64,000 nt of DNA, taken from positions 1 through 64,000 of the forward strand of contig CAIUHP010000076.1 of NCBI GenBank assembly GCA_903899015.1. The letters are read 5' to 3'. Positions 1-64,000 of this stretch are shown here, piece by piece. This DNA comes from an uncultured Armatimonadota bacterium. Lineage in GTDB: Bacteria > Armatimonadota > Fimbriimonadia > Fimbriimonadales > Fimbriimonadaceae. Below the pieces are notes generated by a model. The model ran no database searches, had not been told where the DNA came from, and saw nothing but the letters and a program-made list of their open reading frames with translations. How positions within the stretch are numbered: position 1 is the first letter of the stretch; each line of letters starts with the position of its first letter. Position numbers and translations under genes: made by a program.

Positions 1-154
1 CGACTTCCTAGAATTCTACAACAAACGTCGTCCTCACTCGGCACTTGGAGGAATCTCTCCCGCGACTTACAAAGCAAATCTAGTTAAAATGGAGGCAGAG
101 GCACTAACACTCTAGGTGGGTCAACATCCGGGGACCGGTCAATATGGTGGGTCA
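1..154 (+). mobile_element. Right end of an IS3-family insertion sequence (left part outside window)
   Basis: The window opens inside an IS3-family element: the last codons of its transposase run to position 115, followed by a short non-coding end. Read from outside inwards, the end starts with TGACC, in keeping with the TG-initial terminal repeats of IS3 elements. The nonamer GGTGGGTCA occurs at 115-123 and again at 146-154, so the outer tip could be at about 141 (ending GGACCGGTCA) or at 154. Host coding sequence for the EAL protein continues in frame immediately after this point, so the element appears to have landed in that gene's 5' end. The left end and any target duplication lie outside the window. 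Confidence 0.7.
2..115 (+). CDS. IS3-family transposase (OrfB/integrase core), C-terminal 37 residues only
   Basis: Frame 2 is open from the window edge to TAG at 113-115 and encodes 37 residues. They include YNKRRPHSALGGISPATY, the hallmark C-terminal segment of the rve/DDE integrase core of IS3-family OrfB transposases (YNxxRPHxxLxxxSPxxY). The catalytic DDE residues lie upstream, outside the window, so activity cannot be judged. The piece is intact up to its natural stop and shows no sign of decay. Confidence 0.85.
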   Translation, partial: DFLEFYNKRRPHSALGGISPATYKANLVKMEAEALTL

Positions 155-192
155 TCACTGCGCTACTTGCAGGACTCTTTTCTATTTCCCTT

Positions 193-1689
193 TTGATTCT
201 AGTTGCTGTTGGACTCGCACGGAGCCAGAGCCTTAGGCATGAGTGGGATCGAGCAGAATCGGTTGTGAGCGATCTCTTGCGAAGGTCCGATGAGACGCAA
301 TCTCAAATTGCACGAATGGGCGACACAATGGCAAGATTTGCCAACACACCATGCTCCGACCAATCTATTGCGGCGATGAAGCAACTGGATCTAGGTTCAA
401 CCCAAATCCAGATGGTTGGATACGTCAAAGCCGACCAAATTCTATGTTCCTCGGTAGGTGGAAAATCAAGCAGAATTCCGGTCGGACCGGCAGAATATCA
501 AGGGACGGGAGGAGCAGTATTTCGCATCGGAGTTGAACTTCCGTTCTCTCCCAAGACTAAGTTCTTGCTGGTCTCACTGCAAAATGGCTTTACAGCCGTA
601 ATACATCCCGAACTGCTCATGGATATTGGCAAGGGCGAGGAGGCGAGGAGTCTCGGAATCTGTGGCTATTCCAGTGGTCGGGTTTTATTTCAGCACGGCA
701 CTTTTAATCCTGATTGGCTTAGTCAACTAGGCAAGAAAGAGCATCTTGAAATACTTGATGGCAATCAAGTCATTGCTCTTCGCAAGTCAAAATTTGGAGA
801 CTATTTTGCCTTTGTGGCGCGGCCCGCAAAAAACCTAAATGAGGATGAACTTAGGTTTGCTATTGTTCTTGTCCCTCTTGGCCTTTTGCTAGAATTAGTT
901 ATAGCCGGAGCAGTTATCGCGCTAGGTCGCCAGCAAAGGTCGCTGCCAACGGTCATGAAAATTGCGCTTCGTCGGAAAGAGTTCTATCTCGTCTATCAGC
1001 CAATTGTTGCGCTCGAAACCGGCCAATGGTGTGGAGCAGAAGCGTTATTGCGTTGGAAGCGTACTGCAGGAGAACACGTTGGTCCAGACGTTTTCATTCC
1101 TGCGATGGAAGACGCGGGAATGATGTCAGAGGTAACTGATTACGTAATACAAGAAGCGCTAAGTGACTGGAAAGAGGCCATTGTCATTAGGCCGGAATTC
1201 CATCTCGGGATTAACTTTTCGGCTTCAGACCTAGAAGATCCAAATTTGGCTGAACATTTGCGAGTCAAATTGGAATCGCAGGGGATCGATCCAAGTCTTA
1301 TTATGGTGGAAGCCACGGAACGTGGTTTTCTCAATGTGGCGAAAGGTCGGTCGACGACTCAAGAGCTTCGTAACCTAGGAATGAGTGTGGCGATCGACGA
1401 TTTTGGAACGGGATATTCGAGCCTTGCATATCTAAACGCGCTCGAACTTGACTACTTGAAGATCGATAAGGGTTTTGTCGATACGATTGGGACCGAGGCT
1501 GCAACAAGCGACGTGGTACTTCATATCATTTCGATGGCCCACGCTCTGAACTTGAAAATGATCGCGGAAGGAGTCGAGACAGAAGAACAGGCGAAATTCT
1601 TGAAGGACCACGGAGTTCAGTTTGCTCAAGGGTGGTATTACGCTAAGGCAATGTCTATTGCCGATCTGAAGCTAGGTCTCTCGCAGTAG
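193..1689 (+). CDS. CSS-motif EAL-domain cyclic-di-GMP phosphodiesterase, 5' end displaced by the IS
   Basis: Probable membrane-bound phosphodiesterase that hydrolyses c-di-GMP to pGpG. Seen: a first membrane helix, a periplasmic CSS-type domain (NTPCSDQ near residue 53, then ILCSSVGGK), a second helix near residues 222-244, and a C-terminal EAL domain. The EAL catalytic motifs are intact: EALLRW (Glu about 283), NFSASDL, EATERGF, IDDFGTGYSS, LKIDKGFV, AEGVETE and QGWYYAK. TTG at 193 is the first usable start, but the frame is open and reads as the missing half of helix 1 (WWVITALLAGLFSISLL) from about 145, right at the IS end. No ATG or GTG lies in that frame back to the stop at 85. The native start and probably 10-20 residues are therefore lost. 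By family knowledge, redox at the CSS cysteines controls such enzymes. Whether this copy is expressed is unknown. Confidence 0.85.
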   Translation: MILVAVGLARSQSLRHEWDRAESVVSDLLRRSDETQSQIARMGDTMARFANTPCSDQSIAAMKQLDLGSTQIQMVGYVKADQILCSSVGGKSSRIPVGPAEYQGTGGAVFRIGVELPFSPKTKFLLVSLQNGFTAVIHPELLMDIGKGEEARSLGICGYSSGRVLFQHGTFNPDWLSQLGKKEHLEILDGNQVIALRKSKFGDYFAFVARPAKNLNEDELRFAIVLVPLGLLLELVIAGAVIALGRQQRSLPTVMKIALRRKEFYLVYQPIVALETGQWCGAEALLRWKRTAGEHVGPDVFIPAMEDAGMMSEVTDYVIQEALSDWKEAIVIRPEFHLGINFSASDLEDPNLAEHLRVKLESQGIDPSLIMVEATERGFLNVAKGRSTTQELRNLGMSVAIDDFGTGYSSLAYLNALELDYLKIDKGFVDTIGTEAATSDVVLHIISMAHALNLKMIAEGVETEEQAKFLKDHGVQFAQGWYYAKAMSIADLKLGLSQ

Positions 1690-1698
1690 AATTCTTGA

Positions 1699-2277
1699 GT
1701 GGTGCTCGTTCATCCGCTTTCAAGCTATCGCGAACCAAATATTTGGATCAACACGGATGCTCCCGAAATTCAAATATTGGCCCGTAATTTTCTCAGTTCG
1801 AATCAGGCCTATCTTTACGTCCGCGATCGAATCCACCATTCGTTCGACATTAATGCGACGGAAGCTCCCAGCACTGCACTTGAAGTCCTTGTAGCTGGTC
1901 ACGGGCTATGCTTTGCCAAGTCAAATTTGTTGGCTGCGATCTTGCGGGCGATGGGAGTTCCAACCGGATTGGTTTACCAACGTCTTTTACTTGGTGACTC
2001 TGTCGTAGACGGTTATTGCCTTCATGGATTGAACGCGATTTATGATGAGGAGCAGGATCGGTGGATAAGAGTTGATGCGCGGGGGAATAAGCCTGGAATC
2101 AATGCTCAGTTTTCGATGACCACCGAGAAGTTAGCGTTCCAGGTCCGCCCCGAGCTTGGAGAAGTTGATTACGATTTCATCTACGCTGAACCTCCTCAGA
2201 TCATTCAAGATTTCTACCGAACGAATCAATCGCAAAAGCCAGTGATGTGTCGGACAATTCCTTCGGAACTGGGATAG
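1699..2277 (+). CDS. Transglutaminase-like (papain-fold) protein
   Basis: A 192-residue protein with the transglutaminase-like core: Cys71 in HGLCFAKSNLL, His109 in YCLHGLNA and Asp126 in WIRVDARGN form the expected Cys-His-Asp triad in the usual order. No signal peptide or membrane segment is visible, so it is probably cytoplasmic. Family members act as cysteine proteases or amide-bond enzymes; the substrate cannot be told from sequence. It begins with GTG only 9 bases after the EAL gene stop, so it is probably co-transcribed with it. A second GTG follows at 1702, so the start is uncertain by one codon. Confidence 0.75.
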   Translation: MVLVHPLSSYREPNIWINTDAPEIQILARNFLSSNQAYLYVRDRIHHSFDINATEAPSTALEVLVAGHGLCFAKSNLLAAILRAMGVPTGLVYQRLLLGDSVVDGYCLHGLNAIYDEEQDRWIRVDARGNKPGINAQFSMTTEKLAFQVRPELGEVDYDFIYAEPPQIIQDFYRTNQSQKPVMCRTIPSELG

Positions 2278-2320
2278 TGAAGTTTCGTTGTTTTAGAGAG
2301 GACCGACACTCGTGAGCTGA

Positions 2321-3241
2321 CTAAACTCTACCAGCGGCCTTTAGGATTCTGAGTGCCTTAAGGGTGTTCCATCGGCTGTCTCGCCCCGTTTGTTCCATCG
2401 CGAAAAGCGATTCACCCGGAATCCGCTTTTCAACTGGCCAAAGCCCGTTTGACTTTCTACGGGATTCCAACCAAGAAAGCGAATCTCCAAGCCTCTTGTC
2501 CCGAATGTAAGCAGTGCGGTGGACATAGTCCAGTCCGCGCAGCACGTTGTAATGCCAATACGTCGGGAAAGTGAGGTTGAGAAAGCGCTCACTGATGATC
2601 TCACCCGTCTTATCCGACCGATACATTTGATGTTGGAGCATGAAATCAATTGCTCTAGCCTCCGCAGATTCAAATTGACCGACGGGTAGCAAACCTGTCT
2701 CATGGATCTTCCTCAACCCTTCCAATACATTGAAAGTTGTGTGAAATGAACTGTGGTTCACATTCGGTTTGGTACGAATGCGACAATTCCAACCTCCATC
2801 CGCAAGCTGAAGCCCTAAAACAATATTCGCTAAAGGAAGTAAGCGTTCGTCTTTTGGTAGAAAGTGACCACCAATCCGTAGCCAAAATCCCAAATGGCAA
2901 AGGTCCATTCTCGTGGTAAGAATTTCTCGATTGGGGACTTTCCCCGAAGGCATCAGTCTTCCAACCACATCTTCAAATCCTCGAACTGCAAAATCGCCCG
3001 TCGCGGGTAACCCTAAATCAACGAGCGTAACCATTGTCCAAACGGAGGCAGTAAACCGTTCGGGGGGCCAAGATCCATCTGGCCACTGGGCATTCAAGAA
3101 TCGAAGCCCCCAGCCCTCGGTTAACGTACCATGCTTTTCAATTTGGATGTCACTCGGTGAAGCATCGAGCAGGTCAGCCATGACTTGCCAACGAATGGCC
3201 GGATCGCCTTGCATCAGGAAATCATGCGCTGAAGGGTTCAT
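2321..3241 (-). CDS. Squalene-cyclase/prenyltransferase-fold (alpha-alpha barrel) protein of unknown function
   Basis: About 306 residues, no signal peptide. It carries repeated QxxDGxW-type segments, such as NAQWPDGSWP near the N-terminus and LQLADGGWNC in the middle, typical of the alpha/alpha-toroid shared by squalene-hopene cyclases and prenyltransferase beta subunits. It is about half the length of a true cyclase and has no recognisable DXDD motif, so terpene cyclisation is unlikely. ATG at 3241 is chosen over an in-frame TTG at 3259. It follows the Tat-exported gene on the same strand after 46 bases and may share its transcript. Confidence 0.55.
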   Translation of the reverse strand: MNPSAHDFLMQGDPAIRWQVMADLLDASPSDIQIEKHGTLTEGWGLRFLNAQWPDGSWPPERFTASVWTMVTLVDLGLPATGDFAVRGFEDVVGRLMPSGKVPNREILTTRMDLCHLGFWLRIGGHFLPKDERLLPLANIVLGLQLADGGWNCRIRTKPNVNHSSFHTTFNVLEGLRKIHETGLLPVGQFESAEARAIDFMLQHQMYRSDKTGEIISERFLNLTFPTYWHYNVLRGLDYVHRTAYIRDKRLGDSLSWLESRRKSNGLWPVEKRIPGESLFAMEQTGRDSRWNTLKALRILKAAGRV

Positions 3242-3287
3242 TGACAACTTAAAGATCAAACGGACTTGGCGATGTATCTATTCCAAG

Positions 3288-4967
3288 TTAGGTTGCTTGC
3301 TTTAGCTCCAAAACGATAGGTTCTTTCTCGTTCGTTATCTTCCAACCACTTCCGGTTGCACTAACTTCACCGTGAGGCAGGCGAACGGAATAGTCCAATT
3401 CGTTCCAACGATAATCGACTCGATTTTGGCGGACCGCGGTCACGGCGGACTTCTTCATGTCCCACTCAAAAAGAAGTGTAAGACTTGACTTGGGAGTGAT
3501 CGATGCACTGATCTTATCCTCATCAAAGACAACGTGAACGGTTCGATCCCCTAAAACGGGAAGCTCAACCGTCATTGAGTTGCCATGTTCTGAAATCTTC
3601 GGCATTCCCGTTAGACGAAGTGTCTCAGACCCAACTTTGAAACTTCCTTTTGCATCCGGCTCACCATTTGAACTTGGATTTTTGCTCCAGTGATAACCGT
3701 CCAGAATTGCCGGCATCCGCTGTTCCACGTCGTTCAAGCGCGTTGCCTTTGTAAGGAACGGCTGTGGGTTTAAATCGCTATAGACCGTGATGTCTCGAAG
3801 ATAGACATAGTCGCCGCGAACATGGAGATTAGCCCGATAAAAGCGACTCTGATACCAAATGGTTTTCTCTCCCGGTTCAGAGTTGCCCTGAGGATCAGTA
3901 AGCATAATTTGAGATTGGGCAGGCGTCGTTTTGAACGAAGCCTTGAACCGACGTCCAGATTCCCCCATCGTCTCAACATGAACCTTGCCCGTTTGCCGCA
4001 GCTCAGCCAGAGCCTTCATTTGGATCGGGAATCCTTCTGCAATCGTGTCCCACGAGAAGCTGTTTTCTTGTCCAAGTTGGGCATAGGCAAACTTCATCGT
4101 CGGAGTATCCGAGATCATCTTTAGGAACGATTCGATGAAAGTTCGCGACCGCCCGGCGGTCCAAGTCGGTTCCATCGTATCCGGCTCGTATACGGTCCGA
4201 CCAGAAGGGATCTTAAATCCCCTGTGGTAGTAGTAAACGGGGTCTTGACCAAGCATCCGAAACACTGGGGTCGAGATCTGATTCTCTCGCTTAAGGGCGG
4301 GACTCCAACAGTTTATTTTGCTAGGGTAGTAGCCAGCAATCGGCGAACCCCAAATTGTAAAGCCGTCGGTCGCGATCTGATCACGGCAAACCGCGTACGC
4401 GTCGATTCCGTAATGATCCGTAAGGTGCGCCATGGTGATGGCATCTAAATTCCAGCTGGCAATCGACTTCGGATAGTGTCCCCAGATTGACTTGAAAGTT
4501 GACATCGCGGTGTCAGCAAGCTTGATTCGTTCTTCGGGGGTGTATCCAATGGTGAAAGCGACAGGTGGAAGGTGATCCCATTCGTAGCCTTTTCTACCGC
4601 GCCACTCGACTTTTGCGGCTTCGCAAAGCATCTGGTTCATTTCAAACCAGAATCCGACTTCATGATCTTTTGCCATGTGAGCCTTAAGATAGGACACGAA
4701 TGGACCTGCTACCAAGGCGTCAAATTGAATGAGCCAAGATGCAGGCAAGTTATTGGCTAGGATCAACTCCATCTGCTTTTGAACGGGCAGCAAGAGATCG
4801 GTTTCGAATCTAGGTTCAACGCCTCGAATGAAGTTAACGACGTTGATGCATCGGACTGCGCCTGAGCCTGCCATCAAGCTCGGAAGCAATCGAGTCGTCA
4901 ATGGCGCGGCACCCAGGGCCATTGCGGTTTGTCCCGTAACTTTGAGGAAATCACGTCGGCTGATCAT
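3288..4967 (-). CDS. Tat-exported protein of unknown function, possibly carbohydrate-active
   Basis: Starting at ATG 4967 gives 559 residues opening MISRRDFLKVTGQTAMALGA, a textbook twin-arginine signal (SRRDFLK) with a hydrophobic h-region. The mature part has long alternating beta/alpha text containing VGFWFEMNQM, SIASWNLDAI and HYGIDAYAVCRDQ. This loosely resembles the beta/alpha barrels of polysaccharide deacetylase or GH38/57-like enzymes, and a beta-rich C-terminal third could be a sugar-binding or barrel-capping domain. No catalytic residue set could be assigned. It is divergent from a sugar isomerase gene (81 bases between starts), which supports a role in carbohydrate use. An in-frame extension upstream to 5081 was rejected because the Tat motif marks the start. 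Confidence 0.6.
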   Translation of the reverse strand: MISRRDFLKVTGQTAMALGAAPLTTRLLPSLMAGSGAVRCINVVNFIRGVEPRFETDLLLPVQKQMELILANNLPASWLIQFDALVAGPFVSYLKAHMAKDHEVGFWFEMNQMLCEAAKVEWRGRKGYEWDHLPPVAFTIGYTPEERIKLADTAMSTFKSIWGHYPKSIASWNLDAITMAHLTDHYGIDAYAVCRDQIATDGFTIWGSPIAGYYPSKINCWSPALKRENQISTPVFRMLGQDPVYYYHRGFKIPSGRTVYEPDTMEPTWTAGRSRTFIESFLKMISDTPTMKFAYAQLGQENSFSWDTIAEGFPIQMKALAELRQTGKVHVETMGESGRRFKASFKTTPAQSQIMLTDPQGNSEPGEKTIWYQSRFYRANLHVRGDYVYLRDITVYSDLNPQPFLTKATRLNDVEQRMPAILDGYHWSKNPSSNGEPDAKGSFKVGSETLRLTGMPKISEHGNSMTVELPVLGDRTVHVVFDEDKISASITPKSSLTLLFEWDMKKSAVTAVRQNRVDYRWNELDYSVRLPHGEVSATGSGWKITNEKEPIVLELKQAT

Positions 4968-5048
4968 CGAACGGATAATACCGAGGGGAGGCATTCGAAG
5001 ACTGGCCACCCAACTCTTCAAGACTCTTGGTAGGTAAAACACCAAGCA

Positions 5049-5894
5049 ATGAACATCAGCATCGCTTCCTTCTCCTTCCACGGTGCTCTCGCCGCCGGCA
5101 CAATCGATGTGTTCGGTTACCTAGAGGCTTGTCGCTATCGGTATCACTTGAACTCCGCTGATATTTGGAATGGGTTACTAGGAGCCGATGTTGAATTGCA
5201 GCTAGATGTTGATCGCCTCAAGAAGGTTCGGCAAGCGATGGATGAACGCGATCTTGTCTGCGTGAATTACCATGCCGACGGATGCCATCCTTGGGAAGAT
5301 GACGCGGAAACTAGACAGAAGCACCATGCACTCGCTTATCGGCATTTGAAAGCGGCCGAGATTTTAGGCGCGCAAACGGTAAGAATTGATACCGGCGGCA
5401 GAGAGCGACATTGGTCTTCAGAACAGTTCGACTTCATCGCCCAAGCGTTTCGCGATTTCGCAGTTGCGGCTGGAAACGCTGGGTTCAAGATTGGGCCGGA
5501 AACCCACTGGGGGGCAACAAACTATCCGGACAACATGCTCAAACTTCACGCCGCGGTTGATTCCCCCTACTACGGAATCCTTTTGCACATGGGCAAAGAT
5601 ACGTGGTCGAGTCCGGACGACTATGATCGAGCTTTAGCGCCGATCGCGATCCATACTCACATCGATCAAAATACCTGCACAAACCGACTCGATTCTGCTC
5701 TTTCCATCCTTATGGAAGCTGGATACCGTGGCGCCTTGGGAATTGAACACCATACCGGCAAGAACGAGTTCGCCGAAGTCGAAGCGCAAATCGGGCTTTT
5801 ACGCAGAGCCGGTTCTCATGCAAGAATGGGGCGGGCAGAAGGGTATCGAGGCAATCCGCTACTCGATCCCGTGAACGAACTATCCCATAATTAG
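5049..5894 (+). CDS. Sugar phosphate isomerase/epimerase family protein (xylose isomerase-like TIM barrel)
   Basis: A 281-residue protein of the AP-endonuclease-2/xylose-isomerase-like TIM-barrel family. Recognisable strand ends include VCVNYHADGCHPW, AQTVRIDTGG, FKIGPETHWG, IAIHTHIDQN and GALGIEHHTG, with conserved Glu/His/Asp residues that bind the divalent metal in this fold. Members isomerise or epimerise sugars and inositols; the substrate is not predictable. It has no signal peptide and is therefore cytoplasmic. It is divergent from the Tat-exported protein, suggesting a paired export/catabolism unit under one bidirectional promoter region (4968-5048). Confidence 0.75.
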   Translation: MNISIASFSFHGALAAGTIDVFGYLEACRYRYHLNSADIWNGLLGADVELQLDVDRLKKVRQAMDERDLVCVNYHADGCHPWEDDAETRQKHHALAYRHLKAAEILGAQTVRIDTGGRERHWSSEQFDFIAQAFRDFAVAAGNAGFKIGPETHWGATNYPDNMLKLHAAVDSPYYGILLHMGKDTWSSPDDYDRALAPIAIHTHIDQNTCTNRLDSALSILMEAGYRGALGIEHHTGKNEFAEVEAQIGLLRRAGSHARMGRAEGYRGNPLLDPVNELSHN

Positions 5895-5932
5895 GGCAGA
5901 CGCATCTTCAATCGACGCATGAAGCTTCAGAG

Positions 5933-6691
5933 CTAACTTCGAATCGATTGGTGAGTTTCCTCCGATTCCAGACTTTGATGCTGGCTGGACAAACTTCTTG
6001 TCAGCATCGTGGCTTGGTTTTGGCCAAAAGAATTTACGAGCGTTCCTACGATCGATTCGAGCTTAGATTGAAACCGAACTCGGTTTCTACGAACCGATAG
6101 TTTCACGCCTAATATGCAGGTCAAAGCCATGCCTATCGACATCAGAAGTGTTACCCAGGATTCGGGTGATGGATGGTGCTTAACGGAATAGATGACGGGT
6201 GCAAGCACCAAGAATACGCCCGCGACAAACCCGAAGACGCCGCTCATGGCGGTGTAACCCGAGCTATTTCCTAGGAGCTTGAATCGAGTGCGTCCTCGCC
6301 TCGAGGTCACGCTTAAAACAAACGATCCTAAATCGGTTCCACCGATCCACTCTTGAGTATCGCCTCGCGATATGATCTTGCCGGCTTGCCCGGTTAACGT
6401 TTGCATCTCAACCACAAGATCTTGCCAAGATTCTTCGGTCAATTCTCCTTGAACATTCCTTTCTACAGACAGAGCATCCGACTGACTGACTTCTCTAGTC
6501 TGAGGTGACGGAGTGATCTCTTGAGCCGCACGATCAATGTGATTCGCATCGATACCAATTTCATTAGCAACCGCTTGTAGCTCTTGAAGGGTTAATCCTT
6601 CTGAGCTACTGCTCAGCATTCCGGCTTGCATCTCTGCGGCTGCCTTGAGTATCTCGCCGACCTCTTTATCGTTAAATTTGCGGTCCGCCAT
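5933..6691 (-). CDS. Two-helix membrane protein with N-terminal helical domain, function unknown
   Basis: 252 residues. The N-terminal 60 residues (KEVGEILKAAAEMQ, LTLQELQAVANEIGID) look like a small helical module often found at the start of uncharacterised bacterial membrane proteins. It resembles a helix-turn-helix-like or EF-like fold but has no assigned function. Two adjacent membrane helices follow near residues 145-165 and 175-200, then a basic juxtamembrane segment and a Gln/Ser-rich tail. It is likely an inner-membrane protein. It lies 34 bases downstream of the next gene on the same strand and may be its operon partner. Confidence 0.55.
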   Translation of the reverse strand: MADRKFNDKEVGEILKAAAEMQAGMLSSSSEGLTLQELQAVANEIGIDANHIDRAAQEITPSPQTREVSQSDALSVERNVQGELTEESWQDLVVEMQTLTGQAGKIISRGDTQEWIGGTDLGSFVLSVTSRRGRTRFKLLGNSSGYTAMSGVFGFVAGVFLVLAPVIYSVKHHPSPESWVTLLMSIGMALTCILGVKLSVRRNRVRFQSKLESIVGTLVNSFGQNQATMLTRSLSSQHQSLESEETHQSIRS

Positions 6692-6725
6692 TACTTAGGG
6701 AAACGGTTTTCACGGGTTCTTCGTT

Positions 6726-7607
6726 TCAGGGCCGGAGGACGATTGCGAACTGGTAGCTCAGATCCGAATGATTCGTCTTGAATTTGTAAGAGTTAGGCTG
6801 ACTACTGTCGTCAAGACTGGTGGGGCCAGCTATTAAGTGCCTTTCACCAGTTTTCCAGTCGCCAACAATAGCTTGGGACATCCATACCGTCCGATTCTTG
6901 CCATAAGGCATCGTGTCACGATGGCTGACCATCGCAAAAGTTGACCGGTCGGTGCGGAAATCTGCCATGCGCGCGTCTCGCAGCTTCTCGTCTGCTTGGT
7001 TGGATTTCCAGTTCAGCAAGTACGCGGCGTAGTGACTTCCAGTCGTGCTGTCATGGTCGTACGTAAAGATCCAGAAGTTGTTGGACTTCTCGTCAAAATA
7101 AAACCCCGTCGGTGACCCTTCAAAGCTATCTACCTGCTTACCGTCAATCGAGAACTTCGTGGCCCCAGGATCCGGCTGAGGGCCTTGCTCTAACGAATGA
7201 CCTTTCTTCTGAAGCGCAATCCTTGTTTCTGACATCGACATGCTTCCACCCATTGGGAACTTGTAGCGTGCATGCCAAGAGTCAGGGTTTCTCACCTTAC
7301 CGATCCTAACTTGTTTTTTGGTCAGAAGATTGAGTTGCCACTCAAAGGATATGTCCGCTCCCGGGCCTTCACTTGAGTTAACAACTTGAAATCCGAGCAC
7401 ATTTTTGGATTTCCACCAGACCTCACGAACTTCGCCCGTCACGTGGGTCCAGCAATGCCTCTGACTGCCATCAAGTGCGCACGTGTAAAGCTGAGAGTGA
7501 CTTGTCCTCTTAACGGTGGGCGCATAGTAGTAGCGAGCCGAAAAGGCGACCGCGTAGGGATCAGGCCTTGAACCAACAAAGGCCAGGGTGATAAAAATGG
7601 ACAGCAT
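6726..7607 (-). CDS. Hypothetical secreted beta-rich protein
   Basis: 293 residues with a short hydrophobic N-terminus (MLSIFITLAFVGS) suggesting export, and a mature region of beta strands and aromatic residues (AVAFSARYYY, LYTCALDGSQRHCW, GFYFDEKSNNFWIFTYD). The pattern suggests a beta-propeller- or WD-like readout with one segment per blade, but it is too degenerate to assign. No catalytic motif was found. It is upstream of the two-helix membrane protein on the same strand. Confidence 0.5.
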   Translation of the reverse strand: MLSIFITLAFVGSRPDPYAVAFSARYYYAPTVKRTSHSQLYTCALDGSQRHCWTHVTGEVREVWWKSKNVLGFQVVNSSEGPGADISFEWQLNLLTKKQVRIGKVRNPDSWHARYKFPMGGSMSMSETRIALQKKGHSLEQGPQPDPGATKFSIDGKQVDSFEGSPTGFYFDEKSNNFWIFTYDHDSTTGSHYAAYLLNWKSNQADEKLRDARMADFRTDRSTFAMVSHRDTMPYGKNRTVWMSQAIVGDWKTGERHLIAGPTSLDDSSQPNSYKFKTNHSDLSYQFAIVLRP

Positions 7608-7702
7608 GCTCGATTAAGATATCACGAGAGACAGGCTTAGAGTCATCTGTTGATATTGAAAGATCGAAAGTCTAATTGAAAGTTCCCAAGGCCCTATTCA
7701 GG

Positions 7703-8632
7703 CTAATCCAGGACGATTCTGGGGAAGTAAAGAGACACAACCCAGTTCGGCATGTCCACGATCTCGTTGATCCGTAAATCGGCACAAACGCTACAAAGCA
7801 TGTAGGCCTCTACTGGATTCATTTGGTAGAGCTTACATAACAAATCGATCATGCCACTGACTGCGTCCCGAGCTCCCTGGAAGAGATCCGGACCTATTCC
7901 AGTGGTGACTTCGTAACCTTTTGCGTCAAGATGGTGGGATACCGGGCCCGACGTGGTGAATCGAGGAGATCGAAGGTTCTCTCCCTTTACGAGATCGAAT
8001 TGTAAACTAATGACGCCAGGAGCCTCAATAGCGGTTCCGCACACCTCTCCATCACCTTGCGCTGCATGAATGTCCCCAACCGAAAATAGACCCCCAGTCA
8101 CTTCAACTGGTAAGTACAATTCGGTGCCCGCACTCAGATCACGAATATCGAGGTTTCCACCGACCCTTCGAGGTGGTACCACGCTATGGAGTCCCTTTTC
8201 TGCTGGTGCCAAGCCGATGGTTCCACAGAAAGGTTTAAGCGGAACGCGACCTCCTGGACCGAACGCGGACGGACCCAAAATACTTGGATCAAATTTCCAA
8301 ATGTGCAATGCGGGGTAGAGAAATTGATCGGCGAGCAATCCGAATCCTGGAATATTGGCAGTCCAACCCCACCCGGCCATATCGAAACTGAGAATCGTAA
8401 CCTTTAAGGAATCCCCTGGTTCCGCCCCTTCAACATAAACGGGACCATTCACCGGATTCACCTTTCCGAAGTCTAACCTTGTTACATCAGCTACGGTAGA
8501 TGCCGGACCCAATTGTGCTCCCGATGCATCGACGGTGTGAACTTCAATGGATTCACCAGGATCGATAGTCAAAACAGGAATGATTGAGTTGTCCCACCCA
8601 AGGTGGTGTTGATAGTCGTGGATCGTTCGCAT
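7703..8632 (-). CDS. Acetamidase/formamidase family amide hydrolase
   Basis: 309 residues, full length for the FmdA/AmdA acetamidase/formamidase family, which hydrolyses short aliphatic amides to ammonia and the acid. Seen: an N-terminal beta-rich part (IEVHTVDASG), the segment NPVNGPVYVEGAEPGDSLKV that is strongly conserved in the family, GDIHAAQGDGEVCGTAIE near the middle (metal/active-site region) and a C-terminal helical part ending in IVDMPNWVVSL. It is cytoplasmic, with no signal peptide. It stands alone and is divergent from the PepSY gene; no amide transporter is adjacent. Confidence 0.85.
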   Translation of the reverse strand: MRTIHDYQHHLGWDNSIIPVLTIDPGESIEVHTVDASGAQLGPASTVADVTRLDFGKVNPVNGPVYVEGAEPGDSLKVTILSFDMAGWGWTANIPGFGLLADQFLYPALHIWKFDPSILGPSAFGPGGRVPLKPFCGTIGLAPAEKGLHSVVPPRRVGGNLDIRDLSAGTELYLPVEVTGGLFSVGDIHAAQGDGEVCGTAIEAPGVISLQFDLVKGENLRSPRFTTSGPVSHHLDAKGYEVTTGIGPDLFQGARDAVSGMIDLLCKLYQMNPVEAYMLCSVCADLRINEIVDMPNWVVSLYFPRIVLD

Positions 8633-8722
8633 AATAAGTATCTGTTAGCCTTCAAAGAGAACGGGAGCTATCTGGATAGTTCAATAAGAGTAACACGCGG
8701 AAAGCGTGGCGATCGAGGAACT

Positions 8723-9118
8723 ATGAAAGTAACCGTAAAGATACTCATTGGCACATTTGCCATCATCGGCATGATTTCGACTGGCACGATGCTTGCATCA
8801 AGAGCATATGGACAAGAAAAGGAAGATGGTCCTAAAGCTAAGAGCGTAAAGATGAGTGCGCCAACCGCAAAGATCTCACCTGTTCAAGCTATGAAGATTG
8901 CAACAGATAAGACGGGTGGAAAAGCTGGAATGGCAATGTTTGAATTCGAGGATGGACACTGGATCTACGGTGTCGTGATTGCGAAGAAAGGCAAGCTGAT
9001 GGAAGCAGAAATTGACGCCACAACCGGCAAACTTGGGGATGTCGAAGACATTACGGCTGCAGGCGAGGGCAAAGAGTTTGCAAGCGAACTCACTAAATTC
9101 GCCAAATCAGCCAAGTAA
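8723..9118 (+). CDS. Exported PepSY-domain protein
   Basis: 131 residues. ATG 8723 is set by a good ribosome site (GAGGAA at 8715-8720) and gives a signal peptide (ILIGTFAIIGMISTGTML) with cleavage probably after the Ala-Tyr-Gly region. The mature part is one PepSY repeat: ISPVQAMKIATDKTGGKAG, FEDGHWIYGVVI, then AEIDATTGKLGDVED. PepSY domains are thought to act as propeptide-like inhibitors or small periplasmic binding modules. Lysine is abundant. A strong hairpin terminator follows directly. Confidence 0.75.
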   Translation: MKVTVKILIGTFAIIGMISTGTMLASRAYGQEKEDGPKAKSVKMSAPTAKISPVQAMKIATDKTGGKAGMAMFEFEDGHWIYGVVIAKKGKLMEAEIDATTGKLGDVEDITAAGEGKEFASELTKFAKSAK

Positions 9119-9126
9119 ATATGGGA

Positions 9127-9158
9127 AGACGGATGGATCTTAGCGGATCCATCCGTCT
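9127..9158. terminator. Bidirectional hairpin terminator
   Basis: Perfect 13-bp inverted repeat (9127-9139 with 9146-9158) with a six-base loop TTAGCG, between the convergent PepSY gene (stop 9118) and the NTF2-like gene (stop 9173). No long T run follows on either side, so it may act as a two-way transcript end or a 3' stabiliser. Confidence 0.75.
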
Positions 9159-9172
9159 CTAATCAGGCTCGA

Positions 9173-9661
9173 TTAGCCGCGCCCAATTGGGTGGTTGTCG
9201 ATGGACATCTTAACTTTGCCGGATTCGGAATACTTGATCATCCAGCCTTTAGGAGACTTGATCCAATCGGATTTGGTTCCTGTTGAACTCAGCTTAAACA
9301 TGCTTTTCTTACCGCCTTTACCTGGCACCTGGGCGGACATTTCTGAATTGATAACCACGTGCGCAACGTTTCCTTCGACCTTGAGCCCGGTGATGGTCTG
9401 GGACCACTTCACGCCATTCAGAACTTTCATTTGAGATTCGAAGTCGGTGAAGAACTGCTGACGTTTGATCTTAGGTCGCTCGGGGGCTTTCGCCCAGAAA
9501 TCGTTTGTGAAAACCGATTCAAATGACTTTTGGTCCTTGGTGCTAAATGCCTTACTGATAAATGCGTAGCGGGCTTGGAGCTCCTTTTTAACTGAAGCGT
9601 CGTTGGCAAAACAGCTTGCCGTAACTAGAGCAGCTAGCGAAAGCGTGAGCACAGGTTTCAT
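9173..9661 (-). CDS. Exported NTF2-like/SnoaL-type fold protein
   Basis: 162 residues. The signal peptide MKPVLTLSLAALVTASCFA leads into a DUF4440/NTF2-like body: the first helix (ELQARYAFISKAFSTKD), a conserved pattern of FWAKAPERPKIKRQQFF, and paired strands (QTITGLKVEGNVAHVVINSE). This cone-shaped fold serves as enzyme or binding pocket; no catalytic residues stand out. The body resembles the exported protein at 10196-10642, so the two may be distant paralogues. Confidence 0.6.
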   Translation of the reverse strand: MKPVLTLSLAALVTASCFANDASVKKELQARYAFISKAFSTKDQKSFESVFTNDFWAKAPERPKIKRQQFFTDFESQMKVLNGVKWSQTITGLKVEGNVAHVVINSEMSAQVPGKGGKKSMFKLSSTGTKSDWIKSPKGWMIKYSESGKVKMSIDNHPIGRG

Positions 9662-9712
9662 GGATGGGATTATGAACCATATATGTGAATCCTATTGCGG
9701 TAGTCTCAGAGA

Positions 9713-10108
9713 GTGGTTGACCTCAACCGCTATCGTAAGTGGTTCTATGCAGCTGCCGCCTATAACGCGGTTTGGGGAACCATAGTAGGACTTTTCCCGG
9801 GCCTGATCTTTAAGTGGCTCGGCATGCCACTTCCGAATTATCCGTCTCTCATGCAGGCGATCGGAATGATCGTGGGCGTTTACGCCATTGGATACTGGTT
9901 GATCGGCCTGAACCCGCAACGATATGGACCATTCGTGTACATCGGATTAGCGGGCAAGATCCTTGGACCCATTGGATTTGCCTACTCGGCAATGAAAGGC
10001 GAGTTGCCGTGGTCATTTGGATTGGTAAATGTCACCAACGATCTCATTTGGTTGCCATCGTTCATTCCGTTTGCTTGGGCGGTCTACAAAAATGAACGGC
10101 TTAATTGA
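9713..10108 (+). CDS. Small four-helix integral membrane protein, function unknown
   Basis: 131 residues starting with GTG. About four hydrophobic segments are visible: AAAAYNAVWGTIVGLFP, MQAIGMIVGVYAIGYWLI, FVYIGLAGKILGPIGFAY and NDLIWLPSFIPFAWAVY. Gly- and aromatic-rich helices of this kind occur in small DoxX-like or unassigned membrane families; no functional residues can be named. A hairpin terminator follows. Confidence 0.55.
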   Translation: MVDLNRYRKWFYAAAAYNAVWGTIVGLFPGLIFKWLGMPLPNYPSLMQAIGMIVGVYAIGYWLIGLNPQRYGPFVYIGLAGKILGPIGFAYSAMKGELPWSFGLVNVTNDLIWLPSFIPFAWAVYKNERLN

Positions 10109-10152
10109 ATGGAGCCTGAGGTCAAGTTGGCTCGGTGCCGCAAGACGTAAGT

Positions 10153-10184
10153 CCCTTGCTTCGCACTAAGATGCAAAGCAAGGG
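10153..10184. terminator. Bidirectional hairpin terminator
   Basis: Stem CCCTTGCTT (10153-10161) pairs with AAGCAAGGG (10176-10184), and an inner GCA/TGC extension closes a short loop. It lies between the convergent genes ending at 10108 and 10196. Confidence 0.65.
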
Positions 10185-10195
10185 TCTCAAATGAA

Positions 10196-10642
10196 CTATC
10201 GAACTCGCGTTTCAGTCGTGACTTTATCAACCGTGCGAATCTCAGTCCAGCGTGAGCCGATGTTCTTCCAGGTATCCACTCCCTGTTCGTGGAATCTGAC
10301 GACATTTCGCTGTCCATAATCGAGCGTTAGTCGCAGATCGAATGTGACGTCAACAGTCTGGTCACGGTTCGTATCCACACGCATAATTTTCAAGTCACAC
10401 TTGATTTTATGAGCTTTAAACATATCCTCGGCGGAGGCAATGGTTGCTCGGCGATCGCGTTTTTTCCCATTGGCGTCGATCCAAACGAATCGTTCATCAA
10501 GATTGGATTGCCACACAAATAGATTTTTATTACTGATTATTTGCTGCATAGAGCGATAGCGTGACGCCCATTCGCGTGGAATACGGTCGGCAAACGCACT
10601 CGAGGCAACCGCCAGAAGAGCTAAGAGAAGGATTTTTTTCAT
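10196..10642 (-). CDS. Exported NTF2-like fold protein
   Basis: 148 residues from ATG 10642, which has an AGGAAA ribosome site. The signal peptide MKKILLLALLAVASSAFA is followed by a body of one long N-terminal helix region (WASRYRSMQQIIS), FVWQSNLDERFVWIDANG and antiparallel strands (KIMRVDTNRDQTVDVTFDL, GVDTWKNIGSRWTEI). This is the layout of a DUF4440/SnoaL-like domain. No function can be assigned. An in-frame extension upstream to 10777 is discounted because the signal peptide starts at 10642. Confidence 0.6.
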   Translation of the reverse strand: MKKILLLALLAVASSAFADRIPREWASRYRSMQQIISNKNLFVWQSNLDERFVWIDANGKKRDRRATIASAEDMFKAHKIKCDLKIMRVDTNRDQTVDVTFDLRLTLDYGQRNVVRFHEQGVDTWKNIGSRWTEIRTVDKVTTETRVR

Positions 10643-10775
10643 GAGATATTTCCTAGACGCCTGAGCGCAGTAGATGAGATGGTAGCACGAATGAAAAAGT
10701 GAGCCGCGGGCGAAGAAGGTCTCAAGAAAATTGGACCTTTCTTGAAGTTGAACCGCCCTATACTCGGGGCACATC

Positions 10776-11798
10776 ATGGCTCAAAACGGCTATCCCGAAA
10801 TCGAAGACCAGGAAAGCACTCGAGTAGAGAAATTTCTCCTCGTAATTCTTGTCGGATTTCTACTCATGGGTGGTTTCTGGGTCTTTGATCAGATCCAAAA
10901 CATGATCGCACAGCCTGTGCTTCGAAGCGATTATGAAATGACATCAATGGTCGGGGAAAAGAACCGCGATGCAACTTCCATTGAAGAGCAACTTGCTATA
11001 ACACCGTTACGCAAGAAGGCTGCCAAGCAAGAAGAGGTCGTTAGACACTTAAACGACGTGGTTGCCAATTCCGAAGCGAACTTAAGGCGAGCAGAATCAG
11101 ATTATAAATTCCAACGAGAGGAATTCCGTACATCCATCGAGTCAAAAGGTTATCAGCATCAGGACCCTAAGAAATTCGAAGTTGCCCGGTCAAGTTTTCA
11201 AGCTTCGCAAAAGCAAACAAGTGTCGCAGAAGCAACTTTAAAAGCTGCCCAGAAGGATCTCGAAGGCCAACAACATGTCATTGATCAACGCGCCGTTGTA
11301 GCTCAGAGAATTTATGACCAGCGCACGTCTGCTCGAAACTTGAAGCTTTTCGCAATCAATTTCTTGTTTGCGCTCACTTGCCTAGGAGTTACATGGAAAG
11401 CATGGACGAGAGGCCGTCAAATTCGATGGCGATACCAGTCCGTTCTTACGGCCGGATTTATCGCTGCGGTTCTGCAACTATTCGCTTTATCGTTCCGCTA
11501 TTTGTGGGAAATATTCCTTGCGGATCTTGCCGTGCTCGGAATATCGGTCATCGGTACCGTCGTTTCTGTTCTGGCAATCGTTGGCATCAAAAGATGGCTG
11601 TTCTCTCCTGAGAGAGTTGCTCAAGCTCGTTTAAGCAATCGACGTTGTCCAAGTTGCGCGACTCCTTTCACCGATTCTCAAACGCATTGTTGGCAATGCG
11701 GAAACCGATTGGTTGAGACATGCGATTCTTGTGGAAGCAACCGCCTTATATTCGCTCCCTTCTGTGGGACTTGTGGAAGACCCAATCAAGTGCCTTAA
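10776..11798 (+). CDS. Membrane protein with coiled coil and double zinc ribbon
   Basis: 340 residues. A membrane helix near residues 20-36 is followed by an extended coiled coil of about 110 residues (about 75-185: EEVVRHLNDVVANSEANLRR and following), then three closely spaced helices (about 190-275). The C-terminal tail has two CxxC pairs twice over: CPSC/CWQCG and CDSCG/CGTCG, a double zinc ribbon on the cytoplasmic side. The layout suggests a periplasmic or surface sensor/scaffold coiled coil tethered to a cytoplasmic metal-binding module. No known family was recognised. Its stop codon overlaps the stop of the convergent epimerase gene. Confidence 0.6.
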   Translation: MAQNGYPEIEDQESTRVEKFLLVILVGFLLMGGFWVFDQIQNMIAQPVLRSDYEMTSMVGEKNRDATSIEEQLAITPLRKKAAKQEEVVRHLNDVVANSEANLRRAESDYKFQREEFRTSIESKGYQHQDPKKFEVARSSFQASQKQTSVAEATLKAAQKDLEGQQHVIDQRAVVAQRIYDQRTSARNLKLFAINFLFALTCLGVTWKAWTRGRQIRWRYQSVLTAGFIAAVLQLFALSFRYLWEIFLADLAVLGISVIGTVVSVLAIVGIKRWLFSPERVAQARLSNRRCPSCATPFTDSQTHCWQCGNRLVETCDSCGSNRLIFAPFCGTCGRPNQVP

Positions 11799-12697
11799 GC
11801 CTTGAGTTGGTTAACAAACTGATAGACGTGAGACTTAATGGCTTCGCGCGAATCGAAGTCAATCTCGAAGAATCTTTTGATCTTGTCCACATTGAAATCA
11901 AACCGCTCGGGCTCTTCGGGAGGCGAGATGATTTTGCTCTTGGATTGAGCGGCTTCGATGGCAATCTCGGCGATATCACGCCAACGAATGATTTTTGAGT
12001 CAACTGCGATGAAAATTTCTCGGTTGCAATCGGATTCTAGAACCGCCTGATAGAGAATAGGAACATCTGAACCCGAAATGAATTGACGACCAGCGGTCTC
12101 GGAAAGGGGAATATCACGGCCCTCAATCGCGGATCGAACGATTGCTTCTAGGGTTCGGTCCGATTTCAGTCGGGTCGAGTGGAACGCTGTTTGACCTATA
12201 ACGGGCCCGAGTCGAATAATATTGACGCGTGTCTTGCTCGATAGCGATTTATCGATGGCGCTTCGTTCAGACGTGTGTTTGACGTGAGCGTATGGCTCCA
12301 TATTTTCTGGATAGAGAACCGATGATTCATCCATCAATCGCGTGAAAGGTCGATGAACTGCAGTGGAAGACGTGTAGAGAATCTGCGGAATCGCAAGTTC
12401 CTTCGCCATGACAAAGAGTCGATTGGATACGTCGCAATCCTCGTCACTATCTTCTGAACCGCTCATGTCCCAAATGAGAGAGTTGTGGATGATGGCATCT
12501 TGCCCAGCAAGGTAGGGTTCAAGCGAATCGGTATTCCGAATGTCATCTTGGACGATGCGCACCCGAGGGAGGGCAACAATCTCGGGTGAACGGCTCGGAT
12601 CTCTGGCGAGGACAGTTAATTCGTAGCTTTGCTTACTAAAATGCTTTACGAGGAACGAACCTACATATCCCGTTCCCCCGGTTAAAAACACCCTCAT
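11795..12697 (-). CDS. NAD(P)-dependent epimerase/dehydratase (extended SDR)
   Basis: 300 residues, cytoplasmic. The N-terminal Rossmann motif GGTGYVG (residues 7-13) binds NAD(P); DDIRNTDSL marks the adenine-side strand; the catalytic Ser is near 110-111 (LYTSST) with Tyr136-x3-Lys140 (YAHVK). It belongs to the extended short-chain dehydrogenase group that epimerises, dehydrates or reduces nucleotide sugars or similar. The substrate is unknown because no sugar biosynthesis genes adjoin. It is convergent with the preceding gene, sharing the bases of the two stop codons. Confidence 0.8.
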   Translation of the reverse strand: MRVFLTGGTGYVGSFLVKHFSKQSYELTVLARDPSRSPEIVALPRVRIVQDDIRNTDSLEPYLAGQDAIIHNSLIWDMSGSEDSDEDCDVSNRLFVMAKELAIPQILYTSSTAVHRPFTRLMDESSVLYPENMEPYAHVKHTSERSAIDKSLSSKTRVNIIRLGPVIGQTAFHSTRLKSDRTLEAIVRSAIEGRDIPLSETAGRQFISGSDVPILYQAVLESDCNREIFIAVDSKIIRWRDIAEIAIEAAQSKSKIISPPEEPERFDFNVDKIKRFFEIDFDSREAIKSHVYQFVNQLKA

Positions 12698-12808
12698 TTG
12701 CTCGTGAGGCTACCACGCCTCGCCTGCTGAACACTTACCAAATCGAGCATATTCTGTCACTCTAAATCACACCAACATGTTTGCCGGTGACTCACCGGGG
12801 AGATTCTT

Positions 12809-13408
12809 ATGTCCGATTCTATGTCCCGTCGTTCTTTATGCAAGTGGTCTGCAAGCGCTGCAATCACAACCTTGGCTGGTCTCGCCCTTGGCCAAGATCC
12901 TACGAAGCCACCTAGCCCGGTCGAAGCCGCGTTCACGCGCGATTATCCTGCCCCCGATTTCAACCCCCGATGGAAGAAACCGCAGATCAATCGCACGATG
13001 CTTCAAGACTTCGTCATTTACGCTCACTCAGATCTTGCGATGACGAAAACGCTCTTGGATAAGGAGCCATTGCTGATAAACGGCGTGATGGATTGGGGCG
13101 CTGGAGATTGGGAGTCCGGAATCGGAGGAGCCTCCCACATGGGACGGCACGACATCGTCGAATTTTTGCTAGAGCGTGGTGCGCGTATCGATATTTTTAC
13201 CGCAACGATGATGGGACAACTTCAGGCAGTTAAGTCATTTTTGAAGCTTCAACCCAAATTGATCGATTCTCGTGGACCCCATGGGTTCTCGCTCCATTTC
13301 CATGCTCAATTGGCCGGAAAAGATGCCGATCGAATGCTTAAATACCTGCAGTCAGTCAAACGAGTCGAAATGAAGCCGAACCCTTTCCTGCAGAAAGGTA
13401 GCGGTTAG
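12809..13408 (+). CDS. Tat-exported ankyrin-repeat-like protein
   Basis: 199 residues with ATG 12809 six bases after GGGGAG. The N-terminus (MSRRSLCKWSASAAITT) is a twin-arginine-type signal. The body has two or three ankyrin-like units (IYAHSDLAMTKTLLDKEPLL, GASHMGRHDIVEFLLERGAR, GQLQAVKSFLKLQPKLI), a helix-turn-helix stack used for protein contacts. Tat export of a small ankyrin protein suggests a periplasmic binding role. The partner is unknown. Confidence 0.65.
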   Translation: MSDSMSRRSLCKWSASAAITTLAGLALGQDPTKPPSPVEAAFTRDYPAPDFNPRWKKPQINRTMLQDFVIYAHSDLAMTKTLLDKEPLLINGVMDWGAGDWESGIGGASHMGRHDIVEFLLERGARIDIFTATMMGQLQAVKSFLKLQPKLIDSRGPHGFSLHFHAQLAGKDADRMLKYLQSVKRVEMKPNPFLQKGSG

Positions 13409-13415
13409 TTTTGCC

Positions 13416-13829
13416 TTAGCGCTTGCTGTCTAGGGCTTCCAGATTCTCAAGTTTTCTAGCCCGAACCATGGAGCGGACCAATTCTTCGGGCACCGGATTG
13501 TTCGGCTTGAACTGAATGGTGCCCTTTGAGATCTTAAAGTCTTTGAGTTGGTCCTCAAAGTCTCGGACGGTGTGACCGGGAAAGAGGGAACAGTGATTCT
13601 TGAAGGCCGCAAACCCGATCAACATACCGTTCAATTTATAGAGCGGTATGCGATAGCTGATGACCTCTTCTGCCTCAGGAGCTTCGTCACGAATAATCTC
13701 GCGCAACCGAATGAGCGCTTGACGAGCTTCGGGGTTATGAACCATGTCGATATATTCGTCGACCGTCGTCGGCACGAAAGGTTGATCGTTCCTCAAATTA
13801 ACCCCGGTTATAGAGAGCTTGGACCTCAT
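13416..13829 (-). CDS. DUF1801 family protein (YdhG-like, iron-chaperone/frataxin-like fold)
   Basis: 137 residues from ATG 13829. The body matches the DUF1801/YdhG family: TVDEYIDMVHNPEARQALI, EVISYRIPLYKLNGMLIGFA, KNHCSLFPG, GTIQFKPNNPVPEELVRSMV. Members are small cytoplasmic proteins proposed to have a frataxin-like fold; the biochemical role is poorly defined. The ATG start overlaps the last 32 bases of the LamG lipoprotein gene; a TTG at 13796 just after that gene's stop is an alternative. Either way the two genes look translationally coupled. Confidence 0.7.
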   Translation of the reverse strand: MRSKLSITGVNLRNDQPFVPTTVDEYIDMVHNPEARQALIRLREIIRDEAPEAEEVISYRIPLYKLNGMLIGFAAFKNHCSLFPGHTVRDFEDQLKDFKISKGTIQFKPNNPVPEELVRSMVRARKLENLEALDSKR

Positions 13830-14556
13830 TTGCCCCAAGAGCTCGATCGTAGATTCGGAGATCTTTGATCGCGCCATTCCACCCCATGTCGTATCCGGAA
13901 TTCGGAAATCCGTTGTTCGTGCCAATTCCAATTCCCGGAAGTTGAGTTGGATCGAGCGGGACGACGGGTGTGAGCCCAGGTACGTTGGAGAACTGACTGA
14001 CTTGTTTTCCGTTCATGTATAGGGTTTGTATGCCCTTTACTTGGTCGTAAGTCGCTGTTACGAATACGAACGTGTTGAGCGGGAATGGGTCAGGAGCGTT
14101 CAAGCCCGAAGCCTGAGTAGAACTGGTAACCAAGAACTGAAAAGTGCCGTCGGGGGCAACTTGGAGATCCCAAGGATCTAGGCCGTTACGCTCGTCCCCG
14201 TCAAAGATAATGGTTGCCCATATCTGTGAATTTGTAGGATAAGAGTAAAGACTCGCCCATGCGCTAATGGAAAACGATTTTTGGAACTGAAGCTCGGGAG
14301 CGGGGGGCAGATTGATTCCGGTGGTGGTTCCGTTAAAAACAATTGCTTGGCCTTTGCCAGTATCGATGTAGGACACCGGACCGATTGGCGTGGTGCTCAG
14401 GTTCCCGGAAGAATCTGTTCCTGAACCATCAAACTTCCATTCGTGAATAAGGCCCACTTTGAGCGGATCGGAACTACTACCGCCACCTCCGCCGCAACCT
14501 GCTACCAAAAGTGAGAGGGTCACAGCGAAAATCGAGACTCTGTTTAATGTTTTCAT
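13798..14556 (-). CDS. LamG-domain lipoprotein
   Basis: 252 residues with a lipoprotein signal: hydrophobic IFAVTLSLLVAGC, lipobox LVAGC, then a Gly/Ser linker. The mature part is a single LamG/concanavalin-like jelly roll (LamG_3 type): HEWKFDGSGTDSSGN, FSISAWASLYS, FVFVTATYDQVKG, LYMNGKQV, KDLRIYDRALGANEVQALY. Such domains bind sugars or proteins at the cell surface. It is upstream of, and overlaps, the DUF1801 gene. Confidence 0.8.
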   Translation of the reverse strand: MKTLNRVSIFAVTLSLLVAGCGGGGGSSSDPLKVGLIHEWKFDGSGTDSSGNLSTTPIGPVSYIDTGKGQAIVFNGTTTGINLPPAPELQFQKSFSISAWASLYSYPTNSQIWATIIFDGDERNGLDPWDLQVAPDGTFQFLVTSSTQASGLNAPDPFPLNTFVFVTATYDQVKGIQTLYMNGKQVSQFSNVPGLTPVVPLDPTQLPGIGIGTNNGFPNSGYDMGWNGAIKDLRIYDRALGANEVQALYNRG

Positions 14557-14649
14557 GAGCGCTTCAAGCCAAGCCGATGGGTCCGCTTGATTATGTGAGT
14601 TTTGACGTGGTCGACCAAGTTAAAGTTTCCTTGGCTCCTATTTGGTTTC

Positions 14650-15381
14650 TTACTTGACAATTCCACAACCCCAACCGTCAAATACCCCTTGCTGAGCTTC
14701 TGTTTGAGCTCGAAGAAATGCGCAATCTTGAGCTAAAGCAAGAGGCTCGGCCTTTCCAAATTTCACCAAACTGACCGTGAAAGGTTGGTCCGGACTATCC
14801 GTCTCGTAAATCCCAGACTTTCCAAGCGTAAAGCCGTTTGCTGTTACCGCATCTGCAAAGGTTTGAGCTTGGTCTCGAGTATCGAAATAGGACGTAAAAT
14901 CTATGTCTCGTTCCTTGGATGATACGTCACCATGTTGGGCCAAAGTTTGGATTAGGGCTTGGTTGCGTCCGATCTCCTTTTCTATTGGAGAAGCCGCCAT
15001 GTTGGCATCAAACCAGAGCCACTGAGGATCGAGTCGCGTTGCAAGCTCGATCGTTACCTTTTGTAACAAGCCAGTCTTGATAACGAGATTTGATGGTGCG
15101 GCCTTGGACGAGTGGAAGACCACTTTAACGTTTCCTGAATGGGTGATATGCCCTAAGTAGATGAAATCCGATCCGAGCTTGGCGATAATGGAGTCTTCGA
15201 TCCTTAGTGCTTTGGATAGCTCACCCGAATCTGGCAATCCATCGGGCCGGGTTTTGTAAGGAATCGCACCGGTTACCAAGTGAGGTGTCAAGGACATCGT
15301 CAATCCGTCAACATCCCGAACCGTAACGAGATAGGGAAGCCCATTGTTGGGGCGATTGAATTGATAGAATGTTGGTTCCAT
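14650..15381 (-). CDS. DUF695-RraB fusion protein
   Basis: 243 residues from ATG 15381. The N-terminal half resembles DUF695 (LSKALRIEDSIIAKLGSDFI, YLGHITHSGNVKVVFHSS). The C-terminal about 85 residues resemble RraB, the inhibitor of RNase E (DIDFTSYFDTRDQAQTFAD, ending EAQQGVFDGWGCGIVK, where DGWG is the family signature). DUF695 next to RraB is a known combination, though its role is not established; RraB alone binds RNase E. It is cytoplasmic. A GTG/ATG start slightly upstream at 15399 is possible but less likely. Confidence 0.65.
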   Translation of the reverse strand: MEPTFYQFNRPNNGLPYLVTVRDVDGLTMSLTPHLVTGAIPYKTRPDGLPDSGELSKALRIEDSIIAKLGSDFIYLGHITHSGNVKVVFHSSKAAPSNLVIKTGLLQKVTIELATRLDPQWLWFDANMAASPIEKEIGRNQALIQTLAQHGDVSSKERDIDFTSYFDTRDQAQTFADAVTANGFTLGKSGIYETDSPDQPFTVSLVKFGKAEPLALAQDCAFLRAQTEAQQGVFDGWGCGIVK

Positions 15382-15472
15382 GGTAACTAGCCGAAGCACT
15401 TAACTATAACGCTTTGTTTCAGATGGAAGAGAACTCCAATGCTGAATTTTATCCTTGGTATGCTTTGGCTCG

Positions 15473-16378
15473 ATGCGAAAACCTCATCCGATACCTACAG
15501 GTGGAACGATTCGGTTTGTCAGTCCTGCAAACCACGTTGAATTGAAGGACATATCGGATGCCACATCCACTTTTGAATCCGCTGGATACAAAGTTCAGTT
15601 TGGCAAACATGTCTTTGATCGGTATCAGACATACGCTGGATGCGATGAACATCGTGCGTCCGACATCATGGAAGCATTTCTTGATCCTGAAGTTGACGCA
15701 GTGGTTTGTTCGCGAGGCGGTTACGGCTCAGCTCGCCTGATTCCTTATCTTGATCTTGAACAGATTGCTGCTTCGGGTAAACCGTTCTTTGGCTTCAGCG
15801 ATGTCACGTCGCTTCATCTCGCCATCAACCGCAGAGGACTCGCAACCTACTATTCTCCAATGGGAGGAAGTCTTGGTCCTTCACGACCTCCTTGTGTAAG
15901 GGAATCTCTCTTACGCGCATTTGCTGGACAAGATCCGCTTGCCGTTCGTTGTCGGCCCGGAGATTGCGTGGTGCCAGGAAAGGCCATAGGAATATCGTCG
16001 GGCGGCTGTTTGACTCTTGTAGTTGATTCCCTTGGTACCCCGGATGCAGTGATCACTGAAGGGCGAATTCTGTTTTTGGAAGATGTCTCAGAAAAGCCTC
16101 ATCGAGTGGATGCCTCACTCACGCATCTGCTGCTTGCTGGCAAACTTCAAGAGTGCGCAGGCATTGTTATCGGAGAAATGACGGAGACCAACTCACTTCG
16201 AGATATCGAAAAAGGATCCCCCACCTGGGAAGAGATCGTGCGTGAGAGAATTTCTCCGCTTGGTATCCCAACAATCGTCAATTTTCCGTTTGGCCACATT
16301 GAAGACTTGTTAACGATTCCCCTCGGTGTTGAATTGGAATTAGATGCGGACCAGGGAACGATAAGAATGGTGTCCTAA
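15473..16378 (+). CDS. LD-carboxypeptidase, peptidase family S66
   Basis: 301 residues, no signal peptide. Matches S66 LD-carboxypeptidases, which remove the terminal D-Ala from L,D-linked cell-wall tetrapeptides during cytoplasmic murein recycling; the family also includes MccF-type peptidases. The expected triad is visible: Ser109 in FFGFSDVTS, Glu203 in ILFLEDVSEKPHRVD and His275 in NFPFGHIEDLLTIPLG. RGGYGSARLI near residue 81 is another family hallmark. ATG 15473 is preferred over the in-frame start at 15455. Other peptidoglycan-recycling genes are in the same window (MurQ, kinase, amidase) but far away. Confidence 0.88.
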   Translation: MRKPHPIPTGGTIRFVSPANHVELKDISDATSTFESAGYKVQFGKHVFDRYQTYAGCDEHRASDIMEAFLDPEVDAVVCSRGGYGSARLIPYLDLEQIAASGKPFFGFSDVTSLHLAINRRGLATYYSPMGGSLGPSRPPCVRESLLRAFAGQDPLAVRCRPGDCVVPGKAIGISSGGCLTLVVDSLGTPDAVITEGRILFLEDVSEKPHRVDASLTHLLLAGKLQECAGIVIGEMTETNSLRDIEKGSPTWEEIVRERISPLGIPTIVNFPFGHIEDLLTIPLGVELELDADQGTIRMVS

Positions 16379-16395
16379 TCGCAGGGACACTCATC

Positions 16396-16872
16396 ATGAT
16401 TTGTGGCTTGCCGGGAGCAGGGAAGTCGACCCTTGCAAAAAGGATGGAATCCGAGCGAAATGCAATTCGCTTTTGCCCTGACGAGTGGATCGAGCCCATC
16501 TTGGCAAACCCGTTAGACGTGCAAGAAAGGGACCGACTGCGAGACCCGATCGAGAACCTTCAGTGGGAACTAGCTCAGACTTATTTGCAGAAGGGATTGA
16601 CTGTCATCCTTGAAAACGGATTTTGGGCGGAAGAGGAGCGATCACTTTATGCGATGGGTGCCTTGGAACTAGGAGCCAAGATCGAACTTTATTACCTGCA
16701 GATATCCGATGATCTTCAGCGGATGAGAATTGAATCTCGCAATCAGAACCTAGTATCACCGACCTTTGTTATGACGTTCGACGAAATCTGTCACGGACGA
16801 TCTGTATTTCAACCTCCGTCGGTAGGGGAACTTGCCTTTTATGACGCTTGGGAAGTTATCGTTCAGGGCTAA
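16396..16872 (+). CDS. P-loop kinase/ATPase (AAA_33/zeta-toxin-like fold), small
   Basis: 158 residues starting at ATG 16396, 17 bases after the LD-carboxypeptidase stop, probably co-transcribed. Walker A is GLPGAGKST (residues 4-12); DEW at about 34 and LENGFWAEEERSL fit the small-molecule or RNA-modifying kinase group (AAA_33). A lid-like segment with Arg (LQRMRIESRNQN) follows. Such proteins phosphorylate sugars, nucleosides, antibiotics or similar; the substrate is unknown. The neighbour suggests a muropeptide or sugar substrate, but that is only inference. Confidence 0.75.
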   Translation: MICGLPGAGKSTLAKRMESERNAIRFCPDEWIEPILANPLDVQERDRLRDPIENLQWELAQTYLQKGLTVILENGFWAEEERSLYAMGALELGAKIELYYLQISDDLQRMRIESRNQNLVSPTFVMTFDEICHGRSVFQPPSVGELAFYDAWEVIVQG

Positions 16873-16876
16873 TCGG

Positions 16877-17623
16877 CTAGCGCCCGTGAACGGTCGAAAT
16901 ATCCAGGAGCCATCCTAAGACGATGAGGACAGAGACCACCATTTCGGCAATCCCGATATGGACGGCTTTAACCGGGCGACCTGCCACTAGCGCTGAATAA
17001 CACGCCCTAAGGAAGCACGCCGAGTAAGCAGCGAATCGCCAATCGAGACCACCAAGTAAGAAATAGGCAAGTGGTACCAGGCACAAGCCCAACCCAACTC
17101 CTATCCAACGACAAATCTTAGAATCTTCCCGCCGAGCAATGAGTCCTCGGACCGATAAGATTGAAACGATGGGGCGAATCACCAAGATTGGCCAAGCATA
17201 AGGTGCCGCGACAACTGCCGCCGGAACGGCAAGCAACGAGCCGAAGCCTTCACGCAAGACGGACCGTTTCTCTGCTTTAGCGTCGATGAGCATGAAGACA
17301 CTTCCCATGACGATCAGTGAGCCCATGATTGCTAAGTTCAATACTGCGGCCATGATGAGCCACCCAGTGGCCAGCAAGATCCCTCCGATCCAAAAGCTGG
17401 GCATGGTTCTCGGATAACGCTTGCGCTTTGCCAGATCCTTGATTCCAATGAGAGCGGGTCGATAACCGAGAAAAGCAAGGAAGAAACCAATTGCTGTGAT
17501 TGCGTAGAGGCGGCCACCAACAATCGCAGAAATCAGCAACGGTTCCACTACAAACGCCCAACTTCCGTGTTCCTGAGGAAGGCTTTGTTTGATCCACACT
17601 TTTTTGTCAAGTTTGGGTGTCAT
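16877..17623 (-). CDS. YwiC-like family integral membrane protein
   Basis: 248 residues. The N-terminal LPQEHGSWAFVVEPLLISAI is the family signature of YwiC-like proteins. About seven or eight hydrophobic segments follow (AITAIGFFLAFLGYRPALI, LLATGWLIMAAVLNLAIMG, SIVVMGSVFMLIDAKAEKR and others), interspersed with a conserved RKRYPR loop. It is an inner-membrane protein. The family is uncharacterised, sometimes found near cytochrome or nitrogen genes, which is not the case here. Confidence 0.8.
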   Translation of the reverse strand: MTPKLDKKVWIKQSLPQEHGSWAFVVEPLLISAIVGGRLYAITAIGFFLAFLGYRPALIGIKDLAKRKRYPRTMPSFWIGGILLATGWLIMAAVLNLAIMGSLIVMGSVFMLIDAKAEKRSVLREGFGSLLAVPAAVVAAPYAWPILVIRPIVSILSVRGLIARREDSKICRWIGVGLGLCLVPLAYFLLGGLDWRFAAYSACFLRACYSALVAGRPVKAVHIGIAEMVVSVLIVLGWLLDISTVHGR

Positions 17624-18094
17624 CTGTAAGGTTGGATGCGATCCATAGAAATTGGTTTCGAGGTTGTTTTTCAGTACATGGTTGGATGGATATACCTATG
17701 AGATTGTTTAGAGACTGAGCTTTGCCTCTATGCGGGTGCCGAATCAAAAAGTGATTATCGGGTCACGAGCCATTTCGCTTTACAGCCTGTTGTGTCAAGA
17801 GTGTTTTGATTGAGACCACAAACTTGGAGATTGCCATAACCTGGAGCTTTATCTGTCTCTAACGCTCTTATCTTCATCCATCGGTTTTCATTTGAGATCG
17901 ATGTTGTCCGATGTTCAAAGATCTTGCGGCGAAAGAGGTCATTGCGTCTTGAAACCTGTTGAAGCTCTCCCGTATTGGGGGCAAGGGATGGTCGATAAAT
18001 TCATAGCTTGGTTGTAACTAGACAGAAATTAAGGCTGGAAAGATAGTCTAGTCGGGCTGAACTGGAAAGCCCAACCTGGGTAGGCTCCGAGGGG
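17624..18094. other. Non-coding stretch of about 470 bases upstream of the barrel gene
   Basis: No open frame longer than a few dozen codons looks real, and no tRNA-like cloverleaf or repeat was found. A weak imperfect hairpin lies near 17739-17763 (CCGA-ATCA versus TGAT-TA-TCGG). The downstream 80 bases hold the inverted repeats listed separately. The region is AT-richer than the genes on either side and probably carries divergent promoters. Confidence 0.5.
18017..18072 (+). promoter_or_regulatory. Possible structured mRNA leader of the outer-membrane barrel gene
   Basis: Two consecutive inverted repeats: ACTAGAC (18017-18023) with GTCTAGT (18046-18052), and GGGCT (18054-18058) with AGCCC (18068-18072). 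They end 23 bases before the start codon at 18095. No known riboswitch consensus was recognised. It could instead be an operator or a thermosensor-like 5' UTR. Confidence 0.35.
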
Positions 18095-18835
18095 ATGCGT
18101 TGCTTTCGAGAATTAGTTGTAAGTTTCTGCCTATCGCTTTGCGCACTCTCCTTGGGACAACAGGACATTCGACTTCAGATTGAAGGAGGATATGCTTACC
18201 AGACTCGAAATACGTGCGCGATTCCGGCTGACAGTAACAAGTTCAGTTATCGCGACTTAATTGGACGCGGACCATTCAAATACGGTCGAGTCGAGGCTCT
18301 TTTTAATGATCATGAGAATTCCGGCTACCGCATTGCAGTGGTGCCGCTCTCAGTAAGCGGGGTCGGTCAGTTACCCAACGCCGTCACTTTTAGTGGAGTG
18401 AATTTTGCGGGAGGAGTCAACACGTTTGGCCGGTACACCTTTAATAACTATCGGTTCACTTGGTGGCACAAGTGGCGTCCTATCGATGGAGTCAATGTCC
18501 GCGCTGGCTGGACTCTATTTATTCGCGATGCGGATGTTGCTCTCAGTCAGGCGGGTAAATCCGCCTCTTTCTACAATCTTGGCCCGGTACCGTTGTTCTA
18601 CTTACTGGCGGAGAAGGACCTTTCCGACCGATTCGCAGCTGCGTTTGAGTTTGATGGACTCGTTGCACCGCAAGGTGGGGCGCTTGATCTCGGGTTGAAA
18701 ATGAGTTATCGCCTTAACTCGAACATAAATTTAACCGCAAACCTTCGTTATCTGGATGGAGGAACGGGTTCGGGAAGCGCCTACAGCTACGCGACGATCA
18801 ACTATCTCTCATTAGGTCTAGAGTTTAAGATTTAG
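18095..18835 (+). CDS. Outer-membrane beta-barrel protein
   Basis: 246 residues. The signal peptide ELVVSFCLSLCALSLG precedes alternating amphipathic strands rich in aromatic girdle residues (IQLEGGYAY-like start, FGRYTFNNYRFTWWHKWRP, LGLKMSYRLNSNINLTANLR) and ends in a strand finishing LSLGLEFKI, typical of OmpW/OmpA-like barrels inserted by BamA. About 10 strands would fit. CDS start: ATG after CGAGGGG. It is a probable outer-membrane porin-like or small receptor protein with unknown cargo, and it implies a diderm cell envelope. Confidence 0.7.
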   Translation: MRCFRELVVSFCLSLCALSLGQQDIRLQIEGGYAYQTRNTCAIPADSNKFSYRDLIGRGPFKYGRVEALFNDHENSGYRIAVVPLSVSGVGQLPNAVTFSGVNFAGGVNTFGRYTFNNYRFTWWHKWRPIDGVNVRAGWTLFIRDADVALSQAGKSASFYNLGPVPLFYLLAEKDLSDRFAAAFEFDGLVAPQGGALDLGLKMSYRLNSNINLTANLRYLDGGTGSGSAYSYATINYLSLGLEFKI

Positions 18836-18843
18836 TGCCATAC

Positions 18844-19227
18844 CTAGCGTTCCGCGTGAAGTCTAGCCAAGTGGTTTGAGGCGCCTCCGGGAAGCTTATC
18901 GTAAGGCTTGCCATCTTTTGTGATACGCCACCAAGGTAGTTGAAGTCCCCCTTCATTTTCCGCCGCGAAAGCGAGCCACTTCCAAATTTGGTTCACTTTG
19001 AACGGGCAGGTAGTTTCGGCTCCGTTTTCCTGTGCCAACTTGCTTCGCATTTGAGCGGTCGTCAATGTGGCCCCATAGGGAACTTGCTGAATCGCTGTGG
19101 CCACGTCTGAAACGCTCGGAATGAACATGGATTTGGCTCCAAATCTCTTTGCTTTCTGGCCATCTAATTCGTGACAAGACGACGGGTCCGAAGTTTGTAA
19201 TCTCTCCGTATATGTCATTAACTTCAT
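18844..19227 (-). CDS. Alkyltransferase-like (MGMT family) DNA-binding protein without the acceptor cysteine
   Basis: 127 residues matching a small MGMT-like family: KRFGAKSMFIPSVSDVATAI, QQVPYGATLTTAQMRSKLA, GAETTCPFKVNQIWKWLA. In true O6-alkylguanine methyltransferases the active motif is PCHR; here residues 98-101 read PWWR, with Trp where the acceptor Cys would be, the same change as in ATL proteins that flag alkylated bases for nucleotide excision repair. A role in sensing O6-alkylguanine is inferred. It is convergent with the barrel gene. Confidence 0.7.
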   Translation of the reverse strand: MKLMTYTERLQTSDPSSCHELDGQKAKRFGAKSMFIPSVSDVATAIQQVPYGATLTTAQMRSKLAQENGAETTCPFKVNQIWKWLAFAAENEGGLQLPWWRITKDGKPYDKLPGGASNHLARLHAER

Positions 19228-19562
19228 TATAGAACCGAGTCAGTTGATGCCCAAGTGCATCGCTGAGGGAACTTACAAGGTTGAGTAAAGTCAGAAAGTC
19301 GAGTCATTAAGGGACTTCACGTTTTCTAAATTAAGGGTTATTGGAATCGCTCGTTACGAGAAAATGGCGGCGATTGTAGGAATTTACGCGACGGTTCGAA
19401 GCAGTTTTCGTTTTAAGTTTTGCCTCAGCTTGGCCCGTTTCAAGACCGAGTTGAAGCTAGTACTTTTGCGAAGAGCACGTTATTTGCAGACGGGAATGTG
19501 CCGATAACAAATGCAAGTCAACTTGATGAATTAAGCGCGATCAAGCCGGAGAAACACATTCA
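19228..19562. other. Non-coding stretch of about 335 bases between divergent genes
   Basis: Lies between the divergent ATL-like gene and the histidine kinase. No credible open frame, tRNA or repeat is visible. It presumably holds promoters for both, but no convincing -35/-10 pair could be fixed by eye. Confidence 0.4.
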
Positions 19563-20717
19563 TTGAATCAAACAACGTTTTTTGCTTCAGGACCTCGAGA
19601 TACCACGGCAACAGTTGTCAACGAGGCGATCATGGTTTCTCGGGCTCAGATCGTGCAGCAACTCCTTGACGCGATTCCCGATGTCGCTCTCATCCTCAAT
19701 GACAAGCGGCAAATCGTGGCGGCTAATGAATATTGCCTAAAGGTCTTAGGCGTCCAATCGATCGCTGAGATTATCGGGAAGCGAACGGGGGAAGCAGTCA
19801 ATTGCCTGCACGCGTTTGAGGGTCCAATGGGATGTGGAACGTCAGAAGCTTGCCGAGATTGCGGAGCCGCTCATGCAATCCTGCGGTGCCTGAATAGCCA
19901 AGATAACGTGCAACGTGAATGTCACATCACAGCCATTCACGAGGGCCACAGTTCGTCGATGGAATTCTTAGCGAAAGCCAATTTCGTCCAGATTGGACCT
20001 TATCCCATGGTCTTGCTCGTCCTACGGGATATTAGTGCGGAGAAGAGGCGTCAGACGTTGGAAAGACTGTTTTTTCACGATGTCCTCAACACCGTTGGCG
20101 GAATGGCAGGGTTGGCAGACCTTATGGTCATCGGACCTTCTGATCGCGCTGGGGAATACGCGCAAACCATTCAACGACTTGCTTCTAACGTTGCGGAAGA
20201 AGTTTCAGCCTATCGGAATTTACTTCAAGCCGAAGCCGGCACGTTGAAACTAGACGTTAGTCGCGTGTCCATTTCAGAACTCTTTCAAGAGGTCATCGAA
20301 AGTTTGGCTCATCACCCCGTCAGTGCGGGCCGAAATTTGATGGTTGAGAGCCGACCGTCAGATTCCATTGAAACGGACCGGGTTCTCTTAAGGCGTGTTG
20401 TGAGCAACTTAGTTAAGAACGCAGTGGAAGCGGCTCCAAAGGGATCGGTCATTACTTTGTCGTCTCAGGTCACTGAAAATGGCCTGCTCATTTGCGTCAA
20501 CAATCCAGGCACGATGTCTGAGTCGGTTCAGCACCAGCTCTTTACTCGATCATTTACGACGAGTGGAGAACGCGGGAGGGGACTCGGCACCTATAGCATC
20601 AAACTTTTGACGGAGCGATACCTTAACGGTCACGTGACCTTCGAAAGTTCAGAAGGTACGGGGACGATCTTTAAAATTGAACTGGCGCCACTTGATCCAG
20701 ATTCACCCAAAATTTGA
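19563..20717 (+). CDS. PAS-domain sensor histidine kinase with cysteine cluster
   Basis: 384 residues, starting with TTG 19563 (an ATG at 19632 is an alternative). Cytoplasmic, with no membrane helix. The N-terminal PAS (about 30-160) contains Cys81, Cys91, Cys97 and Cys100 within CLHAFEGPMGCGTSEACRDC, able to bind a metal, FeS or heme-like ligand. Then come phospho-acceptor His172 (FFHDVLNTVGG), the ATP domain with N-box Asn282/Asn286 (NLVKNAVEAA), a G1 box lacking Asp (CVNNPGTM) and a G2 box GRGLGTYS. The divergent G1 is seen in a known subgroup of kinases. No response regulator adjoins. A likely redox or metal sensor; ligand unproven. Confidence 0.75.
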   Translation: MNQTTFFASGPRDTTATVVNEAIMVSRAQIVQQLLDAIPDVALILNDKRQIVAANEYCLKVLGVQSIAEIIGKRTGEAVNCLHAFEGPMGCGTSEACRDCGAAHAILRCLNSQDNVQRECHITAIHEGHSSSMEFLAKANFVQIGPYPMVLLVLRDISAEKRRQTLERLFFHDVLNTVGGMAGLADLMVIGPSDRAGEYAQTIQRLASNVAEEVSAYRNLLQAEAGTLKLDVSRVSISELFQEVIESLAHHPVSAGRNLMVESRPSDSIETDRVLLRRVVSNLVKNAVEAAPKGSVITLSSQVTENGLLICVNNPGTMSESVQHQLFTRSFTTSGERGRGLGTYSIKLLTERYLNGHVTFESSEGTGTIFKIELAPLDPDSPKI

Positions 20718-21077
20718 TCGCAAAACGATCGCTAAATCATTATTGGATCTCCCCGTGGTTGAGCGGTTAACTGGAATGGTTATACGAGAAATCTGCAAGT
20801 GCCATCCTAGGATTTACAGGGAGTTTAAAAATTTGAAACCTTATCCAATTTGGGTGCGAGGACATCGCCAGAAGCTGTAGACTTATAGGATCTAATCCAA
20901 GAATTGTCTCGCGGTGAAAATCCTGAAACGAGTGTGCCCTTAATTCTTGCGGCAACGAAGAATTGAATGCAGATGATGCTTTTTTAGTGTCGTTGGGTTT
21001 GAATTTGAAAGTTCAGCAAAGAATTGCGGCCTTTAGGCGTAAGGGAATTTAAACCGATTCAACTTGAAATCTTAAGC
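20718..21077. other. Non-coding stretch between kinase and TPR genes
   Basis: About 360 bases without a convincing gene (short frames inside lack a ribosome site and good codon pattern). A 5-bp hairpin GATCG/CGATC at 20716-20730 overlaps the kinase stop region and could mark its transcript end. A TTG-initiated extension of the TPR gene to 21024 is possible. Confidence 0.4.
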
Positions 21078-21911
21078 ATGCTAACGGAACAACCTTCAAT
21101 GGCGATCAATATCTTAGATCTTTGGGATTTTAGCCAACCGGCCCAAAGTGAAGAGAGATTTAATTCCCTTTTGTCTAATGCGCGTCCCAACGACCAGCTC
21201 ATTCTGAAAACTCAAATTGCTCGTACTTATGGGTTGAGGAAGGATTTTAAACGTGCGCGCGAAATTCTAACGGACGTTCTTCTACAACTTACCAACGCAA
21301 GCGCGGAGGCTGTAGTTCGATTTCATTTAGAGTGGGGAAGAACCCTTTGTTCAACCGCCCATGCGCCTGAATCCATGACCCAGATCGCCCGAGAGGAAGC
21401 CCGCCGGCACTATCTGAAAGCGATCGATCTGGCGAAAAGAAAGCAACTCGATTATTTGGCGATTGATGCTATGCACATGATGACGTTGGTTGATACCGAG
21501 CCCGAAGATCAGCTCAAGTGGAACCAAGAAGCGATTGCTTATATGGAAGCATCCACGCAAGCGGATTCAATGTTGTGGGAAGGATCTCTGCGCAACAATC
21601 TCGGATACGCCTTGAACTTAGCGGGTCGGCTAGATGAAGCAATGGAGCAGTTTGAACTCGCTCTGGCGGCGCGAGAAAAGCAGGGCAAAACCAAACCGAT
21701 TCGAATAGCCCATTGGATGATTGCCTGGAATCTGTTTGCGATGGGCAAGATCGACGAAGCGCTGTCGATTCAACATGTCCTTGAGCATGAATACGACGCG
21801 GAAGGTGAGCGTGATCTTTACGTCTACGAGCAGCTAGAGCTGCTTTATCGCGCCAAAGGCGATGAAGAGAAGGCGGAATTCTACGCTCAAAAGCACCGCG
21901 ACGCTTGGTAG
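21078..21911 (+). CDS. TPR (tetratricopeptide repeat) protein
   Basis: 277 residues from ATG 21078; TTG 21024 and ATG 21099 are alternatives, and no start has a strong ribosome site. The body is helix pairs of TPR type: LKTQIARTYGLRKDFKRARE, EARRHYLKAIDLAKRKQ, LRNNLGYALNLAGRLDEAME, WMIAWNLFAMGKIDEALS, YEQLELLYRAKGDEEKAEF. It is cytoplasmic, with no signal. It is probably a scaffold. Position downstream of the sensor kinase is suggestive, but 360 bases separate them. Confidence 0.65.
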   Translation: MLTEQPSMAINILDLWDFSQPAQSEERFNSLLSNARPNDQLILKTQIARTYGLRKDFKRAREILTDVLLQLTNASAEAVVRFHLEWGRTLCSTAHAPESMTQIAREEARRHYLKAIDLAKRKQLDYLAIDAMHMMTLVDTEPEDQLKWNQEAIAYMEASTQADSMLWEGSLRNNLGYALNLAGRLDEAMEQFELALAAREKQGKTKPIRIAHWMIAWNLFAMGKIDEALSIQHVLEHEYDAEGERDLYVYEQLELLYRAKGDEEKAEFYAQKHRDAW

Positions 21912-22109
21912 AAATCGCATCCTTTAACCCATACCAATAGCGAACAGATCACGGGAATCGGCCCCAGATCTTGGTCAACGAATCACGCGACTATAACGTC
22001 TCATTGGCATGAGCTCAGAAGACTTAAGCGGACAGGTGATTCTTCGTGAATTGTTGGGTCAAATTCCCATTCGCCGCTTCGAATCGTTAAACTCTTGGAC
22101 GCGAGTCAC

Positions 22110-23108
22110 ATGTTTATTCTAGGCCTTTATACATCCCCCACCCTGCATCTGAACCCATCAAATTCCGTCGTAACGGCATTCAAAAACGACTTTCATTTAC
22201 GGCGATCGGATTCACCGACTTCTTGGATCGATCCTGCTATTTCGAAGGCATTGGATATTCTCATTTACACCGGATATTCGAATTTCAATAGCAAATCGCG
22301 AGCGACGGAAGCTCAGAAGAGAGCTTGGGTAAAGCCGTTCGAAGATGCTATTCGTTTCCCCGGACAGCCGGAGCCAATGGCAACCGAATTTCGCTCCCTT
22401 TCTGTGGATGTCACACTTACTGGAGGATACAAATTCGTGGTCGCAAGGATGGGTGCCGTAACACGAACTGCCATGTTTCACCTACATGGTCATCGATTAA
22501 ACTTGCCTGCGAAGTTCAACTGGAACTCGCCTTGGGATGTTTCAGTTCAATCACTGCAAAACAGCGTCTTGCTTTTTGATGAATACACCATTCAGGCAGC
22601 GTCGATGTGGCTCAGCCGCCGATGGGAATTTCTGAAAGTGTCCGGTAACAGAGTCTCAATTGTCGGTCGATTTGAAGGTCCAAGTACACTCGACGCCCCT
22701 GAAACCGAAATTGAAGGAAGTCGAGCAGCGGTTTATACCCTTGCCAATCCAAGAACCTTTATTTCTCACGGATTCGTACTGGGACGAAGGACGGTAATCA
22801 ACACTTCTCGGGCGCACATCCAAGTGGCGGGAACTGAATTCCTTCAGCCAGAGTTACAAGCAGTTGATCAAGCCATTGAAAGGGCTTGGCATTCTAAACG
22901 GCAATCAACACTGCAAGCAAAGATCGTTCGCCTGTGGCCGAAGCAACCCGATCTTGAGAAAGTGGAGCTTGAAAAGTGGACGCTGAAGAAACGAGGTGGA
23001 TCGGCTTTCATGACTCTAAATGGAAACGTGGAGTTTGAAGTCAAGAAATCAACCCAAGGAATGCGTGTCGTTGGAGTGAAGAAGTTGGTCAGCACGCCAA
23101 ATAAGTAA
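22110..23108 (+). CDS. Hypothetical protein, unknown family
   Basis: 332 residues from ATG 22110 (a TTG at 22095 is possible). No signal peptide or membrane helix is evident; the sequence is beta-rich with blocks such as LTGGYKFVVARMGAVTRTAM, VSIVGRFEGPSTLDAPETEI and RTFISHGFVLGRRTVINTS. A basic, lysine-rich C-terminal region (LEKWTLKKRGGSAFMTLNG) follows. No recognised motif. It is convergent with the GNAT gene that ends the glycosidase operon. Confidence 0.5.
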   Translation: MFILGLYTSPTLHLNPSNSVVTAFKNDFHLRRSDSPTSWIDPAISKALDILIYTGYSNFNSKSRATEAQKRAWVKPFEDAIRFPGQPEPMATEFRSLSVDVTLTGGYKFVVARMGAVTRTAMFHLHGHRLNLPAKFNWNSPWDVSVQSLQNSVLLFDEYTIQAASMWLSRRWEFLKVSGNRVSIVGRFEGPSTLDAPETEIEGSRAAVYTLANPRTFISHGFVLGRRTVINTSRAHIQVAGTEFLQPELQAVDQAIERAWHSKRQSTLQAKIVRLWPKQPDLEKVELEKWTLKKRGGSAFMTLNGNVEFEVKKSTQGMRVVGVKKLVSTPNK

Positions 23109-23132
23109 CGCCAAGTGGACCGAATGATCGGG

Positions 23133-23600
23133 CTATTGCAAAGCTTTTCGCATGCAAACGCTGTCATCAACGCCTTCATAGGGAGGGAAGTTTGGTGTGA
23201 CTTGGTATCCAGAAGTTTGATAAAGATTCACGGCGGTTTCGAGGCGTTTGCTTGTCTCAAGTCGAGCGCTTTGAAAATCTAATTCCGTTGCCCAAGCTTC
23301 CAATTCCGCAAGAACCATCCTGCCAACTCCTTTCCCGCGTTGGTCAGGATGAACATACATCCGTTTGATTTCCACATGCTTAGGATCGATTGCTTTGAAC
23401 GCACCACAACCGACGGGAATGTCGTTTTGAAGCGCGACGACAACGTTGCGGATGAGGTCGACCGAGTTATGAGGTGCGTAGAAGGCATCCATTTCTCCGT
23501 TCAAAATCGACAGAAAAGCAGTGAGCTCTTTTATCAACTCACCAAACCGTTCATCTGATGAATCCGTGCGAATGAGGATGATGTCAGCCATGGATGTCAT
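23133..23600 (-). CDS. GNAT family N-acetyltransferase
   Basis: 155 residues of the Gcn5-related acetyltransferase fold. Motif A is VEIKRMYVHPDQRGKGVGRM, where RGKGVG is the acetyl-CoA pyrophosphate loop; the later SARLETSKRLETAVNLY helix with Tyr (NLYQTSGY) fits the catalytic Tyr region. It transfers acetyl to an amine; the substrate is unknown. The start ATG at 23600 overlaps the fucosidase stop (ATGA), so it is the last cistron of the GH3-NAT-GH29-GNAT operon, translationally coupled. Confidence 0.8.
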   Translation of the reverse strand: MTSMADIILIRTDSSDERFGELIKELTAFLSILNGEMDAFYAPHNSVDLIRNVVVALQNDIPVGCGAFKAIDPKHVEIKRMYVHPDQRGKGVGRMVLAELEAWATELDFQSARLETSKRLETAVNLYQTSGYQVTPNFPPYEGVDDSVCMRKALQ

Positions 23601-25231
23601 TTTAGTGGAACGAGCGAAATGGCATTTACGGCCGCACTTAGGCCAATTCCTTTTTCGAATGGCTCAACGGGTGAAATGGTAATTTCAGTCGGAGTATTGG
23701 CCAGAAGTTCAATGGTGCCTAGGTCAATCGCGCCCAAGGTCGGAATGACAAATTGGATGCGGCTGCCAATCTTAATTTGAACGGGGGCATTGTGGAGAAT
23801 ATCCGCTAATTCAAGTGAGACTTGGTAGGTTCCTGCCGCGGAAGGCGGCAAGGCCCACCTCATCTTGTAGAGCTTGGGAGGATCGTAATAGCCCCTACCG
23901 TTACGATGGCTAAAGGTGTCGGCTGAATCCTGACGAAGCATCCATCCGCCGTCGTCATCCGGGGAAAGGGCAGGTGCTTGAATCTCAGGCAACCCATCTA
24001 GCTCGATGACTACGACCGGTATGAGACTGGTGGGGACTTCCTCTCCCACCTCAATCTCAGCCCCGTAAGTGGAATTTCGAATGACGAGAGACCTACTGCT
24101 ATTGCCTAGCCACCTAGCGGAAAGGATCTTGTTGGTGAGTCCAGGTAGTACCAATCGACCATCCTTCGGATTCGACAAGAGGAATAGATAGAGCCTGTTG
24201 CCACAGGTGGTTGCGGCGCCAAAATCAAGATTCCGGAATGGTTGCGGAGAAGTGCCTTCGATGGCTTCTTGGTTCTCGGCTAGCCAAGCTCCCATGTCGC
24301 GTAAAACATCCTCTTCGAACTCGACTATCGAGCCGTCTCCTCTAGGTCCGATATTGAGCAGATAATTGCCACCTCGACTCACCACCCGAATCAAGTTCTT
24401 TAGGTGTTCTTTCGTTTTGGAAGCGAGATCATCATGTTTCTGCCAAGATCGGTAGCCCCACGTCTCGTGATAGATTGAGGCAGGTGATTGCCAAGGTTCT
24501 TCCAAAGGGTAGGGAGGAATTTCGTTATCACCCATAACCGTAAAGTCGCCTTGGTAGTTGAAAACTCGGCCGCTGACCATCGCCTCTGGTTGATGTTCGT
24601 GGACCTTGTCTGCAAAAAGCTCACTTTGATCCAGCGTAGGACTACCCATGTCGAACCAAACCTCTGAAATCGAGCCGTACTTGGTCATCAACTCGGTAAG
24701 TTGGTTGGCGTTAAATGCGGCATGAGCTTCGGGAATAAGGTTGTCGTTTCGGATTCCTCCTTCATCATCAAAGTCCATGCCCGTTCCACCCTCAAAGTGC
24801 CAGTCAATCGTCGAGAAGTAGACTCCAAATTCGAGGCCGCCTCGCTTGCATGCATCGGCCAGCCCTTCTACGATGTCCTTTCCGTACGGCGTTGACGAAA
24901 CAACGTTAAAATCGGAGTAAGCAGTTTCGAACAGACTGAATCCATCGTGATGCTTGGAAGTGATCACGATGAACTTCATCCCAGCCGCTTTAGCAAGTGC
25001 GACAACGGCATCTGGATCCCACAAAACGGGGTTGAAGTCGTTCGCTAATTTTGCGTAGTCACAATTGGGAATTCGGGCATGCGCTTGAATCTGTTCGTTG
25101 TAGCCCGAGATCGGTTTGCCTTCCCAAACTCCACCCAAAAGTGAGTAGAGGCCCCAGTGAATGAAAAGTCCGAACCGGCGATTCTGCCACGATTCAATCG
25201 TCGACGGAGTGGGGCGTTTGGGGCGGCTCAT
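23597..25231 (-). CDS. Alpha-L-fucosidase, glycoside hydrolase family 29
   Basis: 544 residues from ATG 25231, which lies 17 bases after the NAT stop. GH29 hallmarks: RRFGLFIHWGLYSLLGG (residues 18-34), SKHHDGFSLFETAYSDFNVV (93-111) and the nucleophile Asp194 in SEVWFDMGSP. A C-terminal beta-sandwich (about 350-544) is also typical. No signal peptide was found, so the enzyme is probably cytoplasmic and acts on imported fuco-oligosaccharides, unless exported another way. An upstream in-frame extension to 25348 is rejected because it overlaps the NAT gene. Confidence 0.9.
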   Translation of the reverse strand: MSRPKRPTPSTIESWQNRRFGLFIHWGLYSLLGGVWEGKPISGYNEQIQAHARIPNCDYAKLANDFNPVLWDPDAVVALAKAAGMKFIVITSKHHDGFSLFETAYSDFNVVSSTPYGKDIVEGLADACKRGGLEFGVYFSTIDWHFEGGTGMDFDDEGGIRNDNLIPEAHAAFNANQLTELMTKYGSISEVWFDMGSPTLDQSELFADKVHEHQPEAMVSGRVFNYQGDFTVMGDNEIPPYPLEEPWQSPASIYHETWGYRSWQKHDDLASKTKEHLKNLIRVVSRGGNYLLNIGPRGDGSIVEFEEDVLRDMGAWLAENQEAIEGTSPQPFRNLDFGAATTCGNRLYLFLLSNPKDGRLVLPGLTNKILSARWLGNSSRSLVIRNSTYGAEIEVGEEVPTSLIPVVVIELDGLPEIQAPALSPDDDGGWMLRQDSADTFSHRNGRGYYDPPKLYKMRWALPPSAAGTYQVSLELADILHNAPVQIKIGSRIQFVIPTLGAIDLGTIELLANTPTEITISPVEPFEKGIGLSAAVNAISLVPLK

Positions 25232-25247
25232 TGGTTCGAAATCTACC

Positions 25248-26075
25248 CTAATCGGTCGGCCAAGGTTGGGGACCGGTGCCAAAACGGGTGCCCGCCGGAA
25301 ATTCCATTCCGAACTGATTCGCCAAAATCTCAAGGAGGTGTTCGGCACTTGTGATGGTGATTTGGTTCAGCACCTCGGAGCCGCGCCGATGGGTGAATCG
25401 ATCATTCAATATCCCGAATCTCTCCCCGTTGGGTAGAGCTATTGCGCAGTTCAACCGTTGACTAAACTTAGATTTTGGACTCGAACTGGTCCACCAGTTA
25501 CCCACCTCACGGTCGATAAAGGGCATTTCTTCACCTGTGAACTCATAAACATCGACCCAGGTCGTACCTGTCCAAGCTTGGTGAAAGTATCGTCCTTCTT
25601 CGTGCACGATGCGGCGCCTTTCGTGGAGCGTCTCTTGCTCGATATCCAAAACGAGTCGAATCGGCGAAGTGAGCGTGAAGCCACCTACTCCAACGTCAAA
25701 AAGCCATTCTTCACCCTCAAGTTCGACGCATACAAAGAGGTGTGTCCTAGCTGGCAAGACATCGCGAGTCGAATCAAGCCGGACACGTCCTGCCATCGAT
25801 CTTGCGTTGAAGCCTATCTGCTGAAGGACTCCAAGCGCGAGGCTGTTTTGCTCGAAGCAATAACCCCCTTTTCGATCCGTCACGAGCTTTTGTTGAATCG
25901 CCTCCAGCTCAAGATGAATGCCTTTTCCCTGCAAGACACTCAAATTTTCGAACGGAATGGAGCAGGCGTGTCGTAGCGCCAGGGCTTCTAAAACTGGTCG
26001 AGTAGGCTCCAGCGCACCGTAATACCCGATGCGCTTCACATACGCTTCTAAATCATAGGTTTCTTCGGAATTCAT
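25248..26075 (-). CDS. Arylamine N-acetyltransferase (NAT)
   Basis: 275 residues, standard length for bacterial NAT. The complete catalytic triad is seen: Cys73 (RKGGYCFEQN), His112 (PARTHLFVCV) and Asp127 (WLFDVGVGG). NAT transfers acetyl from acetyl-CoA to aromatic amines or hydrazines, and some relatives close amide rings in antibiotic biosynthesis. It starts 3 bases after the GH3 stop and ends 16 bases before the GH29 start, so it sits inside a glycosidase operon, an unusual setting that raises the question of its substrate. Confidence 0.9.
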   Translation of the reverse strand: MNSEETYDLEAYVKRIGYYGALEPTRPVLEALALRHACSIPFENLSVLQGKGIHLELEAIQQKLVTDRKGGYCFEQNSLALGVLQQIGFNARSMAGRVRLDSTRDVLPARTHLFVCVELEGEEWLFDVGVGGFTLTSPIRLVLDIEQETLHERRRIVHEEGRYFHQAWTGTTWVDVYEFTGEEMPFIDREVGNWWTSSSPKSKFSQRLNCAIALPNGERFGILNDRFTHRRGSEVLNQITITSAEHLLEILANQFGMEFPAGTRFGTGPQPWPTD

Positions 26076-26078
26076 GGT

Positions 26079-29066
26079 TTATTTGCCTGGCGCATAGACC
26101 TCGATGCCGAAGAGCGAAACCCCGAATTCGGTAGCGCGCTTAGTGGCATAAAGCCGTACCCAACGGGCTGAGGTAGGAACGATTTTGACGGTTTCTTCTC
26201 CGCCAAGACCGTGCTCAGTTCGGTACACGCTGGACCAGTTCAGATTGTCATTGCTCGTCTGGATTTCATATCCAGAGGCATAAGCGGCTTCCCATTTCAA
26301 GACCAATCGAGCAATCTGAGTTGTTTTTCCTAGGTCGATCGCGACCCATTGAGGATCGGAGAAATCGGAACTCCATCGAGTTTGATCGTCGCCATCCGTG
26401 AGGTTATCAGGACTGACATCCGGTCGATTTTCCGTCGAAGATGCGGTGACTCGATGCTTATAAGCAAGGTCGTGACCCACTCGTGACGGTTCCTGCTGGG
26501 CGAGGAAGGGAATCGGTTCAGTAAGGGTCTTCGTTAACCGGACGACCCTTGACTGGCGCAAGTCTCGGGACGAGGAACCTGCCTCTAAGCGATAACTGCC
26601 TCGATCAGCCTGCCACTGTTTGCCCGCCACATCGCAGTAAGCGAACGATCGTAGGCTGAGATCAAAGTGGGCCTGCTTCGTTTCTCCTGGCTTCAGCATT
26701 ACCTTTTGAAAGGCTTTGAGCTCGCGTACTGGCTTGTCGACTTTCGGAGCGAGATCCTGGACGTAAAGTTGAACCACTTCCGCGCCTGCTCGGCGCCCCG
26801 TGTTGGTGATCGATAGGCTAGCAGTTGCTTTGCCGGTTTTGGCAGAAATAGCAGCATAAATTGGGCCGTACTTAAAAGTCGTGTAGCTCAAACCGTGCCC
26901 GAAAGGAAAGAGCGGAGCGATGTTCTTTTTGTCGAAGTGCCGGTAGCCGATGTAGATGCCTTCGTCATAGTGAACTTGTCCACGCACTCCTGGGAAGTTG
27001 CCGAAGTCTGGATAGTCCGCTCGACGCACCGCAAGAGTATCTGGCAACTTGCCAGATGGGTTGGTATCTCCGAATAGGACTGAGGCGAGTGCCGCTCCCC
27101 CTTCTTGCCCTGGGAACCATGTTTCGACCAGAGCAGGAACCTTCGTGAGCCACTGAGTCATCGTGACGGGAGTTCCATTGTTTAAGACAACGATGGTTCG
27201 CTTATTGACGGATGCGACCGCTTTGATGAGTTCGTCCTGATCGTCGGGAAGATCCATCGATGGTCGGTCCGTTCCTTCGCCTTCTTGACCAAGCGTTCCC
27301 ACGCATACAACCGCTACGTCGGATGTTTTAGCGGCTTGAATAGCATCCGTAAATCGTCCCGTGCCAGGAACGGTCCAATCTAGCTTGGCTGAGGCCTCTC
27401 CTCCCGCTTGGAAGTACTCAATTTTGATGTCGTACGATTTTCCTGCCACGAGGTCAGCATTGGCTCTTAAAGGAGTGGCACCGCTTTCCGTCCAATGGTC
27501 GATAATCAGTTTTCCGTTGAGGTAGAGACGGCAGCCGTCATCCGCTTGAAGTACAAGGCGATATCGTCCCGACGTCGGAGCGGTCAGTTTGCCGGTCCAT
27601 CGGACACTAAAGTTGCTATGGCCGATCCCCTCAACCGGCCCATTGCGCCAGTCAAATTGAATGCTCGCATCGTTACGAATAGCCACGGGAGATCCGGAGA
27701 GATTACGATTGGAGAAGTATTCACCCGTGAGTCCCGTACCTTGTCCAGAAGCGGGAGTCAAGCTCGAGGAGGGAATGGGTTGAAAAGGATCGATCCCGCG
27801 GGCAAATCGAATCTTCGTGCCAGGACGAGCGAACTTACGAATTCCGTCCACTGGTTCAATTCGATAGAAAGGTTCCACCGTCGGGCTGCCATTTGCGCCG
27901 ACTTGCATCTTGTTAGCGACTGGCCCAACAACCGCAATTGAGTGAATTTTCTCACGGTTGAGGGGAAGGGTGTTGTGCTCATTCTTGAGGAGGACAATTC
28001 CATTTGCGGCGGCTTCAAAAGCCAAGTGCTGGTGGGCCGCTGAGTTCACGATTTTGTGATCGGGGGTAGCTGGCTTATCGACCGCTCCCACCCGAATCGC
28101 CGCTCGGAGAATTCGGATTACGTTGGCGTCGATGGTTTGGGCAGAGATGGATCCCGCTTTAAAGGCACGCAGAATGTTCTCCTTTTTCAAGAACCCTGGC
28201 CCGGGCATTTCCAGATCGTTGCCTGCATTAACGGCTCGAACGGTTTCATGAACCCCGCCCCAATCCGACATCACCATGCCGTCAAATCCCCAGCACTTCT
28301 TCAAAATATCCGTTAGCAGGTAGCGATTCGCACTGGCATGCAGTCCGTTCACGACGTTATAGGAAGACATCAGTGTCCAGGCATGACCTTCTTTGACTCC
28401 CGCTTCAAAGGCAGGCAAATAGATCTCCCTTAGGGCACGCTCACTAACGTGGACATTAACGAAGTCCCGGTCGACCTCTTCGTTATTGGCGGCATAGTGT
28501 TTCAAGCAAGCTGCCACGCCCGTTGACTGCATTCCCAGAATGTAGCCAACCCCTAACTTGGAGGCTAGATAAGGATCTTCGCTGAAGTACTCGCCATTTC
28601 GACCGCCGAGTGGCGATCGGTGAATGTTGACAGCGGGGCCCAGCAACACTTGAACTCCCGTGCCTTTGTTTTTGGCTTCTTCACCGATCGCTTTCCCAAT
28701 TCGACCCACTAAGGACGGGTCCCAAGTCGATGCCATAGCGACTCCCGAAGGGAAAGCAGTCGCGGGTCCAAGTGTGCTGTCCATTCCGCCGCGAACACCT
28801 TGGCCTGCGTCAGCCATGGCGACCGGACGGAGTCCGAGTCGAGCAATTGGTCGTGTGGTGAAAGCTGTGCCGGTGAGCAAGTCCATTTTCTCGTCCATCG
28901 TCAGTCTGCTGAACAAGTCCCGTACTCTCACTTCAAGCGGCTTCGCTCTATTGAGGTAGTCAGGATGGGCATTCGGAAGCCTTATAAGAGTTGCTCCAGG
29001 AGCGAGGGATACCGATGCGAGCAGCAAGGAAGCGAGAGCGTTCGGGAACGTGCGGGGCATGGCCAA
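26079..29066 (-). CDS. Secreted GH3 beta-glucosidase/xylosidase with PA14 and F5/8C domains
   Basis: 995 residues. The signal peptide (PNALASLLLASVSLAPGA) implies export. The GH3 TIM barrel spans about 55-330 with SNxVN-like pieces, KHYAANNEE (189-197) and nucleophile Asp268 in MVMSDWGG; a PA14 insert lies at about 445-567 (YRLVLQADDGCRLYLNGKL); the second GH3 domain follows (VGTLGQEGEGTDRPSMDLP); an FnIII-like domain spans about 735-845; and a C-terminal F5/8C carbohydrate-binding domain spans about 870-993 (TDGDDQTRWSSDFSDPQW). The family cleaves terminal beta-linked glucose, xylose or related sugars. It leads the four-gene operon with NAT, GH29 and GNAT. Confidence 0.92.
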   Translation of the reverse strand: MAMPRTFPNALASLLLASVSLAPGATLIRLPNAHPDYLNRAKPLEVRVRDLFSRLTMDEKMDLLTGTAFTTRPIARLGLRPVAMADAGQGVRGGMDSTLGPATAFPSGVAMASTWDPSLVGRIGKAIGEEAKNKGTGVQVLLGPAVNIHRSPLGGRNGEYFSEDPYLASKLGVGYILGMQSTGVAACLKHYAANNEEVDRDFVNVHVSERALREIYLPAFEAGVKEGHAWTLMSSYNVVNGLHASANRYLLTDILKKCWGFDGMVMSDWGGVHETVRAVNAGNDLEMPGPGFLKKENILRAFKAGSISAQTIDANVIRILRAAIRVGAVDKPATPDHKIVNSAAHQHLAFEAAANGIVLLKNEHNTLPLNREKIHSIAVVGPVANKMQVGANGSPTVEPFYRIEPVDGIRKFARPGTKIRFARGIDPFQPIPSSSLTPASGQGTGLTGEYFSNRNLSGSPVAIRNDASIQFDWRNGPVEGIGHSNFSVRWTGKLTAPTSGRYRLVLQADDGCRLYLNGKLIIDHWTESGATPLRANADLVAGKSYDIKIEYFQAGGEASAKLDWTVPGTGRFTDAIQAAKTSDVAVVCVGTLGQEGEGTDRPSMDLPDDQDELIKAVASVNKRTIVVLNNGTPVTMTQWLTKVPALVETWFPGQEGGAALASVLFGDTNPSGKLPDTLAVRRADYPDFGNFPGVRGQVHYDEGIYIGYRHFDKKNIAPLFPFGHGLSYTTFKYGPIYAAISAKTGKATASLSITNTGRRAGAEVVQLYVQDLAPKVDKPVRELKAFQKVMLKPGETKQAHFDLSLRSFAYCDVAGKQWQADRGSYRLEAGSSSRDLRQSRVVRLTKTLTEPIPFLAQQEPSRVGHDLAYKHRVTASSTENRPDVSPDNLTDGDDQTRWSSDFSDPQWVAIDLGKTTQIARLVLKWEAAYASGYEIQTSNDNLNWSSVYRTEHGLGGEETVKIVPTSARWVRLYATKRATEFGVSLFGIEVYAPGK

Positions 29067-29147
29067 TTTTACTGTAGGAACCTCAATTTAGACTTGAGGC
29101 GACATGTGAGACGAATGGCGTCTTCAACTCGTTGTAAAAAGAAGCCC

Positions 29148-30194
29148 ATGAGTATTCCAACCCCTGCCTATGCCGTCCATTCTCCGACTGACGCTCTTGT
29201 TCCATGGTCATTTGACCGACGCGAACCGTTAGCGGGCGATGTTTTGATCGAGATTTTGTATTGTGGAGTTTGCCACTCTGACCTACATCAGGCGCGCGAT
29301 GAGTGGGGTGGTTCGATCTACCCGATGGTTCCTGGTCACGAAATTGTTGGCACCGTAACCCGAGTTGGATCGGATGTTACGAAGTGGAAAGTCGGAGACA
29401 CGGTTGGAGTCGGCGTATTTGTGGATTCCTGTCGCCAATGCGAGTCTTGCCTTGCCGGTGAAGAGCAGTATTGCGAAAGCGGTATGACGGGCACCTACAA
29501 CGCGATGGGACGCGATGGTGTTTCGGTGATGTATGGCGGTTACTCCACTCAGATCACCGTGGATCAAAACTATGTGGTCCGTATTCCTGAGAACGTTCCC
29601 CTCGACCGGGCAGCCCCTCTCCTTTGCGCGGGCATCACGACCTATTCGCCTCTCCGACACTTTGGAATCAAACCAGGCGATTCAGTTGCTATCGTTGGCC
29701 TAGGTGGTCTGGGTCACATGGGAGTCAAATTCGCCAAGGCTCTGGGGGCTCACGTGACGGTTCTCAGTCACTCTCCGGGCAAGCGAGAAGCTGCATTGGA
29801 ACTTGGTGCCGACGATTTTGTGGCCATGAATGCACCAGATGCATTCTCCAAAAACAAGACTCGATTCAATTTCATTCTTGACACCGTTTCCGCGGACCAC
29901 GAATACAATGACTATCTCGGACTCTTGAAGCTGAACGGAGTGATGTGCCTGGTCGGACTACCTAATCCAACCACTGTCGGTGCGTTTGCCCTCGTCGGTA
30001 AGCGTCGCTCGCTCGCCGGTTCCATGATCGGAGGCATCGCCGAGACTCAAGAAATGCTCGACTTCTGCGCCGAAAAAGGCATCGCCGCCGACGTCGAAGT
30101 CATTGCCATCCAAGATATCAACGAAGCCTACGAGCGAATGCTTAAGAGCGACGTTCGCTACCGTTTCGTCATTGATCTCGCCACGTTGAAATAG
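29148..30194 (+). CDS. Zinc-dependent alcohol dehydrogenase, YahK/cinnamyl type
   Basis: 348 residues from ATG 29148, matching YahK-type enzymes (about 349). Zinc ligands: Cys39 (CGVCHSDLH), His64 (VPGHEIVG), and structural Cys95, Cys98, Cys101 and Cys109 (DSCRQCESCL...YCE). The cofactor fold is GLGGLGHMGVKFAKALGAHV, with a basic side expected to favour NADPH. It reduces aldehydes broadly, in the cytoplasm. A longer in-frame upstream reading is shadow of the GH3 gene and was discarded. It is divergent from that gene and followed by two terminator hairpins. Confidence 0.93.
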   Translation: MSIPTPAYAVHSPTDALVPWSFDRREPLAGDVLIEILYCGVCHSDLHQARDEWGGSIYPMVPGHEIVGTVTRVGSDVTKWKVGDTVGVGVFVDSCRQCESCLAGEEQYCESGMTGTYNAMGRDGVSVMYGGYSTQITVDQNYVVRIPENVPLDRAAPLLCAGITTYSPLRHFGIKPGDSVAIVGLGGLGHMGVKFAKALGAHVTVLSHSPGKREAALELGADDFVAMNAPDAFSKNKTRFNFILDTVSADHEYNDYLGLLKLNGVMCLVGLPNPTTVGAFALVGKRRSLAGSMIGGIAETQEMLDFCAEKGIAADVEVIAIQDINEAYERMLKSDVRYRFVIDLATLK

Positions 30195-30197
30195 AGT

Positions 30198-30219
30198 TTG
30201 CCTCCATTGCTGGAGGCAA
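30198..30219. terminator. Hairpin terminator after the alcohol dehydrogenase
   Basis: TTGCCTCCA (30198-30206) pairs perfectly with TGGAGGCAA (30211-30219) around a TTGC loop, starting four bases past the stop codon. Confidence 0.75.
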
Positions 30220-30231
30220 GAGTGCCTGAAT

Positions 30232-30263
30232 GAAGAGCGGAGTTAGACATAACCCCGCTCTTC
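30232..30263. terminator. Second bidirectional hairpin terminator
   Basis: Arms 30232-30245 and 30250-30263 form a 13-bp stem with one A-C mismatch and a four-base GACA loop, followed on the + strand by AATTTTA. It sits 4 bases before the stop of the convergent membrane regulator gene and probably serves both directions. Confidence 0.75.
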
Positions 30264-30267
30264 AATT

Positions 30268-31746
30268 TTAATGAGGTTTGATCTCTCGAATTTCGTCAAG
30301 GCGGGCTTGGGGGATGTTGATGGATCCGATTTGGTGGGTCAGTTCAATCGTTCGGTTGAGCCAGCGGATCTCAGCAGGAGTGTTCTCGACGTCTCGATAG
30401 TAATCGGCCCTAGCTTGGGCTTTCTCCCTATCGAAACGGTCACCGGCTTCGAACATCCATGGATTCAGGAACTGTAAGTAACTTGGGTCGCGATCAACGG
30501 TCGGCGCGTCGAACGCTCGGCTCATCACTTTGACCGCAGTTGCTGGATGATCTCGGTCGTAGTACCATCGCTTCGAAAGGCAGTAGTTAGTGTGGCGACC
30601 GCCCCAATAAGCGATTTCTTTGCGCTGAAGTTGGTTCTGGTTCACCATCATCGCATTAATGGTTATCGTGCGGGGCTTCCAAATTGGAAGAGGCTCAGAA
30701 GGGATGAAAACACAAAGTTCGAGCTTGCCATCCTTAGAATGGTCTATGAACTCCTTATCCACACGACTTTCGATTTCGGCCAGCGCATACTGAGTTCCGA
30801 GGTTGTCTTCAATCGCGATAGGATAGCCTCGATTCCAATTCGGCACGCGTTCACCCGCTTGGCAAGTTACAAAAACAGTGCCGTCTTTTGCCACATCCAT
30901 CGAACGAATGATCAATTCTCCGTGGCTTGTTTTGATTGTGCCGAGGTTGTCTTTGGTCATCTTCGCCACGTTCGCGGCATCCCAATCCCGCTTTGCGATC
31001 GGTGGGTAAGTCTTGAGATCGGGAACGAAGTCTTCCGGCCTCTGCTTGGTTTCATAGTCGAAATTTGCTTCTTCGAGAGTTGCCCAATTTCCGATTCGTT
31101 TTGCTTGGGTCACGAGTTTGATGGGTAGGTCGGTTGACTTATCGGCATAGAGAATCTCACGTGAATTCTCGCCATCCACTTCGATCGTTGCTCGAGTTAC
31201 CGACTTGGCTCCGAGTTCGACTGAATCGAAGGTCACGTGGGTCTGGGGGCGCCATCGCTTGATGTCGCCTAACACGTCTGACATGCTCAGGTGATCTGAG
31301 TTGTGGCCAAAGGGACCGTCAAGCCCGTTTTCCGCGATAAAATGCCCGCTTGCCCGGTCAAGCCGATACCGATTACCGTTGGAGAAATAGCTAACGTCAG
31401 AACCGGGAGATTTTAAGCGCCACTTTCCGTCAAGATACGCAGATTCTGCGATCTGTTTTCTTGTACCATCGGCACTCACCGACTCGGTCGTGAGGATCAC
31501 GCTGGAAACATTGTCAAGCGCTCCAGCCAGTCGTCGCAGGTGAGCTTGAGCCATCACGGTTGGAATGACAATCATTCCCACTGTTGCGGCCGCGGTTGCT
31601 GCAAAGCTATAGCCGAAACGTCGACGAACGGTCCTCTGACGCTTAGCAGCCCAAAGTTGTTGGTCGATTTTTGCTGAAAGCTGTTCGGTTGAACTTACCG
31701 GTGCCAGGCCGTTTCGAACGTTGTCTTCAAATTCTCTGATATTCAT
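30268..31746 (-). CDS. Single-pass membrane protein partnered with ECF sigma factor (possible anti-sigma)
   Basis: 492 residues. A cytoplasmic N-terminus of about 45 residues (QLSAKIDQQLWAAKRQRTVR) precedes one membrane helix (FAATAAATVGMIVIPTVMAQ), and then a large beta-rich extracytoplasmic part with a MucB/LolA-type character (ILTTESVSADGTR, AESAYLDGKWRLKS, REILYADKSTDLPIKL). The start overlaps the sigma gene stop by four bases. This layout, and the coupling, suggest an anti-sigma factor or sensor that responds to an envelope signal. The N-terminus lacks a clear ZAS zinc motif (no HxxxCxxC), so this is an inference. Confidence 0.6.
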   Translation of the reverse strand: MNIREFEDNVRNGLAPVSSTEQLSAKIDQQLWAAKRQRTVRRRFGYSFAATAAATVGMIVIPTVMAQAHLRRLAGALDNVSSVILTTESVSADGTRKQIAESAYLDGKWRLKSPGSDVSYFSNGNRYRLDRASGHFIAENGLDGPFGHNSDHLSMSDVLGDIKRWRPQTHVTFDSVELGAKSVTRATIEVDGENSREILYADKSTDLPIKLVTQAKRIGNWATLEEANFDYETKQRPEDFVPDLKTYPPIAKRDWDAANVAKMTKDNLGTIKTSHGELIIRSMDVAKDGTVFVTCQAGERVPNWNRGYPIAIEDNLGTQYALAEIESRVDKEFIDHSKDGKLELCVFIPSEPLPIWKPRTITINAMMVNQNQLQRKEIAYWGGRHTNYCLSKRWYYDRDHPATAVKVMSRAFDAPTVDRDPSYLQFLNPWMFEAGDRFDREKAQARADYYRDVENTPAEIRWLNRTIELTHQIGSINIPQARLDEIREIKPH

Positions 31747-32282
31747 TGGGAAACTCCCTCCCTGTTTTGGGATTCGAGTGTTCTTTGGATGCGAGTTCGT
31801 GCCCGTTGGAGAAGGCTATTGACAGACGCAGGGGACCGTTGCATGATCTCTGCAATCTGGTCGATGGGAAGTTCTTCCAATACCTGTAATAGGAAGGCGT
31901 CTCGCTGATCATCAGGGAGAAGCATCACAATGGCGATGGCTTCCCGTGCTTCGTTGGCAACCATAAATACCCCAAGTCCGCAGGTCTGAGAGTCGTCTTC
32001 CTTTACGGACCATTGCTTCCGCTGTTTCCGTAGAGCGTCGCAAACTTTTCGGCGAGCAATGCCGAGGAGCCAATTGCGTGGGTTGCCTCGAAGGCGCTTC
32101 CACTGAATATAGGCATCCACAAATACGTGAGCAACGATGTCTTCGGCCTCTTCGATTGGCCGGATCCTCCGGGAAACAAAGGCAAAAATGAGGTCCTCGT
32201 ACTCCAGCCGAGCTTCTTCAAAAAGCAACGGCTGGACAAGGGCTTTATTTGCGCGTGCGGTGTCTGTCAAGTTTTTCTCCAT
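31743..32282 (-). CDS. ECF RNA polymerase sigma factor
   Basis: 179 residues with sigma-70 regions 2 and 4: EDLIFAFVSRRIRPIEEAED, IVAHVFVDAYIQWKRL, WLLGIARRKVCDALRKQRK (region 2) and LPDDQRDAFLLQVLEELPID, QIAEIMQRSPASVNSLLQRA (region 4 helix-turn-helix). It directs RNA polymerase to a small stress or envelope regulon. It overlaps the membrane regulator by ATGA, so stoichiometric coupled expression is expected. No autoregulated promoter was identified by eye in the 95 bases upstream. Confidence 0.85.
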   Translation of the reverse strand: MEKNLTDTARANKALVQPLLFEEARLEYEDLIFAFVSRRIRPIEEAEDIVAHVFVDAYIQWKRLRGNPRNWLLGIARRKVCDALRKQRKQWSVKEDDSQTCGLGVFMVANEAREAIAIVMLLPDDQRDAFLLQVLEELPIDQIAEIMQRSPASVNSLLQRARTRIQRTLESQNREGVSQ

Positions 32283-32377
32283 TCGAGCTTGAGCTCATTG
32301 AGGGAGTTCGTTTGAACAACGAATTTCTATCGGTTCCATGGAGATTTTCTGAATGAATGTCGCTATTGGACGACGGG

Positions 32378-34147
32378 CTATCCCTTTTTGTAGCCGGGAA
32401 TCGGAGCCAGCTCGATGGAATATTGGGCCGTCGAACCGCGTCCGGTCAACACAATGATGTAAGTTCCGGGAGTTCGGATAATTCCGTATCGGTTCTTAGG
32501 ATCAACTTCGTCTTGCTGAAAGGTGGAAGGAGTCCCATCGTCCCGCGTGACTGTAACGTCGTAATCCCAATTATTCGACGACCAGTGAATGATCTGCGGG
32601 TCACCTGCTTTAGCGGTGAATCTCCAAATTTGAATCTGACCGTTCCCAATGCTTCCTTTCGCTGGTTTGGAGGTTGAGAATTCGGTTGGATGCAGAACCT
32701 TTCGGGCAAGGGAATAGGTTCCGGCACCTCCGTTACCTCGGCAAGACATCGCGACCAGGTATCGGCCGGACTTTCGAGCGGTCATTTGCCAGGAGTCATT
32801 CGACTGATCCAGATTGGCTTCAAATGTACGAATTTCATTCATATCAGGGTCACGAACAACCATCGAAGCAGTGAAGGCAGGAGACTTCGTGTCGAGAGTC
32901 ATGACGTCACCCGCTTGTAGGTCGTAGCTCCAGTAATCGGTGTTGGCGATTCGCATCGCTCCGGTATGAATCGAAGATTCTTCAAATGGTAGGGCAGCAG
33001 GGGCGACCGTAAGGTTGTAGTCTGGATGCGTAACGGTCGCTCCGTTAGATGCAATCCAAATTTTCGCATCTCGCCAAACGTGAAAGACGGTCATGCGGTT
33101 GTCACCTTCGCGCTTCGGAATGACTATGAAAGGCAGATTGTCTTGAGAGTTTTTACGGTTCGGTTGAGGAAAAAACGGGTTCTTGTCGGGGTCAGTCAAG
33201 TCGTTTTGACTGATGTCGGGGACATTCGCAAGGACCGTTCGGCACTGTCGGTCCAACTCGGGAGTGGAAACCTGAAGGAACTGTCCTTTCTTAATGTTGA
33301 GTTCTGAGATACACAGCATGTTGGCCGGGCTTTTGCTTGTCGCCGTGCCGTTACCATACGCTAAGGTGGTTGGTAGAATTTCTCTTGCCCAGAGTCGCAC
33401 GCGACCTCGGTCACCGGACCCGCCTACCGCCTGTTCTAGCATGTAGTAGTCGCCAGTCGCAGGGGCAACCAGGACCGGATTCGGAGAAATCAATTGAAGC
33501 ACCTGGGAAAGCCTGATGTCGGGAAGGCCACCGGGGGCGATGTCTTGATAATGGTGCAAGGGCAGCAGATGGTGGTCGGTACCCACGTCGGTAAGGATCT
33601 CTTTGATTTGGCCCGCCTTCATTGGGACACGAATGAGAAATTGGTTGCGCTTGTCGATGTCCTGTTCGACTTTCTGATCGGAACCAAGATCCACCGTATC
33701 GTAAACCCGGTAGCGAGTGAAAAATTGCCCGCCAGATCGATCGTGAAAGCATCGAATATGGAGCCCGTAGGTTCCGTCTTTTTCGCACCTCCACAAAAGG
33801 AGAGGGCGCTGGTCGCCCGGGTATCGGTCATCGTTAGACGCGAGAACCTTGCTCGCGCTATCCACCACCTCAAGTGCGGGGTCAAAGGAGTCGCTGTTCG
33901 CTTCTGCGATCACCACTTGCCCTGCTTTTAGAGGAAGTCGAAATTCCGAGAACTCGCCGGGAGAAAGAACACTCTTGATCTCATTGCCATTGAGGTAGCC
34001 CGAGATAGCCTGCTCGATTCCCTGAACCGAGCCATCCATTTCCTGCAAGTTTCGGTTTTGTCCTCCTTGCCACCCAAAGCTAATGGCCGAGAGCGAGCAA
34101 AGCAAGCCAACGATCAAAGTAGTGCGATTTCGTCTCATCTTGACCAT
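32378..34147 (-). CDS. Secreted protein with repeated PPC-like domains
   Basis: 589 residues with a signal peptide (LIVGLLCSLSAISFGWQ). At least two segments resemble bacterial pre-peptidase C-terminal (PPC) beta domains: ISGYLNGNEIKSVLSPGEFS with EFRLPLKAGQVVIAEANSDS, and later YWSYDLQAGDVMTLDTKSPA plus RFTAKAGDPQIIHWSSNNWD. Such domains sit on secreted enzymes and assist folding or binding. No catalytic domain is evident, so it may be a surface or matrix protein. The start may be ATG 34147 or 34138. It lies downstream of the large InlB-repeat protein. Confidence 0.6.
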   Translation of the reverse strand: MVKMRRNRTTLIVGLLCSLSAISFGWQGGQNRNLQEMDGSVQGIEQAISGYLNGNEIKSVLSPGEFSEFRLPLKAGQVVIAEANSDSFDPALEVVDSASKVLASNDDRYPGDQRPLLLWRCEKDGTYGLHIRCFHDRSGGQFFTRYRVYDTVDLGSDQKVEQDIDKRNQFLIRVPMKAGQIKEILTDVGTDHHLLPLHHYQDIAPGGLPDIRLSQVLQLISPNPVLVAPATGDYYMLEQAVGGSGDRGRVRLWAREILPTTLAYGNGTATSKSPANMLCISELNIKKGQFLQVSTPELDRQCRTVLANVPDISQNDLTDPDKNPFFPQPNRKNSQDNLPFIVIPKREGDNRMTVFHVWRDAKIWIASNGATVTHPDYNLTVAPAALPFEESSIHTGAMRIANTDYWSYDLQAGDVMTLDTKSPAFTASMVVRDPDMNEIRTFEANLDQSNDSWQMTARKSGRYLVAMSCRGNGGAGTYSLARKVLHPTEFSTSKPAKGSIGNGQIQIWRFTAKAGDPQIIHWSSNNWDYDVTVTRDDGTPSTFQQDEVDPKNRYGIIRTPGTYIIVLTGRGSTAQYSIELAPIPGYKKG

Positions 34148-34202
34148 CTGACGGCGAAGATTGCCGAGTTGTCACCGAAGAATCAAAATCGCACTTCAAT
34201 CT

Positions 34203-37200
34203 CTAGATGGCTACTTTTAGGAGTCCAGCCGAGTCAGAGAGGTTACTGCCTCCAAGGGTTAGGGTTACGGTTTTGGTGGAACCGGAGGTTTGCGTGGTCA
34301 CGGTGTAGGCGGAGTTTCCAGCTAAACCGGCCGCGAAAAATGTCGTGCAGGTCGCTGGCACGGAGAATTTCGTAGTGACGACGTTTGCCTTCGCTTGAGC
34401 GATGAAGAAGACCGCATTCGTCCCGAACGCGGCACCGTCGAATGCCGTTCCCGAGGTGTTCGTAAAGTAAGTCGCAGTGCTCATTGATGCGCCTGAATTG
34501 GCCCCTTGGAGAACGTGAAGGAAGCGTGTATCGGTTGGCAGGGAGGGATCCTGAACCGTGAGTACTTGAGACATCGTCTCGAATTCAGCGATTGGATTCA
34601 GATCACCCGCGGCAGCGCGAGATGTGATCTTGGCATTGGACGGTAGGAGCGTCTGAATAAACAGGTTCTGTCCGCTTGGCAAGGTTTCGTGAGTGACATT
34701 GCCGGTAATCGTTGGCGCGCTTACCAAACTCAAGTTAAAGGTCTTGGGCAGGCCGGGGTGAATCGACGTCGCCCGGTCGTAGACGACGATGAAGTCTTTG
34801 TTGAGCCAAAGGGCAGACCGAGTAGCCTGGGAAATATCGACCGCGCGATTTGCAGGAGTCCATTGATCGGGGCGGTTGTAAAGGTTCGTCAGATTGCTCG
34901 CAACGTACGTGTATCCCGCTCCTGAACTGCTCAGGGTTGTTGGGTCTCCGGCATTTGCTGCCCACATCCATTGACCGCCGTTGGCCCAGATCCCAGTTTC
35001 GTCCCAGCTTAAATTGGGAGTGCCATTGGCGCACCAGTTCTTGAGGCCAAGGCCGTTGAGGTAGTAGGACGTGAAACCAACGAGATTATTATCGTAGTTG
35101 CTCATCTCACTGGTGAGCCACTCGCCGTTTCGGAAGAGACCAATTGCCCCCGCATCGCCTTGCTGGTGGTTGATGGACGTCCAACTGGCTCGATAGGTAA
35201 ACATGGTCGGATTGGAAGTCCAATCGGAGTGAGAGATTGCTCGACCGGTAAATGAGTCGAAGTAGTTCAAAGGCAACGTTGGACGAGGGTCTACGGGTGC
35301 AGACTTTGTTGGGTCTAGCAGCAAGTAGTACAGAACGGATTGCATACAACCCCATGTCCACGGGTTACTTGCGTTATTGATCACGCCGCCTTGAACGGCA
35401 TTCGTGGTGAACCAGCGAGCGGAATCAACATGCGTGTTAACTCCTCGGGCTTGGTCCAGAACCCCGAGCATTGCGAGTGGCTGCATGATGTCGGGCGTGA
35501 CCCACGTTTGTAGCACATCGCCAAAGGTTGCGAAGTAGTAGAGAGGTCCCAGATAGGGGGCGGCGGGATTCACGACTCCAGTTGGACTGAGGGAGGCCAG
35601 ATAGGAAGCGACGAATCGGTCCCAAACCGGAGCTTTTATAAGGTGGACCTGAGGGCCCGAGTATGCGGGGTTATTGAAACCGGCCGTCTGTAGGGCAAGT
35701 AACTGTCCGAGAACGGTCGCATAAGATTCGCCGTAGAGCATTCCTTCGGGCGGAAGTCCCCCACTTGCGATGCCAAATCCTTGGCCGTTATTACTGAGTC
35801 CGTAATCGGCTCCAATTTGCTCGGGTTCACCCATCATGGCGTAGGTCTGGTAGAGCCAAGCGCCGTTTGCGTTGAGGATGTAGCTACGTAGTGAATTTCC
35901 GAGTGCAGAAAGTGGCTTGGTTGCGTCGATGGCCGGGTCATCTGATGGATCGATGCTTAAGGCAAGCATCGTTAAGTTCCGAGCGTGGCCAAGGTAGTAG
36001 TTGTTACTTGCCATGCGGTAAGGACCGGCGCCACCATTGAGTAGAGAGAGGTCGTTTGTGACCCCAACCGGCTCGGGGTGATCTCCGCCCGTCGTTGACG
36101 CGTTTAGGCAGGTTCCAGCCCACATCATGAATACTTTTCGGATTGTTGCTTTGTCTGCAGCGGTTAGGATTGGGTTGTTTTGGGCGTCCTTAGTGTTGTA
36201 AATCCAGTCGACGATAAGGGGCCATTGATGACCCGAAAAGTCGCCACGGTTATACAAAAGGAAGGTTGGATCTCGGAAGGGCGTATCCGTCTGGAACCCA
36301 AGAGCAGTTTGGTTCAGCGCATACATGATCAAATTTCGCGCGTAAGTGGCGTACTTGATTCGATTGGCCGGTACTGGGTCGATCAGCGAGTTGAAGGCGA
36401 GCACCATCGCAACTTCTTCCGTCAACTGGCCAGTGTAACCTTGAGTATCTCCGAGGTCAGGATAAGTCGGATTTGGATTGCCGCCCGGGAAAAACTGGGT
36501 TTCGTAAGCATTCACGGCCGTCGCCAGAAGCGGAACCATTCCTTTTTTGTAAACCGGGTTCGAAGCAGTAGCCCAGCTTTGGAGTCGAGGCAGGTCGGAT
36601 TGAGTCAACCAGATCCGAGGGTGGGTCGAAACCGGGTAAGGAATGTCGCTTGTGATGTTGGTGTAGTTTGCCGTAACGGTTGTGGCTGCGGCTGGCATGG
36701 ATAAAGTGGTTGACGCTGATGTCGGATTCGCAACCGTTGCTCCGGTCCAATTGAGAAACTGCTTGCCTTGAGGTGGAGCGTTGGCGGAAATCGAAACAAC
36801 TGTTCCCGATGCGTAAGCACCCGAGCCGGTCCCGTTATTGACGGTGAGTTGATACGTGCTTGTAATCGTTTGGTAGTTCGCCGTAACTGTGGTGGCGGCT
36901 GCCGGCATCGTGAGCGTCGTGGATTCCGACGTTGGGTTGCTCACGGTCGCGCCGGTCCAATTGAGGAACATCTGCCCCTGAGGAGGAGCGTTTGACTTGA
37001 TCGTGACGACAGTTCCGGCAGGGTTCTGGCCACTACCTGATCCGTTATTGACGGTGAGTTGATACTTCGTCGCGACGGTTTCGTAGTTCGCGGTCACGGT
37101 CGCATTTGCGGAGGGCATCGTAAGGGTAGTCGTTTCGGAAGTCGAATTTGCGACGGTTGCCCCAGTCCAGGATTTAAACACTTTTCCTGTTGGAGGTGCA

Positions 37201-37931
37201 TTGGCTTTTATCGTTACGACTTTGCCTGCTGGATAAGAACCTCCTCCAGTTCCATTTTTGACCGTTAGCGTGAATTTCTTAATTGGTACCGAGATGGCGT
37301 TGGAAGCTGCGACATTCACGTTTTTAACGGTGAAGCTTGCCGATTCAGCCGTACCTTGAGTGCCAGTGGCGACAATGGTATTCGGCTTAAGTGATGTAAT
37401 TTCAAGCGTGTGTCCGGATCCACCATACGTGTCTGTCACGACCGCACCGGGTTGAAAACCGGAACCAGAAAGGGTGACTGAAATGGATCCGACATTCAGG
37501 GGATTGGGACTGACGGAGGTGAGTTTGGCAATCGCAGCCAGGATTTTTACTTTGACGGTTGCTTTGACGGTGTTGTCGGCTTGACTAACAACCTTGATTT
37601 CGACGGGATTATTGGTTGGGAGCGTGGATGGGGCGGTGAAGAGGCCCGACGTACTGATTTTTCCAGATGTTGAGTTGCCACCGAGGACTCCTCCTGCAAA
37701 CCAATTCACTCTATCGCTAGAAAGCCCCGTAACCTTGGCTGAGAATTTCACGGTTCCACCGACGGTAGCGGTGACATTGGAGTTTGGCGAAATGGTTACG
37801 GTCTGTGCGGACGCGATCGCGATCGGCATCATCGCCGAAACTGTCAAAACTCGCAGCAGCCATTGTCCGATTTTCCTTGCGGCCGATTGGCCAAGTTTGC
37901 GATGACATCGACCGTAAATTCTCGTTTGCAA
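34203..37931 (-). CDS. Large secreted protein: Ig-like, three InlB-type repeats, and C-terminal alginate-lyase/heparinase-like region
   Basis: 1242 residues. The signal peptide region (KIGQWLLRVLTVSAMMPIA) is followed by Ig-like beta domains (VTISPNSNVTATVGGTVKF; ISVTLSGSGFQPGAVV), three tandem about 70-residue InlB B-repeat-like units (TLTVKNGTGGGSYPAG, YQLTVNNGSGSGQNPAG, YQLTVNNGTGSGAYASG) and a long C-terminal half. That half has helical toroid-like text (RIWLTQSDLPRLQSWA, YARNLIMYALNQTALG, DHPEPVGVTNDLSLLNGG) and a beta-rich tail, resembling heparinase II/III or polysaccharide lyase folds, though catalytic residues could not be assigned. A secreted polysaccharide-acting enzyme is plausible but unproven. 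Confidence 0.65.
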   Translation of the reverse strand: MQTRIYGRCHRKLGQSAARKIGQWLLRVLTVSAMMPIAIASAQTVTISPNSNVTATVGGTVKFSAKVTGLSSDRVNWFAGGVLGGNSTSGKISTSGLFTAPSTLPTNNPVEIKVVSQADNTVKATVKVKILAAIAKLTSVSPNPLNVGSISVTLSGSGFQPGAVVTDTYGGSGHTLEITSLKPNTIVATGTQGTAESASFTVKNVNVAASNAISVPIKKFTLTVKNGTGGGSYPAGKVVTIKANAPPTGKVFKSWTGATVANSTSETTTLTMPSANATVTANYETVATKYQLTVNNGSGSGQNPAGTVVTIKSNAPPQGQMFLNWTGATVSNPTSESTTLTMPAAATTVTANYQTITSTYQLTVNNGTGSGAYASGTVVSISANAPPQGKQFLNWTGATVANPTSASTTLSMPAAATTVTANYTNITSDIPYPVSTHPRIWLTQSDLPRLQSWATASNPVYKKGMVPLLATAVNAYETQFFPGGNPNPTYPDLGDTQGYTGQLTEEVAMVLAFNSLIDPVPANRIKYATYARNLIMYALNQTALGFQTDTPFRDPTFLLYNRGDFSGHQWPLIVDWIYNTKDAQNNPILTAADKATIRKVFMMWAGTCLNASTTGGDHPEPVGVTNDLSLLNGGAGPYRMASNNYYLGHARNLTMLALSIDPSDDPAIDATKPLSALGNSLRSYILNANGAWLYQTYAMMGEPEQIGADYGLSNNGQGFGIASGGLPPEGMLYGESYATVLGQLLALQTAGFNNPAYSGPQVHLIKAPVWDRFVASYLASLSPTGVVNPAAPYLGPLYYFATFGDVLQTWVTPDIMQPLAMLGVLDQARGVNTHVDSARWFTTNAVQGGVINNASNPWTWGCMQSVLYYLLLDPTKSAPVDPRPTLPLNYFDSFTGRAISHSDWTSNPTMFTYRASWTSINHQQGDAGAIGLFRNGEWLTSEMSNYDNNLVGFTSYYLNGLGLKNWCANGTPNLSWDETGIWANGGQWMWAANAGDPTTLSSSGAGYTYVASNLTNLYNRPDQWTPANRAVDISQATRSALWLNKDFIVVYDRATSIHPGLPKTFNLSLVSAPTITGNVTHETLPSGQNLFIQTLLPSNAKITSRAAAGDLNPIAEFETMSQVLTVQDPSLPTDTRFLHVLQGANSGASMSTATYFTNTSGTAFDGAAFGTNAVFFIAQAKANVVTTKFSVPATCTTFFAAGLAGNSAYTVTTQTSGSTKTVTLTLGGSNLSDSAGLLKVAI
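36651..37280 (-). repeat. Three tandem 210-bp repeats encoding InlB-type modules
   Basis: Exact 210-base spacing of the conserved LTV-N-G stretch (minus-strand coding text at about 37261, 37051 and 36841) shows three head-to-tail units of 70 codons. The second and third are very similar at DNA level. The register is preserved, and the fixed spacing suggests recent duplication or gene conversion. Confidence 0.8.
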
Positions 37932-37980
37932 AGCAGTTCACTCCCGTGGCGAGACGCTTTTGTCTCACTAACCACTATTT

Positions 37981-38022
37981 GTGACAGCGAAAGTGTTCAA
38001 AAACCGTGACAACATCGTGACA
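37981..38022. promoter_or_regulatory. Three GTGACA direct repeats upstream of the large exoprotein
   Basis: GTGACA occurs at 37981-37986, 38006-38011 and 38017-38022, in the intergenic segment upstream of the exoprotein start (37931, minus strand) and downstream of the penicillin acylase end. Half-sites spaced by 25 and 11 bases could be an operator, but chance is possible. Confidence 0.3.
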
Positions 38023-38057
38023 GTCCGGTTCTGGGACCATATGCCCACCTCCGGTGA

Positions 38058-40244
38058 CTATCGTTTGGATCGTATTTTCGGAAGTGGCTTGTATTGCCAG
38101 TATCGGGCTAACTTCGATTGATCATTTTGATGAGGGCCAAACTCCGCAATTCCTGGCGGCAGAATGGATTCTGATCGAATCGAGGGGCTTGCTAATTCGG
38201 TTACCTGTATCGTGCTTCCTCGGTTGGAGTAGGGAACGGGTTGTTCGTCAAAAGTCTTAAAGGTGCCGGCCTGAAAGGGGGGCACTCGGTTTGTAATCGC
38301 CTGCTGGAGCGCAAGTTGCACCACCTCGTTCGCGCTTCGTCCTCGGAGGTAATCCAATCTGGTCTTGCCTTGCAAAGCGTGAAGAACCAACGAGGGTTGA
38401 AGAACGATCTTGAAGTAATCGGGACTTAGAAATGAGCCAGTCGTCTTGAGAAATAAGACTTTCCGTAATTCATCGAGGAAAGCTCTATACAGGGCAGCAT
38501 CGGTAGAACCGTTAATGAACCGACCATCAAAGCCTGTAAGGGTTGTGCCAGCCAGATAGGGGCGAAAGAACTTCCAGGTTTCGTCCGATTGAGCAATCTT
38601 TTCCGGCACTTGTTCAAGGTCAGCAAACGAGAGTTGAGGCTTGGCAATCGAATCGACAAGGCAACTGTTTTCGAAAACTTCTCCCCAAGCAGGTGTATCG
38701 AAGTTTGGCCACCAAGTAGTGGGCTTGTTGTTCCAGTTCGTCAGAGATCCACACTTCGGATTCCGCACATGGGGCATGTCTGTGGGACGAAGAAAACCTC
38801 TCCAACCGTATTGAGGAGAGCCGGGGGTAGGGAAGCGAGGGTCGATTCCAGAAGCACGCTTTGGAATAAGCCCGAGATACCGCCAACCAATGTCGCCGTT
38901 TTGATGGGCGTAGAAGAAATTGAAGTTCATGGTCGCGGCAGACATTGCGCGTTCCACGGAAGCAGGCGTACGGCTTTCCCAAAGTCGAGTCCAGCAATCG
39001 TAACTCTCCATCTCTCGCATCCAATAGCTAGATTTCTTGGCGAAGATCGAGTGAGTTCCCTTGCTTGTTAGAATCACCGGGCCATCAATCGTACGGATCT
39101 GATCGATAACCTTGTTTGACTGGCCCTTAATGCGGAGATCGAACTTAATATGAGTTAGTGGGAGCTTTGATTTACCGTACTGATAGGTTTCGTCAGTGGC
39201 AGGATAGAAGATGATGTCGTCAGTATCGGCCACTCCGCTTGTAATGCTCCAAGCGAAGGATGGGGTGTGACCAATGATGACTCCAGGGATTCCAGGGATG
39301 TCCATGCCTACCACTGCAAGCCCGGGTGCTTCCATCGAAATTTCATGAACAATGCTGGGTGCCTTCATTCCCAATTGAGGGCCACCAAGCAGCATCGGAT
39401 GATGGTTTGAGGAACGTTTTGAACTAAGTGCGACACAGTAGCTTCCGGTTCGGAAGGGGATATTGAGTGACTCTGCTACCCGAACTGAGTCTTCTCTGGC
39501 GCTAACTTTTACTCCGGCAAGTATTTCTAATAGACCTAGCTTAGGGACCAGAGCGAGATGGGCCTCGGTGACTTTTCGATCCACGTCTTTGAACTGATAA
39601 TGACTCAGAAGAAGAGGATCATCGTCTGGGGAGACAGTTGGAATGGACTTAGGGTCATTCTGCCAGGCAATGTCGTCTAAAGCATCGAGGGCCCGACTTC
39701 CGATGGCTTTTTGTCCGCGCAAATACGAGACCGCTGCCAAGTTTCGGAGCTCGCCGGCACCACCTCTTCCAAAGATTTGAAGAACGTGAATGGTGATGGC
39801 AACCGAATCTAAATGGGTCCAATGAGACGGCTTCAATTGGTACCGAGCAAAATCGGTTGAGAGTTCATTGGGCTTCGCATGGTCGATCCACGTATTGATT
39901 CCCTCGACATAAGCCTCAATGGCCTCCCGAGATTTCGAGGAAAGGCGCTGGAACTGACGTTCAAGCTCGTCCCGAGAGTAGCTGGTCAGTAAAGTCTCTC
40001 GATCGGCGGCTTCGGCACTTTGACCCATAATTGCGGCAAGTTGACCCTCCGCAGATCTTCGACTCAACTCCATCTGCCACAGACGGTCTTGAGCAACCGC
40101 GTAGCCCGCATCAAAAAATGCTTCGCGATAAGTCTTCGCGTGAATCGATGGGACACCAAACGAGTCTCTTTGAATCGCTTCGGGACTGGGAACGCCCAAT
40201 CCGACTTGCATCGCTAACACCACAACGACGGTTAGCATGGACAC
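38058..40244 (-). CDS. Penicillin acylase family (Ntn-hydrolase) amidase
   Basis: 728 residues. The exported N-terminus (MLTVVVVLAMQVGLGVP) fits a signal peptide for a periplasmic enzyme. The family pattern includes IQRDSFGVPSIHAKTYREAF, QDRLWQMELSRRSAEGQLA and the predicted processing/nucleophile point in RTGSYCVALSSKRSSN, where Ser after Gly would become the N-terminal nucleophile after cleavage. Then comes MLLGGPQLGM and PGVIIGHTPSFAWSIT, seen in the family. Members cleave amides such as beta-lactam side chains or N-acyl homoserine lactones; the substrate here is unknown. Confidence 0.85.
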   Translation of the reverse strand: MSMLTVVVVLAMQVGLGVPSPEAIQRDSFGVPSIHAKTYREAFFDAGYAVAQDRLWQMELSRRSAEGQLAAIMGQSAEAADRETLLTSYSRDELERQFQRLSSKSREAIEAYVEGINTWIDHAKPNELSTDFARYQLKPSHWTHLDSVAITIHVLQIFGRGGAGELRNLAAVSYLRGQKAIGSRALDALDDIAWQNDPKSIPTVSPDDDPLLLSHYQFKDVDRKVTEAHLALVPKLGLLEILAGVKVSAREDSVRVAESLNIPFRTGSYCVALSSKRSSNHHPMLLGGPQLGMKAPSIVHEISMEAPGLAVVGMDIPGIPGVIIGHTPSFAWSITSGVADTDDIIFYPATDETYQYGKSKLPLTHIKFDLRIKGQSNKVIDQIRTIDGPVILTSKGTHSIFAKKSSYWMREMESYDCWTRLWESRTPASVERAMSAATMNFNFFYAHQNGDIGWRYLGLIPKRASGIDPRFPTPGSPQYGWRGFLRPTDMPHVRNPKCGSLTNWNNKPTTWWPNFDTPAWGEVFENSCLVDSIAKPQLSFADLEQVPEKIAQSDETWKFFRPYLAGTTLTGFDGRFINGSTDAALYRAFLDELRKVLFLKTTGSFLSPDYFKIVLQPSLVLHALQGKTRLDYLRGRSANEVVQLALQQAITNRVPPFQAGTFKTFDEQPVPYSNRGSTIQVTELASPSIRSESILPPGIAEFGPHQNDQSKLARYWQYKPLPKIRSKR

Positions 40245-40267
40245 CTATCTAAAAGACAAAGGTAAGA

Positions 40268-40298
40268 CTCCCTCCTAACCCATTGGATTAAGAGGGAG
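40268..40298. terminator. Hairpin between the small membrane gene and the acylase gene
   Basis: Arms 40268-40278 and 40288-40298 pair over 10 of 11 bases (one C-A mismatch), with a nine-base loop. It lies just downstream of the 66-residue gene and upstream of the acylase start, so a transcript end or attenuator is possible. Confidence 0.55.
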
Positions 40299-40311
40299 GT
40301 AGCGGGAAGGG

Positions 40312-40512
40312 TTAAGGAAGTGTTCGGCGACCGCCGCTGAGAGCTTTGCGGCCATAAACCTGATATGCAACGTAGATTCCGCCACCCACCAGGGCGAAGG
40401 GAACGAGGCCGAGCAGGACTCCTACCACTACGTGAAGTACCCACTTGAGAACGATGAATCCCAAAATGATTCCGACGATCCCCATGACGACGTTTCGAGT
40501 TGTTGTTGACAT
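40312..40512 (-). CDS. Small membrane protein
   Basis: 66 residues from ATG 40512. Two hydrophobic segments (VVMGIVGIILGFIVLKWVLH and GVLLGLVPFALVGGGIYVAY) and a short basic tail (GRKALSGGRR) suggest a small two-helix inner-membrane peptide. The frame extends upstream in-frame to 40566, but the start at 40512 is more natural. Function unknown. Confidence 0.5.
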   Translation of the reverse strand: MSTTTRNVVMGIVGIILGFIVLKWVLHVVVGVLLGLVPFALVGGGIYVAYQVYGRKALSGGRRTLP

Positions 40513-40646
40513 CTTTGCTGTAACCCTTTTTTTCCGATCTGCTCTTCGCGAGCTTTCTATTCCCACTAACGAAGCAGCCAGGGATTAGGATGCAATCTTT
40601 CGCCATTGGACCTATCCACAACCAGAATTCAAGCTCAATCGCTGCG

Positions 40647-41510
40647 TTAGAAGTCAACCGGTCGCAAGTAGTACTCGCCAATTGCGGTGGAACTGAGCAT
40701 GGCTACGGTTGGCAGTCGTCGCTTCCAGTGGGTTGAATCCACTCGTTTCCAAACGAGTTCCACTTCTTCAAGCGCAAACCCCATTTCTACCAGTTTTTGC
40801 TTGGTGTAGCCTTGAGTCATGAAGTGCAAAATTCGATCAGCCTTGTCGTACTTGATGCCAAAGTCCGACTCGTCGGTTTGACCTTTTATGAGGTCAGCAG
40901 AAGCCGGTTTCTCGATGATCTCTTTCGGCACTCCAAGTTCGACCGCAAGTTGCCAGACTTGGGTCTTAAACAAATCTCCAATAGGGTTGATTGGGGGAGA
41001 ATCATCTGCGTGCCAAGTGTAGTAGCCAAACAGCCTCTCGCTCTTGTTACCGGTTCCGATGGGTAAGCCGCCAACCTTAGCGCTTTGGTCAAAGACTACG
41101 ATCATTCGCGTGCGCGCGCACACGTTCCCGAGCCGGCTCGGGCTGATTTCAGGCTCATGATTTCCGATGTAGCCATCCACCATGGGTGTGATTTCGATCG
41201 TCCGCGCCTGAATGCCCAAGTCCGCAACGACCAAGTTGGCATGGTCGATACTTTCTTGTGAAGAAATCTTATACGGCATGCGGTAGGCGAAGACATTCTC
41301 AGGACCAAACGCTCGAGCGCAGAGGTAGGCAACAACCGCGGAATCGACACCTCCCGATAGTCCCAGAACTGCTTTTGAAACGCCTCGGCGTCGAATGCAT
41401 TCATCCTTGAGAAATCGGACAAGCCAGTCTGCCACGAGTGGGGCGTTGATTTGGAGTGGAGCGTTCGACTTAGCGTCAAAGCAAGGCGCGCGTAGAACCT
41501 GCAAAGGCAT
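40647..41510 (-). CDS. nadE: NH3-dependent NAD+ synthetase
   Basis: 287 residues with no glutaminase domain, so an ammonia-using NadE. The PP-loop is SGGVDS (residues 52-57, LGLSGGVDSAVVAYLC), with GTGNKSERLFGYYTWHADD and KPASADLIKGQTDESDFG as the adenylate and NaAD-binding segments. It converts nicotinate adenine dinucleotide to NAD+, the last step of synthesis, in the cytoplasm. Downstream lie the small membrane gene and acylase on the same strand. The leader contains the hairpin described separately. Confidence 0.93.
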   Translation of the reverse strand: MPLQVLRAPCFDAKSNAPLQINAPLVADWLVRFLKDECIRRRGVSKAVLGLSGGVDSAVVAYLCARAFGPENVFAYRMPYKISSQESIDHANLVVADLGIQARTIEITPMVDGYIGNHEPEISPSRLGNVCARTRMIVVFDQSAKVGGLPIGTGNKSERLFGYYTWHADDSPPINPIGDLFKTQVWQLAVELGVPKEIIEKPASADLIKGQTDESDFGIKYDKADRILHFMTQGYTKQKLVEMGFALEEVELVWKRVDSTHWKRRLPTVAMLSSTAIGEYYLRPVDF

Positions 41511-41560
41511 GCACGTAAGGTTACTCTCTCAGAGCGAATTACTGCACTGAGAGATGCATG
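41508..41560 (-). promoter_or_regulatory. Candidate nadE leader hairpin covering the start codon
   Basis: On the mRNA (minus) strand an 8-bp stem TCTCTCAG/CTGAGAGA (41554-41547 with 41532-41525) has a 14-base loop. Outside it, CATGCA (41560-41555) can pair with TGCATG (41513-41508), which contains the ATG of nadE. The structure would occlude the start codon. It could instead be the terminator of the upstream metalloprotease gene; no NAD riboswitch consensus was recognised. Confidence 0.4.
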
Positions 41561-41564
41561 TGGA

Positions 41565-44075
41565 CTAGTGAAGCTTAGGCAAAGGTGGAAGTAAGTAGCA
41601 CGCTTTGGGATCCGATGTGATCCCGAATGGATTAAACATTGACGAGCTAGAACTGTTCGACCGAGTGGATTTGCCAAGCAAGATGAGCTCGATCTGCTTG
41701 CGGCAATCCGCGAGATGGAGAGCGGTCACTTTATCGCCTGCATGATGGGAAGCTTTATCCACTTTGGAAGCTAGGGCGGTTAGAGCATCCCGGGCATAGA
41801 GGCGTAATTCATCCTTTGCGGTACCGTTAATCTTTCGATCGAGCGTATCTAAAAACGTTCGTTGCAGGGCTCGGCGATAGATATCCACCTTGGGAGCAGG
41901 GCTAGCAAGTTCCGACCAAATGCCGTTCGTCAAGTCGGACACAAGCTGAGACACGCGATAGGCTTTAGAGCCGTTGAGAGCTTCGTTATCCATCATCCTT
42001 TGGATTAATGAGCTACTTAGGAGAGCGCTCAAGAAAAGTTGTTGGTCGATGGAAACGCTGAACATCACGCCTTCCGGCTCGATCTTATTAAGGACCTTAG
42101 GTGGGAACATCGTCGGCGACATTCGAAAGCCGTGGTCGAGAATGAACTGAACTGCCTTTGCCTGCTGTTCTGCAGGAACGGGCTGGAAGACATCCGCCCC
42201 TCGACCGGCATGATAATCCGTTTCGACGATGCCGCCGACCAATTCAAGAACGTGGATCAGTTCGGTTAACCGCTGGCCGCGCAGCGCCGCATAGAGTGAA
42301 TTTAGCTTGGTGTAATCGTCGCCAAACTTGGTTCCCGCATCGTAAACGTAATCTTTCATGATGCGATCGATGTTGAGCAAGCCTAGCCGTGCTGCTTCAA
42401 CCGAGTCATCGCCGATTCGCTCACTGACGGACGTGGGGTCTTGGGGATATCGATAGTTTGCAAACCTGAGCCAGGGGGTAGTTACTTGGGCTGATAGCCA
42501 ATGGTCGAGCGTGGACTTCTCCTCATCGGGTGATTTGGCTTCGGGAATGGGTGCGTAACCGTAGTGAATAGCGAATTTATCGTAGGGGCCAATTTTGCCC
42601 ATAAATTGCTTCACTCCATCACCCGGCTGAGCAACGTAATTGAAGCGAGAATAGCTCATGATTGACGCGGCAACTCCGTTCTCCGATGTGAACTTTGGGT
42701 CGCGTAACTGAGCGATGGTGTAGGCAGAACTGGCCTTAAAGTTATGCTCCAGTCCCAGGGTGTGGCCGACCTCGTGGCTGATAACGTATCGCATCAGACC
42801 CCCGATTTTTTCATCTGAGAATGGAAGGTGACGCGCGCTGGGGTCGATGGCGGCAACTTGGGAGAAATACCAAGCTTCCGCTAGCTCCACGACATTGTCC
42901 CAAACGATTATATGCGCCGAAATCGTTTCAGAACTTCTGGGGTCTTGAATGGACGGTCCCATAGCGTTTTGGGTGGTGGATGGAACCCATCGTATTACGG
43001 AGTAACGAACATCTTCAGGATCCCAGTTTGGGTCATCGTCTTTTGTAGGCGCGTCGAGACATGAGATCGCATTCGAGAATCCGGCTGCCTCAAAGGCAGG
43101 GCGCCAATCTTCCACGGCTTTCTTGAGATAAGGACGCCATTTTTCAGGAACCTCTCGGCTCAAGTAGAAGACAATGGGTTTTACAGGATCTGAAATGGCT
43201 TGGTCGGGGAACTTCTTTTCAAGTCGAAATCGGTCGATGAATTCTCGTTGAACGGGTCGGTTTTCTGGACGACCGTACTCGGTAAAACCATTGGTGAAAT
43301 AACCAATTCTGCTGTCCTTCAAGCGGCCCATCATAGGCTTTTCGGGCAGGGCGACGATGCTGTAATGGACGGTGGCGCTGATCGAACTGGAGGTGCTGGT
43401 CCGCACGGGGCCAAACAGACCAAACGATCCCATGCCTGCTCCAAATGTGAGGAACGACCGAACCTCGATATTGTCCTTGTACGCTTTGACGCGGTCGATA
43501 TAGGATCTCGAAAAATCGGCCCCACCCGTGCCAATTGCTTCTCGAACCGAAAAATCTTGAGGATCGCTTGTCAGCAAGCTTGTAACGTCAATGACGGCTG
43601 CTTTGTCTCCATTCTCGGTGAGGACTTCAAACGACATGAGGATTGGCTCAATCGAATTAGCTTCAACAGCTAACTTTCGAGCGCCATCTACTGCGGATCG
43701 AATGCTGAAGTCCACATTTCGTAGATAGATCTTATTCTTGCGTCGCGTGAACTTAATAACTCGCGAGCCAGCAGCCGTGCCGGGGTAGCCGACGTTTTGC
43801 GGAAGTTCAGCAACTTCGGTTTGCCACAGAAGTTCTCGACCGATCATGGCAGGAGGAATCTCGAAGAAAACACGGTCGTCAATTCGGTGGACTTTAAACA
43901 TTCCCGACTGAGAAACCGCATCCTTTGTGATGACATCGGCATATTTTCTCTGGTTGCCAGGGCGACTCGTTTCTTGGTCTGGAAACCCTTGTGGATGTCC
44001 CAACCCGACGAGTGCGGGAGTGCAGATTGCGATGAAAAGGAAACGAAGATTTAGCGCCATGGAGAATGTTTTCAA
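41565..44075 (-). CDS. Secreted zinc metalloprotease of the metzincin group (DUF4953/DUF5117-type)
   Basis: 836 residues with a signal peptide (NLRFLFIAICTPALVGLG). The zinc motif HEVGHTLGLEH at residues 434-444 (HExxHxxGxxH) is complete, followed by ASIMSYSRFNYVA, which places the Met-turn (SIMSY). The preceding part (KVHRIDDRVFFEIPPAMIGR, VIKFTRRKNKIYLRNVDFS) matches the DUF5117/DUF5118 N-terminal region of the family. Likely exported, periplasmic or surface. It is divergent from the S9 peptidase gene, with starts 82 bases apart. Confidence 0.88.
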   Translation of the reverse strand: MKTFSMALNLRFLFIAICTPALVGLGHPQGFPDQETSRPGNQRKYADVITKDAVSQSGMFKVHRIDDRVFFEIPPAMIGRELLWQTEVAELPQNVGYPGTAAGSRVIKFTRRKNKIYLRNVDFSIRSAVDGARKLAVEANSIEPILMSFEVLTENGDKAAVIDVTSLLTSDPQDFSVREAIGTGGADFSRSYIDRVKAYKDNIEVRSFLTFGAGMGSFGLFGPVRTSTSSSISATVHYSIVALPEKPMMGRLKDSRIGYFTNGFTEYGRPENRPVQREFIDRFRLEKKFPDQAISDPVKPIVFYLSREVPEKWRPYLKKAVEDWRPAFEAAGFSNAISCLDAPTKDDDPNWDPEDVRYSVIRWVPSTTQNAMGPSIQDPRSSETISAHIIVWDNVVELAEAWYFSQVAAIDPSARHLPFSDEKIGGLMRYVISHEVGHTLGLEHNFKASSAYTIAQLRDPKFTSENGVAASIMSYSRFNYVAQPGDGVKQFMGKIGPYDKFAIHYGYAPIPEAKSPDEEKSTLDHWLSAQVTTPWLRFANYRYPQDPTSVSERIGDDSVEAARLGLLNIDRIMKDYVYDAGTKFGDDYTKLNSLYAALRGQRLTELIHVLELVGGIVETDYHAGRGADVFQPVPAEQQAKAVQFILDHGFRMSPTMFPPKVLNKIEPEGVMFSVSIDQQLFLSALLSSSLIQRMMDNEALNGSKAYRVSQLVSDLTNGIWSELASPAPKVDIYRRALQRTFLDTLDRKINGTAKDELRLYARDALTALASKVDKASHHAGDKVTALHLADCRKQIELILLGKSTRSNSSSSSMFNPFGITSDPKACYLLPPLPKLH

Positions 44076-44157
44076 GCTACGACGGTCCTTTCTAATACGA
44101 ATGGTTCATGTCTAACTTGTCGAGATATCTGCGATATGGTAGCGTAACCAAGCCACT

Positions 44158-46857
44158 ATGTCGCTCATACCCGTTAGATTTCTTGTTATCGGACTCGTTG
44201 CCGCCTCCATTGGGATCGCATCGGGCCAAGTTAAGCGGACTTTGAAACCCGAAGAAGCGGGTCAATGGGAGACGCTTGCAAGCCCGTTGATTAGTCATGA
44301 TGGCCACTGGCTGAGCTACATGTTGCCGAGAGTTGACGGCGAAGTCCGAATGGTTCTCAAGAACAGTGACGGTCCCGAGAAAGCCGATTTGCCATTTTCT
44401 GCGGGTGGACAGTTTTCGGAAGATTCGAAATGGTTTGGCTATTTGATCGGAGCACCAAAGTCGGTTATCGACAAACTGCGAGAAGAAAAGAAGCCGTTCA
44501 TGACGAAGTTCGGACTCAGAAATCTCGCTTCCGGCACGGAACTTACCTATGAAGGTATTCAGTCGTTCCGTTTTTTAAAGGGCAGCAAGTTTCTACTCTT
44601 AAGTTGCTTCCGAGGTCCCACCAAAATTGAAGGCGGGAGCGATGCCATCGTGGTCAACCTCCAATCTGGCGAATCCTTGACGATCGGGAACGTCACCACT
44701 GCTAATTCTAATGACAAAGGAGATCTTTTGGCCTTTGCGATTCAAAGTGACAGCGGTCAGGCAGGAGTTCAGTTACTGGATCCGTCCACGGGCATTTTAA
44801 AAACAGTATTTTGGGGCAAAGAAAGTGTTTCCAACCTGACATGGGCTGGGAAGGCAGATGCGCTTGCCTTTCTGATTGGGACTCCTAACGAAAAGAAGGA
44901 TGGCAACAGCAACGTCGCATTAATCGCGTCGGATCTCAGGAAGCCTCGTCCTCGCATGGACGCTTTTGATCCCGCGAAACAAAGTGGTTTTCCAAAAGAA
45001 AGTCGCATCCCAGAATTTGGAGGATTTGTTCTCAACGAAGACGGGACGGCCCTCGCATTTGGAACCGCTGAATGGCGTGACAAAAAGAAGCCCGATCCAA
45101 AGCCGCAAGAAAAGGCAGGGGTTGAAGTTTGGAGCACAAAGGCGATTCGTGTGATTCCCCAACAGAAGGTGCAAGCGGGCCAAGACAAACTTAAAACGGC
45201 TCTTTGTGTTTGGCACCCACTTACCAAAGAGTTTCACACCGTTTCTGATGGTAAATATCAACAAGCATTCTTGCTCGCAACCTTCTCGAAGGCGATGCTG
45301 ATCGATCCGATTCCTTATCAGTCACCGGTAACCAACGGAATTTCTTATCACGATATTTACATTGTCAACACCGAAACCGGCCTGAAAACGAAGGTGATCG
45401 AACACACTCAGTGGTTGCCGGTACCTTCGCGAAAGGGAAATTATCTTGCCTACTTCGAAAGAAAGAACTGGTGGTTGTACGATATCAAAGCCGAGAAACG
45501 ATGGTCGATGACCGGCGATCTTCGCGTTCCTTTCGACGACATTGACGATGATCACACCGTTCCGGAGCGTCCACCGGTTGGATCACCCACATGGTTGGCA
45601 AACGACGATGGACTCATTCTGGAAGACAAGTACGATTCCTACCTCTATCGGACAGGGATCAATGCAGTCACTCCGTTGACGAACGGAAGAAAAGACAAGC
45701 AGATCTACCGCTTCTTGGAGCCAATTCCTCGAGAAGAGGGACCGAGTCTGCAAGACCCGTTCTACTTCTCGATCTTCGACGATGAATCGAAGGGGAGCGG
45801 CTTCTACAAATGCGATTCAAAAGGAAAAGGCAAAGTTCTGGTCTTCGATAATGTAACGGTTGGAGGCCTCGCCAAGGCAAAAGATGTTGATCGCATGATC
45901 TTCACGATGAGTTCCTTCGAGAAGTCGACAAATCTCTATGTCACCAACATGGAAATGACTCAGAGCAAGCCTGAGACCAAAACGAATCCACAACAAGCCA
46001 ATTTCTATTGGGGCAAATCCGAGCTAATTACTTATAAGAGTCGATGGGGTGCCGAATTACAAGGAACACTTGTCTATCCTGCGAACTATGTAAAAGGCCG
46101 CACCTATCCGATGGTGACGATCATTTATGAAAAAGAGAGCCAGAGCCTCAACCAGTACATGACTCCAATTGAGTGGAATGCCTACAGTGCCCAAATTCTT
46201 TCGCAAAGCGGATATTTCGTGTACTTACCAGACATTACTTACCAACCTCGAAACCCTGGAAAATCGGCGGTTGATTGTCTTGAACCTGCGGTTGAAGCAG
46301 TGCTTGCAAAGAGGGTTGGGGTCGATTCCACGAAAATTGGATTGATGGGCCATTCATGGGGTGCCTATCAGACTGCATTTGTGACGACTGTCAGCAAAAT
46401 GTTCGCGGTCGGCGTTGCGGGCGCTCCGTTAACGGAACTGACAAGTATGTACAACAGCTTCTATTGGAATGCGGGGCGAACGGACCAAGAGATTTTTGAA
46501 GTCAGTCAAGGGCGAATGGAAGTGCCGTTCTGGGAAGATCCAAAGGTTTATCTGGAAAACTCGCCCGTCTGGCAGTCTAAAAAGCGAACCGCTCCGATCC
46601 TAATTACTTTTGGCGACCAAGACGGCGCGGTTGATTGGCATCAAGGACAGTATCTGTATAACACGCTACGACGGATGGGGAAGAACGCCGTTATGCTCGT
46701 CTATGCAGGTGAAAATCACGGATTAGCTCGCCGCGCAAATCAGCTTGATTATGCTCACCGGGTTCGGCACTACTTGGATGTTTATCTGAAGAATGCAAAG
46801 CCGGAGGCATGGGTAACCGACGATATCCCTTTGCTGAAACAGTTGGACGGTGGCTAA
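44158..46857 (+). CDS. Secreted prolyl oligopeptidase family (S9) peptidase
   Basis: 899 residues. A signal peptide (FLVIGLVAASIGIASG) is followed by a beta-propeller-like region and a C-terminal alpha/beta-hydrolase. The catalytic triad is Ser733 (GLMGHSWGAYQ), Asp822 (FGDQDGAVDWHQG) and His (GENHGLARR, near 853). Such enzymes cleave short peptides. It is divergent from a metzincin, a pairing that would support extracellular protein digestion. It lacks an obvious regulator; a small inverted repeat ATATC-TGC-GATAT sits at 44125-44137 in the shared promoter region. Confidence 0.88.
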   Translation: MSLIPVRFLVIGLVAASIGIASGQVKRTLKPEEAGQWETLASPLISHDGHWLSYMLPRVDGEVRMVLKNSDGPEKADLPFSAGGQFSEDSKWFGYLIGAPKSVIDKLREEKKPFMTKFGLRNLASGTELTYEGIQSFRFLKGSKFLLLSCFRGPTKIEGGSDAIVVNLQSGESLTIGNVTTANSNDKGDLLAFAIQSDSGQAGVQLLDPSTGILKTVFWGKESVSNLTWAGKADALAFLIGTPNEKKDGNSNVALIASDLRKPRPRMDAFDPAKQSGFPKESRIPEFGGFVLNEDGTALAFGTAEWRDKKKPDPKPQEKAGVEVWSTKAIRVIPQQKVQAGQDKLKTALCVWHPLTKEFHTVSDGKYQQAFLLATFSKAMLIDPIPYQSPVTNGISYHDIYIVNTETGLKTKVIEHTQWLPVPSRKGNYLAYFERKNWWLYDIKAEKRWSMTGDLRVPFDDIDDDHTVPERPPVGSPTWLANDDGLILEDKYDSYLYRTGINAVTPLTNGRKDKQIYRFLEPIPREEGPSLQDPFYFSIFDDESKGSGFYKCDSKGKGKVLVFDNVTVGGLAKAKDVDRMIFTMSSFEKSTNLYVTNMEMTQSKPETKTNPQQANFYWGKSELITYKSRWGAELQGTLVYPANYVKGRTYPMVTIIYEKESQSLNQYMTPIEWNAYSAQILSQSGYFVYLPDITYQPRNPGKSAVDCLEPAVEAVLAKRVGVDSTKIGLMGHSWGAYQTAFVTTVSKMFAVGVAGAPLTELTSMYNSFYWNAGRTDQEIFEVSQGRMEVPFWEDPKVYLENSPVWQSKKRTAPILITFGDQDGAVDWHQGQYLYNTLRRMGKNAVMLVYAGENHGLARRANQLDYAHRVRHYLDVYLKNAKPEAWVTDDIPLLKQLDGG

Positions 46858-46866
46858 CGACTGGGG

Positions 46867-47355
46867 CTAAGGCGTATCTTCGACGATCTCGTTCGCCTTA
46901 GCGATCAACGCGATGAAGCTTTGAATGTCTGCTTCAGACTCAAAAGCTTCTTCGCGGATAGGTAAAAATCCCGGAATCCGCGTCCTAATCAGGATCATGC
47001 CTTTCTTTCGCTTGGCTTCTTTGATCTTGAACGTTTCGACTTTGAATCTGAGGCGCTTCCCGTCGAAATATTCACCCAGGAAAGTGATTTCATTTTCATC
47101 AGCTTCAACGTGACATCCGCCTCTGAAGAGGCGACTCGACTTGGCCGTAGAGACGACTGATCGGGCGGGAATGGAAAATGGCCACAGAATTGCCATCGCT
47201 CCGATCATTCGAAGGGCTCCATCTCCGAAAATGACGGCAATGATTCCAAACGCAGGAACCGACGCCACAAACCACCAGAAGCTCCGAAGATATTCCTCAC
47301 TTGCCAGCCAAGCTAGTTCGGTGCGAGAAATGCGATAGACCTTGGTGACAATCAT
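46867..47355 (-). CDS. YcxB-like two-helix membrane protein
   Basis: 162 residues. Two adjacent membrane helices (FWWFVASVPAFGIIAVIFGD, IGAMAILWPFSIP), then a beta-rich tail (FRGGCHVEADENEITFLGEY, KGMILIRTRIPGFLPIREEA). This is the architecture of the YcxB-like domain. It overlaps the preceding gene on the same strand by 4 bases (its ATG inside TGA), forming a pair of related membrane proteins. Function unknown. Confidence 0.6.
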   Translation of the reverse strand: MIVTKVYRISRTELAWLASEEYLRSFWWFVASVPAFGIIAVIFGDGALRMIGAMAILWPFSIPARSVVSTAKSSRLFRGGCHVEADENEITFLGEYFDGKRLRFKVETFKIKEAKRKKGMILIRTRIPGFLPIREEAFESEADIQSFIALIAKANEIVEDTP

Positions 47356-47873
47356 GGATTTACTGACTTGATCAAATTGTACTTAAACAAGCACTGGCGG
47401 AATCTTTGTTCATCGCTTGGAAGGTGAAAGGCTTGCTTGGGAAGGTAAATCACGTTGACAGTTGATTGAAACAGAAGGTAGTAACCTCGGAACTCGGTGA
47501 CTTTGACTATATTTCGAAACGGAACCTGAATGGCGGTTCCGGAAGATGAAGACGAACGGTAGATCTCGTCGTCAAATTCGACTTGCCGACTGCTCCAGAC
47601 TTCGCGATTCAGTCGACTCATGGCGAATTGCCGTAGCGACGACCATCGAGATAGAAGTCCGAGGCCCAAAAGATAGATCCAGAGAAAGCAGGTGCCAGTC
47701 CAGTTTTGAGTGATGACATGCTCGATAAAACAAATCAGGGTGACAACCACGACCTGAAAGAGGAAACTCTTCCATAACCCGTAGATGAACATATCTCGCC
47801 GAAAAGTCTTTGAGTCGAGACTGAAAAGCTCGAGCCGGGTGGGTTCTTCCATTTTTAACGATTCTGCCATACT
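47352..47873 (-). CDS. YcxB-like two-helix membrane protein (paralogue of neighbour)
   Basis: 173 residues from ATG 47873 (ATG at 47900 or 47852 are alternatives). Two helices (FLFQVVVVTLICFIEHVIT and CFLWIYLLGLGLLSRW) and a tail like its neighbour's (QVEFDDEIYRSSSSSGTAI, VPFRNIVKVTEFRGYYLLF, VNVIYLPKQAFHL). This matches YcxB-like organisation. The two are likely tandem duplicates acting together in the membrane. Starts overlap the leader of the divergent hydratase gene. Confidence 0.6.
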   Translation of the reverse strand, partial: SMAESLKMEEPTRLELFSLDSKTFRRDMFIYGLWKSFLFQVVVVTLICFIEHVITQNWTGTCFLWIYLLGLGLLSRWSSLRQFAMSRLNREVWSSRQVEFDDEIYRSSSSSGTAIQVPFRNIVKVTEFRGYYLLFQSTVNVIYLPKQAFHLPSDEQRFRQCLFKYNLIKSVNP

Positions 47874-47880
47874 TCGAACC

Positions 47881-48636
47881 ATGCTCAGAGTGGAGACCAA
47901 CGGGCCCGTTCTCTATGTAACGCTTAATCGTCCGGATGTGCGCAACGCCTTCAACGACGAGCTTATAGACGCCCTGTATGAAACGTTTTCGACCGTCGAT
48001 GAGAGTATTCGAGCCATCGTCCTGTCCGGCGCCGGACAGACTTTTTGCGCAGGTGGTGACTTGAATTGGATGCGCAAGGCGGCGGACTACACCGAAGAAC
48101 AAAACTATGCCGATGCTTTCAAGCTTGCATGGGTCTTTAAAGCCATGGCAGAATGTCCGGCCGTCATTATCGCAAAGGTCTATGGGGCAGCCTATGGTGG
48201 CGGTTGTGGGCTGGTGGCCGCAGCCGACGTTGCAATTGCCAGTCAGGACACTCAGTTTGCATTTAGCGAGGTTCGACTTGGTTTGATCCCGGCCACGATC
48301 TCCCCGTTTGTTATTGAGAAAATTGGTGCGGGGCACGCCAAAGCCCTCTTCACGACGGGTGAAACTTTTAACGCGAATAAGGCATTAACGATTGGCTTGA
48401 TTCACGAAATGGTCCTCTTTTCGGAATTGGGTGGTGCGGTTGAAAAGAAGCTGAAAGCCATCCTGTCGGCGGGCCCCAAAGCAGTTGCGTTGTCAAAGCA
48501 GATCGCTCAGAGTCCGCCCATGACCCCCGAAGAATCCGCTCGGGCCCTCGCGCAAGCTCGAGCCAGCGATGAAGGGAAGGAAGGGGTTGCGGCGTTCTTG
48601 GAAAAGCGCGTTCCTGCATTCAAGGTTCCGCGATGA
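47881..48636 (+). CDS. Enoyl-CoA hydratase/isomerase family, methylglutaconyl-CoA hydratase-like
   Basis: 251 residues. Crotonase fold: FCAGGDLNWMRKAADYTEEQ (oxyanion-hole region; NWMR is characteristic of methylglutaconyl-CoA hydratases of leucine breakdown), then YGAAYGGGCGLVAAADVAIA and FSEVRLGLIPATISPFV. Cytoplasmic. Its stop overlaps the biotin carboxylase start (ATGA), as hydratase and carboxylase genes do in leucine/isovalerate clusters. The acyl-CoA carboxylase partner subunits are not in the window. Confidence 0.85.
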   Translation: MLRVETNGPVLYVTLNRPDVRNAFNDELIDALYETFSTVDESIRAIVLSGAGQTFCAGGDLNWMRKAADYTEEQNYADAFKLAWVFKAMAECPAVIIAKVYGAAYGGGCGLVAAADVAIASQDTQFAFSEVRLGLIPATISPFVIEKIGAGHAKALFTTGETFNANKALTIGLIHEMVLFSELGGAVEKKLKAILSAGPKAVALSKQIAQSPPMTPEESARALAQARASDEGKEGVAAFLEKRVPAFKVPR

Positions 48637-50132
48637 TTCAAAAACTGTTGGTTGCGAATCGAGGCGAGATTGCTGTCAGGGTGATCCGGGCGGCCCGTGA
48701 GATGGGGATTCGAACCGTCGCGGTCTACAGCGAGGCTGATTCTCAGGCGATGCATACCGTGATGGCAGATGAAGCCTATTTCCTTGGAGGTTCGGCTCCG
48801 GCAGAGAGCTATCTGGATGGATCCAAAATCATCGAGATCGCACGTCGTGTCTGTGCAGATGCGATCCATCCCGGCTACGGATTTCTAAGCGAGCGAGCCG
48901 ATTTTAGTGAAGCATGCTCAGAAGCTGGAATCATCTTTGTAGGCCCGTCGGCCGCTTCAATGCGCCGCCTTGGTGCCAAATCCGATGCGAAGGCTCTCGC
49001 GAATGAACAGAACGTTCCTATCGTTCCTGGATGCTTCAAAGTTGGAGCGACCGACCTTGAATTGAAGGTTGCTGCCTCGGAAATTGGCTATCCCGTGATG
49101 CTGAAGGCTTCGGCCGGAGGCGGTGGACGGGGGATGCGTGTGGTCCGATCTTCTGATGACTTTGAATCGGAACTCTCGACCGCTTCCGACGAAGCACTCA
49201 AGTCATTCGGAGATGGCGCGATGATGGTTGAGAAATTGGTTGAACGACCTCGGCATGTCGAGGTTCAAGTATTGGCCGATACCCATGGAAATGTGGCATG
49301 CCTCTATGAACGGGAGTGTTCGCTCCAAAGGAGACATCAAAAGCTCGTCGAGGAAGCGCCTTCGCCGTATCTGATGCGTCACTTGTCGATGTGGGGCGAA
49401 ATGGCCGACTGTGCCAGGCGTCTCGTTCAAGCTTCAGGCTATGTTGGTGCGGGAACGGTTGAGTTCATGGTTGATGAAGCAGAAGGGAAATTTTATTTCC
49501 TTGAAGTGAACACGCGACTCCAAGTCGAGCATCCCGTTACGGAGTCTATAACGGGCTTAGATCTCGTTCAGTGGCAACTTAAAATCGCCTCTGGTCTCCC
49601 TGTAGACATCGATCCTCAATTTATTCAAGGTGATCGCAACGGAATCAAAGGACATTCGATCGAAGCAAGAATCGTTGCCGAAGATCCTGCTTCCGGTTTC
49701 ATCCCGTCGATCGGCAAAATCATCGCGTGGGCGGAGCCGAAAGCGCCCGGCGTTCGAGTTGACACTGGGTTTGGACCAAACGCAGAAGTGACGCGTTTTT
49801 ATGACTCACTCATCGCAAAGGTCATCGTGCATGCCGAAACTCGGCTAGCCGCAATCGAGAAATTAAAGGGAGCCTTGCTCGACTTTCATATCTTGGGCGT
49901 CAAAACAAACATCGGCTACCTAATGGATGTTTTGGACCATCCTGATTTTCGGTTAGGCAACATTGATACTGACTTCCTTCATCGGGAATTTGGGAATTGG
50001 GGAGTCGGCGACGCGATGCCTGAACTAGGGCTGATCGCGAGTAGGGCCCTCTCGCAATCGTCGCAAGCGGTTCCTAACCAAATCTTAACCGGAATTTGGG
50101 ATGAAAAGGATAGTTTCAGGAACACTATCTAA
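48633..50132 (+). CDS. Biotin carboxylase of an acyl-CoA carboxylase, without its biotin carrier domain
   Basis: 499 residues. ATP-grasp biotin carboxylase: KASAGGGGRGM (ATP loop, Gly161-167), HVEVQVLADTHGNVACLYER, CSLQRRHQKLVEEAPSP and EVNTRLQVEHPVTE. It carboxylates biotin in the first half-reaction of methylcrotonyl-, propionyl- or acetyl-CoA carboxylases. It runs past the usual about 450-residue AccC to SQAVPNQILTGIWDEKDSFR, where MccA/PccA proteins would continue into a linker and biotinyl domain, but a stop follows. No AMKM biotin motif is found in the next kilobase, so the biotin carrier is elsewhere or the protein is truncated. Coupled to the hydratase. Confidence 0.85.
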   Translation: MIQKLLVANRGEIAVRVIRAAREMGIRTVAVYSEADSQAMHTVMADEAYFLGGSAPAESYLDGSKIIEIARRVCADAIHPGYGFLSERADFSEACSEAGIIFVGPSAASMRRLGAKSDAKALANEQNVPIVPGCFKVGATDLELKVAASEIGYPVMLKASAGGGGRGMRVVRSSDDFESELSTASDEALKSFGDGAMMVEKLVERPRHVEVQVLADTHGNVACLYERECSLQRRHQKLVEEAPSPYLMRHLSMWGEMADCARRLVQASGYVGAGTVEFMVDEAEGKFYFLEVNTRLQVEHPVTESITGLDLVQWQLKIASGLPVDIDPQFIQGDRNGIKGHSIEARIVAEDPASGFIPSIGKIIAWAEPKAPGVRVDTGFGPNAEVTRFYDSLIAKVIVHAETRLAAIEKLKGALLDFHILGVKTNIGYLMDVLDHPDFRLGNIDTDFLHREFGNWGVGDAMPELGLIASRALSQSSQAVPNQILTGIWDEKDSFRNTI

Positions 50133-50154
50133 TCGACCTAACGTAGTTCTCAAT

Positions 50155-50204
50155 GGGATACGACCCGAGCAACAGAACGGTTTTCCGTTCCGGGTATGTA
50201 TCCC
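50155..50204 (+). promoter_or_regulatory. Strong nested RNA hairpin between carboxylase and DUF6624-like gene
   Basis: Three stacked helices in 50 bases: GGGATAC/GTATCCC (50155-50161 with 50198-50204), ACCCG/CGGGT (50163-50167 with 50191-50195) and GAACGG/CCGTTC (50175-50180 with 50185-50190) around a TTTT loop, with a 7-base bulge. A downstream TTGGGGA could compete for the TCCC arm. It lies 22 bases after the carboxylase stop and 21 bases before the next start. It could be a terminator, an mRNA-end stabiliser, or a leader that gates translation. No known riboswitch class was matched. Confidence 0.6.
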
Positions 50205-50225
50205 ACCGTTGGGGAGAGCTAGGAA

Positions 50226-50810
50226 ATGTCGAATCGATTTCTATCACTGTTTGTGCCTGCGATTTGCGGTTGTCTTGCGGCACTGTCAGTCATCTCGCTA
50301 ACCGAGAGAAGTCAAGCGGTGGTCTACTCCGCTAGCCAGGTCAATCGGGCAGGACACGCCAATTCAGAATTAGCCAACATGGTGGAAGCTTCGAAAGCGA
50401 AATCTGCTCTGAATTCTAAATCACTCTCGCAATCAACTCAAATCCAGATCAAGCGAGTCCACGAACTGTATCAATCCGGGCAAATCCGAACCGGAGTGGA
50501 CTTCCTGAACGCGGCGAAGTTGTTAGTGTCGGGTAAGTCTTCGGAAGACCTGATTTTGGCTCACGACTTGGCTTTACTTGCGATCTCATGCGGTCTCCCA
50601 GAGGCAAAGCCGTTATCTGCGCTCGCCGAGGACCGGTTCCTTGTCAGCATCCACCAACCACCGAGGTTTTCCGTGCCGGTATCTCCAAGTGGAGCACTTC
50701 CTGATGGCAAGGCAGAAGCACTAGATCCCGAGGTTACAAAATTTCACAGGGCGTTACTGGGTGTAAGTACACTATCTAAAACACATATGCGATCTAATGA
50801 TCAACATTGA
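50226..50810 (+). CDS. Exported DUF6624-like protein
   Basis: 194 residues. The hydrophobic N-terminus (FLSLFVPAICGCLAALSVIS) looks like a signal or anchor. The C-terminal part (DFLNAAKLLVSGKSSEDLIL, AHDLALLAISCGLPEAKPLS, ALAEDRFLVSIHQPPRFSV) resembles the DUF6624 pattern of AHxLA...DRxLxxIG. No function is known. RBS: TAGGAAATG. Ends with a non-conserved Ser/Thr-rich tail. Confidence 0.5.
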   Translation: MSNRFLSLFVPAICGCLAALSVISLTERSQAVVYSASQVNRAGHANSELANMVEASKAKSALNSKSLSQSTQIQIKRVHELYQSGQIRTGVDFLNAAKLLVSGKSSEDLILAHDLALLAISCGLPEAKPLSALAEDRFLVSIHQPPRFSVPVSPSGALPDGKAEALDPEVTKFHRALLGVSTLSKTHMRSNDQH

Positions 50811-50913
50811 TTCGGCTGGCAAGTTAAGTCTCAATTCAGAATCGGAGTCGTGTCAAGTGACTGTAAACCCAATGACCCTCTGGGACCATCAGGAAACCGG
50901 CTAAACTCCGATT

Positions 50914-51711
50914 ATGAAGAATCGACTCACTGCCGAGCAGATTGCATCGTATCGAGACAATGGGTTTCTAATCATCGAAGGATTCCTGGATGATCAGGAA
51001 CTTGAGATTTGGAGAAAGACGACTGATCAGGCAGTGGCCGATCGAATGACCGATTCTGATTCGGGTCTTCATAATCAGACGAACAAGGATTCCTATTACA
51101 GCCAGGTCTTTACCCAGTGCATCAAGCTAGCAGACACCGACGAGTCGATGCGAACCTTAATGCATGACCCAAGATTGGGTGAGGTTGCGGGGACTTTGGC
51201 GGGAGTGGATGGTATTCGGATTTGGCATGACCAAGCTCTCATCAAGCCGCCCTACGGAAACCCTACCGGTTGGCACCTAGATAATCCTTACTGGTCATTC
51301 TCCTCGCGGGATGCCATTTCGATGTGGATCGCCTTGGACGATGCAACCCTTACAAATGGATGTCTCGCCTATATTCCGGGCACTCATAAACTTGCCCGTT
51401 TTGAGAATTCAGGCATCGGCGAGAACTTTGGAGCGTTGTTTAAGGTTTATCCCGAGTGGCTCGCGATAGATCCTGTCATTTGCCCGTGCCCGGCGGGCTC
51501 GGCGGTTTTTCACAACGGACTCACTGCCCACGGAGCGGGTGCAAACATCACGAATAAGATGCGCCGGGCAATGACTTGTGCCTATATGCCCGACGGATCA
51601 ACCTTTAATGGACTTCAAAACGTGCTTCCGAAGGAATATTTCGAATCCTTGCGGGTTGGAGATGTCCTTGATGACGACATCATCAACCCGCTCATTTGGA
51701 AGCGGCAATAA
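50914..51711 (+). CDS. Phytanoyl-CoA dioxygenase (PhyH) family Fe(II)/2-oxoglutarate oxygenase
   Basis: 265 residues of the PhyH fold. Iron ligands His121-x-Asp123 (TGWHLDNPYW) and His206 (GLTAHGAGANIT), with Arg217/218 for 2-oxoglutarate, are present. NGCLAYIPGTHKL is typical. It hydroxylates an acyl or small-molecule substrate that is unknown. It is cytoplasmic and its stop is adjacent to the stop of the convergent LTxxQ gene. A second PhyH protein begins at 63431. Confidence 0.85.
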   Translation: MKNRLTAEQIASYRDNGFLIIEGFLDDQELEIWRKTTDQAVADRMTDSDSGLHNQTNKDSYYSQVFTQCIKLADTDESMRTLMHDPRLGEVAGTLAGVDGIRIWHDQALIKPPYGNPTGWHLDNPYWSFSSRDAISMWIALDDATLTNGCLAYIPGTHKLARFENSGIGENFGALFKVYPEWLAIDPVICPCPAGSAVFHNGLTAHGAGANITNKMRRAMTCAYMPDGSTFNGLQNVLPKEYFESLRVGDVLDDDIINPLIWKRQ

Positions 51712-52419
51712 CTACATTCCGCCGAACATGCCGCCCATACCCATTGAGCCTTTCAGCACGATTGGGCGGCCCTTAAGCTTCTCGTAGCGAGCCTTTTGAC
51801 TAGGTGTAAGGATCGCGTTGACTGCTGCATCCGAGTCCTGCTTTGCCTTTTTCTGGGTTGCCATCATGCCGCTAATATCCGGTTTTCCGCCTGGGCCGGA
51901 CATCATGCCGCCTAAACCTTTTCCGCCGCCCATTTGAGACATGGCTTTGCTGGCAATGCGCGCCAATGTAGCCTGAATGGTACTCGTCTGTTTTGCGGAC
52001 AATCCTACTTCGTGGCACAATTGAGGATCAGAAAATGAGGCTCCACCTCCCTGCTGAAGTGAAATTTCCCGAAGCCTCACCTTTTGAGAAGGCGTGAGAA
52101 GCTTGAGAGTTTGACTCTGTATTTCGTCATTCACAGCTAAGATTTCTTTTTCTTCTTTAGCCCGTTCGGCGGCCGACTTTGGTTTGCCGGTCATCGAGCC
52201 CATTAATGATGCCATGTGCTTACTCGCCACGGTTATCATAATGTTCATCGATTTCTGGGCTGCCTCCGGGCTTAAATGCATGTCCTTTTGAACCTGCGGA
52301 TTCATCAGGAGGGCGGTGTTGTACCGCATGGGAGCTGAAGGCATAGCTCCTGGAAATTGAGCTGAGGCGCTTACTGCAAGAGCAAGCAAGGTGCTTCCTA
52401 AAAATGTTCGAATTCTCAT
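51712..52419 (-). CDS. Exported LTxxQ-motif (Spy/CpxP-like) protein
   Basis: 235 residues. Signal peptide (TFLGSTLLALAVSASA), helical body with two LTxxQ-type motifs (LLTPSQKVRLREISLQQ; AILTPSQKARYEKLKG), the hallmark of CpxP/Spy periplasmic chaperone-like proteins, and Gly/Met-rich segments (GGGKGLGGMMSGPGGK; GSMGMGGMFGGM). A periplasmic chaperone or metal-binding role is likely by family. Convergent with PhyH. Confidence 0.65.
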   Translation of the reverse strand: MRIRTFLGSTLLALAVSASAQFPGAMPSAPMRYNTALLMNPQVQKDMHLSPEAAQKSMNIMITVASKHMASLMGSMTGKPKSAAERAKEEKEILAVNDEIQSQTLKLLTPSQKVRLREISLQQGGGASFSDPQLCHEVGLSAKQTSTIQATLARIASKAMSQMGGGKGLGGMMSGPGGKPDISGMMATQKKAKQDSDAAVNAILTPSQKARYEKLKGRPIVLKGSMGMGGMFGGM

Positions 52420-52482
52420 TGTCCGTTTATTTTACGGACAATGAGCGAGAAGCGTTCAAATGGTGAATTTAATCCGAACGAG

Positions 52483-53313
52483 TTACCGAGCCATCCCTGA
52501 GGTTTCTGGTTCACGAACTGAATCGATAACTTCGCGGATATTCCACTGATTAGCTTCAAGTAGATCCCAAGCTTCATCCCTTGTAGCAGATGTGAGATCA
52601 CATACTATCCGAACGCACCTCTCTTTGAGCTTTTGGTTCTTTGCCTTTACGTCAACCATAAGGTTCTCGATTACCTTGCCGCTTAGGACCATGGCAACGG
52701 TGCTAATTCGGTTGAGCGCCAGCTTTTGAGATGTCCCGGCCTTTAAGCGGGTTGAACCGGTTAATACTTCTGGTCCCGTGTCGAGCAAAATTGCATGATC
52801 GGCCGCTTGGAGCAATGCTGCGCCCCTGTTATTAGCAATACCGCAAGTCCAAATTCCTTTTTGGCGAGCATGGTTGACGGCGGAGACGACGAACGGCGTG
52901 CTACCACTTGCCGCAATTCCAATCACGATGTCTTTTCGGGTGACGCCCATGTCATTGAGGGCTGTGATGCTCGCGAAGACGTCATCTTCTGCATCTTCAA
53001 CGGATCGATCTTGAGCCGTTGTTCCACCCGCGACGAGAGCGACGAACCGATCGGCGTCGATTCCGAAGGTCGGTGGCATTTCAGCCGCATCTGCGGACGC
53101 GATTCGGCCACTTGTTCCTGCACCCACGTAAATGATGCGACCGCCTGCTTGAAAAGCCTCCGCTGCGCGCTCGGCTGCAACTGCAAGCGGCATTTCTGCC
53201 GATTTGAGTGCCCGTAAAACAGCAAACTCTTCGTCGTTCATGAGGCGAACGATGTCGTGTGCCGACATCTTGTCGAGGCCTAATGAACGAGGGTTACGTG
53301 ATTCAGTTGCCAA
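52483..53313 (-). CDS. murQ: N-acetylmuramic acid 6-phosphate etherase (MurQ)
   Basis: 276 residues starting at TTG 53313, set by AAGGAG eight bases upstream and an 11-base overlap with the kinase gene. SIS-fold etherase: the family start ATESRNPRS, GAGTSGRIASADAAEMPPTFG (catalytic Glu78, E. coli Glu83) and AEDD (Glu109, E. coli Glu114). It cleaves MurNAc 6-phosphate to GlcNAc 6-phosphate and D-lactate in murein recycling. Reading frames in from 53406 lack the family N-terminus. Co-transcribed with the amino-sugar kinase. Confidence 0.92.
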   Translation of the reverse strand: MATESRNPRSLGLDKMSAHDIVRLMNDEEFAVLRALKSAEMPLAVAAERAAEAFQAGGRIIYVGAGTSGRIASADAAEMPPTFGIDADRFVALVAGGTTAQDRSVEDAEDDVFASITALNDMGVTRKDIVIGIAASGSTPFVVSAVNHARQKGIWTCGIANNRGAALLQAADHAILLDTGPEVLTGSTRLKAGTSQKLALNRISTVAMVLSGKVIENLMVDVKAKNQKLKERCVRIVCDLTSATRDEAWDLLEANQWNIREVIDSVREPETSGMAR

Positions 53314-54196
53314 TGCTGAGCTCCTTTGCCAATTCAACCGCGCCATGAAGAGGCGGTTTTGTGAGTCGATGAACATGGATCTGTCGATCCGGATAACGAG
53401 CCTCAAGAAGCTCTTGAAATCTCTCTTTGAAAATAGGGGCTGCCTTCCAAATTCCGCCCGCTAAGCTAACGGATAAGTTTGTAGAAGGGTGGATGTACTT
53501 GTGGACATGCTGAGTGACTACATTCACGAGAGCATTTCCGTTTCGTTCGATACTCTCCAAAGCGTAAGCCTCTCCCTCTTTTGCGTCCATCCCCAAGACC
53601 TTTGCTAAGCGAGCCAACATTTGGGGTGGCCCGGAAGAATAGACCGATGTAATGATTGCTCCTTCTTGGTCGGTACCAAAAAGATCCACCACCGCTTGTC
53701 GAAGTGTCGCGGACGAGGTTTTGGGGTGATCCAAGAAATGGACCAGAGCATCGCGACCGTAGTGAAATCCGGAACCGTAATCTCCTAACACGAAGCCTCG
53801 GCCACCGCTTTTGTTCATCCCGTTTGGCCCTTTCGAGCACACTAAGGAGCCTGTGCCTGCGATCACGCACACATCGGTGTCCTGGGGCGATGAATAAAAC
53901 GCTGCCGTGTAGTCGGGTTCCGCTCTGACTTGCGACCCTGGAAACATCTGTCTTAGGATGTCTTCACCCTTTGCCCGAGTCTCGTCGCTTACTAAGCCCG
54001 CAAAGCAACCGCAAACGTAATTAGCGGAGTCGCAACCCCGAGTCGCATGTTGTAAGTTACGTCTCAGTCTTTGGTCGGGGGTGGATACAAGGTTGGCCGC
54101 GCCGGATTGTCCCTGAAATACAATATTTCCGAGATCGTCAACCGCTAAAACACGGCTTGAAGATCCCCCACAATCTAGACCAACGTAGATGCTCAT
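53303..54196 (-). CDS. BadF/BadG-type N-acetylglucosamine/MurNAc kinase
   Basis: 297 residues. ATPase motifs of the BadF family: YVGLDCGGSSSRVLAVDD (phosphate 1), VCVIAGTGSLVCSKGPNG (phosphate 2), GGRGFVLGDYGSGFHYGRDA and SLAGGIWKAAPIF (adenosine region). Homologues (NagK, MurK) phosphorylate GlcNAc and sometimes MurNAc. With MurQ behind it, the product would be MurNAc 6-phosphate, giving a kinase-etherase recycling module. The 3' end overlaps murQ by 11 bases; upstream is the palindrome at 54276-54310. Confidence 0.85.
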   Translation of the reverse strand: MSIYVGLDCGGSSSRVLAVDDLGNIVFQGQSGAANLVSTPDQRLRRNLQHATRGCDSANYVCGCFAGLVSDETRAKGEDILRQMFPGSQVRAEPDYTAAFYSSPQDTDVCVIAGTGSLVCSKGPNGMNKSGGRGFVLGDYGSGFHYGRDALVHFLDHPKTSSATLRQAVVDLFGTDQEGAIITSVYSSGPPQMLARLAKVLGMDAKEGEAYALESIERNGNALVNVVTQHVHKYIHPSTNLSVSLAGGIWKAAPIFKERFQELLEARYPDRQIHVHRLTKPPLHGAVELAKELSIGN

Positions 54197-54275
54197 TTAT
54201 GTGCGACTCGAACAATTAGAGCCGTTCCCAATTTACCAGCTTGATTTCCTGCTTGAGGCATCAGTCCCGATTCCT

Positions 54276-54310
54276 GAGAGAACAATTATGATTACTCCTT
54301 TAGTTCTCTC
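54276..54310. promoter_or_regulatory. Palindromic operator-like site upstream of the kinase-murQ operon
   Basis: GAGAGAAC (54276-54283) is the exact reverse complement of GTTCTCTC (54303-54310), with a 19-base spacer. It lies about 80 bases upstream of the kinase start in the region shared with the divergent GT9 gene. The geometry suits a dimeric repressor; no regulator gene is adjacent. Confidence 0.5.
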
Positions 54311-54415
54311 GATGTTGGCTTGAATCTCGGCAAGCAAATACATTGCTTTAACGTGTGATTATTGCATGATTTGAAACGTCAAGTGTGATTCCAATTTGCC
54401 CCTAGAAGGTACAAC

Positions 54416-55432
54416 TTGGGTGTGATTCGTTACCGGGGAGAGAATTTGCCGGTAGGATGCCGAATTGCCGTCGTGGCGAACGATGCACTCGGGAATTTCG
54501 TTGTTGTCACTCCGTTAATGCAGATGTTGAGGGTCAAATTCCGCCCTTCTGCTCTCCATTTCTACAGCGGTAGGAAAACTCAAGAGATCTGGTCGCAAAG
54601 CACCTTTATCGACTCTGGATTTGTGGTGGACCCTGAAAATGTTAGCACTACCATAGAAGGAAGTTTTGAAGATTACGACCTGATCTTCAACATGGAATCG
54701 GCTGATTGGGCCAAGAGATTAACTTGTCTTCTTGCGAGCGAGCGAAGTGCCATTTGTGGACCTTGCTTTGAGAATGACGGCGACAAACAACTTCCTTTTG
54801 ACACAAGTCAAGAAGGATTGCTTGCGAGCGATCCTAATTGGCTCGATCCTAATTTGCAGCTTCGATATCCCTTCCTGGAATCTCACTACATCGGCGAAAT
54901 TTTCTGTCGAATCGCCCACCTGAGTGGACGGGTGCCCAAGCCCGAGGTGATTTCTCATGCGCCGAACATTGAGGTCCCCGACGTTTTAATCTCGACATCG
55001 GCGAGTCTCGAGGAGAAACTTTGGCCTGTCGAAGGATGGCTCACCTTAACTCAGTGGCTCCGTGACCGCGGTTACTCGGTCGGAGTAATTGGCGCCAGGC
55101 CAGAAGATCAAAAGCGATTTTGGTTTGGGGCTGCTAGCGAAGACGCGATCTTGATGAACGGACTGGCGGTCGACCTAAGAGGGAAGCTCACGCTACCTCA
55201 AGTCGCAGGAGCCCTCGCAGTCGCTAAACTTTGCGTATCGTTGGACAATGGAGTGCTTCACGTAGCGACTTCCGTGGGAACTCCCTCAGTCGGTCTTTAT
55301 CGCTTTGGATTTGACCGGTTATGGGCACAACCGGCAGCTGACCTTGCACCGTTGGCCGCCAACAAAGGAACCACCGTCTCCAGCATCGAAACATGGAGAG
55401 TATTGGATGCAGTAGAACGGAGCGTTGATTGA
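54416..55432 (+). CDS. Glycosyltransferase family 9 (heptosyltransferase-like)
   Basis: 338 residues starting with TTG 54416 (GTG 54422 also possible). GT-B fold: VVANDALGNFVVVTPLMQML for the N-terminal domain, then VLISTSASLEEKLWPVEGW, GARPEDQKR and the acceptor/donor motif CVSLDNGVLHVATSVGTPSVGLYRF. GT9 enzymes add heptose or other sugars to lipopolysaccharide. Cytoplasmic face. The following gene for a multi-span membrane protein starts 12 bases later and is probably co-transcribed. Confidence 0.8.
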   Translation: MGVIRYRGENLPVGCRIAVVANDALGNFVVVTPLMQMLRVKFRPSALHFYSGRKTQEIWSQSTFIDSGFVVDPENVSTTIEGSFEDYDLIFNMESADWAKRLTCLLASERSAICGPCFENDGDKQLPFDTSQEGLLASDPNWLDPNLQLRYPFLESHYIGEIFCRIAHLSGRVPKPEVISHAPNIEVPDVLISTSASLEEKLWPVEGWLTLTQWLRDRGYSVGVIGARPEDQKRFWFGAASEDAILMNGLAVDLRGKLTLPQVAGALAVAKLCVSLDNGVLHVATSVGTPSVGLYRFGFDRLWAQPAADLAPLAANKGTTVSSIETWRVLDAVERSVD

Positions 55433-55444
55433 ATCTGAGAGGTA

Positions 55445-57217
55445 ATGACGCGTCTACTTTGGGTTTGGGCAATTCTAATTCTAATGCTGTCACCCGCTGT
55501 GGTGCTTGCGGAACCTATCACCCATCATAACAATGTTCTTGTCCTTATTCAGCCCGCACTAGCGGGCCCCGATGTCCATCCCGAGGCTTATTGGAAACCT
55601 GAGTGGGTACTGTGGCCTCCAACTCTGGATGTCAGTCAAGGAGGTCGCCTTTGTTCGGTTGCATCAGGTGCCAACTGGGTCGGTGAGACTGCATTCCTGG
55701 GATCTTCCAACCATGCCGAGCTCTCACATCGTGGATTTTTTGACCTCCGTTCCAAGCTACTGGGACCCATTCGGACCGATGTATTGCTGAACAGTAAGGG
55801 AGGAGCAAGTAGCAATGCTCTCTTTCTGGCCTTAAACCGAGACGTTGCCAAAGTGAAGCCTTATTGGGCGGACGAGGCGTGGCCGACCGAGAGTCTCATG
55901 GTTGCAGAAGCGGCTAGTTGGGATGATGTTCATCTCTTCGAGAAGGCGACGACGGGAAGAGTACTTGTCGTGGAATACCCTCCCCAGGCGGAGATTCCGT
56001 GGACTCGCTATTGGATGATGGGTCAAGGATGGCCAGAAGGAAGTCCAACTATAGCGAGGAGCCGACCGGGACTTGCCGATGTCGCGGTTGTCCCGCTCTC
56101 AAAAGGTTCAATAGTTCCAGGCTTGATTCAAGCCACCCAACTCATCCCATTAACGATGCGCCCCGATGAGTTTCGTTGGGCATCGGTCGGTCTCGCAAAT
56201 TGGCCCGGCGCGAACCAGCTTTTGAGCTTGAATCACACGATAGGGCGATGGTTCTGCGGTTTCTGGATGCTTTTGGTTGCCCTTGCGGTTGTCTGGGGCA
56301 CGATTTTGGTCGTGAACGAGAGAACGAGCCGAGCCATGCCAATGGCTTTCGCAACCGTTCTCATTTCACCGGCGGCAGTTAGTTTCTCAGGGATTTTGCA
56401 TCGAAATCTTGGATTGACAGCTTGGCCGGTCTGGTGTCTCGTTGCTTTTTCGGCGCTCTTAGCCAGCTCAGGACTGCTTTATCTGCTTCAAAAAAAGGTG
56501 CTTCCCAAATCGCACCCGTTAGCCTCTTTGTTTTTCGTGGGATTTCTCACGATGTGTCTTGGAAACCCAGTTTGGGGATTTCTGAGTCCAGAGTTAGGTG
56601 GTCGAGTGTGGCCAGTCTCTCCCATTGCGATTGCCGCACTTTTTGGTTATCTACTGGGCTTTTATGCGTGCATTTATGAATATGGTTCTTGGTCGGTTTG
56701 GGTGGGGCGCGCAGTTTGCCTGATTCCTTTAGCCGTCACATTCATTTCAAATCCTTGGTGGAAGGCAGATCTCTTCGCGACATGCATTATTCCCCTTGCG
56801 GCCATTTTAATCGCAGAGAGAAGAGTGGGTTGGAGGCAGCTAAGCCTAGGAATAGTGGTTTCCGCTGGACTACTGCCATGGTCCCATTTTCATTTCGGTT
56901 GGGCTCCTGCGGGACTCATTTTCAGGGGACAGGATTATGGGGCCATCAATGCTTATGAATACGTCGAATTCCTGCTGAGTCCCAGCTTTTTCGTGTTCGT
57001 GATGTTTGCAACTGGGATCACGATCTTTGGATTCCGATTCTTCTTCCGACAGATGCGGAACCTCAGACAGCTCGACCTGAGACGGGATGCGTTAGTCTAC
57101 GGAACGCTTGCAATCGCGTTTGCTGGCGTCTTTCATCCCATCTTCTTCTACTCGGCGATGGTGCTGGCGGTAGGAGCGATGTCGGCGTTACTATTCGATG
57201 CTGTTCAAACGATGTAA
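55445..57217 (+). CDS. Multi-span membrane protein with periplasmic N-terminal domain, function unknown
   Basis: 590 residues. A signal/first helix (LLWVWAILILMLSPAVVLA) is followed by a soluble domain (about 25-255) with VLIQPALAGPDVHPEAYW and RYWMMGQGWPEG...SPTIARSRPGLADVAVV, which loosely recalls phosphatase-like luminal domains of other multi-span proteins. About nine membrane helices follow (about 275-590; CGFWMLLVALAVVWGTILVV, AIAALFGYLLGFYACIYEYG, LATCIIPLAAILIAER). It could be a surface-polymer or transfer enzyme with the GT9 partner. No catalytic residues assigned. Its 3' end overlaps the convergent M61 gene by 27 bases. Confidence 0.55.
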   Translation: MTRLLWVWAILILMLSPAVVLAEPITHHNNVLVLIQPALAGPDVHPEAYWKPEWVLWPPTLDVSQGGRLCSVASGANWVGETAFLGSSNHAELSHRGFFDLRSKLLGPIRTDVLLNSKGGASSNALFLALNRDVAKVKPYWADEAWPTESLMVAEAASWDDVHLFEKATTGRVLVVEYPPQAEIPWTRYWMMGQGWPEGSPTIARSRPGLADVAVVPLSKGSIVPGLIQATQLIPLTMRPDEFRWASVGLANWPGANQLLSLNHTIGRWFCGFWMLLVALAVVWGTILVVNERTSRAMPMAFATVLISPAAVSFSGILHRNLGLTAWPVWCLVAFSALLASSGLLYLLQKKVLPKSHPLASLFFVGFLTMCLGNPVWGFLSPELGGRVWPVSPIAIAALFGYLLGFYACIYEYGSWSVWVGRAVCLIPLAVTFISNPWWKADLFATCIIPLAAILIAERRVGWRQLSLGIVVSAGLLPWSHFHFGWAPAGLIFRGQDYGAINAYEYVEFLLSPSFFVFVMFATGITIFGFRFFFRQMRNLRQLDLRRDALVYGTLAIAFAGVFHPIFFYSAMVLAVGAMSALLFDAVQTM

Positions 57218-58711
57218 CCAGATCTTGTAGTAGTTCTTGGTTTGAGCAGTCGCATCCGGATCGGGTTCCACCGAAAAATCAGAACCGTGAGAGGAAGGAG
57301 AAACGTTTCGACTCGCATTTGGCACGAGGATCCGCAATCCGATTTTAGAGGCAATCGAGTAGGGAACTTCGTCAGTTGATTGAATCAGTTGCCGGTAAAG
57401 ATCCGACAAGTCTGCACCTGCGACGTCATTGATCGTTGTTCTTAACTCGTCTTCCTGGTATCCGGGCTTGGGGATTTCGTGTTTCAGGTAGAGCGCCCGC
57501 ATGACATCATCGAGCGTCTTCGTCCCGTGCGAGGCATCGATGATGGCAGCATCGAGAATGAGGCCAGCGATCAATCCTTTGGTATAAAAACTAAGGTCAC
57601 CAACACTGAAGCCGTCTTGCTCCCAACAGCCTTTCGAAGCTTCTTCAACTGTCTTTGTTTTTCGAGTTCGACCACTTTGGAGTTCACGAACTTGGTCAGA
57701 CATCTGTGCGAGTAGCCACGTTTCGTTGCGAATTCCAGATTGAAAAGTGTGGAGCTTGGAATAGTAGTCTGTAACGCCTTCTGCGAACCACAAATTGGCG
57801 GTTCGCTGAGGTTTGGTGTAGTCAAACGGTCCAAGAATGCTGGGACGGATTTGCTTGACGTTCCAAGCGTGAAAATATTCGTGAGCTGCCAGGTCGTCCA
57901 GATGGAGTTCGGAGCCGTTTGAGACTGCCTGGACGTTGCAAGAGCGATGTTCTAGGCCGCCCGAGAAGTTTCCAATCTCTAGATGAAGGATGTACAGGTA
58001 CTTCTTGAATGACGAGCGCCGAAACATCTTAAGGGCGGGTTTACTCACGGTTTTTAGGCGTTCGGTTTCTAAGTCGAGGTCGCAACGGGGAGCGTTTTCA
58101 GGAGCGACGAAGATGACTTCGAACGGGACTCCCATAAGTTTGAAGGTCTTCCGCGTGAACACCCCAAGTTGAATCGGGTTATCAATAAATTCATCGTAAT
58201 TAGCGGCGACCCAATCCTGATTGTCTCCGCTCGTCATGGCCGTGGCCACATCCCATCCGGTGGGCGATTTGATATTTAGGCTGACGTCTTCGGTGTTATG
58301 TCCGTCAACGAACATGAAGGCGGCGGCTCCGTTAATGAATGTCTTATCGCTTTGGACATTGACGGCAAAGAACCCCAGCCCAGGGTCATCGCCAAGCACT
58401 TTGTAGCTGAGCGTTGCCTCTTTTCGTCCTCCACCAAAAACTTTCCAAGTTCTGGAATCCGGTGATTCCATCTGCAGGAGGTTCCCCTCCGAGTCAGTAG
58501 CTTTGACGTCAAAGATCTTCTTTTGATAGTTCGCTATCTGGTAGTACCCAGGGCACCAGGCGGGAATACGAAAGGTTTCAACCGACTTGGGTAAGTCCAC
58601 GGTTACTGAGACCGTGATGGTCTTAGCGGCGGGCTGAGGGGACAGTTTATAGTGGACGGTTGCCGAAGCCAGTGAAATCAGGCACGGAAGTCCAGCGAGG
58701 AGACGTCGCAT
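57191..58711 (-). CDS. M61 family metallopeptidase (glycyl aminopeptidase-like), without the PDZ domain
   Basis: 506 residues. The signal peptide (RLLAGLPCLISLASA) precedes a beta-rich N-terminus. Zinc motif His277-Glu278-x2-His281 (AAHEYFHAWNVKQIRP), and Glu311 in FAEGVTDYYSKL, fits the M61 gluzincin. Family proteins are usually about 550-620 residues with a C-terminal PDZ domain; this one ends near the peptidase domain. Exported. Convergent with the membrane-protein gene, overlapping 27 bases. Confidence 0.85.
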   Translation of the reverse strand: MRRLLAGLPCLISLASATVHYKLSPQPAAKTITVSVTVDLPKSVETFRIPAWCPGYYQIANYQKKIFDVKATDSEGNLLQMESPDSRTWKVFGGGRKEATLSYKVLGDDPGLGFFAVNVQSDKTFINGAAAFMFVDGHNTEDVSLNIKSPTGWDVATAMTSGDNQDWVAANYDEFIDNPIQLGVFTRKTFKLMGVPFEVIFVAPENAPRCDLDLETERLKTVSKPALKMFRRSSFKKYLYILHLEIGNFSGGLEHRSCNVQAVSNGSELHLDDLAAHEYFHAWNVKQIRPSILGPFDYTKPQRTANLWFAEGVTDYYSKLHTFQSGIRNETWLLAQMSDQVRELQSGRTRKTKTVEEASKGCWEQDGFSVGDLSFYTKGLIAGLILDAAIIDASHGTKTLDDVMRALYLKHEIPKPGYQEDELRTTINDVAGADLSDLYRQLIQSTDEVPYSIASKIGLRILVPNASRNVSPSSHGSDFSVEPDPDATAQTKNYYKIWLHRLNSIE

Positions 58712-58812
58712 AGATTCCCATACTCTAGCTCAAACACGATGGTTCCCGGTGGATTCGTGCCTTCCAAAGCATTCTAAGCTTGATCTGAACTTGGTTGTGG
58801 TAAAAGTGGTGA

Positions 58813-59475
58813 ATGCTACCGGCACTTGGAATCGTCGTCCTTGCAATTGGAGTTTTGAACGGAGCAGTTTCGGCAAACTCCCCGACCATCGGGCAGAGGA
58901 CTCCGATTGTGCCGGAAGTTCCCGACCCCAAGATGCCCATGCCCTCGGCGGCGAATTGGAAAGACCCTGGCTATCTGAAAATCGTTTGGATTCAATCACC
59001 CAACTGCGATGCTCGAAAGGCAGGCTCACCCATCGACACGATCGTAGTGCATTCGACCGCGATCGACTCCCTCGAAAAAACGACTGAAGTCTTTCAACGA
59101 ACGAAGGAGAATCCGGTCAGCTCGCATTTTACAATCGGGAAAGATGGCAGCATCGTCCAAAACGTATCCACGTTTGAACGCGCATGGCACGCCGGGGTCA
59201 GCAAAGATGCTGCGGGCAGGCCAAGTGTCAATCATTATTCGATTGGTATCGAATTAGTGAATTTGGATGACGGAAAGGATGGCTATCCCGAAGCTCAGCT
59301 TCAGGCTCTATGCGGGATTATCGCTGAGATGAAGCGGCGCTTTCCAATTAAGCAAATCGTGAGCCACGAATTTATCGCGATTCCGCCGGGAAGGAAAATA
59401 GATCCCGCGAATTTTCCTTGGGGGCGTTTGAAATATCTTGGCCTGCCCATGTATTACGGCCAAAACAAGAATTAA
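58813..59475 (+). CDS. Exported N-acetylmuramoyl-L-alanine amidase (Amidase_2/AmpD-type)
   Basis: 220 residues. Hydrophobic N-terminus (LPALGIVVLAIGVLNGAVSA). Zinc ligands by AmpD analogy: His80 (IDTIVVHSTA), His185 (IVSHEFIAIPPGRK) and Asp197 (RKIDPANFPW). SSHFTIGKDGSIVQ, AWHAGVS and HYSIGIELVN complete the fold. It cuts the amide between N-acetylmuramic acid and L-alanine in the periplasm, feeding wall recycling together with the LD-carboxypeptidase, kinase and MurQ in this window. A hairpin terminator follows the stop. Confidence 0.88.
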   Translation: MLPALGIVVLAIGVLNGAVSANSPTIGQRTPIVPEVPDPKMPMPSAANWKDPGYLKIVWIQSPNCDARKAGSPIDTIVVHSTAIDSLEKTTEVFQRTKENPVSSHFTIGKDGSIVQNVSTFERAWHAGVSKDAAGRPSVNHYSIGIELVNLDDGKDGYPEAQLQALCGIIAEMKRRFPIKQIVSHEFIAIPPGRKIDPANFPWGRLKYLGLPMYYGQNKN

Positions 59476-59479
59476 TCAA

Positions 59480-59511
59480 TTTGGGGTCCGCTTTTTGAAA
59501 CGGACCCCAAA
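59480..59511. terminator. Bidirectional hairpin terminator
   Basis: TTTGGGGTCCG (59480-59490) pairs perfectly with CGGACCCCAAA (59501-59511) around a ten-base loop, between the convergent amidase (stop 59475) and PLP-enzyme (stop 59513) genes. Confidence 0.8.
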
Positions 59512-59512
59512 A

Positions 59513-60682
59513 TTAGTGAAGCAAGGGAAGTGCTTGCTCCAAATCTGCGATGAGATCGGAAGCGTCTTCGAGCCCGCAGAACAGTCGTACAAGCCACTTA
59601 GACTCTTCAAATCCCATCGGCTTGACGTTTAATGAAACGACAAGACTCTCGAATCCACCCCAGCTGACTCCCCGCTGAAAGATTTTTAACGCGTCGACAA
59701 ATGCCTTCACCTTCACTGGATCTTGCTGCACCGTTTCGAAGCTAAAGAGCCCGCCTGATCCGGTCATCAATTTGAGATACAGTTCTCGCTGAGGATAGGA
59801 ATTGAGGCTGATGTGGTTGACCTTGGCGATCTCGGTTCGTCCTTCTAGCCACGTCGCAACGGTATTTCCGGTGGCTTCATGTTGCTTGAGCCGCAAGGGA
59901 AGCGTTCGAAGGCTCCGGTTCAAGAGCCAAGACTGGAAAGGATGCAAGATGGAGCCTAACAAATTGACTTCGGAGCGAAGTATCTTCTCCATCCGGTCCT
60001 TATCGGTGCAGAGTACGCCTGCGGTGATGTCACTGTGACCGCCGAGATACTTTGTCGCGCTGTGACAGACAATATCAATTCCGAGCTTATGCGGCTGCAT
60101 GTGCAAGGGAGTGTTGTAGGTATTGTCGCAAACGGTGGTGATGCCACGCTCTCTAGCCACTTTTGCGATTGTCTCCATGTCTTGCAAGCGGAAAACCAGG
60201 CTGCTTGGAGACTCCAAGTAGATGCATGTCGTTTCGGGTCGAATCGCGTCGATGATCTCGTTGACATCGTTGCCAAGGACAAGAGTGTGAGTCACTCCAA
60301 AACGGGCGAGATAATCCGTTACAAGGTTGATCAGGGGACCGTATGCCGTATCAACACAAATGATGTGCGCTCCCTGCTGCACACAACTCATGACTGCCAT
60401 CGTAAGGGCAGCTTGACCACATCCTAAGACTTTGCAGCAGTCCGTCCCTTCCAGTAGGGCGAGCTTCTTTTCGATGAGATCGACGCTCGGGTTGCTCATT
60501 CGGCTGTAGTGGTGGGGCTCGCCAGCGGGGTTGTTAGCCATCGCATCTAACAAGTCATCCATCTTGTCAAAAACAAAGAGAGAATTCTGGAAAATCGGAG
60601 GGGCAACCGCGCCCATAATCTTTTCCTCTTCGCCGAAATGCTGAATGAGGGTGTTCCTTCCTAGAGAGTGATCAAGTTCCAT
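59513..60682 (-). CDS. Cys/Met-metabolism PLP-dependent enzyme (cystathionine gamma-synthase/lyase type)
   Basis: 389 residues from ATG 60682. Fold-type I: GCGQAALTMAVMSCVQQGAH (cofactor phosphate region), Asp186 (TVCDNTYNTPL, pyridine nitrogen) and Lys211 (HSATKYLGGHSD, Schiff base). The family includes cystathionine gamma-synthase, cystathionine lyases and methionine gamma-lyase; sequence alone cannot separate them. Cytoplasmic. Divergent from recG, with 59 bases between starts; a longer in-frame reading to 60802 would overlap recG and is disregarded. Confidence 0.85.
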   Translation of the reverse strand: MELDHSLGRNTLIQHFGEEEKIMGAVAPPIFQNSLFVFDKMDDLLDAMANNPAGEPHHYSRMSNPSVDLIEKKLALLEGTDCCKVLGCGQAALTMAVMSCVQQGAHIICVDTAYGPLINLVTDYLARFGVTHTLVLGNDVNEIIDAIRPETTCIYLESPSSLVFRLQDMETIAKVARERGITTVCDNTYNTPLHMQPHKLGIDIVCHSATKYLGGHSDITAGVLCTDKDRMEKILRSEVNLLGSILHPFQSWLLNRSLRTLPLRLKQHEATGNTVATWLEGRTEIAKVNHISLNSYPQRELYLKLMTGSGGLFSFETVQQDPVKVKAFVDALKIFQRGVSWGGFESLVVSLNVKPMGFEESKWLVRLFCGLEDASDLIADLEQALPLLH

Positions 60683-60741
60683 CAGGTTCGTGTATTGTTC
60701 CCTATTCAGGAGCGACTTGCCTGGTGTGAGCGTCTTGTAAA

Positions 60742-63042
60742 GTGCCGATGTTTGAGCCGACCCTAGATACTGAAGTTCAATTCCTAAAAGGTGTAGGACC
60801 ACGAAATGCCACTGCGATGCGCAAAGTGGGGTTGAACACGGTCGGAGATCTGCTCTATCACATGCCTCGACGGTATGAAGATCGCAGAAATATTCCCCCC
60901 ATTGGCCTTGTCCAACCGGGACAGTTTGTCACGGTTCGAGGAAGAATCTTAAGTGTTGAGACCCGTCCAACTCGTGGCGGCATGGTGATTCTCAAGGCGA
61001 TCTTGAAGGATCGAACGGGAGCAATTGCGCTCACGTGGTTCAACCAACCTTGGATCAAGAAGATGCTAGAAAGTGTCGAAGGTGACGTGATCGCTTACGG
61101 CTTGGTTAAGGAGTCCAATTGGAACTATGAGATTGCGGCCCCTGAGTGGGAGAGCCTGACCGAAGACGATGATCCCGATGATTTCGCCCGAATCGTGCCT
61201 GTCTATCCGTTAACCGATGGACTCGCCCAGAAGACCGTACGCCGAGCGGCAAGGGCAGCGATCGAGGGGTTCGTGGACATGGTTCAAGATCCTTTACCCG
61301 CGTCCATCTTGAAGTCTCATGGGATGCGGGATCTGAAATGGTGCTTGCGGCAGATACATGTTCCAACATCAGAGCAAGAACGACTGGAAGCCCGCCGCCG
61401 ACTTGTATTCGAAGAGTTCTTTTACATGCAAGCCGCACTCGCGATGCGACGGGCCGAAACTCAGCAAGAACTCGGCATCTCGTTTGCGATTTCGGATCTA
61501 CTCAAAGGGAAGGATCCGGTCTCCCTGTCTCGTCCCCCAACGGCTGAAAAACTCACAAAACGGAAGAAATCGAGCGATGCTTTAGCTCGTGCCAAGGCTG
61601 CGTTTGGAGATTCAGCCTCGCTGAATGGGATGACTGAGAAACCTGCGTTCGTCGATGCGGAAGTTCAGCATGCTCACCTTTTTGTGGAAGAGCAGCGGCA
61701 AAAGCACCTCGGAGAGCCCTTATGGAATCAAATCCGAAGAATGCTGTCGTTTGAACTCACGGGGGCTCAAAAGCGGGTCATCGAAGAAATCTGGTCGGAC
61801 ATGGAAGTGCCGCATCCCATGAATCGATTGGTTCAGGGAGATGTTGGTTCTGGAAAGACCGCGGTTGCCGCCTGCTGCATGTTGCCCGCGGTCCGGTGCG
61901 GCTATCAGGCCGTGCTCATGGCTCCAACGGAGATCCTAGCGGAACAACATTTCGCCAACCTGCACCGACTCTTTGAGCCACTTGGGGTCGACGTAGAATT
62001 GCTGGTAGGAAAACAAACTGCCTCCCAGAAGCGCAAAGCGATAGAAAGGACTCAGAGTGGTGAGGCCCATATTGCAGTCGGCACCCATGCTCTGATTCAA
62101 GACGGGGTTAAGTTTGCGAGGCTCGGGTTAGTTGTCATTGACGAGCAACATAAATTTGGAGTTTTGCAACGTAAGGCACTTCGGGATAAAGGACTCGGAA
62201 ATCCCGATGTGTTAGTCATGACCGCAACTCCGATTCCTCGCACCCTCACGATGACCGCATTTGGAGACCTTGAGCTCAGCGTCATCGATGAATTGCCGCC
62301 AGGAAGAAAGCCGATCAAGACACATGCCAAGCAACCCTTTGATCGACAATCGGTTTACGAAGGCGTTCATAAGCTGGTCGAGCAGGGAAGACAGGCTTAC
62401 TTTGTTTGCCCAATGGTTAGCGAAAGCGAGAAAATGATGGCTCAAGCCGCGACTGATCTCTACCTAAGAATGCAGGAAGGGATTTTTAAAGATCAAAGAG
62501 TTGGACTCTTACATGGCCAGATGAAGTCGAGCGAAAAAGAAGATGTCATGGAACGGTTTCGTCGCCATGAACTCGATATTCTCGTCAGTACGACGGTGGT
62601 GGAAGTTGGTGTTGACGTGCCTAACAGCACGATGATGGTCATTGAAGACGCTAACCGGTTTGGCCTAAGCCAACTTCACCAGCTTCGAGGGCGAGTTGGT
62701 CGTGGTGATATGCAGAGCTACTGCGTCTTGATTGCGGACACAAAAAGCGTGGACGCGCGGGCTCGAATCGATGCGATGGTTCAAACCAACGACGGCTTTA
62801 AAATTGCCGAAATCGACTTGGAACTTCGCGGTCCAGGAAGCATGCTGGGCACTCAGCAATCTGGAAACTTGGACTATAAAATTGCGGATCTGGTCCAGGA
62901 TGGGAAGATGCTAGAAGTGGCTCGGCAGGCTGCTTTCAAAGTGATTGAGGGCGACCCTAAGCTTGAAGCGCCGGAGCACTCTGCGATCCTCTCGCGAGTG
63001 AAGCAAAAGCGAAGCGATGCCGCCATTGTGACCATTTCATAA
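60742..63042 (+). CDS. recG: ATP-dependent DNA helicase RecG
   Basis: 766 residues starting with GTG 60742 (ATG at 60748 possible). Wedge/OB domain (TVRGRILSVETRPTRGGM, LTWFNQPWIKKML), Walker A GDVGSGKTAVAACC, Walker B-like VVIDEQHKFGVLQ, MTATPIPRTL, VSTTVVEVGVDVPNSTMMV and LHQLRGRVGRGD. It regresses stalled forks and processes Holliday junctions. A lysine-rich segment of about 75 residues near 253-330 (PTAEKLTKRKKSSDALARAK) is longer than in E. coli RecG, between wedge and helicase domains. Confidence 0.95.
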   Translation: MPMFEPTLDTEVQFLKGVGPRNATAMRKVGLNTVGDLLYHMPRRYEDRRNIPPIGLVQPGQFVTVRGRILSVETRPTRGGMVILKAILKDRTGAIALTWFNQPWIKKMLESVEGDVIAYGLVKESNWNYEIAAPEWESLTEDDDPDDFARIVPVYPLTDGLAQKTVRRAARAAIEGFVDMVQDPLPASILKSHGMRDLKWCLRQIHVPTSEQERLEARRRLVFEEFFYMQAALAMRRAETQQELGISFAISDLLKGKDPVSLSRPPTAEKLTKRKKSSDALARAKAAFGDSASLNGMTEKPAFVDAEVQHAHLFVEEQRQKHLGEPLWNQIRRMLSFELTGAQKRVIEEIWSDMEVPHPMNRLVQGDVGSGKTAVAACCMLPAVRCGYQAVLMAPTEILAEQHFANLHRLFEPLGVDVELLVGKQTASQKRKAIERTQSGEAHIAVGTHALIQDGVKFARLGLVVIDEQHKFGVLQRKALRDKGLGNPDVLVMTATPIPRTLTMTAFGDLELSVIDELPPGRKPIKTHAKQPFDRQSVYEGVHKLVEQGRQAYFVCPMVSESEKMMAQAATDLYLRMQEGIFKDQRVGLLHGQMKSSEKEDVMERFRRHELDILVSTTVVEVGVDVPNSTMMVIEDANRFGLSQLHQLRGRVGRGDMQSYCVLIADTKSVDARARIDAMVQTNDGFKIAEIDLELRGPGSMLGTQQSGNLDYKIADLVQDGKMLEVARQAAFKVIEGDPKLEAPEHSAILSRVKQKRSDAAIVTIS

Positions 63043-63076
63043 TTCGATCTTGTGTATTCGTGGTTGAATAGATCCT

Positions 63077-63397
63077 ATGCTGCCATCTATAACTCCTCAA
63101 GAGCTTGCTCTCGAACTCAAAGGGGAACATCCTCCAACGATCATTGACGTTCGTGAATGTCATGAACTAGAAATCAGCAGTTTGCCAGGCGTAATTCACA
63201 TTCCTCTGGCATCACTACCAGGAAGCCTCGAATCGTTCAATAAGGATGCGAACCTTGTCGTGATGTGCCGGGTCGGCGGTCGGAGCGGACAAGCTGTTTC
63301 CTACATGATGAATCACGGTTTCACCCACGTTAGGAACTTAACGGATGGAATCAATGGCTGGGCTCGAACTGTCGATCCGACAATGGCGGAATACTGA
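63077..63397 (+). CDS. Single-domain rhodanese-like protein
   Basis: 106 residues. ITPQELALELKGEHPPTIID, VRECHELEISSLPGVIHIP, and active Cys64 in VVMCRVGGRSGQAV. It transfers sulfane sulfur or acts as a sulfur carrier; cytoplasmic. It follows recG by 34 bases and precedes the second PhyH gene by 33, possibly one unit, though the functions are not clearly linked. Confidence 0.88.
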   Translation: MLPSITPQELALELKGEHPPTIIDVRECHELEISSLPGVIHIPLASLPGSLESFNKDANLVVMCRVGGRSGQAVSYMMNHGFTHVRNLTDGINGWARTVDPTMAEY

Positions 63398-63430
63398 CGA
63401 TTGCAGCCTGAATTTCAGCGATAATAGGAC

Positions 63431-64000
63431 GTGAAACTCAGTGCTGAGCAAGTTCTTTTCTTCCATCTCAATGGCTTTCTGTCGATTCCGACTCCCTTGA
63501 CCGACGAGGTCGAGCTTGCTTGGATGCGTGATGTTTACGATAGGATTTTTCGCGAACGCGCTGGACGGGAGAGTGGCGATCAATTTGATTTAGCAGGCTC
63601 GGATGAAGAAGGGAAGGAAGCTTCGCTTCCACAGATTTTAAATCCAGCTAAGTATGCGCCCGAGCTCAAAGACGGGAAGTACCTTCAGGTTGTGGATTCG
63701 GTCATGAAGCAGCTTTTCGGACCAGAAGCTCAAGCAGGCATTGCCCACGCAATTTTTAAACCAGCCGGGAATGGTGCGGCCACCCCATGGCATCAAGACG
63801 AAGCCTACTGGGACCCCGCCCTCCAGTATTACAACGCCTCGATATGGATGCCACTCCAGGAGGCAACTATAGAAAATGGATGCCTATGGTTCAAGCCAGG
63901 AAGTCACGAGTGGCCGATTCTGGAGCATCGCCCCATTGGAGGCAATGCCAAGATTCATGGCCTAGAGATGGTCGATTTAGGGGTTCTCACCGATCCGGTT
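63431..64000 (+). CDS. PhyH-family dioxygenase, partial (runs off the window end)
   Basis: The frame starts with GTG 63431 and remains open for 190 residues to the end of the window. It opens MKLSAEQVLFFHLNGFLSIP, as in PhyH proteins, and carries the iron site His121-x-Asp123 (TPWHQDEAYW) and NGCLWFKPGSHEW. The distal His lies beyond the window. Fe(II)/2-oxoglutarate-dependent oxygenase; substrate unknown. It resembles the full-length PhyH at 50914 in motif layout but is more divergent in the N-terminal half. Confidence 0.8.
   Translation, partial: MKLSAEQVLFFHLNGFLSIPTPLTDEVELAWMRDVYDRIFRERAGRESGDQFDLAGSDEEGKEASLPQILNPAKYAPELKDGKYLQVVDSVMKQLFGPEAQAGIAHAIFKPAGNGAATPWHQDEAYWDPALQYYNASIWMPLQEATIENGCLWFKPGSHEWPILEHRPIGGNAKIHGLEMVDLGVLTDPV

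Follow-up and report, generated by a model that had tools for sequence, protein, structure and literature searches.

The window analyzed here, a 64,000-nucleotide stretch of contig CAIUHP010000076.1 from an uncultured Armatimonadota bacterium, encodes a PAS histidine kinase that we assign to a family of its own, as yet without a name. On balance, Cys81, Cys91, Cys97, and Cys100 in the PAS domain of this soluble orphan kinase would appear to bind a cofactor that responds to redox state or gases, with an Fe–S cluster as the likeliest candidate. The four-cysteine PAS domain, referred to below as Cys-PAS, constitutes a widespread sensor module that is apparently undescribed. The gene and its parts are as follows, in window coordinates and all on the + strand:

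19563..20717, +: whole gene, encoding a 384-residue soluble Cys-PAS histidine kinase (open reading frame and domain matches)
19548..19551, +: putative ribosome-binding site GGAG, 11 bases before the TTG (read in the sequence)
19572..19598, +: N-terminal conserved block, residues 4–12, consensus T-x-F-A-P-x-E-R (alignment columns)
19650..20042, +: PAS domain, residues 30–160 (weak PAS_8 match, AlphaFold model, and structural matches)
19803..19862, +: cysteine loop C81-x9-C91-x5-C97-x2-C100 between PAS helices E and F (80/80 rows; block pLDDT ~92)
19920..19922, +: Cys120, a fifth cysteine, on PAS strand G (71/80 rows)
20034..20237, +: two-helix dimerization and phosphotransfer part, residues 158–225 (AlphaFold helices 158–190 and 193–225; structural match to HK853)
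20076..20078, +: His172, the predicted phosphorylated histidine, within ERLFFHDVLN (79/80 rows)
20238..20690, +: catalytic ATP-binding domain, HATPase_c (PF02518, 9.8e-17, above cut-off)
20406..20432, +: N box NLVKNAVEA, N282..N286..E289 (N282 and N286 each in 80/80 rows)
20496..20516, +: G1 box VNNPGTM (V312–M318), with Asn314 replacing Asp (Asn in 77/80 rows)
20574..20597, +: G2 box GRGLGTYS (G340, G342, and Y344 each in 80/80 rows)

The open reading frame begins at a TTG codon, with no earlier in-frame start codon, and the kinase is present in one copy in the genome (4.94 Mb in 119 contigs). HATPase_c scores 61.8 bits in the window protein, against a Pfam cut-off of 26.4, and is found in all 80 family members at E 0.001; HATPase_c_5 scores 35.3 (cut-off 22) and matches 68 of the 80 members at the same threshold. 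The PAS_8 match (20.3 bits, 5e-4) falls just under the Pfam cut-off of 21.8. Because the protein lacks a long hydrophobic stretch (highest 19-residue Kyte–Doolittle mean, 1.3), the kinase is considered soluble, and the reading frame, the HATPase_c domain, the PAS model, and the hydropathy together bear out the initial annotation of a soluble PAS histidine kinase at 19563–20717. Within the N-terminal block, T5, F7, and R12 are found in 64, 59, and 71 of 81 rows, two of which are misread. No NCBIfam model came near its own cut-off for the window protein; the NCBIfam AgrC model matches 34 of the 80 members at 1e-5, matches that do not amount to membership. A defense-protein search with PADLOC gave no match, and a tblastn search of plasmids with the window protein found none at 1e-10.

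The AlphaFold model has a mean pLDDT of 90.6 for the whole protein and 95.9 for the PAS domain alone, and places the cysteine tetrad in a loop that includes a short helix. In VIA-align comparisons, the nearest solved PAS structure is that of NtrB (3b33; Z 12.8, rmsd 2.3, 106 residues aligned), with MmoS and LOV domains within about 1 Z unit of it. For the kinase half, a structural match to HK853 was obtained (Z 22.4, rmsd 3.1, 222 aligned). No Fe–S PAS domain occurs among the titles of the VIA-align PAS matches, a result that excludes nothing. When the cysteine loop was compared with the PDB by sequence, the best match, to ribosomal protein uS14/S29 (E 0.82), was at chance level, and no Fe–S or zinc protein match was obtained. 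Adrenodoxin-type [2Fe-2S] ferredoxins contain a C-x5-C-x2-C loop comparable to C91..C97..C100; this likeness was dropped, since the fourth cysteine lies on the other side and the PDB search with the loop lent it no support.

The case for the tetrad as a functional unit is built on its conservation. Relatives were collected with two sequence patterns outside the cysteine loop, LNDKRQIVA and ERLFFHDVL, and 80 of 145 confirmed loci were kept; the alignment comprises the window protein and 79 loci, with a mean pairwise identity of 41%. Cys81, Cys91, Cys97, and Cys100 are each present in 80/80 rows, among just 17 invariant columns, and the one locus omitted from the alignment (L024) also carries the tetrad. 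The remaining cysteines serve as an internal control: C58 and C109 are each kept in 8 of 80 rows, and cysteine is not among the six commonest residues in the column of C311. Spacing is similarly constrained, with nine residues between C81 and C91 in 68 rows, eight in 9, and ten in 3, followed in every row by gaps of five and two. Gly101, directly after C100, is nearly invariant. Four of the eight cysteines of the protein lie within 20 residues, which random placement reproduced in 2% of 200,000 trials; conservation is the strong evidence for the tetrad, and such clustering is weak taken alone.

The initial annotation had placed these four cysteines and His83 in one PAS loop, with the motif C81-L-H83-x7-C91-G92-x4-C97-x2-C100, which is exact. 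Its view of the cysteines as a functional unit is supported by their invariance and withstood the search for their loss in orthologues, but His83 was given too much weight, as it is kept in only 58/80 rows and is otherwise Asn, Arg, Tyr, or Val. A fifth conserved cysteine, C120 on strand G, had been missed; the 9 rows that lack it still have the tetrad.

The tetrad is closely coupled to the kinase half. A search with residues 158–375 retrieved 51 loci (L128–L178), all with the tetrad and partly overlapping the first 80-locus set; the first spacing in L157 is seven residues. Among 291 Armatimonadota genomes, the kinase-half search found 21 places in 20 genomes, which, compared by eye, are the 21 strongest places found with a PAS-only query. 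Across 120 genomes of the Fundidesulfovibrio order, a Cys-PAS lies directly N-terminal to 70 of the 71 kinase halves that match at about 1e-38 or better, the sole exception (L179) being a weaker match in a different kinase with an ordinary PAS domain. Because searches with the kinase half alone recover tetrad-bearing loci, this kinase type and the tetrad must be passed on as a pair.

The distribution of the family is broad and locally patchy. According to record titles, the 80 loci cover at least 14 phyla, with no phylum given for three loci, and relatives are present in the isolates Fundidesulfovibrio agrisoli, Mariniphaga sediminis, and Maribellus maritimus. In the Fundidesulfovibrio order, which comprises sulfate reducers, Cys-PAS is present in 58 of 120 genomes, at one to six places each, and 27 of 97 Cys-PAS places lie outside the tight kinase set. 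The earlier description of a small type is therefore wrong, whereas "little-described" holds as far as the literature was searched: topic terms and phrases returned just neighboring subjects or nothing, a weak negative given that most subscription journals lie outside the coverage, and motif strings returned no paper, also a weak negative, as such strings are seldom printed in running text. The kinase occurs in 5 of 61 genomes and in 4 of 20 genomes of the same genus, counting the window's own in both, and given this patchiness it does not belong to the core functions here. In a quick tree, the window protein groups with Fimbriimonas-type relatives, and phyla are mixed elsewhere. One genome of the same genus (G004) has two copies (C37 and C54), 56% and 39% identical to the window protein, the second of which is without the FFHDVLN sequence that bears the phospho-histidine.

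Beyond these kinases, weaker Armatimonadota matches of the PAS-only search revealed Cys-PAS domains with four cysteines in other architectures, namely in GGDEF–EAL proteins (L114 and L118), in hybrid kinases with HisKA and receiver domains (L119, L121, and L122), and in small proteins (L115, L116, L120, and L123). Most of these proteins do not keep the glycine that follows the fourth cysteine. Found with ordinary hybrid kinases, in small proteins, and in GGDEF–EAL proteins alike, Cys-PAS is a mobile module, which, given the GGDEF–EAL proteins, also feeds cyclic-di-GMP signaling. A bolder reading, to which we give slightly less than even weight, holds that Cys-PAS is a third, unnamed Fe–S sensor design, distinct from NreB and AirS and used across many phyla in orphan kinases, hybrid kinases, and cyclic-di-GMP enzymes, and that its orphan version, without a neighboring regulator, delivers redox or gas signals of a general kind to an existing phosphorelay. 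If the Fe–S site is real, PAS sensors that carry a cofactor could be recognized by a simple sequence motif in many bacteria that have received little study, and redox or gas sensing would be linked to both phosphorelays and cyclic-di-GMP control. Among the small proteins, L115 (1315–2076), L116 (minus strand), and L123 (1333–1902) have no enzymatic output; a second cysteine motif, CAWC...CPDC, is located at the C terminus of L115 and L116, and a similar one is N-terminal in L123.

The closest known system is reminiscent of the window kinase in style rather than in detail. NreB has the cysteine spacing C-x2-C-x11-C-x2-C and a HisKA_3-type dimerization domain, whereas the spacing here is C-x(8-10)-C-x5-C-x2-C in 80/80 rows, which leaves the NreB spacing unmatched, and HisKA_3 gave no match in the window protein (E 0.1) or in the 80 members (E 0.001). 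NreB is also encoded in an operon with its own regulator, in contrast to the orphan Cys-PAS kinases. Because spacing, dimerization domain, and gene context all differ, the window kinase is not an NreB member, although the available text of two sources describes Staphylococcus NreB as similarly soluble, combining a kinase with an N-terminal PAS domain whose four cysteines hold a [4Fe-4S] cluster that is lost in oxygen (PMC4601167, PMC8774646). The [2Fe-2S] kinase AirS of Staphylococcus aureus likewise has a four-cysteine cluster in its N-terminal part, but its spacing, given as C-x7-C-x-C-x17-C in the available part of PMC4601167, is unlike the motif here, and it has a partner, AirR. In WalK of S. 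aureus, a metal in the cytoplasmic PAS domain sets kinase activity, with His271, Asp274, His364, and Glu368 as zinc ligands (PMC6624279, in the portion available); WalK is a membrane kinase with a partner, WalR, and in the window kinase, where a metal is a candidate only, the conserved candidate site consists of four cysteines, with no His/Asp/His/Glu site.

What occupies the tetrad is a matter of graded probability, because its conservation fits zinc or thiol chemistry equally. An Fe–S cluster is the occupant we moderately favor; zinc or another single metal and metal-free chemistry of thiols, disulfides, or sulfur species are each a minor though appreciable prospect, and anything else is very improbable. 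Weighing against the favored reading, the loop has no sequence match among solved Fe–S proteins, the genes around the kinase carry no redox or metal signal, and the family is patchily distributed. A zinc or other single-metal site, structural or zinc-sensing, would be in keeping with the CG..C..CG arrangement, which recalls metal knuckles, and ribosomal protein uS14/S29, the sole weak PDB match of the loop (E 0.82, chance level), binds zinc. WalK offers a precedent for zinc regulation of a cytoplasmic PAS kinase, although the ligands listed in the available text of PMC6624279 include no cysteines. The general loss of the glycine following the last cysteine in the other Cys-PAS architectures also speaks against zinc, and a purely structural zinc alone would leave the tie of the tetrad to signaling outputs unexplained; overall, we regard a single-metal site as rather unlikely.

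A metal-free switch, in which disulfides or persulfides formed on sulfane sulfur gate the kinase, is similarly doubtful. Thiol redox switching does occur in PAS kinases, as Cys180 and Cys241 of ArcB show in the available part of the source, and the response to sulfide described for an NreB homologue of Bacillus (PMC9918477, in the available text) may be another instance. Cys120 could provide a pairing partner, but it is absent in 9/80 rows, and four invariant, rigidly spaced cysteines exceed what a two-cysteine switch needs. The initial annotation had also listed heme among the possible ligands. Such a sensor, working through His83 or the cysteines, would parallel the PAS domains of FixL and DosP, which bind heme through a histidine of helix F (PMC10468136, as far as its available text goes). 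Because His83 is poorly conserved, heme is unlikely, and it was rejected as exceedingly improbable; the sequence C97-R-D-C100-G provides no CxxCH motif, and the four cysteines would be left unexplained.

The initial annotation also laid weight on the G1 box, which it correctly read as NNPG instead of DxGxG: V312-N-N-P-G-T-M318 stands in place of the usual VxDxGxG. Taken with DivL, a kinase in which the phospho-histidine is replaced and the top single-sequence PDB match, this box might point to a pseudokinase that has lost ATP binding for want of the aspartate. The family generally lacks the aspartate, with Asn at the position in 77/80 rows, but the N, F, and G2 boxes are intact and His172 is retained in 79/80. 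Moreover, in profile comparisons the nearest kinase halves of solved structure include ThkA (TM1359; 1.6e-23), CusS (4e-18), and AgrC (5.1e-12), and the printed profile alignments show Asn in G1 of both ThkA (VWNSG) and CusS (VENPG); the ThkA structure was solved with ADP and Mg. The divergent G1 box is a family trait with precedent and thus neither sets this kinase apart nor indicates that it is inactive, so that the emphasis placed on it is unsupported. With catalytic residues retained and Asn in G1 known elsewhere, the pseudokinase was rejected as highly improbable, and the ATP domain is expected to be active despite the substitution. The catalytic domains of ThkA, CusS, and AgrC are similar to the kinase half here, whereas the sensor parts differ, and we know of no four-cysteine PAS domain in these three proteins.

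Based on the preferred reading of an Fe–S cluster, a simple model would have the tetrad, invariant and predicted to lie in the loop that precedes PAS helix F, form a single cofactor site. When the cluster is gained, lost, or altered in redox state, in response to O2, NO, or the redox or iron state of the cell, helix F would move together with the PAS sheet, as other PAS kinases are understood to work. The conserved linker D156-I-S would then carry the signal to the dimerization helices and so set how far the ATP domain autophosphorylates His172. Finally, the phosphate would be transferred to a receiver whose gene lies in another part of the genome.

Receiver domains (PF00072) occupy 56 places in this genome, none of which is on the 78-kb contig CAIUHP010000076.1, in agreement with the earlier statement that the kinase is an orphan with no adjacent response regulator. 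Among 58 nearest same-strand genes within 150 bases of the relatives, no receiver family was found among the families matched by two or more, and at most 1 of the 58 close neighbors is an adjacent receiver. When 571 neighboring open reading frames of the 80 loci were clustered, no gene was near most loci; a receiver/kinase cluster reaches 20 of the 80, mostly at a distance. The lack of a neighboring regulator is, judged from gene order, a family trait. At individual loci, a receiver gene lies 7 bases upstream (L075), a hybrid kinase with a receiver is nearby (L015, identified through the same gene in L010), or the kinase itself is fused to receiver and Hpt domains (L041), a fusion that argues for phosphotransfer.

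The neighboring genes of the kinase gave no redox or metal signal. In five loci from Ignavibacteria, Bacteroidetes, and Cloacimonadota (L021, L026, L030, L034, and L036), a gene of 150–158 residues, whose start resembles a signal peptide, lies upstream and ends no more than about 40 bases from the kinase. Three Armatimonadota loci (L073, L083, and L093) share a conserved gene with a probable methyltransferase domain, which begins 38–40 bases downstream of the kinase.
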